A stretch of DNA of 32,580 nt from a virus: IMG/VR virus record IMGVR_UViG_3300032607_001599, positions 1-32,580 of that record; one strand, written 5' to 3'. A model generated the notes under the pieces. That model was not told where the DNA came from. It made no database searches and worked only from the letters and a program-made list of their open reading frames with translations. Of the stretch, positions 1-32,580 are shown in pieces. A program made the translations under genes and the position numbers. Positions within the stretch are counted from its first letter, which is position 1. Every line of letters starts with the position of its first letter.

Positions 1-507
1 ATAAATCATACCAGCAGCTTCTTGAACTTTTGATTTAAGTGCTGTCTCAAAAACTGTTTTTGCTCTTTCTTTGAACTCTTCGGAAAGATCTTCATTTCCG
101 AAGAGTGCTTTAACGTCTTCTTCTACATCAAATTCAATTTCCTCCTCCTCTTCCTCTTCTTCAAAATCCTCTTCGGTTTCTTCTCCACTTTCCTCTACAA
201 TTTCCTCTTCATATTCCAACTCTTCTTCTTCTGCTGTCATTGCCTTAGCATTGACGATATCTCTAACAGTTGCAATATTTGGATTGGCAAGTTTGGCCGA
301 ATCGTCGGTAGATCTATAATTATCTGGTGTTGGCCCACCAAGATCAGTGATAGATTGTCCTGGAGTAGCGGAAACAAATCCCGCACTGTTCATCATCGGA
401 TCTCCAGGTTGTGCTGTAGCATTTACCGCCGATTTTGTGGATTTAGTTGCTTTAGTTGAGGCAGACATTGGTGCAGCACCCATTTCTTGTAAATTACCAG
501 TTGACAT
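1..507 (-). CDS. gp22: Prohead core scaffold protein gp22, C-terminus beyond left edge
   Basis: The ATG at 507 opens a frame that runs without a stop to base 1, giving 169 residues; the C-terminus lies outside the window. The N-terminal third is rich in Ala, Ser, Thr and Pro. Residues about 95-130 are an almost unbroken run of Glu and Asp, and the frame continues into the segment DVKALFGNEDLSEEFKE and then a helical KTVFETALKSKVQEA. This acidic, helical make-up and the place directly after gp21 fit the T4 scaffold, which fills the prohead and is then degraded by gp21. LQE at residues 6-8 fits the (L/I)xE cleavage rule of that protease. A GGAGAG ribosome site sits about 8 bases before the ATG, and an exact late promoter lies at 553-560. 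The major capsid gene gp23 would be expected next, beyond the edge. Confidence 0.9.
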   Translation of the reverse strand, partial: MSTGNLQEMGAAPMSASTKATKSTKSAVNATAQPGDPMMNSAGFVSATPGQSITDLGGPTPDNYRSTDDSAKLANPNIATVRDIVNAKAMTAEEEELEYEEEIVEESGEETEEDFEEEEEEEEIEFDVEEDVKALFGNEDLSEEFKERAKTVFETALKSKVQEAAGMIY

Positions 508-552
508 TTAGATCTCTCCGAATAAAATTAGCTATATCTTTATTCTATTATT

Positions 553-560
553 TATTTATA
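553..560 (-). promoter_or_regulatory. T4-type late promoter for gp22
   Basis: Exact TATAAATA on the minus strand, in the gap between the gp21 stop and the gp22 start, 45 bases before the gp22 ATG. T4-like phages use this box with a phage-coded sigma (gp55) for late genes. Having its own promoter fits the high dose of scaffold and capsid protein needed. Confidence 0.65.
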
Positions 561-562
561 AA

Positions 563-1207
563 TTAAAGATTTCTTAGATAGTTATTGAACAGTCCCAAAA
601 GTTTTTGTTCATTTAATTTTTTATCTGGACTCATTTTCATTGTTAGAAGTCCATTTAAAGTTTGTTCAGCAAGTCTTCCGTTTTGCCAAACCCATTCCTT
701 CCCTTCCATAATACCTTGTACAAAGGCATCAGGGGCAGAAGGATCTGATACAATATCAGCAGCTGTGGATAACATAAAGTCATCACCAACGTATTTAACA
801 CCATTGCGTTCAATAAGAGATCCGACACCTCTAGATGAAACGCCAAGTTTCACTCCCTCGTCAAGAAGAGATTTAGCAATATTTCCCATTGGGGTATCAA
901 GAATTTTTGCTTTACCAATGAAGTTATTGCCCTCAGATTTTAAACTTGTAATCATGTGAGACACGCGATCCAAATTTACAGTAGGTCCATCTGGATGACC
1001 CAACTCTCCCAATGCTCTACCACAGGTTATATACTTATCAGTATACTTTTTAACTTCTCTTTCTAAAATTGGAAAGGGATAACAACGACCATTTCTATTT
1101 GTAACTTCAGCTTGAAGAAATGGTCCAGTAATATACAAATTAGTTTTACCGTTTTTTTCTTCCTTAATTACTTTAATAGATTCAATCTGTTCTGTGATTA
1201 GTTTCAT
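563..1207 (-). CDS. gp21: Prohead core protease gp21
   Basis: 214 residues, the usual size for T4-like prohead proteases (peptidase family S77 in T4). It cleaves scaffold and capsid proteins inside the prohead after (L/I)xE. Visible landmarks: NRNGRCYPFPIL at about 38-48, the His motif GELGHPDGP with His71 as likely catalytic base, GVSSRG with Ser124/Ser125 as candidate nucleophile, and ADIVSDPSAPDA near residues 150-161, which probably supplies the third catalytic residue. ITE at residues 4-6, LAE at 179-181 and LNE at 198-200 are possible self-cleavage sites, as known for T4 gp21. The ATG follows the stop of the 177-residue gene by two bases (TAATCATG), so the two are probably translated together. 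The assignment of catalytic residues is by motif only. Confidence 0.95.
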   Translation of the reverse strand: MKLITEQIESIKVIKEEKNGKTNLYITGPFLQAEVTNRNGRCYPFPILEREVKKYTDKYITCGRALGELGHPDGPTVNLDRVSHMITSLKSEGNNFIGKAKILDTPMGNIAKSLLDEGVKLGVSSRGVGSLIERNGVKYVGDDFMLSTAADIVSDPSAPDAFVQGIMEGKEWVWQNGRLAEQTLNGLLTMKMSPDKKLNEQKLLGLFNNYLRNL

Positions 1208-1209
1208 GA

Positions 1210-1743
1210 TTATGCCTGGGAGGTGATTTGAACTTGTGAAATTTGTGCATAACCAGATGAATTTCCAAAAGTATTAACTACCACAGATCTTCTTGCATCA
1301 GCATTTCCAGTAAACGCTGCAGCTGCAGAAGTATCGAATGAAACTGTAATTGATTCTGAACCTGGAGTTGCATTTAATGTCGTAATCAATTTGTGACTAC
1401 AGTTATAATTAGCAACCGAAGATCCAGTAACTGTTACAAAATCACCAACGAGAAATGGATTTCCAGCGTTTCCACTGAAAGTATAAACAGTTGATGCGCC
1501 TGTGGTTGCAGCACTCACTTGATTTGATGCAACTCTGTCTTTTAAAATTGCAACATCAGATGTCGGAACAAAATAATCATTTCTGGATGCTGTTGCAGTT
1601 GCTGTAGATGCAATTCCAACATGAGATGCAACTGAGGTTGCAATTCTTAAAAATCCAGTTTGTAATGAAATGGGAATAGATGTTGATCCAGCCCCTGCTA
1701 AAATTGCAACCGTAGTTCCTGTTCCTACTGTTTTATGTGCCAT
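1210..1743 (-). CDS. Unknown virion protein between gp67 and gp21
   Basis: 177 residues, rich in Ala, Ser, Thr, Val and Gly, with no membrane segment and no recognised enzyme motif. The composition suggests an all-beta structural protein. The N-terminal part, with FLRIATSVASHVGIAS (31-46) and then a YFVP segment before VAILK, resembles a short beta domain seen in various phage virion proteins; this is a pattern judgement only. The C-terminal part has FVTVTGSSVANYN and ends SQVQITSQA. T4 carries gene 68, a core protein, at this spot, but this protein is not charged or helical like a core protein. Its ATG overlaps the gp67 stop (TAATG), so it is co-translated with prohead genes. A head decoration or capsid-associated role is a guess from position. 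I see no (L/I)xE protease site. Confidence 0.75.
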   Translation of the reverse strand: MAHKTVGTGTTVAILAGAGSTSIPISLQTGFLRIATSVASHVGIASTATATASRNDYFVPTSDVAILKDRVASNQVSAATTGASTVYTFSGNAGNPFLVGDFVTVTGSSVANYNCSHKLITTLNATPGSESITVSFDTSAAAAFTGNADARRSVVVNTFGNSSGYAQISQVQITSQA

Positions 1744-1925
1744 TACTCTTCGTCTACCTCTAGTTGTGATGGGTCAAACATTTGTGCCGCAACATAGGGG
1801 CGGATTTCATCAATCATACTCACAGATTTATCAAACAACATTTGTTTAATATTGTTTGAAAGATCATTAGGTGATGCATCCGACATAATCATATCAATAA
1901 ATTCAGAAGTTTCCATAAAATTCAT
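1743..1925 (-). CDS. gp67: Prohead core protein gp67 (probable)
   Basis: 60 residues between portal and protease, exactly where T4 and cyanophages carry gene 67. The sequence is short, helical and acidic at its end (QLEVDEE), with the central stretch IKQMLFDKSVSMIDEIRPYVA, the helix and proline pattern I associate with cyanophage gp67. In T4, gp67 is a minor core component needed for proper head shape. Two starts are possible: the ATG at 1925 or the one at 1916 (METSEF). No clear Shine-Dalgarno precedes either. A late promoter at 1936-1943 lies so close that the leader would be very short. The stop overlaps the next ATG by one base. Confidence 0.75.
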   Translation of the reverse strand: MNFMETSEFIDMIMSDASPNDLSNNIKQMLFDKSVSMIDEIRPYVAAQMFDPSQLEVDEE

Positions 1926-1935
1926 AGTTTTTAAT

Positions 1936-1943
1936 TATTTATA
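1936..1943 (-). promoter_or_regulatory. T4-type late promoter for gp67, the 177-aa gene and gp21
   Basis: Exact TATAAATA on the minus strand, overlapping the gp20 stop codon (TAA at 1939-1941). It lies only 10 bases before the gp67 ATG, so transcripts would start a few bases before that codon and have almost no leader for gp67. Confidence 0.55.
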
Positions 1944-3705
1944 ATTTTTCTGCTTTGGTTTTTTTAATCTCAGGTGCCTCAGTTGCTTTTCCCGATTTAT
2001 CAGTATCTGGATCCTTTGTTCCCTTTCCTAATCCAATCTCAAGATCTTTTGCATTTTGAGATTGAGTTTTCTTAATCAGTTTAGATCCAGTATCCTTAAC
2101 ATAATCCATGGTCATGCCAGTTGCTGTATCAATCTCTGGTGCAGGTGGTGGTATGAGACCAATAGATTTTTCATATTCCATTCGTTGATCCATTTCAACA
2201 ATTTCTTGATCTGTTTGATGTAAAACATTTCTACGAATATAATCCATAGAATAATATTTACCAATATATGGTTCCATTAATGGGAGAAGATTTATTCTTT
2301 CGCCTAACAATTCATTTTGTTTTAATTCTGCAAAATGATTATCATACAAGTAATCATATTGAATATGATCACTCATTTGCTCCCATTCTTCGGGAGTAAT
2401 AATATTTTTTAGAATTAACTGAGTTCTTAGCATATCATGAAAAAGAGCACTAAATCTTTTTCTCAATCTTCCAACAAATCTTGAGAATTGAATTTCATCT
2501 CTAAGAATTTCTGAAGATCTTCCAAGATTAAACCCGCTGTCTGCACCAATTCTAGATTCTGGAATTCCTAATGCACGATATAGTTTCTTTTGGAAGTATT
2601 CAACGTCAGCAAGTTCTCCTAGATTCTGTCCCCCAGGAAGTGTAGTGATTTCTGTCCCACGACCACCCTCTCTACGTGGCAACCAGAAATCTTCAAGCAT
2701 ACTCATATGCTTTTTGTCATCACGAATTTCTCCAGTATTAGCATCGTAAACTAACTTATTACGATAGCGAGACATCACTTCTTTTAGATATTGTTCCGCC
2801 TTTACTTTAGGAAGATTACCTACATCGATATAGAAAATTCTTCTTTCTGGAGCACGAGACATTCTATAAATTACAAGACTATCTTCAATCATACGAAGTT
2901 GATTGAGTGCCTTAATTGATTTATGTAAATATGACAGAACATTCTGTTTGTTTCGATCTACAAGACCAGAACTTACATAAGCAATTGCGTCTTTAGCAAT
3001 TTTAACACCTTTTCCGTAACCTCCACCACCAGAGTTTCCTGCCGACGACGAAGAATACCCAGTCAACGTAGGAGTATAAACAAAATACTCTTCAATATCA
3101 GGAAAATCGAAAGATGTAGCATCTGTTTTTCCAAAAATATTATTAATGGACGAGGTATTTGAAATATTAACCGTAGATGCGTATCCATCTTTCTTCTTAA
3201 GTTCACGAATGAACCTAATTTTCATAGCGTCAATATATCTAATTTCCTTTATTCCTTCTTGAGGATTATCGAGATCAATAACCTTGTGATAATAAAGTCT
3301 GCCATCTACATACCAATTTCTAAAAATCTCATGGCATTTTTTATCAAAGTCCATAAGATCTTTGATATATTGAAACTCGCTCCTGATGATTGATTTTATA
3401 TCTTCACTAATTGGAAGATTTGATAATTCAATTTGAACTGGAGAATCATTTAGGTCTGCAACGATTGCTTCACTAACAACGTCCTCAATAGCACGATCAC
3501 ATTCTGGATGCAATGCCATTTCACGATATCTTTTCAATAAGTCATATTCACTTTTGTAGACACCTTCAATGTCCACATACTGACCATAAAACCCACTACT
3601 AACATAATAATCAGCCCCATCCTCATTTGATTGAGCAACAGGACTGATTTGTTTTTTAGGTTTAGGGGTGGAATCAGTTATAGAAAATCCAAATAATCCA
3701 GCCAT
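1939..3705 (-). CDS. gp20: Portal vertex protein gp20
   Basis: 588 residues, somewhat longer than T4 gp20 (524). The dodecameric portal sits at one capsid vertex, starts head assembly, and is the channel for packaging and ejection. Recognisable T4/cyanophage portal segments: SYLHKSIKALNQLRMIEDS, then YRMSRAPERRIFYIDVGN, SRYRNKLVYDANTGEIRDD and DFWLPRREGGRGTEI, followed by LGIPESRIG, in the same order as in T4 gp20. The last about 40 residues are Lys-, Glu- and Asp-rich and look flexible. A Ser/Gly-rich loop (GYSSSSAGNSGGGGYGKG) near residue 220 is probably exposed. Gene 20 is the classic marker used to survey marine myoviruses. The ATG at 3705 gives the conserved start MAGLFGFSI. Confidence 0.97.
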   Translation of the reverse strand: MAGLFGFSITDSTPKPKKQISPVAQSNEDGADYYVSSGFYGQYVDIEGVYKSEYDLLKRYREMALHPECDRAIEDVVSEAIVADLNDSPVQIELSNLPISEDIKSIIRSEFQYIKDLMDFDKKCHEIFRNWYVDGRLYYHKVIDLDNPQEGIKEIRYIDAMKIRFIRELKKKDGYASTVNISNTSSINNIFGKTDATSFDFPDIEEYFVYTPTLTGYSSSSAGNSGGGGYGKGVKIAKDAIAYVSSGLVDRNKQNVLSYLHKSIKALNQLRMIEDSLVIYRMSRAPERRIFYIDVGNLPKVKAEQYLKEVMSRYRNKLVYDANTGEIRDDKKHMSMLEDFWLPRREGGRGTEITTLPGGQNLGELADVEYFQKKLYRALGIPESRIGADSGFNLGRSSEILRDEIQFSRFVGRLRKRFSALFHDMLRTQLILKNIITPEEWEQMSDHIQYDYLYDNHFAELKQNELLGERINLLPLMEPYIGKYYSMDYIRRNVLHQTDQEIVEMDQRMEYEKSIGLIPPPAPEIDTATGMTMDYVKDTGSKLIKKTQSQNAKDLEIGLGKGTKDPDTDKSGKATEAPEIKKTKAEKL

Positions 3706-3718
3706 ATTATAAGATTTG

Positions 3719-3739
3719 AATAGTTAGTGTCTAACTATT
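3719..3739. repeat. Perfect inverted repeat in the gp19-gp20 gap
   Basis: AATAGTTAG, a three-base loop TGT, then CTAACTATT: a 9-bp AT-rich stem between the gp19 stop and the gp20 ATG. On the minus-strand transcript no U-run follows, so it does not look like a standard intrinsic terminator. It overlaps the variant late promoter at 3736-3743. It could be an RNA-processing or partial-termination hairpin. Confidence 0.6.
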
Positions 3740-3743
3740 TATC
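3736..3743 (-). promoter_or_regulatory. Possible late promoter for gp20 (variant)
   Basis: GATAAATA on the minus strand, one mismatch from the late consensus, 30 bases before the gp20 ATG and in the short gap after gp19. Position supports it; AT-rich background weakens it. Confidence 0.4.
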
Positions 3744-3744
3744 A

Positions 3745-4377
3745 CTACCGTACTTGGACGTTTCTGTTTCCATCATATGCTTCCCAATATTGCACTTGAA
3801 GATCCACAGTAAATTCTTCAATACTGCTGTTATCAGCATAGGAAAGTGGAATTGCGGAAACATTAGTTGGGAATAATCCATACATGTGATATGCTCTAAG
3901 TACCGGAATAATTTCCCCACTATCAATGGCAGTTTGCATTGGAGCGCGTCCAAGTTGATACACCCAGGCATCGCGTTGATAATTTGCTGGATTTACTTCA
4001 CCAGCATTGTCCAAACTTTTACTCATAAAGTTAATCCATCTTTCAAATGCACCTCTAATAATGAAGTCCGTATCATTAATTACAGTGATAGACCAAGGAT
4101 CAAATGTTCTATCCCCAGCAATTTTAAGTTCTCTTCCTCTAAAAGGAACAGAAATTGGAGCAATTGTTGATGCTGGAAGTGCTGCCGATTTTGCTAAAAA
4201 TTTAATTCTATCTGTCAAGGTAGACTCTGAAACTCCACTAGGAATAACGATATCTGGGAAAGCAATTTCGCATTCAAATAAATTAGCGCGAACTCCTCCT
4301 CCACTTAATCTACCTTTAAAGTTGTCGAGGAATCTACCCTCGCCCCCAGTATTTGGAACTTGTTGAAAAGATGCCAT
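3745..4377 (-). CDS. gp19: Tail tube protein gp19
   Basis: 210 residues; T4 gp19 has 163. It forms the hexameric rings of the inner tail tube through which DNA passes. The central block FRGRELKIAGDRTFDPWSIT followed by NDTDFIIRGAFERWINFM matches the most conserved part of T4 gp19 (FRGK..KLAG.., NDTDF, AFERW). The N-terminus begins MASFQQVPNTGG and the C-terminus holds VDLQVQYWEAYDG, the usual last tube strand. It follows the sheath gene gp18 and precedes the portal gene, the standard T4-like order. Confidence 0.96.
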   Translation of the reverse strand: MASFQQVPNTGGEGRFLDNFKGRLSGGGVRANLFECEIAFPDIVIPSGVSESTLTDRIKFLAKSAALPASTIAPISVPFRGRELKIAGDRTFDPWSITVINDTDFIIRGAFERWINFMSKSLDNAGEVNPANYQRDAWVYQLGRAPMQTAIDSGEIIPVLRAYHMYGLFPTNVSAIPLSYADNSSIEEFTVDLQVQYWEAYDGNRNVQVR

Positions 4378-4401
4378 TTTGTTCTCCGATGTTTATAGGT
4401 T

Positions 4402-4409
4402 AATTTATA
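4402..4409 (-). promoter_or_regulatory. Possible late promoter for gp19 (variant)
   Basis: TATAAATT on the minus strand, one mismatch from the late consensus, 24 bases before the gp19 ATG and just after the gp18 coding end. Confidence 0.4.
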
Positions 4410-4411
4410 AT

Positions 4412-6805
4412 TTAAACTCTTCCAATGATTTCTTCGAATGATACCCCAGTTCTGGTAGCAACGAAGGTAAGTCCAATGAAATTAATACTACGAGCAGGCT
4501 TGACATAAATTTCTGCTATAAACTCATTGGCGTCAATCACAGTTGGAGTGTTGTTAGTTTCATCGCAAATCACGATGAAATCTTGAATTCCACGTTTTGC
4601 TTTAACATCACGGAGAAATGGTTCAACAATATTAACAAAATTGGTTCTGGTAAGAGCATCATTAAATTCAAATAGTGATGCTCTTGATGCCCTTTCAATT
4701 GAATCTTCAATGGTAATGAATAGTCTACGAACATTGATTCTATCAAATGCAGATCCTACTGTAAGTCCAGTCTTATCACCAAATAAAATAATTCCAGATC
4801 CAGGTGTAAACACCACAGGGTTGATTCTTTTAGGATAAAGAAGATCCCTTTCAGTTTGGCCTGGGTTGTATGCAAGTTTAACTGCATTATTAATGACGCC
4901 TCTTCTTATGCCAGCAGGAGAGAACCAAGTGAAATCAGTGATTCCAGTTCTTGCCATACACCCAGCAATGTCAGCATTCAGTGGAATGTATCTAAATTTA
5001 TTAGAGAATCTATCATACTGGTACTTATAACCACTATCAAACACAGCATATGAAGATGAAGATAGGGCATCAAAGAATGAAATTACATTTGTAGTTTGAG
5101 TTGAGATATTTGCAATTGGAGATGGAGATGAACCACCAGCACCAGGATCAACAAGAACTGCAGATCTCTGTGGGGAAATACACGCAATACAATCTTTTCT
5201 TGCTTCAGCAATTTGAATTAGTTTGTTCGCTTTGGCTTGAGTTTGTTCCTTACTACCAAATCCAGGACCTTGAATTAGGAAATTAATTGGATATTCTCTT
5301 TTATTTAAAAATAAATCATATCCAGCAATTAAATCACCTAAAGTTGTTTCAAATCTTGGATTAGCAGAATCATTAGCAGCATAGTTATTGCCACCAGTGA
5401 GAGCAAAAGTTTGTGCTCCTGAAGCATGGAATGTTACGCTTTGAGCGTTTAATCCTGCTTGTCCCGCCGCAGTAGTTATAGTCGTAATACCAGAACTAAA
5501 TCCTGTTGGATTGCCTAACTCAGAATCTCCAGCATATATGTATGCTGAGTTATCTGCTACAAAATCTTTATAATAGATTGGTCCTGAAGTTGATGATGTT
5601 GCGTCTTTTGCTTTTGAAAGACCAACAAATTTTTCAAGAATAGTTCCTGGAGTTCCAGAAATAGTTCCATTGTCATCAACTACAACAACATGAAATTCAT
5701 CATTCTTCGAATTTCTTTCTCGGGCAAAATTGCTAGTTTTTGGTTTTTCAGCAACTTCTTTCCAGAAGATATTTGAGTTTACTAAGTTTAACGATTGCTC
5801 ATTGTACCAATCTGTTACTGAGGTTGCACTAAACTGTGATCCAACTCCAATATTACTGAAGGTAACCGCTGTACCAATACCAAGAACAGAACCAACAGTA
5901 GATGCTGCTCCGATTTGGACAAAAGTAGCTCCAACAGATACCACAGGTAGTGTTGTCATTGTTCCAGGACCAACAACACTGATTGAACTTCCTACGGAAA
6001 CTCCAGTGGTACTGGTAACAAAAATAATGGTAGAGCCAATAGCAACAGTATCGCTAATAGTGGTTGTTAAGAAATTAACAGCTGGAAATACAGTGGATCC
6101 AATATTTAAAGTACTTGCGGTAAATGCATACGCACCATTTTCTGAATACGTAACTGCAGTTTCTGTATTCCCCGATGATACTTGACTTACAATTTTTACT
6201 GATACATTAGATGCACCTATTTCAGTAACAATTCCTTTTAGAAATCCGGTAAGTACTGATGTTGTTCCTACTCCCGCAACAACAGTAGTATTTGCTTGAG
6301 TGATTGCAGCTCCCACTACAATATTAGCGTTGGAGGTGTTAACTCCACTAATAATCTGATCTGCTAATGAATCAACTACACAAACTTTAATTCCGTTGGC
6401 CCAAGACCCAGGATCTTTTGCTGCCCAATACCAAGTACCCGCAGTAGTATAATTACTTTGGTAATCATCATAATTTTTTATTGATAAAGTTACTGATGTT
6501 ACTGCAATACCAACGTTGGCATTGTTTAAGTTAGCATCATTAACTCTAACTACTTGTAAAATTCCGCCATAAGTCAAATAGTTTGACGCAGATAACCAAT
6601 ACTCATATTGGTTATCATTTTCTGATGGCTTCCCAAAAATATCAATTAATTTTTTCTCATTATCAATAAGTGTAGGTTCTTCTACTGGACCCCTTGCAAA
6701 GGGCGCTGCGATAGCTCCTGTGGTAGTAGTTACACTATCAATGCGTCCTTGCGTTAAATCAACTTCTCTAACCTTTGTTCCAGGCGATACTAACCCTATC
6801 GGCAT
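4412..6805 (-). CDS. gp18: Contractile tail sheath protein gp18
   Basis: 797 residues against 659 in T4. The sheath surrounds the gp19 tube and contracts to drive it through the cell envelope. Diagnostic parts: N-terminal SPGTKVREVDLTQ with TTTGAIAAPFARGPVEEPTL; the central ERNSKNDEFHVVVVD; TWFSPAGIRRGVI and ERDLLYPKRINPVVF; and a C-terminal block ending IYVKPARSINFIGLTFVAT, which forms the conserved inner sheath fold. Roughly residues 230-325 look like an extra outer-domain insertion rich in Val, Thr, Ser and Gly, with the phrase IGSTIIFVTSTTGVSVGS that recurs in similar form in the right-hand giant protein. An exact late promoter lies upstream at 6842-6849. Confidence 0.97.
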   Translation of the reverse strand: MPIGLVSPGTKVREVDLTQGRIDSVTTTTGAIAAPFARGPVEEPTLIDNEKKLIDIFGKPSENDNQYEYWLSASNYLTYGGILQVVRVNDANLNNANVGIAVTSVTLSIKNYDDYQSNYTTAGTWYWAAKDPGSWANGIKVCVVDSLADQIISGVNTSNANIVVGAAITQANTTVVAGVGTTSVLTGFLKGIVTEIGASNVSVKIVSQVSSGNTETAVTYSENGAYAFTASTLNIGSTVFPAVNFLTTTISDTVAIGSTIIFVTSTTGVSVGSSISVVGPGTMTTLPVVSVGATFVQIGAASTVGSVLGIGTAVTFSNIGVGSQFSATSVTDWYNEQSLNLVNSNIFWKEVAEKPKTSNFARERNSKNDEFHVVVVDDNGTISGTPGTILEKFVGLSKAKDATSSTSGPIYYKDFVADNSAYIYAGDSELGNPTGFSSGITTITTAAGQAGLNAQSVTFHASGAQTFALTGGNNYAANDSANPRFETTLGDLIAGYDLFLNKREYPINFLIQGPGFGSKEQTQAKANKLIQIAEARKDCIACISPQRSAVLVDPGAGGSSPSPIANISTQTTNVISFFDALSSSSYAVFDSGYKYQYDRFSNKFRYIPLNADIAGCMARTGITDFTWFSPAGIRRGVINNAVKLAYNPGQTERDLLYPKRINPVVFTPGSGIILFGDKTGLTVGSAFDRINVRRLFITIEDSIERASRASLFEFNDALTRTNFVNIVEPFLRDVKAKRGIQDFIVICDETNNTPTVIDANEFIAEIYVKPARSINFIGLTFVATRTGVSFEEIIGRV

Positions 6806-6841
6806 TTTAATCCCTCTGATGAATCATCATTGCTCTAAAAT

Positions 6842-6849
6842 TATTTATA
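6842..6849 (-). promoter_or_regulatory. T4-type late promoter for gp18
   Basis: Exact TATAAATA on the minus strand in the 55-base gap between gp17 and gp18, 36 bases before the gp18 ATG. A 12-base palindrome (ATGTTTAAACAT, 6857-6868) lies just upstream over the gp17 stop. Confidence 0.65.
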
Positions 6850-6860
6850 AAATAATATGT

Positions 6861-8540
6861 TTAAACATAGTCCCACATATAACTGCGATCTCCATATTCA
6901 TCTACATTCCAATCATTTGGTTTAGCAGATACCCATCTATCTCCAGTATGTTTATCTACAATAACAACATCATCATCCAATCCATCTAAAATAAAACCAA
7001 ATGGTGCCATATCTTGATCAATCTGATTCTTTTGCTCATCATATATTCGTTTACGCACATCATTGTCAGTCATCTCCTTAAAATATGGTTGAACAACTAA
7101 CCAAGCAAATATCACAAGACACATTGCCAAATCATCATTCGCTCCCTGTTCAGCTTCAAATGATTGATTTCTTTGAATAAATGTGGTAAGTTCTGAAATA
7201 ATATCATAATCACTAAAAATTAATTTATCATCTTCGATCAAAGTTTTTAAATTGGAACATCCAATTTTTTTAACAGTCTTAGACATTTTAATTCCAAGTT
7301 GAGATTTACTACCAGAGAATCCTTGACCAACGATTTGTCCTGCTCTACCACGCATAGCACACATTAAAACATTATCATATTCCAAATCAAAATGAAGAAT
7401 ATTTGATACTTGCTCTCCAATATCATTTATTTCAACAAGAACATATGATTTATTATATGCATTTGCAACTTCATTAATAATGCTTGGGAAGAGCATTGGT
7501 TTAATTTGATTGTTTTTATATTTGCCAACAATTTTCCAAGGAAATTCTGTAATATCAAAAATGACAAATGCCGAATAATCATTCTCTGTTCCTCTTGCTA
7601 CATCAACTGTAATGAAGTAACTTCTGTCTTCTTTTGGCTCATCGTAAATATCGAGTCCTTTATTTTTCTTAATAGGATCTTCGAATGTGAGAGATTTTAA
7701 TTTAGAGCTAGAAATTAGAGTATCTGATGATCCAAGAAAATCACATTCGAATTCTTGTTGAAACTGTTGTGCCGACGTATTTGCAATAGTTTGCGCTTTC
7801 CATGTTGCATCACGCCCTGGAACCTCTGACCAATGAACTTCTGTGGGAATATATTCATTTCTCCCTCTTTCAGAATCATGCCACAATCGGTAAAAGTGAT
7901 TCATACCCTTTGGGGTAGATACAATAACTACTTTAGTTGTCTTACCTGAGGAAATTGTAGGATATACTGAACTAAAAAATTCATCTGCAATATGATTTGG
8001 AATAAACGCAAATTCATCCAAGAAGATAATATTAAATGACATACCACGAACTGCGGATGCAGATGTAGATGCGGCAATAATTTTAGAACCGTTTTCTAAT
8101 TCTAGGGATGCTTTGTTCCATACTTGGACACCTTGTTGCATCCATTTGGGAAGATTTTCATAAGATTTTTGTAATCTACCAAGAAGATCTTTTGCAGTAG
8201 ACGCCTTGTTTGCAAGAATACCCACATTTACATTATCATTAAAAACCACATAATGTAAAAGATATGAAACCACTGTAGTTGATTTTCCCGACTGTCGGGG
8301 CATCTTACAGATATTAAATCTATTGTTATGAAAATTATTGATTAATTTTTCTTGAAATGGGTATATGTCAAAAGAAACTAATCCCTCATCAAGAGAAACA
8401 ATTTTTATATATTTTTTAGTAAAATAAATTGGATCTTCTTGACACTTTACAAATTCTTGAATTTGTTCAGGAGTAAACTCAATGTCTACATTTGACCTTT
8501 TTAATAACGGATTACCTAAGTATAGATCATCATTTCTCAT
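6861..8540 (-). CDS. gp17: Large terminase subunit gp17 (packaging ATPase and nuclease)
   Basis: 559 residues; T4 gp17 has 610. It docks on the portal, pumps DNA into the head with ATP, and cuts the concatemer. ATPase domain: Walker A RQSGKST (82-88), Walker B IIFLDEF (171-177, with Asp175 and Glu176) and coupling motif VSTP (207-210). RNase H-like nuclease domain: acidic residues in TVDVARG (Asp313), VLVEIND (Glu370) and GANDDLA (Asp469/Asp470). All key residues are present, so the enzyme should be active. The ATG gives MRNDDLYLGNP. Only 14 bases separate it from the 653-residue gene, with no promoter between, so it is probably co-transcribed with that gene. Confidence 0.99.
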   Translation of the reverse strand: MRNDDLYLGNPLLKRSNVDIEFTPEQIQEFVKCQEDPIYFTKKYIKIVSLDEGLVSFDIYPFQEKLINNFHNNRFNICKMPRQSGKSTTVVSYLLHYVVFNDNVNVGILANKASTAKDLLGRLQKSYENLPKWMQQGVQVWNKASLELENGSKIIAASTSASAVRGMSFNIIFLDEFAFIPNHIADEFFSSVYPTISSGKTTKVVIVSTPKGMNHFYRLWHDSERGRNEYIPTEVHWSEVPGRDATWKAQTIANTSAQQFQQEFECDFLGSSDTLISSSKLKSLTFEDPIKKNKGLDIYDEPKEDRSYFITVDVARGTENDYSAFVIFDITEFPWKIVGKYKNNQIKPMLFPSIINEVANAYNKSYVLVEINDIGEQVSNILHFDLEYDNVLMCAMRGRAGQIVGQGFSGSKSQLGIKMSKTVKKIGCSNLKTLIEDDKLIFSDYDIISELTTFIQRNQSFEAEQGANDDLAMCLVIFAWLVVQPYFKEMTDNDVRKRIYDEQKNQIDQDMAPFGFILDGLDDDVVIVDKHTGDRWVSAKPNDWNVDEYGDRSYMWDYV

Positions 8541-8554
8541 AGTAATTTACTCAA

Positions 8555-10516
8555 TTAACAATTCCATTTACGAAGCGCCAGCGCCTTTCTAGTTGGGTGG
8601 CCCTTATCGTCCTCCATGGGACCATCAACGCCTCCCATGCGAGCACAGAATGACTTTCTTCTATTTGCGGATTTTGATCCAGGTTTTAATTTTGATGGTG
8701 GGGTTGTTACTGCCATTGAGAGTTTTGATCCAGGATTTTCTCTTCTGTAAGAAGCAATTCCGGTTTTATTTAAACCACCCTCAGGATTCTTTCCTTCCTT
8801 TCTTTGCCATGCCGCAGTTTCAGCAATGTTCAATTTTTTTCTCTTATTAATATAGGTTTCAATTACAGATTCATCACATACACTATCTTCATTTGCAAAA
8901 ATGAATGGTTTTGTTGGGTCATTAATTGCTGGGGTATACATGTAAAGAACTGCACCAGGATAAATTTTATCTATTGCTGCTTGAACTTCTTCTTTGGTAG
9001 GTCTTTGTTGTGTAGGAAAGAAAAATTTAATATTAATTACTTTGGTTCTCCAATTTAAAACAACTGAGTAAGTTTGACCTACACTGTAAATTGTTTTTGG
9101 TGCCTCATCAATTTGAGTCCCTTCTGGTTCATATGAATTATATTGTGCTGCCTGACGTTCAACTTCCCTATTTCGTTTATCCATATTATTTGCAATCCTT
9201 GCAACATTACCAAGAATAGGAACACCTTTCAAACCAGTTTCCAGTGCTTGTGATGGGGTTGGTCTTGGTGCAGAAGATGCAGTAGATGCAGTTTGTGGTT
9301 TAGGTGCCGAAGATGTATTGGTTGGTTTTGCAACACTAGAATAACCAGTACTATAGCTATCAGGTTTTAATGTACTAGGACGATTTGGCTGTGCATTATA
9401 TCTATTTGCCTGTTGCGGAGTATATGAAGGTATTGGACCAAATTTAGATGGAATACTTGTTTTTACTAATGTTGGATTTCCGACATTTATTCCTAATACT
9501 TTTTTTTGCACCATTGGAGAAGTAACTGCACCAATAGTACGTGGTGCAATTACTGTCCCAGTTCCCGGAAGTGAAAGCTCATCAATTTGATTCCCTTTTG
9601 GTTCGTAATGTGCTAATTGAGTTCCTTTGTTCTCTTTTTTAGCAAGTGGTAAATTGATCCCTCTTCTAATTTCTTTATATTTACCATCTATTTTTTCAAC
9701 AGCACCAGGATTTCCTAGTTTTAGACGTTCAACATCTCCTGGTGTCATTCCTCCCATACCAGTTGTTTTTTTACCCCCAACTTCAAAACTAGGTTGTTCA
9801 GTTATTTTTTTAACACAGTTTGGATATTTTTTACCAAACATTTTTTTCATTCCTTTTTTTTCATACCCTGCCCAACATGCTTCCTCCACACTCCCTTTAG
9901 GTACACAATTTGGAACCATTCTGTTCCCCTTTTTTTTGAGACCTTTTTGAATATAACTTTTCCAACATGCTTCTACTATTTTTTCTACCATATCTGAATT
10001 TATAGATTCAGATTTATTCCCCCAATTTGCAGCACCAACTTTACGACATTTTACAAGTGCTCCCGAAGCGTATGCACTCGGCCAAACACTGTAACGAGAT
10101 TTTACTTTAGTATAACATGCATCTTTTGTGCCACTACCTTTTCCTTTCTTGTCAGATTCTTCGTTCATTTTTGATTTATCTGTTGAAACGTAAGTTGGTT
10201 TTGCAGCACCAGATTTTCCTTGTTGTCCTGGATCTGCTGATTTCTTTCTTGCCGATGCAGAAAGTCTTTGAGCTTTTGTCATACTTGCTCTTTTTGAGGA
10301 TGAGACGCATTTAGGTGTTCCCTCTCCTGGCTCATCACTAGCACAAGTTCCCCCAGTTACAACATTCACCCAACCAGACTTCCCATCCTTTGATTTAGAG
10401 TTGCCAAACCAGGCACGAAGACCTTCTTCATTCACCTTTCTGAGTTTCTTTTTAGCAGGTTGTTCTGGTTTTCTTGCAATTGGTTTTGCATGAGAACATC
10501 CACAATCTTCTTTCAT
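8555..10516 (-). CDS. Cysteine-containing, lysine-rich mosaic protein (DUF5872- and DUF6321-like parts)
   Basis: 653 residues, function unknown. Order of parts: N-terminal CGC; residues about 30-112 with SGWVNVVTGGTCASDEPGEG and KSGAAKPTYVSTD; 131-160 with ACYTKVKSRYSVWPSAYASG; two tandem units EACWKSYIQKG (182-204) and EACWAGYEKKG (212-235), each ending PNCV; a Pro/Ser/Thr-rich linker (about 320-430); a small alpha/beta segment (475-560); and a C-terminal 568-653 block with WQRKEGKNPEGGLN, RRKSFCARM and final RKWNC. From memory the N-terminal parts resemble DUF5872 and the C-terminal block DUF6321, both common in marine T4-like phages. HYEPKGNQIDE (303-313) and SYEPEGTQIDE (461-471) are near repeats, each ending in I-x-E, the gp21 cleavage rule; ITE occurs at 238-240. 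A packaged, gp21-processed protein is my inference. It lies between gp16 and gp17 and has its own late promoter. Confidence 0.85.
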   Translation of the reverse strand: MKEDCGCSHAKPIARKPEQPAKKKLRKVNEEGLRAWFGNSKSKDGKSGWVNVVTGGTCASDEPGEGTPKCVSSSKRASMTKAQRLSASARKKSADPGQQGKSGAAKPTYVSTDKSKMNEESDKKGKGSGTKDACYTKVKSRYSVWPSAYASGALVKCRKVGAANWGNKSESINSDMVEKIVEACWKSYIQKGLKKKGNRMVPNCVPKGSVEEACWAGYEKKGMKKMFGKKYPNCVKKITEQPSFEVGGKKTTGMGGMTPGDVERLKLGNPGAVEKIDGKYKEIRRGINLPLAKKENKGTQLAHYEPKGNQIDELSLPGTGTVIAPRTIGAVTSPMVQKKVLGINVGNPTLVKTSIPSKFGPIPSYTPQQANRYNAQPNRPSTLKPDSYSTGYSSVAKPTNTSSAPKPQTASTASSAPRPTPSQALETGLKGVPILGNVARIANNMDKRNREVERQAAQYNSYEPEGTQIDEAPKTIYSVGQTYSVVLNWRTKVINIKFFFPTQQRPTKEEVQAAIDKIYPGAVLYMYTPAINDPTKPFIFANEDSVCDESVIETYINKRKKLNIAETAAWQRKEGKNPEGGLNKTGIASYRRENPGSKLSMAVTTPPSKLKPGSKSANRRKSFCARMGGVDGPMEDDKGHPTRKALALRKWNC

Positions 10517-10538
10517 TTTGAATGGTAATTTATAAACT

Positions 10539-10546
10539 TATTTATA
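10539..10546 (-). promoter_or_regulatory. T4-type late promoter for the 653-aa gene and gp17
   Basis: Exact TATAAATA on the minus strand, 22 bases before the ATG at 10516. It stands almost back to back with a plus-strand copy at 10548-10555. Confidence 0.6.
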
Positions 10547-10547
10547 A

Positions 10548-10555
10548 TATAAATA
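10548..10555 (+). promoter_or_regulatory. T4-type late promoter for the plus-strand 59-aa gene
   Basis: Exact TATAAATA on the plus strand, followed by an overlapping near copy TATAAATG (10554-10561). It lies 28 bases before the ATG at 10584. It forms a divergent pair with the minus-strand box one base away. Confidence 0.55.
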
Positions 10556-10583
10556 TAAATGAAACTCTTTACATGAGATTATA

Positions 10584-10763
10584 ATGTCAGCTCTAATCGC
10601 CTGGGCACTTGCCAACCAAGCACTTATCGCAACTGTACTTTTTGCAGTTTCCGAAGCACTTGGAGCAAATCCAAAAGTCAAATCAAACGGTATTCTTTCA
10701 CTTATTCTTTTACAAGTTCAAGGTCAACTGAAGGCAAAGGGCGCAAAAGATGTTACTCCCTGA
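10584..10763 (+). CDS. Small hydrophobic protein, the only plus-strand gene
   Basis: 59 residues starting MSALIAWALANQALIATVLF and ending GAKDVTP. The first 26 residues form a hydrophobic helix with some polar faces; a second hydrophobic stretch GILSLILLQVQ lies at 36-46, and the C-terminus is Lys-rich. It is very like a small unknown protein I remember from many cyanomyoviruses, which supports it as a real gene; that recall is unchecked. Its codons are typical and it has a late promoter at 10548-10555. Its last 11 bases overlap the end of the convergent minus-strand 137-residue gene. A membrane or holin-like role is possible from size and hydrophobicity, but Asn and Gln within the helix make that uncertain. 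Confidence 0.75.
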   Translation: MSALIAWALANQALIATVLFAVSEALGANPKVKSNGILSLILLQVQGQLKAKGAKDVTP

Positions 10764-11166
10764 GAGTAATATTAGGACAAGTATCCACCCAAGGAAAACA
10801 TAACCGTATTTCACCACCAAGTGATTGGCATTCTTTGGTGTGGCATACGGTTTTATCTATATCTTTTTCTGAGAATATTGGAGCAGGGATCTCTACTGGT
10901 TTTTCTCCAGTTTGTCTCCAGTAATTATCTATAGCTCTATCAACATCTCGTCCAATTCTTCTTTTGAGTTTCTCATCATCCTTAACGATAAAATCATTAA
11001 GAATAGTTTGTGGAAAATATTTTCTTTGTATCTCGTCAAGTATATCCCACAATCCAGTTTGAGACATACCAGTACATTGCGACAGGGTAACAACTACAGT
11101 TGACAATACAACTGCAATTATAGCATACTGTTTTATGTCTGGTTTCTTTTTTCCAAAGTTAATCAT
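10753..11166 (-). CDS. Membrane-anchored protein with cysteine-rich tail, unknown function
   Basis: 137 residues from the ATG at 11166; an in-frame TTG one codon earlier is less likely. A basic N-terminus (FGKKKPDIKQ) is followed by one hydrophobic segment at about 14-28 (YAIIAVVLSTVVVTL), so it is predicted to be anchored with the C-terminus outside the cytoplasm. Cys31 follows the segment, but SQC is not a proper lipobox. The middle is charged and helical (DDEKLKRRIGRDVDRAIDNYW) and the tail has four cysteines (108, 113, 123, 130) that could form disulfides in the periplasm. It follows the 65-residue gene by three bases. The topology recalls small lysis proteins such as an inner-membrane spanin, but I see no specific match. 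Confidence 0.75.
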   Translation of the reverse strand: MINFGKKKPDIKQYAIIAVVLSTVVVTLSQCTGMSQTGLWDILDEIQRKYFPQTILNDFIVKDDEKLKRRIGRDVDRAIDNYWRQTGEKPVEIPAPIFSEKDIDKTVCHTKECQSLGGEIRLCFPWVDTCPNITLRE

Positions 11167-11169
11167 CAA

Positions 11170-11367
11170 TCAGTCATTCCACCCTTCTTCTTTATGTATA
11201 AAAACTTTTAATTCTTTAACGTATGTTCTAAGTATCTGTGCCTGCTCTTCATGCCAAAAATTACCCGTCTCCAAATGAAGACGGGTGTGGTTATCTATTG
11301 CTTTAAGTATTTGATGTATTGGTTTGTTCCAACACTCACGAGATTTTGTATTGAAGGTGCGAGACAT
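11170..11367 (-). CDS. Small protein of unknown function after gp16
   Basis: 65 residues with two short helical parts (WNKPIHQILKAIDNHTRLH and QAQILRTYVKELKVFIHK), no membrane segment and no known motif. The ATG at 11367 is 20 bases after a possible late box at 11388-11395. An 8-bp perfect hairpin (ACCCGTCT ... AGACGGGT, 11263-11286) lies inside the coding region and may act at RNA level or be chance. The gene is followed at once by the membrane-protein gene, suggesting a two-gene unit. Confidence 0.7.
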   Translation of the reverse strand: MSRTFNTKSRECWNKPIHQILKAIDNHTRLHLETGNFWHEEQAQILRTYVKELKVFIHKEEGWND

Positions 11368-11387
11368 TATTTTATACCTTCTTTTTA

Positions 11388-11395
11388 TATTTATT
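11388..11395 (-). promoter_or_regulatory. Possible late promoter for the 65-aa and 137-aa genes (variant)
   Basis: AATAAATA on the minus strand, one mismatch from the late consensus, in the 28-base gap after gp16 and 20 bases before the next ATG. Confidence 0.4.
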
Positions 11396-11824
11396 CTATT
11401 CTAAGTCTTTTATTGGTATTGATGTTTCTTTTTCCTGTTTTATAAGTTTTAGTAATTCTGCTGTAGATCCAACATATAATGCATTATTAGTTACGGTCTG
11501 TGGTCCATGATATGTATCATTAAGGTCTTTCATTTTTTTATGAAGATCTGCTAATTTATCTGCAACATCCGCAACATTTTTAATCAATTGTCCAGCAACT
11601 TCGTATGCCCGAGGATGATCTGAACTTGCAGCAACATCAAGTATCCCATCAACTGCTTCTTGACCCTTTTCAATTAAACTATACAATTGGGCTCTACTAT
11701 AAGAATAATCTTTTTCGGCATCCTCAGATGAAGTTGATCTTTGAACAATAGAATTTAACTCAGATTTTTTTATAATTTGAGTTTCTACATTTAATGAATC
11801 TGAAATTTTATCATAACTATCCAT
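11396..11824 (-). CDS. gp16: Small terminase subunit gp16
   Basis: 142 residues; T4 gp16 has 164. It recognises DNA for packaging and stimulates the gp17 ATPase. The central part EDAEKDYSYSRAQLYSLIEKG, then IDVAASSDHPRAYEVAGQLI-like helix and VADVADKLADLHKKMKDL, gives the long antiparallel coiled-coil pattern and the DHPRAYEV.. block typical of T4-like small terminases. The position directly after gp15 is standard in this group, although here gp16 and gp17 are separated by four inserted genes, one of them on the other strand. It starts five bases after the gp15 stop. Confidence 0.88.
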   Translation of the reverse strand: MDSYDKISDSLNVETQIIKKSELNSIVQRSTSSEDAEKDYSYSRAQLYSLIEKGQEAVDGILDVAASSDHPRAYEVAGQLIKNVADVADKLADLHKKMKDLNDTYHGPQTVTNNALYVGSTAELLKLIKQEKETSIPIKDLE

Positions 11825-11829
11825 AAGTA

Positions 11830-12894
11830 TTATACATCCTGTCCTAGTGAAGGACTATAAGTTTTTCCACCATCGTTAAAGAACTCAACAGTTTCATTGA
11901 ATCCAAAATCATCAGTAAATGCATCTTCAAGTAAAATTAAATCGTCATCTTGAGAATTGATAATATCAATAGATGCATTTGCTAAATGATCTTCTAATGT
12001 GCTACCATCAACTGCCCTATAAACTGTAATAACATTTCCACTTATAGATTTAATTTGCATACTTTCATTATCAATTCTAATATATGTATCAGTTGTAAAT
12101 GTACTTGAGTCAAGAACTTCAAATTCATTGACTTTGGTATTAATATTCTCCACTAATGTTGTAGTGTTATCATCATTATAATCTTTAGTTGCTCTAGGAG
12201 TAAGAGTATATCGAACTTCACGCTTAGCAACATTTCTATCAGTATTACTAAAGAAGTTAACTTTAACCTTTTTAATTAACACATTAGTGTTATCTACCAC
12301 AGGTCCGAAGAAGTTAGTTTTACTTGTAAAATTTAACGTATATAATAGATATCGCCTATTCGAATAATCTCCCTCATAATCATCTTTAAAAGTAATACTA
12401 TTCAACACTACAGGAGTATCTCTTTTTTCACCAATTGAAGACACTAAATCAATAGTAATATTAAACGCTGGTTGGAAAAAAGGAATAATTTGCTCAACAA
12501 TTTGCAATGCATCGTCTTGAAGTTTTGAAAAGATATTAAGTTGAAACCCCAGATTATATGGTACAGGCATAAATGCTTTGTTTACTATATTATTATTTTC
12601 TAAATTAACTGATTTAAATGTTTGAACGGGAGATCCCTTTCTTGTTGAATCATACTGAATACTATTCATTTCGAAGGACATTCTTGGTAGAGTCAGTGAC
12701 TGCTTTTTGTTATCTGGTTGTTGTTCAATTCTTGCTAAAAATTTCTGAATAGGTCCATATGCAATAGGAACTAATATTTCACTTTTTTGATTTCCTGATG
12801 AATCTTGATGAGTAATATAGATTTCATTAAAAAGATTTCCAAAACCAATAACGTTTTTTCTAATAATTTCGTGATAAAAATAAGTCCCTAACAT
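11830..12894 (-). CDS. gp15: Proximal tail sheath stabilizer gp15 (tail terminator)
   Basis: 354 residues against 272 in T4. It caps the finished tail and joins it to the head neck. The N-terminus MLGTYFYHEIIRKNVIGFGNLFNEIYI, with VPIAYGPIQKFLARI (43-56), then RMSFEM (71-76) and VPYNLGFQL (111-119), follows T4 gp15 closely. After the conserved core (to about 233) an extra beta module spans about 255-312 (TYIRIDNESMQI, NVITVYRAVDGST, HLANASIDI), and the short acidic tail (DDFGFNE) resumes. The same module appears in both giant proteins. The ATG overlaps the gp14 stop (TAATG), so translation is coupled. Confidence 0.95.
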   Translation of the reverse strand: MLGTYFYHEIIRKNVIGFGNLFNEIYITHQDSSGNQKSEILVPIAYGPIQKFLARIEQQPDNKKQSLTLPRMSFEMNSIQYDSTRKGSPVQTFKSVNLENNNIVNKAFMPVPYNLGFQLNIFSKLQDDALQIVEQIIPFFQPAFNITIDLVSSIGEKRDTPVVLNSITFKDDYEGDYSNRRYLLYTLNFTSKTNFFGPVVDNTNVLIKKVKVNFFSNTDRNVAKREVRYTLTPRATKDYNDDNTTTLVENINTKVNEFEVLDSSTFTTDTYIRIDNESMQIKSISGNVITVYRAVDGSTLEDHLANASIDIINSQDDDLILLEDAFTDDFGFNETVEFFNDGGKTYSPSLGQDV

Positions 12895-14321
12895 TAGTAA
12901 TACCCAAATGGATTTCTTTCTGTACTATCTATAATTAAGTCTGCGGCATCTTGAATTTCTTTGTTTTGATCAAAATTTTCGAATGCATCTATATCAGTAT
13001 CTGTCATTTTTTCAATTTTAGAAATTACATATACTCCAGTTGTCCCAATACCAACATTAGTAAATGTTGTTGCAGATCCCACCACAATTTCACCCAACCT
13101 AAAGGTTCCAGTTACATTATTTACTTTCAGAATACGAGTGTCAGCATCCCAGGTTTTTACAATTCCAGAAGTAGATGATGCAGCACCAACAACCAATTCG
13201 TTGAGTACAAAATTTCCAGTGCCAACACCAGAGGGATTTCCAATTGTGATAGATGGGATTGCAGTGTACCCAAGTCCTGGATTTGTAATTCTAATACTGT
13301 TAATTGTGCCACCAGCACTTACAATTGCTGTTCCAATTGCTGTTACTCCGCCAGGGGGTGCTGCAGTAAATGTAACAGAAGGAGGTAATACATAGTTAGA
13401 TCCACTAGAACTTATAGTAACAATTCCAACTCCTCCAGTTGTTACAATTCCAACTGTTGCCGCAGCACCAGATCCACCACCACCAATGAATCTAATTAAT
13501 GGGGATGTAGTATATCCTGCTCCAGGATTCGTAATTTCCAATCTATTAATTGAGAATGTCCCAGTAGTACCTTCTCTCATAATTGCAATTGCTGATGCCG
13601 AACTTCCCCCTGATGGAGCAGCTCCAATTGCTACAGTGGGAGTGCTTCTATACCCAAATCCGTCATTTGTTAATGTGATATTTGAAATCGTACCAGTCCT
13701 TAAAGTTGTTATGGCAGTCGCCGTTTGCCCAATTCCAACCAAAGTTAATTTGACTGAATAACCTTCCTCAGCAAAGTTGTCATCAAGATTGGATATGCCG
13801 GTATCTATAATTTCATCTTCATATTCAAATACCTCACATATCAATTCATAAACATATAATTTATTAAGTTGATAAAATTCAACCTCGAATTCAACAAACT
13901 TGATTTCAAAAATAGTATCAGATAGTGGGAAATATATTAAATCTCCTTCTTTGGGTCTAGTTGCAAGTTTAAACTCATCTATTACATTACCATCACCATC
14001 AATCATAAATGGGGAAATAAAATCTTCAAATCTTTCTTTTGAAATAATTAAATTTAATTCATCCTTTGATTGAATTCCAAATTTTGTGAGAATATCACCT
14101 CCTCCCCCAAATCCAGTATAGTTTTTAATATATGCTTCTAATGCATAACTTTCATCAAATGTGGAAAGAATATTTTCTTTTATTATTGTTTTTTCTGAAA
14201 TAAATTTTCTTGGCATATAGATTATTTCTACGCCATAAATTCTAAGTTGTTCGTTTATTAGTTGTTGAACTAAATTCTGTTCAGAACTACTTCCTTGTAA
14301 AAAAAATGAATTTAATACCAT
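12894..14321 (-). CDS. gp14: Neck protein gp14 with a long Gly-rich beta-repeat insert
   Basis: 475 residues from the ATG at 14321; an upstream in-frame TTG at 14333 would overlap gp13 and is less likely. T4 gp14 has 256 residues. The N-terminal core is clear: QLRIYGVEIIYMPRKFIS, TKFGIQSKDELNLII and EGDLIYFPLSDTIFEIKFVE match T4 gp14 in order. gp14 joins gp13 to close the filled head. Between about 195 and 425 lies an insert absent from T4: four units like ITNPGxGYTxxPxIxIG, spaced about 40-46 residues, then a unit SGIVKTWDADTRILKV. The C-terminus RNPFGYY recalls the SPFDDDF end of T4 gp14. Similar units occur in gp8 and both giants. The insert probably forms a beta structure on the outside of the neck. 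Confidence 0.93.
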   Translation of the reverse strand: MVLNSFFLQGSSSEQNLVQQLINEQLRIYGVEIIYMPRKFISEKTIIKENILSTFDESYALEAYIKNYTGFGGGGDILTKFGIQSKDELNLIISKERFEDFISPFMIDGDGNVIDEFKLATRPKEGDLIYFPLSDTIFEIKFVEFEVEFYQLNKLYVYELICEVFEYEDEIIDTGISNLDDNFAEEGYSVKLTLVGIGQTATAITTLRTGTISNITLTNDGFGYRSTPTVAIGAAPSGGSSASAIAIMREGTTGTFSINRLEITNPGAGYTTSPLIRFIGGGGSGAAATVGIVTTGGVGIVTISSSGSNYVLPPSVTFTAAPPGGVTAIGTAIVSAGGTINSIRITNPGLGYTAIPSITIGNPSGVGTGNFVLNELVVGAASSTSGIVKTWDADTRILKVNNVTGTFRLGEIVVGSATTFTNVGIGTTGVYVISKIEKMTDTDIDAFENFDQNKEIQDAADLIIDSTERNPFGYY

Positions 14322-14325
14322 ATTA

Positions 14326-15174
14326 CTAACCAATCATGTCTAAAGCGGGCATCTCATACTCATTTCGCATTCTTGATTTAATATCGTCAAGTTCTGTAAT
14401 GGCATCTTGATATAATTGCCTTCCATTAAGTTCAATTCCTCCAGGAAGTTTAACTCCCTGAAATTTAATTAAATTTTGTCCCCATTGCTTCTTAACTAAA
14501 GAAGTTAAATACATTTTCAAAAATGAGTCATTATAAACTTTTGGAAAATCATTTGGGTCTAAAATTCTGTAACAACTAATTACAAGATAATCCCCAACGA
14601 CAAGTCCTCCCCAATTGGTATCAATATACAACCTGTTCTGTCTTTTAGTATACCTAATACTCTTATCCGTGTTAATTAAATAATTAATAGTTTCCAAATA
14701 TGATTTAACCATGCTATAATTGAGAAGTTCTATGGCAGTAAAATTATAAACATCATTCAAGAAAATTTGATATGCCACATTAAACATACCAGCAGAAAGA
14801 CCACTAGTGTCAACTTTGAACACACCATCAATTCCAATTACACTATCAGGAACTTGAATATAATTACTGTCCTCCTCAAATGTAAAAGTTGTAGACCCCA
14901 TTCCCGGAATCGATACACTTGGACTTGTAGTGGATACAATGCCAATAGGATTTGATACTTTTTTACCCTGCCCTCTATCAATATCTTGCTGAGTAAGTTT
15001 ATATTTAAGATACATTTTTTCAATTCCATCAAAATGGCGTTCTTGAAAAAATTGTAAAGCATCATCTACCAGATCATCAATTTGATCGTCATCAACATTA
15101 ATTTCTAATACAGGAGCACCTAGTCGTCTAAGACAATAATCAACAAGTTCTTGTCGTGAAGATGGCTTTGACAT
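14326..15174 (-). CDS. gp13: Neck protein gp13
   Basis: 282 residues; T4 gp13 has 309. It binds the portal after packaging and with gp14 forms the site where the tail attaches. The N-terminus SRQELVDYCLRRLGAPVLEI followed by NVDDDQIDDLVDDALQFFQE is the gp13 signature. A Ser/Thr loop (STTSPSVSIPGMGSTT) follows, then QIFLNDVYNF and YTKRQNRLYIDTNWGG, and the C-terminal VKKQWGQNLIKFQGVKLPGG. A possible late promoter lies at 15194-15201. It ends five bases before the chosen gp14 ATG. Confidence 0.95.
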   Translation of the reverse strand: MSKPSSRQELVDYCLRRLGAPVLEINVDDDQIDDLVDDALQFFQERHFDGIEKMYLKYKLTQQDIDRGQGKKVSNPIGIVSTTSPSVSIPGMGSTTFTFEEDSNYIQVPDSVIGIDGVFKVDTSGLSAGMFNVAYQIFLNDVYNFTAIELLNYSMVKSYLETINYLINTDKSIRYTKRQNRLYIDTNWGGLVVGDYLVISCYRILDPNDFPKVYNDSFLKMYLTSLVKKQWGQNLIKFQGVKLPGGIELNGRQLYQDAITELDDIKSRMRNEYEMPALDMIG

Positions 15175-15193
15175 TTATGATTACTTTTTTTTA

Positions 15194-15201
15194 TATTTAT
15201 G
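15194..15201 (-). promoter_or_regulatory. Possible late promoter for gp13 (variant)
   Basis: CATAAATA on the minus strand, one mismatch from the late consensus, overlapping the stop of the 62-residue gene and 19 bases before the gp13 ATG. Confidence 0.4.
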
Positions 15202-15385
15202 TAAAGTCATCAGCATCTTTTCTTCTAGATTTTGTTGCCTTTAATTTATCGTTTTCTGCGGATAAAATTTCTATAGATCTTTTTAATCCATTAATTTGCG
15301 TTTCCATTACAACATTAGAATTAAAAAATTCAAAACATTTTTGTTGATATGTAGATATTATCGCCTTTAAGTCATCTTCGGACAT
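15197..15385 (-). CDS. Small coiled-coil protein before gp13
   Basis: 62 residues. Residues about 20-50 show a heptad-like pattern (VVMETQINGLKRSIEILSAENDKLKA), followed by a basic KSRRK patch and an acidic end. No family recognised. It is set between the fibre-like gene and the neck genes and is preceded by a strong hairpin whose 5' arm holds its best Shine-Dalgarno-like sequence. It may be a small oligomeric virion or chaperone factor; nothing shows which. Confidence 0.7.
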   Translation of the reverse strand: MSEDDLKAIISTYQQKCFEFFNSNVVMETQINGLKRSIEILSAENDKLKATKSRRKDADDFT

Positions 15386-15387
15386 AG

Positions 15388-15412
15388 ATAAGAGGAGATT
15401 GGCTCCTCTTAT
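15388..15412. repeat. Perfect 10-bp hairpin before the 62-aa gene
   Basis: ATAAGAGGAG, five-base loop ATTGG, CTCCTCTTAT. It is the strongest hairpin seen at a gene junction in the window. On the plus strand it is followed by a T-rich run (TTATTGTTTTTTATA), as in an intrinsic terminator; on the minus strand, the coding direction, no U-run follows and the ATG comes two bases later. It could stop antisense transcription, weakly end the fibre transcript, or hide the GAGGAG ribosome site. Confidence 0.65.
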
Positions 15413-15417
15413 TTATT
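15410..15417 (-). promoter_or_regulatory. Possible late promoter for the 62-aa gene (variant)
   Basis: AATAAATA on the minus strand, one mismatch from the late consensus, overlapping the outer end of the hairpin at 15388-15412 and 24 bases before the ATG at 15385. A transcript from it would start within the hairpin, so it could avoid the full structure. Confidence 0.35.
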
Positions 15418-15430
15418 GTTTTTTATATTA

Positions 15431-17188
15431 TCAGAACGTTCCACCATCTACTACAATATTTTGAAGTTGAAGTTCACTACTCACACACCCAATGATTTGT
15501 TGTGTTCCTCCAGTACAGGCACTGTTAACCCACAGTTCACCTACTTCAATAGGAGCAAATGTAGTGACAGTAAGTTGTGGAGTATCAACAGTTGTACCAT
15601 CAGTATCTGCACTAAGAACACTTGCAAACTTAAATCTCGAATCACCATGTTCCCAAATAACGGCAGATTTCTTTGCAGTCGTTGCAAAATAATTAAATAG
15701 GATACCTAAGTCCCAAGTAGTTGCTCCAGCAGGAGTAGCACCATTTACAATGCCCAAATCAATGGTTCTGTCTTCTACTGTAAGTGCAGTGGTATTAACT
15801 TGAGTAGTACTACCATTTACATAAAGATTACCACTAACTGTTAAGTCATCAGCAACAGTTACATCATTACCTGCAAGTGTAATTGCGACTGCCCCAGTGC
15901 TAGATTTAATATCATTTCCGGTAACCTGCAAGTCACCACCAACAACTAGATCTGTAGAGAAAGTAGAAACACCAGTAACATTAATACCACTATTTGCAAC
16001 TATAAGTCCAGCAGCATCAGTGAAAGTTAAACTAGAATCATCTACAAGAGACCCTGAAGTTCCTGCAAGAACAATTCGAGAAGCAGTTAAATCACTTACA
16101 GTTGCCGAAGAAAGAACTGTTTCTCCTCCAGAAATATCAGCACCACCATTTGCATCAATTGCGCCAGTAAAGGTGGAGACACCAGTTACTGCAAGAGTAT
16201 TGTTTAATACAGTATGTCCAGTAACATCAAGACCACCGTCGGCATCAATAAGTCCAGTAAAGGTTGAAATACCAGTTGCTAAAAGGTTTCTGGTTGTAAT
16301 ATCTAGACCAATTGAAGCACCACCAGTAACAGCAAGTCCACCAACAAAAAGTTGGTTATTAATAAAAACATTACTTGAAGTGAATGTTGCAATACCAACA
16401 AAAGTTGATACTCCAGTAACATTAATATTTGTAGTAGCAACACTTACTACATTAAGATTTCTCCATCTCTGCCCATTATTACCTAAATCATGAGCATCAT
16501 CAGTATTTGGTACAAGACTTGAAATAAATTCACCACCAACATTAATATCGTCAGTATTAGCATCACCAATATTAATTGTGCCACCCTTAAATGTTACAAC
16601 TCCTACAAACTCTGCATATCCACCAACATGAAGATTTTGCTTAACGGTGAGGTTTTTTGCAATACCCATACCACCATCAAGTTGAAGAGATCCAGTGTTC
16701 TCATTACCCAAAGTATTATCAGTAACATTAGAAACTGTAGTAATACCAGAAATATCTACATCACTATTGATATCAAGTAATGTAGTACTAAATGTAGCAA
16801 TACCTGTAAAAACTGGGTCAGAAGAACCACTTGACCAACTTAAAGTTCCACTTCCGTCATTAGTTAAAACAGAGGATGCTGGACCATTACCTGCTGGAAA
16901 AGTGTAAGTTACCGCAGTCCCGACAGAAGCTGGTGCAGCAAGAGTGATTGATGTTCCACTTACTCCTACATCATGTGTTCCAAAAAGATTGATCCCACCG
17001 CCAATAGTTGTAGATTCCTTTCTCCAATATCTGGAAGAACCAAAGAATCTATTATCCCCCCCAAGAGTATTAATTCCAATATAAAAGTTTGACTCATCTG
17101 TAATAAAGGAGGGTTCTCCCGTAGAAAGTCCTACAGATGCAAACGCAGATTGAGGACCCCTTTTAAACCTTAAGGTAGGATTTGCCAT
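15431..17188 (-). CDS. Tail-fibre-like structural protein with beta-repeat shaft
   Basis: 585 residues. The N-terminus LRFKRGPQSAFASVGLSTGEPSFITD is the short attachment-type domain found at the start of many phage fibre and tropism proteins (KRG ... L..GEP.f.t). The middle (about 150-440) consists of imperfect repeats of 20-30 residues such as TGVSTFTGAIDANGGADISG, with NLTV or DLTV.GNL strands, as in fibrous beta-helical shafts. The C-terminal part (DLTVSGNLYVNGSTTQVNT, VEDRTIDLG, SAVIWEHGDSRFKF) is a block I associate with cyanophage fibre proteins. The end QNIVVDGGTF is nearly repeated at the end of the next upstream gene product (NVDFDGGAF). It is probably a fibre or whisker attached near the baseplate or neck; the exact T4 counterpart is unknown. 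Confidence 0.85.
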   Translation of the reverse strand: MANPTLRFKRGPQSAFASVGLSTGEPSFITDESNFYIGINTLGGDNRFFGSSRYWRKESTTIGGGINLFGTHDVGVSGTSITLAAPASVGTAVTYTFPAGNGPASSVLTNDGSGTLSWSSGSSDPVFTGIATFSTTLLDINSDVDISGITTVSNVTDNTLGNENTGSLQLDGGMGIAKNLTVKQNLHVGGYAEFVGVVTFKGGTINIGDANTDDINVGGEFISSLVPNTDDAHDLGNNGQRWRNLNVVSVATTNINVTGVSTFVGIATFTSSNVFINNQLFVGGLAVTGGASIGLDITTRNLLATGISTFTGLIDADGGLDVTGHTVLNNTLAVTGVSTFTGAIDANGGADISGGETVLSSATVSDLTASRIVLAGTSGSLVDDSSLTFTDAAGLIVANSGINVTGVSTFSTDLVVGGDLQVTGNDIKSSTGAVAITLAGNDVTVADDLTVSGNLYVNGSTTQVNTTALTVEDRTIDLGIVNGATPAGATTWDLGILFNYFATTAKKSAVIWEHGDSRFKFASVLSADTDGTTVDTPQLTVTTFAPIEVGELWVNSACTGGTQQIIGCVSSELQLQNIVVDGGTF

Positions 17189-17222
17189 TTATTTTTTTTA
17201 AATTGATCTATAATATATTTAG

Positions 17223-17230
17223 TATTTATT
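17223..17230 (-). promoter_or_regulatory. Possible late promoter for the fibre-like gene (variant)
   Basis: AATAAATA on the minus strand, one mismatch from the late consensus, 34 bases before the ATG at 17188 and overlapping the stop of the preceding gene. Confidence 0.4.
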
Positions 17231-17552
17231 AAAACGCCCCGCCATCAAAATCAACATTATCAGTTCTATTTGGATCACTATCTAATACATTAATAAAGTC
17301 TGCTGGAATTCCTCCAGGAACAGCGTCTTGTAAAATTTGATCTGGGTCTACTGCAATTATTTTGTTATTACTTGCATCATATTGTAATACAAAATTGTCT
17401 TGTATTCCAGTTAAATCTACAACTACACCAGAAATTGAATTTGATGATGTAGCACTCATATTACTCGCTACAACTTTAGTAGCACTTTGGTTTCCAACTG
17501 CTACCCTTATATTATTTTGATTTCCAACCTTTACATTTATATTATTTGACAT
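17229..17552 (-). CDS. Small fibre-associated protein with DGGAF end
   Basis: 107 residues from the ATG at 17552, which overlaps the previous stop (TAATG); a TTG three codons upstream is less likely. The N-terminus has alternating polar and hydrophobic residues (NINVKVGNQNNIRVAVGNQS, a short repeated VGNQ unit). A middle block VVDLTGIQDNFVLQYDASNNKIIAVDPDQ resembles linker parts of cyanophage fibre proteins. The C-terminus NVDFDGGAF resembles that of the downstream 585-residue fibre protein. A fibre partner or short fibre remnant is likely; function not shown. Confidence 0.75.
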   Translation of the reverse strand: MSNNINVKVGNQNNIRVAVGNQSATKVVASNMSATSSNSISGVVVDLTGIQDNFVLQYDASNNKIIAVDPDQILQDAVPGGIPADFINVLDSDPNRTDNVDFDGGAF

Positions 17553-17887
17553 TAGGTACAAACTCCAGCAGTTACAAGAGCAGTTCCTTCAACAACTCTA
17601 GTTTTTACGCTACTACTATCTGTTAATAATACATCATAAACATACCTTCCAGGTTTTAATGCTGAAGTTACTCCCGCAGTTAAAGCAATTCCAACTTGTC
17701 CTATTGCAGAAACAATTGAAGTAGTAAAATTAACTTTAGTAGAACTTGCTGGGTGTTTTGCTAATTTTGCTTGAGCAGAAAATCCAGCAAGATTTTTTAC
17801 TGAATTTGTGGTTGCATCCTCAAGAATATATGTAGTATTAAAGGTTGAACCTTGCTCAATTGCTATGTTAACTACTCTTGCTGACAT
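17552..17887 (-). CDS. Small beta-sandwich-like virion protein
   Basis: 111 residues without a signal peptide. The pattern VNIAIEQGSTFNTTYIL, FSAQAKLAKHP, then GVTSALKPGRYVYDVLLTDSS and VVEGTALVTAGV is that of small phage baseplate or fibre domains in which an input strand (QGSTF) is followed by a PGrYvYDv strand, as in the N-terminal part of BppU-like proteins. That likeness is from pattern only. An exact late promoter at 17912-17919 begins a unit with the next gene. Confidence 0.72.
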   Translation of the reverse strand: MSARVVNIAIEQGSTFNTTYILEDATTNSVKNLAGFSAQAKLAKHPASSTKVNFTTSIVSAIGQVGIALTAGVTSALKPGRYVYDVLLTDSSSVKTRVVEGTALVTAGVCT

Positions 17888-17911
17888 TAGTGATAATAAT
17901 ATCTATACAAG

Positions 17912-17919
17912 TATTTATA
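17912..17919 (-). promoter_or_regulatory. T4-type late promoter for the two small fibre-region genes
   Basis: Exact TATAAATA on the minus strand, overlapping the stop codon of the 68-residue gene (17915-17917) and 24 bases before the ATG at 17887. Confidence 0.6.
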
Positions 17920-18121
17920 GTTTTTCAAGTATCAATTTCATCATATCTTTAATTTCACTCACATCAGATTTTAAATTTTCAATTTCTTGTCTCTCTTGTA
18001 GTTTTCTTTCTTTATGTGTCATATACTCATTGTATTCGTTATAATTTGTGTTAATTACAGCTTTTGAATAATTATCCCTAGACAATGAAGAATGCCCTTC
18101 GACTTGAATTAAATTTATCAT
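17915..18121 (-). CDS. Small coiled-coil protein coupled to the 2503-aa gene
   Basis: 68 residues. The N-terminal half MINLIQVEGHSSLSRDNYSKAVINTN resembles a small conserved protein of cyanomyoviruses as I remember it (VxGHxxLxRD..S.AvvNTN..EY..Y). The C-terminal half (ERKLQERQEIENLKSDVSEIKDMMKLI) is a predicted coiled coil. Its ATG overlaps the stop of the giant gene by one base (TAATG), so the two proteins are probably made in a fixed ratio and may assemble together. Function unknown. Confidence 0.78.
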   Translation of the reverse strand: MINLIQVEGHSSLSRDNYSKAVINTNYNEYNEYMTHKERKLQERQEIENLKSDVSEIKDMMKLILEKL

Positions 18122-21100
18122 TATGCTAATGCAATTGCTCTTAAGTCTCTAATTTTTGGAACAAATGCTTGATTAGTTCCGTTCATAACAATTTTAATCA
18201 TAAACCCACTGAATGGGGGTAAGTTATCTTGAGAATATAAGTATTCTAAAAATTCACCTTCACCGCCAGGAACAGATGCTTTGACATCATCATTAGGAAG
18301 CCCACTATTATTTGCTAGGTCAATTATAGTGTATGCAGTATTGTCTGTAGATCCAGACTTTCTTAAGTTATCATACCCTGGGAATGGAGAATATGTTTGA
18401 TCTGCATCAGGCAAATCTGATCTAAATAATCTATAGAATACTCTTATTTCATTTGTAGAATCTCGGAATGCATCAAATCTAACTTGTAATGAAGATGCTG
18501 GTGTGGCAAGGGAAACTCTTTTAGAAACATATACTGCAGCATGAGGATCGCCCAAAGAAACATTTACACGACGATCAGTTACATAATTTGAAATTGGCTT
18601 ATCAATTCTATTGGAAGTAGTAATAATATTCAATCGTTGCAAATCAATAATTGGGGAAAGGCGATCATTATCAGTATTGAATACACACTCTAGTGCAAAT
18701 GATTTATTTCCAGGTAATGTAGATAATCTGGCAGTTTCATTTACTTGAGAAGCTATTATCATAGGTTGTTCATAATAATTAATATCATCAAGTGTTATTG
18801 GATTAAATCCGTAATCAGTAAATGAAACCTCTGTACCATTAACACTAGTACCAGTAGTAGTTCTGGCTCTTGCAACAAGAAATGTTCCTTCTGGAGTTAA
18901 TCTAGCAATATTCGGAGTTAAGGCTTCAAACTGTATATTTTGAGTTGCTTTAGCAACAAATCCACCTCCACTTTTAGTGATATTAAATGATAGTGGTTGA
19001 AATCCTCCAGAATTACCAGTACTTCTATCTACACCATTGGAAGCTCTATCAATTTTTATTGCATAAGTGTCTAATGATATTGGATCTGATATTGTTGCAG
19101 ATGAAAGATTATGAGTTTTATTAATTCTTCTTAAAGAAATCCCATTGAATTCATATTTGTTAACTGAGGAATTTACCGAGTGTGTTTTAACTAAAGTGTT
19201 GTCAATTGCTCTAGTAATTCCGGTGAGACTATTTCCACTAACGCCTTGATATGAAATGATTTCATCGTTTATAACAATATACCCAGGATTAGTTGAAGAT
19301 ACGCCGACGTTTTCAAAATTTGTAAGTATTGATATCGATGTTAACGGAATATTTGTAGTAGAAGTATTTGAGTACTCTGCACTTAAAGTAGTCGCCGGAT
19401 AATCACTATCTAAAGAAGAAATAATAACTTGGTTACTGGCTGAATGCATTCCATGATTTCTATGCGAAATTATCATGTGTTGCCCATCTCCAGTTCCAGA
19501 TGAACTGATTGTGGTTGGAATTGCTGGAAGTGTGGATGCTACACCAACATTATTAAATGCTAAATTGTCCAAAGTATTAAATGTTCCTTGAACTTGGTTC
19601 AACACAAGTTGATTAATAGAAGTTATTACACCAACATTAAATCTAACATTTTGACTTGTTGCTCCGAGTTGTGCGGATACTACATCTCCAACAGAATAGC
19701 CTCCACCCCCATTAGTAACAGTAACTATACCAATATTACCTGCGATTACTTCTACTAATGCAAGTCCACCAGATCCATTTCCAGTAACTGCATTTAAACT
19801 GACATTTTCGTAATAGAAATTTCCTGTAGATGGGGTAATTCCAGATCCAACATTATTTACCGTTAAATTAGGAGTAGATATTGTTATACTTCCAATACCA
19901 ATTATTCCTGAAGTTTTTACTAATTTTGCTGTAGCATTTGTATTGTTAATTTGGGTAATTGTTACCCCCGCATTTAGGAATGTGGAGGGAACAGTGCTTC
20001 CAAGACCAACTACAATTTCATTTGAAGGAGTAAATATTGGATTTGGTCTTAACGTAACAATGTTACCATTACCTTCGGTTAAGACTGGATTATATGCAGT
20101 AAAAACTCCAGCATCCGTTACAAATTGTGCTCTGTGCATGACGAATTTGAGATCTTCATATTGACTTGCGTCCCAAGTTGATCCATTTTGAGATTTAAAT
20201 AGTGATCCCATATATGGTTGCTGGGATATAACTACTTGTCGATCCACACCTAACCCAACAGTACTAATATCAACTTTACCCATTTGAGAAATCCAAGCAT
20301 TATAACTATTTGACATAGATAATAATACTATTGCGTATTCAGTGCCTCCCTGTAAAAAGATTGGAGATCTGAAAGTAAATTTAGTTGCCGCAGTTCCATT
20401 ACTAGAAACATTAACCTGTGATGGCTCTAGAGTAACTTCAGCCATAGGAACAATTGTAGTTGTTGGGTATCCGGCAATCATTGTTCTAATTTGGCATGTA
20501 ACGGGAATTGCCAGATCTTTTGATTGGAAGAATACATCAATTGATGTCACAAAACAATCTTCACCTTTAGGAATTAGTACTGATTCTGCAAGAGGGTCAA
20601 TCCATTCCCTCTCCACTCTAACATTAAATGTTGTTTTAGTTGCAACTCCCTGTTCTACCCCGTTTACAATTCTAGATTCTGATAGATTTAATGTTTGAAC
20701 ATCAGCATTTCTTGTGGAAATAATAGATCCTTGTTTTATAGATAAAATCCCACTAGAAGTAAATTTATGTTCTCCAGCACTTTCTACTGTTCCCGATATT
20801 GTAGAATTTGTAGAACTATTTGTAAGTCTAAAATTCTTAATTCCACTTGTAAATTGTGGATTTGTTACAAATTTTGGATTTGGTATGTATAAAGAACCAA
20901 TCAAAGTTGCAGATGTATCAGATATCAATCGTAAATTATTAACAGTGGCTTCTGCGCCACTAGTTTCTCCCTTCAGTCTTGTTCCAACTTTAACTCTACC
21001 TTTAAATGCTCCAGTTGCCATATCTGATAGACTAGCAGTATCAATATTCAATATAGTAGAAGTTGCAGAATAACCAAGACTCATTTCTTGAAGTGTGTTA

Positions 21101-24100
21101 TAAGGATTTAGTAGATATTCTGTAGTTGGTGCATTGTATGGACCATACTTGTGATTTGCCACCGCAAGTCTTGCAGTGAACTGTTCGAAGGAAGCTGACG
21201 TATTGACTGTTGTTGTGAGAGATTTAATTTTTTCTCCACCTAAAAATACACCACTATTCATAGTAACTTCTAAAAGTTTCGGGATACAATATTGAGTCAT
21301 ATCTACATTTTCAAAGAAAACGTACATTTGAGTTGACGGTTTAACTGATTTCGCAATGAATTCAATATTTCTTTCCCTACAATAAGGAATCACTTCTCTA
21401 CTTACAAATTTTGCTTCAATTTCGGTTATATCAATTCTTGGTGTAATTTTATATTGAATACCCGCCCTATTCTGTTGTTGTTTTACATCATATTCTGCAA
21501 GGTATGTTTCAACAGAGGTGTCTCTAAATGTGGTCGTTCTGGATCTTCTACTATGTCTACCGCCTCCACTAATATAGCTATTCTGTATAATTGTATTTGT
21601 AACAACTGTTCCCTTTTGAGGTTTACCTCCAGGTTTTACTGTTTTGCCAGTCCATACAGTTTGCCAGGCTTTCCAATCAATAGGAGAAAGCCCTGTGTTT
21701 GGATCTGCTTGATATAAAGTAAGAAATGCATCATAATTACCACGCTCTTCCACTCTTTGTGGTTCGAGCATGGATTCTTCAATCCAAGTATCAGTTTCAG
21801 GATTTAATACAATGTTACTAATCCAAGTTATCACAGCGAATGGATTTACATTTACAACTCCTGACGCAAACCTTTGTTCAATTAAAGGAATTTCAGTATA
21901 CTTAAGACTAATCAAATCTCCTGTTCTTTGAATATTTGCATTTCCTAAATCTGTTACAAATCTAAGATCTGCTGCAACATTTGCAGTTGTCCCAATTCCA
22001 ATGGCAGAGGCAGATCCAAGTAAAAGATCTAATGATGTAGTATAATGAGATGGGCGCATATTACCATCTTCGGCGTCAATGCTAGCTTTAAAATCAGGAC
22101 TTGCTAAATTATGGGCACCGTGAGATGTAAAATTATCTATAAAAATGCCATTTTTAAATCTATCTAATCCAGTTACTGGATCCTTAATTGAAAGAGTTTG
22201 AGTATCCAATTCAAGCAAACTTAATTGAGTATAGTACTCAATGTTTTTAATACGATTTTCCAGAACACTAATATCTTTCATTTGATATCTTTTGTGCTTT
22301 GTAAATGAAATAATTAAATCACTTTGAGAATTGTATGAATATGGAGGAATTGTAACAGTTGCAACTTCAAAGGCGTCACTTGTCAAAATTGGAGCAACTG
22401 GATTTTCTGCAGGTTCGCCGGAAACTGATTCAAAAAAACCATTTTTTGTCAATATAATTTTATCAATTCTTGGAAGACGATAAGAATAACCTAAGACAAG
22501 AGATTCATCTATAACTACATTTGTAGTAACTGATGACCCATCATTTGGAAATATTCTTGATACAAATTCAAATGGAGCAAAACCACTGTTAATATTATAA
22601 TCAGATACTCTAGGTCTTAAATCTATTACATCTGAATGTCTAAGAGTATCGTAATCAATTCTAGGTAAATCAATACTATCATTAACCACTCTTGGTGGCC
22701 AACTTAAGTAACAAAAGAATTCTCCATCATCTGCTGTTGGAGTGCTGTAAAAATCAAAAATTACTGTAATTTGTCTTGATGGTGCGGAAAATTCAGATTT
22801 TCTTATAATTCTACCAAAATCTAAGTATTCTAATCTTTCCCCACTATCGAGTGAAAAGTTAGCGTTAATTTTTTTATCACCTGGATTAATATTAGTAATA
22901 GTTGCACTTACTTGAGATAATTTACAAGTAAATCTTTCATTTAATTGAAATTCTCTTTCGTTTTGATATACAAATTCCAATGTTGTGGAAGTCGATGATA
23001 CCACTCTTCCAGCAGCACCAGAGGACTCTCCAATAAATTCATCACCAGATGGAACTTCTAAAAGGTTTCCAACTATATTGGATAATATTAAAGTTGGAAT
23101 TGTTGGAATGTTATTATCATCAGATTCAAAAATAGCGTGAATTCTTAAAACTTCGGCTTTGTTTAAAGAAATTTCTCTATCTTGAACTCTAGTTCCATAA
23201 ATTGAACCATAAGTTAAACCATCATTTAGAGATGTATTTCCAGTGGATCCTGATGCAGGATTATTAGATTTGTTTATTGTAAGTTTAGCGCATCTAGTTA
23301 AAACCTTAGATTTTGCATTAACTTTAATTTTTCTTAAAGTTCCAGTAAAACGAGCATTTGCATCAGCTGAGACACTTAATTGAGAAAGTATTATTGTTTT
23401 TGCATCCTGGGAAAATATTAATTTTCCTCTGGATAATGGCTCTACCGTACCATTAGAGTATGTAACTAAATACCTTTCTTCATCAAATGGTTCAAATACA
23501 GAATCTACATCTGATTCAATGATAACTGCTCCACTTGAACTTACAACTATTGGATAAGTTTTTCTAAAAACTAATTGGGTGTTATCTAAGTTTATATTAC
23601 TTATATTTGAATGAGGCATTGCTTGGAAAAATGATGCCTTGTCCGAATCTTCAAGTTCTGGTAAAACAACTCTAATACCACCACTAAGAGTTTCGGTAGA
23701 AGGCAATCCCCCATCACATACATCAGAAACTGTAGTCACCCCAACTATGGTAACTGTATTTAAATTTTGTCCAATTGAGGTAACTCTATTGTAAGTTATT
23801 GTAGAAAATCCACTTCTAGTATATGCTAAGATATCATTTACAAATAAGGAAGCTCCAATTTTTCTGGTAATTAACCCCGTGATTGTACATACTCCAGCAG
23901 AAGCAGCACTAATAGTTAGAGGCAGATCTGAAATATCATCTTGAATCGAAAGATCTAAATCACCACTAAACGTGGTTACACCTACGCTAGAATATAAAGA
24001 TTTAATATCAAATAAAGTGCTATCAGTTACACTACTAATAGTTGGTGATGAACTAATACCATTTACAGAAATTGATTCTCCAACAATAAAAGTTCCACTA

Positions 24101-25632
24101 CCAGAATTTAATGTTAAAATATTACTATTTACAATTGATGCAGTAAGATATCCTTTAGAACCACTACTGTTACCCTCAATCAATGCCGGGACACTTAATG
24201 TTATGCTACTCGCAATTGAAACTTTTGTGAAGGTATCAATGTCATATAAAAATGCTTCAAATTTACTTGTTTGATTTGCATATGCTGCGTCTTTTAATTT
24301 AAAATCATAACACCGTGCTCTACCAATTTCCTCCCCAGGTGCAACTAATTTATTTGCCCCAATTCTTTGACTTCTTAGACTTAAAAATGTAGTTGTTCCA
24401 AATCCAACAATAGGAGATCCAGAAACATTATCCAGCGTCATTCTATTTCCAAAATTAATTGGTAACGAATAAGTATCTACAGTATTAGAAGTTTCTGGTT
24501 TACGAATATCTAAAAATGTAGAAGATGGTTTTTCAATTTCATATCCCTTCACATATGCTTTTCCTGGAGAAATTTGAAGTGTGAATAAATCTTCGGATGG
24601 GGTATTTCCTTGTGCAGTTTTTTGATTTTCAAAGTAAATGCCGGAATTTGAAACTCTGTCATTTAATGATTCTCTTGCAAATATTTCAAATGGTTTGATA
24701 TAATAATCACCTGATTCATCATAAGTTCTTCTTGCAAGTTCATCTTGTAGGAGATTTAAATTGCTGGTATTTACAAAATCTGCAGTTGCACCATTTTCAA
24801 CTCGCATCAATTCAATGAAGTCTTCATCATTGAATTGATCTAATGGTTTTTTAATTAATGTTGTGCTTAATTTAAATCTATCTGCTCCAGGGGCAGCAAA
24901 ATTAGAAAATCCTTGAGAATTGTCATTTAATGTTGAGTCATCAAAAGATGTTACAATTTCTTCACTAATTAGTAATCCAATTCTATAACTTGGTAAATTA
25001 TTATATTGATCTAATATTAAAGTCTGTGATAAAACTTTTGCAAAAAAGCCTCTAATGAAATAAATACCTTCTTCAATAAATGCTGCTGATCCTACGGATG
25101 TTGAATTTTCAGAAATACAAGTCGCAAAAGGATTTCCTGATTTAATTACACTCAATCCATATTCAAGATCTTCTTCTACTAGTAATCTTTCCCCATCAAT
25201 AAATTTACTAGTTTCAAAATCGGTATTTGATGAAGAAAGATATCTTATATAAAGTGTATTGTTTCCCCTTTCAGATTCTTGGTCGGTTAATGTATTAACA
25301 ACTAATGCCTTGACTCCAGAAGTTTCTCCAACTATAGTCTTATTAATTAATTTATTGGTATATGAATTTACTGAGATACCAAAAAATGTTGCATCTATCT
25401 GAACAGAATTGTATTTGAAGTCAAGTCCAGTCTGCCCAGGAATAACCTTTGCACCCTCTTTAAACACATAGGAACCAAATTTTTCTATTTGATTTTGTAA
25501 AATTGTTTGAAGAGTGGTTAATTCTCTTGCTTGAATCGCAGTTCCTGGTTTGAATAGAACTCTATGATAATTTTTGTCTTCTTCAAAATCATCATTATAT
25601 GGAATAACATTGAGGTTGGTATTTTGTGGCAT
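18121..25632 (-). CDS. Giant DUF4815-type virion structural protein (baseplate or fibre)
   Basis: 2503 residues. The N-terminus YNDDFEEDKNYHRVLFKPG followed by QARELTTLQTILQNQIEKFG is the DUF4815 start found in large marine phage virion proteins. Parts in order: DUF4815-like region with EYLKGYEIEKPS-type and RYLVTYSNG segments; a region about 1380-1450 with SGGGRHSRRSRTTTF, VIPYCRERNIEFIAKSVKPS and YVFFENVDMTQYC, matching the common phage structural pattern (R.....f...lkPnT..y.FF..vd); a Gly-rich segment near 1960 (VTNGGGGYSVGDVV); a beta module near 2100-2165 (VINDEIISYQ, GITRAIDNT, KTHSV); and the conserved end FSGFMIKIVMNGT ... IRDLRAIALA. It starts four bases after the gp8 stop, inside the baseplate operon. 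It is probably a large baseplate-periphery or fibre protein taking the place of T4 gp9-gp12; this role is inferred. Confidence 0.88.
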   Translation of the reverse strand: MPQNTNLNVIPYNDDFEEDKNYHRVLFKPGTAIQARELTTLQTILQNQIEKFGSYVFKEGAKVIPGQTGLDFKYNSVQIDATFFGISVNSYTNKLINKTIVGETSGVKALVVNTLTDQESERGNNTLYIRYLSSSNTDFETSKFIDGERLLVEEDLEYGLSVIKSGNPFATCISENSTSVGSAAFIEEGIYFIRGFFAKVLSQTLILDQYNNLPSYRIGLLISEEIVTSFDDSTLNDNSQGFSNFAAPGADRFKLSTTLIKKPLDQFNDEDFIELMRVENGATADFVNTSNLNLLQDELARRTYDESGDYYIKPFEIFARESLNDRVSNSGIYFENQKTAQGNTPSEDLFTLQISPGKAYVKGYEIEKPSSTFLDIRKPETSNTVDTYSLPINFGNRMTLDNVSGSPIVGFGTTTFLSLRSQRIGANKLVAPGEEIGRARCYDFKLKDAAYANQTSKFEAFLYDIDTFTKVSIASSITLSVPALIEGNSSGSKGYLTASIVNSNILTLNSGSGTFIVGESISVNGISSSPTISSVTDSTLFDIKSLYSSVGVTTFSGDLDLSIQDDISDLPLTISAASAGVCTITGLITRKIGASLFVNDILAYTRSGFSTITYNRVTSIGQNLNTVTIVGVTTVSDVCDGGLPSTETLSGGIRVVLPELEDSDKASFFQAMPHSNISNINLDNTQLVFRKTYPIVVSSSGAVIIESDVDSVFEPFDEERYLVTYSNGTVEPLSRGKLIFSQDAKTIILSQLSVSADANARFTGTLRKIKVNAKSKVLTRCAKLTINKSNNPASGSTGNTSLNDGLTYGSIYGTRVQDREISLNKAEVLRIHAIFESDDNNIPTIPTLILSNIVGNLLEVPSGDEFIGESSGAAGRVVSSTSTTLEFVYQNEREFQLNERFTCKLSQVSATITNINPGDKKINANFSLDSGERLEYLDFGRIIRKSEFSAPSRQITVIFDFYSTPTADDGEFFCYLSWPPRVVNDSIDLPRIDYDTLRHSDVIDLRPRVSDYNINSGFAPFEFVSRIFPNDGSSVTTNVVIDESLVLGYSYRLPRIDKIILTKNGFFESVSGEPAENPVAPILTSDAFEVATVTIPPYSYNSQSDLIISFTKHKRYQMKDISVLENRIKNIEYYTQLSLLELDTQTLSIKDPVTGLDRFKNGIFIDNFTSHGAHNLASPDFKASIDAEDGNMRPSHYTTSLDLLLGSASAIGIGTTANVAADLRFVTDLGNANIQRTGDLISLKYTEIPLIEQRFASGVVNVNPFAVITWISNIVLNPETDTWIEESMLEPQRVEERGNYDAFLTLYQADPNTGLSPIDWKAWQTVWTGKTVKPGGKPQKGTVVTNTIIQNSYISGGGRHSRRSRTTTFRDTSVETYLAEYDVKQQQNRAGIQYKITPRIDITEIEAKFVSREVIPYCRERNIEFIAKSVKPSTQMYVFFENVDMTQYCIPKLLEVTMNSGVFLGGEKIKSLTTTVNTSASFEQFTARLAVANHKYGPYNAPTTEYLLNPYNTLQEMSLGYSATSTILNIDTASLSDMATGAFKGRVKVGTRLKGETSGAEATVNNLRLISDTSATLIGSLYIPNPKFVTNPQFTSGIKNFRLTNSSTNSTISGTVESAGEHKFTSSGILSIKQGSIISTRNADVQTLNLSESRIVNGVEQGVATKTTFNVRVEREWIDPLAESVLIPKGEDCFVTSIDVFFQSKDLAIPVTCQIRTMIAGYPTTTIVPMAEVTLEPSQVNVSSNGTAATKFTFRSPIFLQGGTEYAIVLLSMSNSYNAWISQMGKVDISTVGLGVDRQVVISQQPYMGSLFKSQNGSTWDASQYEDLKFVMHRAQFVTDAGVFTAYNPVLTEGNGNIVTLRPNPIFTPSNEIVVGLGSTVPSTFLNAGVTITQINNTNATAKLVKTSGIIGIGSITISTPNLTVNNVGSGITPSTGNFYYENVSLNAVTGNGSGGLALVEVIAGNIGIVTVTNGGGGYSVGDVVSAQLGATSQNVRFNVGVITSINQLVLNQVQGTFNTLDNLAFNNVGVASTLPAIPTTISSSGTGDGQHMIISHRNHGMHSASNQVIISSLDSDYPATTLSAEYSNTSTTNIPLTSISILTNFENVGVSSTNPGYIVINDEIISYQGVSGNSLTGITRAIDNTLVKTHSVNSSVNKYEFNGISLRRINKTHNLSSATISDPISLDTYAIKIDRASNGVDRSTGNSGGFQPLSFNITKSGGGFVAKATQNIQFEALTPNIARLTPEGTFLVARARTTTGTSVNGTEVSFTDYGFNPITLDDINYYEQPMIIASQVNETARLSTLPGNKSFALECVFNTDNDRLSPIIDLQRLNIITTSNRIDKPISNYVTDRRVNVSLGDPHAAVYVSKRVSLATPASSLQVRFDAFRDSTNEIRVFYRLFRSDLPDADQTYSPFPGYDNLRKSGSTDNTAYTIIDLANNSGLPNDDVKASVPGGEGEFLEYLYSQDNLPPFSGFMIKIVMNGTNQAFVPKIRDLRAIALA

Positions 25633-25636
25633 ATTA

Positions 25637-27250
25637 TTAGAACTCTAGTACGATTTTGATGTCTTCTTTTTGAGTGATAGACCTAGGAATTGCTGCCCTA
25701 TTATCTATATAGATGATTTCTCCCGAGTACTTTTCAATTTCTGGATTTGCAATTCCTTCTACAAAATTTTGGTCAAGATTGATAATTCTATTTCCCGAAG
25801 TAGTAGTCACTCCTGGGTTTCCAGCAGTTCCAAATGTAGTTTGTACTGTCAAATTTGACCCAGAACTTGCTCCTAAAATTGATAATGATCCTCCAGTAGC
25901 AAGTTCACTATTTCTTTTTAACGGCCAAAGTTTGTAATTAAATGAACTTCCAGCAAGCCCAACTGGTTGATAATATTTAAGAACTCCTGTAGTATTATCA
26001 TAAGATGCCACCTTTCCTGCAGCAGTTGATCCAATTCCAATAACTTGAGTAATTACACTATCTGCAGTGTAAGATCCTAGTGTTGGATTTTCTAACTTAA
26101 TTGCCCCTAAAGCACTTGCTTGAGAAACTGATAATACTTGAGTTTTACTTCCATAAGTTGTAGGATTTTTAATAATACCCACTCTAGCAAAATCGTTACC
26201 AACAATAAAATCTGGATTACTTCCACTATTTTCGTATCTAGAGTAAACAAGAACTCTATATGCACCAAGTTCTTTATAAATGTCTGCTCCATGACCTCCA
26301 GTTGGTGGTATAATAACATCAAAAGTAGCAATTGATGTTGAGGCAGATCCTACAGCATTTAAACCAATTGAGGTTAAAGCCCCCCCAGATTCATTTGCTG
26401 GAGCACTTGGATAAAATTGAACAGATCCTCTAGTATAATTTAATCCTCCATTGGTGACATCGACAGAATTTACTTTTCCATTTGATCCTACGGTAACACT
26501 TACTTTACCATTAACCCCATCTCCAAGAATTGGAATATTTTTATAAGTCCCCGCTGGTGAGTATCCAGATCCACGATTTGTTATTGTTACTATTTTAACT
26601 TCTCCGTTGATTGAATTATTTCTTACATCTTGAGAATTCCCAGTTCCCCAATCTGATGGTACAGGAACAAACTCCAGAGAATCAAATTTAATAATATCAC
26701 TTGGCGTAATAGTATAAAGATATTTCCAAATATATCCATCTCCAGAAGATCCAGCAACTCTTGGTTCTAAATCAGTAAATCTAGGTTCATCTAAAGATTG
26801 TTGTCCAGTTGGATGTTCTGGATCCATACCATTCTGAAGACAAATGTAAACCTTAAAGTCTTGATTTACAATATAATAATTTGAATCATATAAGTTTGTA
26901 GAACTGGTTACTTTTGAAAGATTACTACTACTATAATCGTGGCGATACATATCATATTTTGTACCCGATGTCCAAGTGGTTTTTCTAACCATTCTTTTTA
27001 CATCTTGGGTGGTCACTTTTTTCAAAGCAATCATTGTATCAAAATAGTCATTTTGCTCCCGAAACATATCCTTAGGAGCAGGAGTATTTGTATTCCAGTC
27101 AGTGGTTCCCGATCCAGTTGCGACATCAGTTGAATTGGGAAGACCTATAAAAGTGTAATAAGCATTAGTTGTCGTACCAATGCCAGTGAAACTTTTAACA
27201 AAAGTTTCAGCGTTCAATATTCTAAATTGATCTGAAATAATAGCAGACAT
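25637..27250 (-). CDS. gp8: Baseplate wedge protein gp8 (enlarged)
   Basis: 537 residues against 334 in T4. gp8 is a dimeric part of the six baseplate wedges. Support: N-terminal SDQFRILNAETFVKSFTGIG with YYTFIGLPNST; DYFDTMIALKKVTTQDVKRMVRKTTW; DSNYYIVNQDFKVYICLQNG; GDGYIWKYLYTITPSDIIKF, matching T4 GDGYVWEYLFEIPP; and the C-terminus GEIIYIDNRAAIPRSITQKE, matching T4 GEMIYMENRPPI......T.. . The extra length lies in the middle (about 215-500) and contains Gly-Tyr units (VTITNRGSGYSP, VTNGGLNYTRG) and a GKVASYDNTTGVLKY unit like those in gp14. It is preceded by two overlapping late-box variants. Confidence 0.88.
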   Translation of the reverse strand: MSAIISDQFRILNAETFVKSFTGIGTTTNAYYTFIGLPNSTDVATGSGTTDWNTNTPAPKDMFREQNDYFDTMIALKKVTTQDVKRMVRKTTWTSGTKYDMYRHDYSSSNLSKVTSSTNLYDSNYYIVNQDFKVYICLQNGMDPEHPTGQQSLDEPRFTDLEPRVAGSSGDGYIWKYLYTITPSDIIKFDSLEFVPVPSDWGTGNSQDVRNNSINGEVKIVTITNRGSGYSPAGTYKNIPILGDGVNGKVSVTVGSNGKVNSVDVTNGGLNYTRGSVQFYPSAPANESGGALTSIGLNAVGSASTSIATFDVIIPPTGGHGADIYKELGAYRVLVYSRYENSGSNPDFIVGNDFARVGIIKNPTTYGSKTQVLSVSQASALGAIKLENPTLGSYTADSVITQVIGIGSTAAGKVASYDNTTGVLKYYQPVGLAGSSFNYKLWPLKRNSELATGGSLSILGASSGSNLTVQTTFGTAGNPGVTTTSGNRIINLDQNFVEGIANPEIEKYSGEIIYIDNRAAIPRSITQKEDIKIVLEF

Positions 27251-27264
27251 TTCTTATGATTTTT

Positions 27265-27276
27265 TATTTATTTATC
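27265..27276 (-). promoter_or_regulatory. Possible late promoter(s) for gp8 (two overlapping variants)
   Basis: On the minus strand GATAAATA (27269-27276) and AATAAATA (27265-27272) overlap in the 26-base gap before the gp8 ATG at 27250. Each has one mismatch from the late consensus. Confidence 0.4.
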
Positions 27277-30200
27277 TTAGTTTTCATATTGTGCTTTTAA
27301 CGGTGTTCTTCTAATCACCAATGGAGAAGTTTGTATTCCAGTAAACCCATTAGTTTTGATTACAGAGAATGTTTTTGGGTCAATTCGTGTAGAAAAATTA
27401 AATAATTTACCCCAACTATAATTACCAACCTTTCCCGTAGTATCTAGACCAACTTTATCAACTGTTACTGATGTAGATGCAACTCCAACAACTGAAATAA
27501 CATTACTAAACACAGTTACAATTCCAGAAACTCCATTATTAATAACTTGGTCTGCTCTGTATATATTATCTATAAATGATGTTCCAATACCGACGGTTGT
27601 AATTCCAGATGAGACATAAATTGAAGTTACTCCAGTTCCAGTAATAGTATTAAATGCAACAAAGTAATCTCCTGTTGAAATCCCACTTCTTACAATTAAG
27701 GGATTTAAATCAATGGTGCTTCCAATTTTTGTAGTATTTAATCCAACATCACTTTGTAATGTGAATATAATCATTGGTGTAGTGGTAGAAATACCAGAGG
27801 CACTAGTTCCAATTCCAATCAATTTGCCATAATCCCCAATAACATTTACACTATCAATATTTTCATAAACTGCTGTTGGAGGAGAAATAATTACTCCAAT
27901 ATCCGAAGTTGAAATATAACCAAATCCACCATTATTTACGGTAATTGAATAGATAGATCCTCCAACAGAAACGTTTGCTGTTACAGCCGCATCTGATAGC
28001 TCTGGGGAGCTAATTAAGTACTGACTTGTAGAACCAACTCCAATAACAGAATTGCCATTATTAGTCAATGCAAATATTGTTGGGGTAACTGATGATTTTA
28101 AGAACCAATCTATTCCATTGATTGAATTTGCAACAACTCCATTTTCCCCAGCTACAACAAACACATCACCAACAAAGGTAACAGATAATAAATTATTGCT
28201 AGTCGATAAAGAATTTATTGTCCAAGGTCCAATTAAAGCAGTTGAATATCCTACTGTACCACTATCACCCACAACTACATACTTACTATTACCATAAACG
28301 ATATCATTTAGATTAGCATATCCACCATTGGGTTCCCTTTCAACTCTAAATTGTCTGTTTGTAATATTTCCCATTAAGGAAGACATAATAACACCATTAT
28401 TTCCAATAACAACAAATCTGGAGTCTATATCAGAATAGATAACCGAATTTAAAGTATTTGTAACATTTGAAATTATATCTCCATTAATATTGACAAAAGA
28501 ATTTGCATTAATTAGCCAAGCTGTACCAATTCCACTTATTCCCTCTGTGATGGGAACTCCATTGTCCAACCAATTTACTGCTTGGGGATAAACATAATCA
28601 GAAACAAATACACTACCTCCAGTACCAACAGCAACAAATGTGCTAGATCCATAAGCAACCGAATTAAGTTTTCTAGTTGTTGTAGATACTGCAAACTCAA
28701 ATCTACCAAAAGTACCAGGATAGTAAAGATAAATTATACCAGGATTCCAGTTTGAAGCATTATCCGTCGAATACCCAACTTTGGCATCAGACCCAACTCC
28801 AACCCAAATATCATCTCCATAAGCAATAGAATTTAATTGATTATTTGTTGTGAAACTTGGAGTAGTTCTTCTCCAAGTTTCAAGATTGTTTGAAGTTGAA
28901 ATTCCCCCATTATCATCACATACAACGTAAATAAAATCATCACTTCTATATTGAATATCTTTAAGATTTGTATTTGATATGGTTGTGGTAACTCCTACAG
29001 ACCAAGTTTTTCCAATCTCTTTAATTTGAGATCTTGAATAAAATGCAACTTCTGGAGAATCCACATAACCAGATCCTGGTATGGTTACAACTAATGATGT
29101 AATTGTTCCTGCGGAAGAAACATTAGTAACTAATGCATCCGCTGCCGAAGTTTCAATATCTTTAATAATTTTTATATTGTTATCGGATTCTTGCGTTTCA
29201 TCAATAATCCTAAAATCTGGATATGCATTTTGAACATATATTTCAGCGTCTGATGCAGAAAAATCTTTAATTATCCTAGTTGTTGGTGATATTCTTGGTT
29301 CTAAATAATTTCTCGATTTATTAACGATGACCCCATCAATAATTAAATCAGATGTTTGTTTTGTCCAAGTCAGTGGTCTGATAAAACTTAGATTTGTTGA
29401 AATACCAACATCATTATAATTTAATGTTTCAACTTTATCTGATGCGGTTAAATTAACAATTAATCTATTAATTTGTGACGAAACATTATCCTGCAACTCT
29501 AACTTTAATTCATCACCAACTTTAACTGACTGTAATGGAGTTAGAGTTACAACATCAGAAGTCGATCCTTGGAAGAATAAAAATTTTAATTTACTTCCAG
29601 CTGTTGGCGCACTTGTAAATAAAATATTAGTGCCGCTTGTAAATTTATAATCTCTTTCAGGTATTTGTAGTATATCATTAATGAATACAATTAAATTATT
29701 TTGAAGAACTAAATCAGATCCATCACCCTTTTCAATACTATATGGTTCTGGTGACAATCCAGTTGTTCTTGTGATTGCAAATAATTTTCTAATTCCGTTA
29801 AACTCATTTGAAAAATCATCAAGTTTAACTAATTCCCCAAAAACCCATCCAGAAAATTCATCTGCATATGTACTGATAATTCTAAATGTGCAGGTACTTC
29901 CTATTCCAGTTACAGACGGGCTACTTAATGAAAGAACATCATTTATTTTATAACCAATACCTCGATTTGTTACATCAAAAGAGATAACAGATCCGCCAGT
30001 TCCAACAACAACATTTACCTTAGCGCCACTTCCAAATCCTCCAGTTAAAGAAACATTTGGATATGAGCCAGTAGTATACCCAGTTCCAACTCCAATAGAT
30101 ACTTCATTAATAATACCATTTCTCGGTAAAGTTTCTCTATCTGTTCCAGTAAATGTAATTGTAGTAATTCCCGATATACCATCATCTGATAAAACATAAT

Positions 30201-32580
30201 CCGTAGTTGCATTGACCCCAATGGGTCTTTGGAAGATATTGTTAATTAAAATTATTCCCCCACCAAATGTAGTAATTCCAGAAATATTATTTTGATTTGA
30301 TTTTAAAATAAATGTTTTTCCAGTTCCCGCATTTCCTGTAAATTGAGAAGAAATATCGTCAATGATGTAGTTCAAATCATAATTATTTCTATAGAAAATT
30401 CTACCAGCAAATGTAGTATTTGTAGAAATTCCCACATTTAAGGTTGTCAAACCAACAGGTCCATATGGGGCAGAATTAAAATATATGTCACCTTTAAAAA
30501 TGGTATAATCCCCAGAAATAACTGATGCTGCTGCCCCAACTGTATGTGCAGTGGAAACAGTATTAAATTGTGCTCTACTTACTGATAAAACATTTGTAGA
30601 GCCAAGTCCCACCACATTAACTTTTAAAATCTCGTCGTCAATTTTCAATAATGTATTGGATGTTATTGAAGTTATTCCTGTTACTGTTATAGTGGTGCTT
30701 CCAATACCAATTGCAGTAGAAAGCCCAATAAAAATATTTTTTTGATAAAGTGGACTTTGGATTATATTATCCAAAGTTATCAATGCTTTAGTATTTGCAA
30801 TTTCGGGAGCAACTGATAGCGAATGTACCGATCCTATTCCAACAGAAGTAAAATTGAAAAAGATGTTATTTACTGTTGAGTCTGTTTTAATTCCAGAAAG
30901 TTTAATACTATTTGCATTAATTTTAAAAGCAAATAGTTCTGTGGGTAATAAAGTAGTAGAAATTCCAGATAATGTTCTATCGGTAGTAGCAATTCCAATT
31001 GCAGATCCTCCAGGGCCTGGATCATAAATCAATTTTTCTCCGGTGGAGAACTCATGATTGTTAATTGTTAAAATAGAACTACCAATACTTGTTACTGAAT
31101 TTGGGGAAAACTTAGTATGAAGTAAGCTATTACCATCGGATGTTAAAGAAAATGAAGTTATTCCTACAATATTACCACCAGAAGTTGTTGTAATACCGCT
31201 AAATTGTGGGCTTATATCATCAATCGTTAACACTTTATTAGTAATTGATTCTACATAAGGAATTATTTTTTTAGAATTAAATTTAATAAATTTAGAAAAT
31301 CCATTACTCAATGTTTCTTCTGATCCCAAATCAAATGATGATTTAGTGTACAAAGATGATACATTATCAATTTCAATTAGTAACCCAACTTCACTTGAGG
31401 CAATTGAAACTCTTGCTGGGATTGTATTTTTGATATCTACAGGGCTTAATACATCCAGATCTGAGAAGTTTTTAAATCCGGCAGTATGAGCAAGACTATT
31501 TACTGGTTCTTCCCAAGTAGAATATGGAGTTGTACTTTTAATTGCATATGAAAAATTTTGATAATAAAAACTATCTTGCAGTCTTTCAAATGAGTTGTTT
31601 AAAAATCCTGATGTGTTTTGCCATCCATTAGATTTTTCTGTAGATGATTTAACTAAGAAATTTCCATTAAAAGTAATTACATCAACAATAGTTGCTTTAG
31701 TTTTGGAATTATTCCCATTTATATTTGAATTTAAATCAAATACACCAGATACATCTTTAAGTTTTAATATTTTTGTTTTTGGATTCCACCCATTTTTAAT
31801 TACTTTTCCGTTTACTCCAGATGTTGAATTTATAATCTCGTCTTCATTGAAATTTTGTTGTTGAATTACAACATTAAATTTTGCTAAATCGGAATCCTTA
31901 ATAACTCTAGCAAAACTATTATTTACATCAAAATTACCACCTGTAGTTCCAAGTCCAACAGGTCTTTGATAAGTTACAGATGATACATTTGCATCATTTA
32001 AAAATGAAGTGATTTCAAAATTCTGATAATTATAATCCGAAGAATTGTACCCACCACCTTGAGTAAGTGGTTCTGATAAAATAGTACCCTCTACAAAAAT
32101 TTGATCGCCAACTGAAAATGGAAAACTGACAAATCCATTATTTGGACGTTTTAATGTTAATGTATTAAAAGATCCGTTAGATTCCGCATTAGTTACTGAT
32201 ACCCCATTACTGTTATTGGTAGAAACAATAGTTGGGGCAATTTCAGGTAATCCACCAGCCGAAATTAAAATATCTACTCTGGATACCGAGGATCCTGATA
32301 ATTTGGTTTCTAATATAGTATTACTATTTTCTATAACAATTGGAGTTGGTGGAGTTACATATCCAGAACCGCCGCTACTTATACCGACTTGAGAAATTAT
32401 AAAATTATCTTTAACTCGCAATATTGTTGGCAATTCTGATTTTGGTACAATTGTGGTATCAGCAGAATAGTTATATCCAACATTCAATGACGATGAACTT
32501 TTTATTTTACCAATAATATCAGAATAAGATCTAAGGATTCCCGAAGACCCCGTATCAGATACAATATTAGATATCGCAGG
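27277..32580 (-). CDS. Giant baseplate-region virion protein, N-terminus beyond right edge
   Basis: The frame is open from base 32580 to the stop at 27277 (1767 residues visible). A TTG at 32487 is in frame but is not a convincing start, because 31 open codons precede it. Residues below are counted from that TTG. Parts: a Gly-Tyr unit near 35-47 (SSGGSGYVTPP); a unit VNGKVIKNGWNPKTKILKL near 220-240; a beta module at about 586-659 (IGSTTITVTGITS, KIDDEILKV, TAHTVGAA); Gly-Tyr units near 800, 843 and 1137; seven propeller-like repeats at about 1175-1496; another Gly-Tyr unit near 1515; and a C-terminal FIDNIYRADQVINNGVSG ... VGNYSWGKLFNF ... PLVIRRTPL block. It stands directly before gp8, where T4 has gene 7 (1032 residues). 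Equivalence to the wedge protein gp7 is likely from place and size but not shown by sequence. Confidence 0.82.
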   Translation of the reverse strand, partial: PAISNIVSDTGSSGILRSYSDIIGKIKSSSSLNVGYNYSADTTIVPKSELPTILRVKDNFIISQVGISSGGSGYVTPPTPIVIENSNTILETKLSGSSVSRVDILISAGGLPEIAPTIVSTNNSNGVSVTNAESNGSFNTLTLKRPNNGFVSFPFSVGDQIFVEGTILSEPLTQGGGYNSSDYNYQNFEITSFLNDANVSSVTYQRPVGLGTTGGNFDVNNSFARVIKDSDLAKFNVVIQQQNFNEDEIINSTSGVNGKVIKNGWNPKTKILKLKDVSGVFDLNSNINGNNSKTKATIVDVITFNGNFLVKSSTEKSNGWQNTSGFLNNSFERLQDSFYYQNFSYAIKSTTPYSTWEEPVNSLAHTAGFKNFSDLDVLSPVDIKNTIPARVSIASSEVGLLIEIDNVSSLYTKSSFDLGSEETLSNGFSKFIKFNSKKIIPYVESITNKVLTIDDISPQFSGITTTSGGNIVGITSFSLTSDGNSLLHTKFSPNSVTSIGSSILTINNHEFSTGEKLIYDPGPGGSAIGIATTDRTLSGISTTLLPTELFAFKINANSIKLSGIKTDSTVNNIFFNFTSVGIGSVHSLSVAPEIANTKALITLDNIIQSPLYQKNIFIGLSTAIGIGSTTITVTGITSITSNTLLKIDDEILKVNVVGLGSTNVLSVSRAQFNTVSTAHTVGAAASVISGDYTIFKGDIYFNSAPYGPVGLTTLNVGISTNTTFAGRIFYRNNYDLNYIIDDISSQFTGNAGTGKTFILKSNQNNISGITTFGGGIILINNIFQRPIGVNATTDYVLSDDGISGITTITFTGTDRETLPRNGIINEVSIGVGTGYTTGSYPNVSLTGGFGSGAKVNVVVGTGGSVISFDVTNRGIGYKINDVLSLSSPSVTGIGSTCTFRIISTYADEFSGWVFGELVKLDDFSNEFNGIRKLFAITRTTGLSPEPYSIEKGDGSDLVLQNNLIVFINDILQIPERDYKFTSGTNILFTSAPTAGSKLKFLFFQGSTSDVVTLTPLQSVKVGDELKLELQDNVSSQINRLIVNLTASDKVETLNYNDVGISTNLSFIRPLTWTKQTSDLIIDGVIVNKSRNYLEPRISPTTRIIKDFSASDAEIYVQNAYPDFRIIDETQESDNNIKIIKDIETSAADALVTNVSSAGTITSLVVTIPGSGYVDSPEVAFYSRSQIKEIGKTWSVGVTTTISNTNLKDIQYRSDDFIYVVCDDNGGISTSNNLETWRRTTPSFTTNNQLNSIAYGDDIWVGVGSDAKVGYSTDNASNWNPGIIYLYYPGTFGRFEFAVSTTTRKLNSVAYGSSTFVAVGTGGSVFVSDYVYPQAVNWLDNGVPITEGISGIGTAWLINANSFVNINGDIISNVTNTLNSVIYSDIDSRFVVIGNNGVIMSSLMGNITNRQFRVEREPNGGYANLNDIVYGNSKYVVVGDSGTVGYSTALIGPWTINSLSTSNNLLSVTFVGDVFVVAGENGVVANSINGIDWFLKSSVTPTIFALTNNGNSVIGVGSTSQYLISSPELSDAAVTANVSVGGSIYSITVNNGGFGYISTSDIGVIISPPTAVYENIDSVNVIGDYGKLIGIGTSASGISTTTPMIIFTLQSDVGLNTTKIGSTIDLNPLIVRSGISTGDYFVAFNTITGTGVTSIYVSSGITTVGIGTSFIDNIYRADQVINNGVSGIVTVFSNVISVVGVASTSVTVDKVGLDTTGKVGNYSWGKLFNFSTRIDPKTFSVIKTNGFTGIQTSPLVIRRTPLKAQYEN

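Follow-up and report, generated by a model that had tools for sequence, protein, structure and literature searches.

A mosaic protein of a marine T4-like phage as a probable string of internal head proteins cut apart by gp21

P0001, a mosaic protein encoded by a T4-like marine phage, is best read as a polyprotein of internal head proteins that is cut by the head maturation protease gp21, a reading that we consider probable. It is based on the observed sites, their fixed positions ahead of modules, the presence of gp21, the mobility of the modules and the existence of free-standing counterparts, together with mass spectrometry (MS) and annotation of S-SCSM1 virions taken from publications and records; for P0001 itself we infer that it enters the core and is cut there, and likewise the retention of the pieces, their ejection and their function. 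The protein would be synthesised as a single chain that goes into the prohead core, where gp21 would cut it after a hydrophobic-x-Glu ahead of each module (at E30, E119, E182, E212, E240, E313, E471 and E566). At most nine pieces of 28-158 residues would result, several of them with paired cysteines, to be packed alongside the DNA, with their delivery to the host probable.

The window, meaning the whole 32.6-kb stretch of IMG/VR DNA that was analysed, derives from a T4-like marine myovirus and carries a minus-strand series of structural genes that runs gp13/14/15, a gp16-like gene, P0001, gp17, gp18, gp19, gp20, gp21 and the start of gp22 (Table 1). Relatives of P0001 occupy the same interval between the gp16-like gene and gp17 in phages S-SM1, S-T4 and S-SCSM1, and the gp16-gp17 interval is a published hot-spot of variable genes (PMC3037559). 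The PHROG matches of P0001 are of unknown function. Directly upstream of P0001 lies a gene for a 138-residue protein with a hydrophobic N-terminal stretch (10753-11169; phrog_3316, unknown), and a 2503-residue protein of phrog_358 (function unknown) is encoded at 18121-25632, in a position that matches a cyanophage gene annotated VrlC.

Table 1. Coordinates of P0001, its predicted pieces and neighbouring genes in the window (a slash marks a predicted cut; ΦxE, hydrophobic-x-Glu)
Feature	Position	Strand	Basis or remark
gp22-like scaffold protein, partial	1..507	-	sequence and synteny; N-terminal LQE/M resembles gp22 of S-PRM1 and S-SCSM1
gp21-type head maturation protease	563..1207	-	phrog_207, E 2e-82
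gp17 large terminase	6861..8540	-	Pfam/PHROG
Putative mosaic polyprotein P0001, 653 aa, pI 9.8	8555..10516	-	ORF; flanked by gp16-like gene and gp17
DUF6321 domain (PF19846), residues 567-653	8558..8818	-	E 1.2e-21; free-standing version known
Residues 472-566, ending IAE566/TAAW, with small beta-beta-alpha-beta domain (480-535, pLDDT mostly >90)	8819..9103	-	AlphaFold2
Joint motif copy 2, YEPEGTQIDE, residues 462-471	9104..9133	-	DNA pattern
Pro/Ser-rich 158-aa cassette, residues 314-471	9104..9577	-	absent from relative L003 via exchange inside motif
Joint motif copy 1, YEPKGNQIDE, residues 304-313	9578..9607	-	DNA pattern
Segment 241-313, ending in joint YEPKGNQIDE313/LSL	9578..9796	-	motif and site comparison
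CW-type module 2, residues 213-240, ending ITE240/QPS	9797..9880	-	ΦxE exactly ahead of CWxGY in 117/171 contexts
CW-type module 1, residues 183-212, ending VEE212/ACW	9881..9970	-	module/site comparison
GKGSG-DACY-KVKSRY module, residues 120-182, ending IVE182/ACW	9971..10159	-	ΦxE precedes module in 99/102 contexts
WFG-SKSKDGK module, residues 31-119, ending MNE119/ESD	10160..10426	-	ΦxE precedes module in 41/48 contexts; E119 at least 90% conserved (P0001 and 34 relatives aligned)
Leader, residues 1-30, ending VNE30/EGL	10427..10516	-	E30 at least 90% conserved (same alignment); low pLDDT 1-32
gp16-like (small terminase) position	11396..11824	-	synteny with S-SCSM1, S-T4, S-SM1

Translation of the ORF bears out the three sites named in the original prediction, HYEPKGNQIDE at residues 303-313, SYEPEGTQIDE at 461-471 and ITE at 238-240, and also the borders at which they had been placed, with Cys/Lys-rich modules up to residue 240, a Pro/Ser-rich region of low confidence next and a confident fold from about residue 480. 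The number of sites had been set too low, because accepting V or M at P3, as usage in relatives warrants, adds E30, E119, E182, E212 and E566, each of which opens a recognisable module. The P3 residue is I at E182, E240, E313, E471 and E566, and V or M at E30, E119 and E212, as it is in relatives. Eight joint sites give nine predicted pieces of 30, 89, 63, 30, 28, 73, 158, 95 and 87 residues, which would be small and basic (28-158 residues, pI 8.7-10.4) provided that the cuts occur. At the DNA level, the pattern YEP[EK]GxxIDE has two matches in the window compared with none in all 100 dinucleotide-preserving shuffles.

AlphaFold2 models P0001 as beads on low-confidence linkers (mean pLDDT 58.8), with six of the eight sites in or next to such linkers. 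The other two, E182 and E566, fall inside predicted helices, which counts against cleavage, as do three further ΦxE sites (E3, E178 and E553) that lie away from module starts. The only Pfam match is DUF6321 (77.5 bits against a gathering score of 28.5), and P0001 has no known effector domain and no embedded peptidase domain in that search; comparison with the PDB gave nothing at E <=0.001 by Foldseek and no relative by sequence. The paired cysteines of several pieces suggest metal binding or disulfides. An IPIII-like leader on P0001 itself was considered and rejected, as the N-terminus reads MKEDCGCSH.

The gp21 protease of T4 cleaves after L/I-x-E (PMC9026906), and the V or M at P3 of E30, E119 and E212 departs from that rule, a point against the cleavage reading. 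At the gp23 maturation site, T4 has FLTE/A, and marine phages have FL[TSA]E/[AS]P, MLNE/V, FLGE/I (HTVC008M) and ILTE/T. A gp21 gene is encoded in the same window as P0001.

A telling regularity concerns the position of ΦxE, defined as [ILMVF]-x-E and scored at a fixed offset ahead of each module anchor in 466 proteins. It occupies the fixed spot ahead of WFG/SKSKDGK in 41/48 contexts, GKGSG-DACY in 99/102, CWxGY in 117/171 and DUF6321 in 35/64; the upstream columns next to the site are near random, and the motif read in reverse gave 0, 14, 0 and 1 hits, respectively, over the same stretches. Kinship can inflate such counts, and contexts were therefore reduced to independent ones, with fewer than 4/10 identical upstream residues. 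The site is retained in 137 of 201 of these (WFG 22/28, GKGSG 35/37, CW 51/88, DUF6321 23/41, DUF3008 6/7), although these counts are not blind, because the anchors were picked after the first examples had been seen. When the same offsets are moved 6-11 residues upstream, the ΦxE fraction in independent contexts is 0.00-0.08. Five unrelated module types thus share an arrangement in which ΦxE comes first. Proline is found at P1' in none of 422 joints, versus 3.5% for other Glu residues and 1.5% where hydrophobic-x-Glu lies outside joints; since the module anchors partly fix the P1' residue, the YEPEG joints form a cleaner subset, and here too the count is 0/107.

Some observations pull the opposite way. 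Exact ΦxE is missing in 42% (CW) and 44% (DUF6321) of independent contexts, which weighs against cleavage. In favour of cleavage, internal DUF6321 copies carry it at 33/47 T4-like loci versus 5/27 other loci (Fisher p = 2.6e-5), a contrast that is partly one of long fusions and short proteins. The CW modules were rejected as a gp21-free control, exact ΦxE being present in unclassified loci as well, and their failure to separate T4-like from unclassified loci also counts against the cleavage reading.

The original prediction had asked whether YEPxGxQIDE stands before domain borders elsewhere, and it proves to be a recurrent joint in many mosaic chains that marine T4-like phages encode. Viral contigs scanned for the pattern gave at least 120 stretches with at least 127 occurrences in mosaic proteins, between diverse modules. 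Among the matches listed, 113 of the 116 distinct [YF]E[PA]xG contexts continue into hydrophobic-x-Glu, including five one-residue-shorter forms that retain it, and 93 of 105 motif loci are T4-like by their neighbouring genes, the remainder being mostly short contigs. Not every member of the group has the long joint, which is absent from the genomes of HTVC008M and Syn9 and, as a DNA pattern, from P-SSM2. The motif is shared beyond P0001, and its essential part appears to be hydrophobic-x-Glu rather than YEPxGxQIDE in full. In sequence comparison, hydrophobic-x-Glu is the minimal element of the joint, and YEPxGxxIDE its long form.

The long form invites another explanation, namely that YEPxGxxIDE is a mere linker and a patch of DNA homology for module swapping, and that the chain stays uncut in the virion. 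In L003, otherwise near-identical to P0001, precisely the 158 residues that separate the two motifs are missing, and the crossover point falls within the motif; codon choice in the motif, too, is more uniform than usage predicts (CCA 91% vs 50%, GGT 90% vs 56%). From this missing segment and this uniformity, the joint probably doubles as a module-shuffling site. A role in recombination is no rival to cleavage, because short joints that lack the long motif keep hydrophobic-x-Glu. As an explanation of the joint by itself, DNA homology is unlikely: ΦxE precedes modules where there is no YEPEG, and hence no homology to exchange, the hydrophobic P3 is kept in the one-residue-shorter variants, and P1' is free of Pro. 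That the motif is instead a short binding sequence docking an uncut protein on scaffold or capsid seems very improbable to us, since docking needs neither a site before every module nor the exclusion of Pro after Glu, although the CTS peptides of T4 are both targeting signals and cleavage sites (PMC9026906). Least probable of all, in our estimate, is that P0001, whether cut or not, belongs to the neck, tail or baseplate rather than to the head interior. Its gene does lie among neck and tail genes, and the S-SCSM1 record annotates neighbouring products as tail fibre proteins; against this stand the IPIII-like leaders on neighbouring genes and the lone DUF6321 genes of T7-like phages, which are flanked by connector/scaffold genes on one side and capsid genes on the other. 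The packaged, gp21-cut polyprotein of the original prediction appears to fit the comparative evidence best, taking together the site grammar at five module types, the Pro-free P1' position, the stand-alone equivalents, the gp21 gene of the same genome and the S-SCSM1 virion annotation.

The mosaic proteins carry several unrelated domains per chain in many combinations, and some of these domains also occur alone. Lone DUF6321 proteins have about 80-110 residues, and 74 of 148 DUF6321 instances start within 10 residues of the N-terminus; the T7-like phages with a lone gene in the position described above are Jormungand, KBS-P-1A and S-B28. Relative to the DUF6321 anchor, the free protein mostly starts 3-5 residues ahead and the predicted cut in fusions lies 2-3 ahead. 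DUF3008 begins MPAVSKAQQRF when free and reads SE/KAVSQAQQ when fused, so that in both families the free forms start no more than about 1-3 residues away from the predicted cut. Among 60 mosaics scanned with Pfam, DUF6321 was found 27 times, DUF3008 7, DUF5661 6, DUF192 5 and DUF5824 5, with a few nucleotidyltransferase and Hint domains and no peptidase among the main matches.

Individual chains illustrate the range of cargo. DUF192 is embedded in L163 (1643-5062, minus strand, 1140 residues), between WFG and GKGSG, and in about 20 other mosaics. A 950-residue mosaic in L314 (2445-5297) combines a cytidylyltransferase-like domain with DUF5824, as though the virion cytidylyltransferase, normally a protein of its own, had been taken into the chain. 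In L261 (1235-1507) and L291 (6013-6366), a leader ending in ΦxE (MQTFKQFLE and MRYKEILE, respectively) is fused straight to a CW module; L291 has a second, WFG-like module, and the two resemble minimal one- and two-module forms. Several modules that directly follow YEPEG joints in L065 (6998-7660), L102 (4114-6201), L106 (363-2024) and L110 (1933-3636) are Gly/Ala-rich and hydrophobic, of the IAPLVAAGLAAGAALAG type, and are possibly membrane-active.

Evidence from virions comes from S-SCSM1, whose record labels as virion proteins the P0001 homologue SSCSM1_29, the mosaic SSCSM1_92, the free DUF3008 protein SSCSM1_93 and the NMNAT SSCSM1_91. The label attaches to the S-SCSM1 homologue and refers to the virion generally rather than the head. 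The S-SCSM1 paper reported 45 virion proteins by MS from CsCl-purified particles and named NMNAT among them, noting that proteins such as NMNAT might be carry-over. In S-SCSM1, the free DUF3008 protein with this label (L608, 7627-7836) ends in KRTFKEFLEYIE, which is like a capsid-targeting leader at the C-terminal end. The N-terminus of the S-SCSM1 NMNAT, MKSFLQFLKE/A, is an IPIII-like leader resembling MKTYQEFIAE/A of T4, as is MKKFSAFLNE/A of the S-SM1 cytidylyltransferase T4-GC190, which was detected by MS in virions. A strict leader pattern is found in 48/76 and 34/39 distinct N-termini of relatives in the two families, some of the misses being start-codon errors. NMNAT adjoins YEPEG-type mosaic genes in 54/86 cases, and the second leader-bearing family adjoins DUF6321-type genes in 34/98; in the window, this family was not seen between P0001 and gp17.

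More tentatively, P0001 may exemplify a general modular system of marine T4-like phages, in which a small protein placed behind ΦxE would enter the prohead, be released by gp21 and be delivered with the genome, with YEPxGxxIDE acting as both cut site and recombination patch for the exchange of cargo. If so, many unannotated marine phage proteins would become predictable sets of virion-delivered peptides with exact cut points that can be sought in existing proteomes, a tailed phage could run a polyprotein strategy through its head protease, and the variability of the gp16-gp17 region could in part be explained.

With regard to known systems, P0001 matches the DUF6321 (PF19846) proteins of cyanophages and pelagiphages above the curated cut-off; the family has no described function, and a literature search found no paper naming it. 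The internal proteins IPI, IPII and IPIII of T4 resemble P0001 in their small basic products (predicted for P0001), their hydrophobic-x-Glu sites and the presence of an encoded gp21, and leaders of the form MKxFxxFΦxE occur on genes neighbouring the relatives of P0001. They differ in being separate genes with one leader each, whereas P0001 is a joined chain with a site per module and no IPIII-like leader. The polyvalent proteins (Iyer et al. 2017, PMC5512222), such as DarA and DdrB of P1, are likewise multi-domain mosaics thought to accompany phage DNA, some of them processed and packaged in the head, and the analogy to polyproteins has been drawn for them (PMC5512222). Their proposed release is by embedded peptidase domains, whereas the candidate protease for P0001 is the separate gp21; P0001 has none of their effector domains, and some other mosaics have nucleotidyltransferase domains. 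The E (ejection) proteins of SPN3US are head proteins cut by a gp21-like protease after a short Glu-ending motif, but their processing is chiefly the removal of an N-terminal propeptide rather than the release of a string of modules. A literature search, with subscription journals mostly outside its coverage, found no description of gp21-cut polyproteins of the P0001 type. Internal proteins cut by gp21 are a known kind; their arrangement as a string of modules, as proposed for P0001, would be new.
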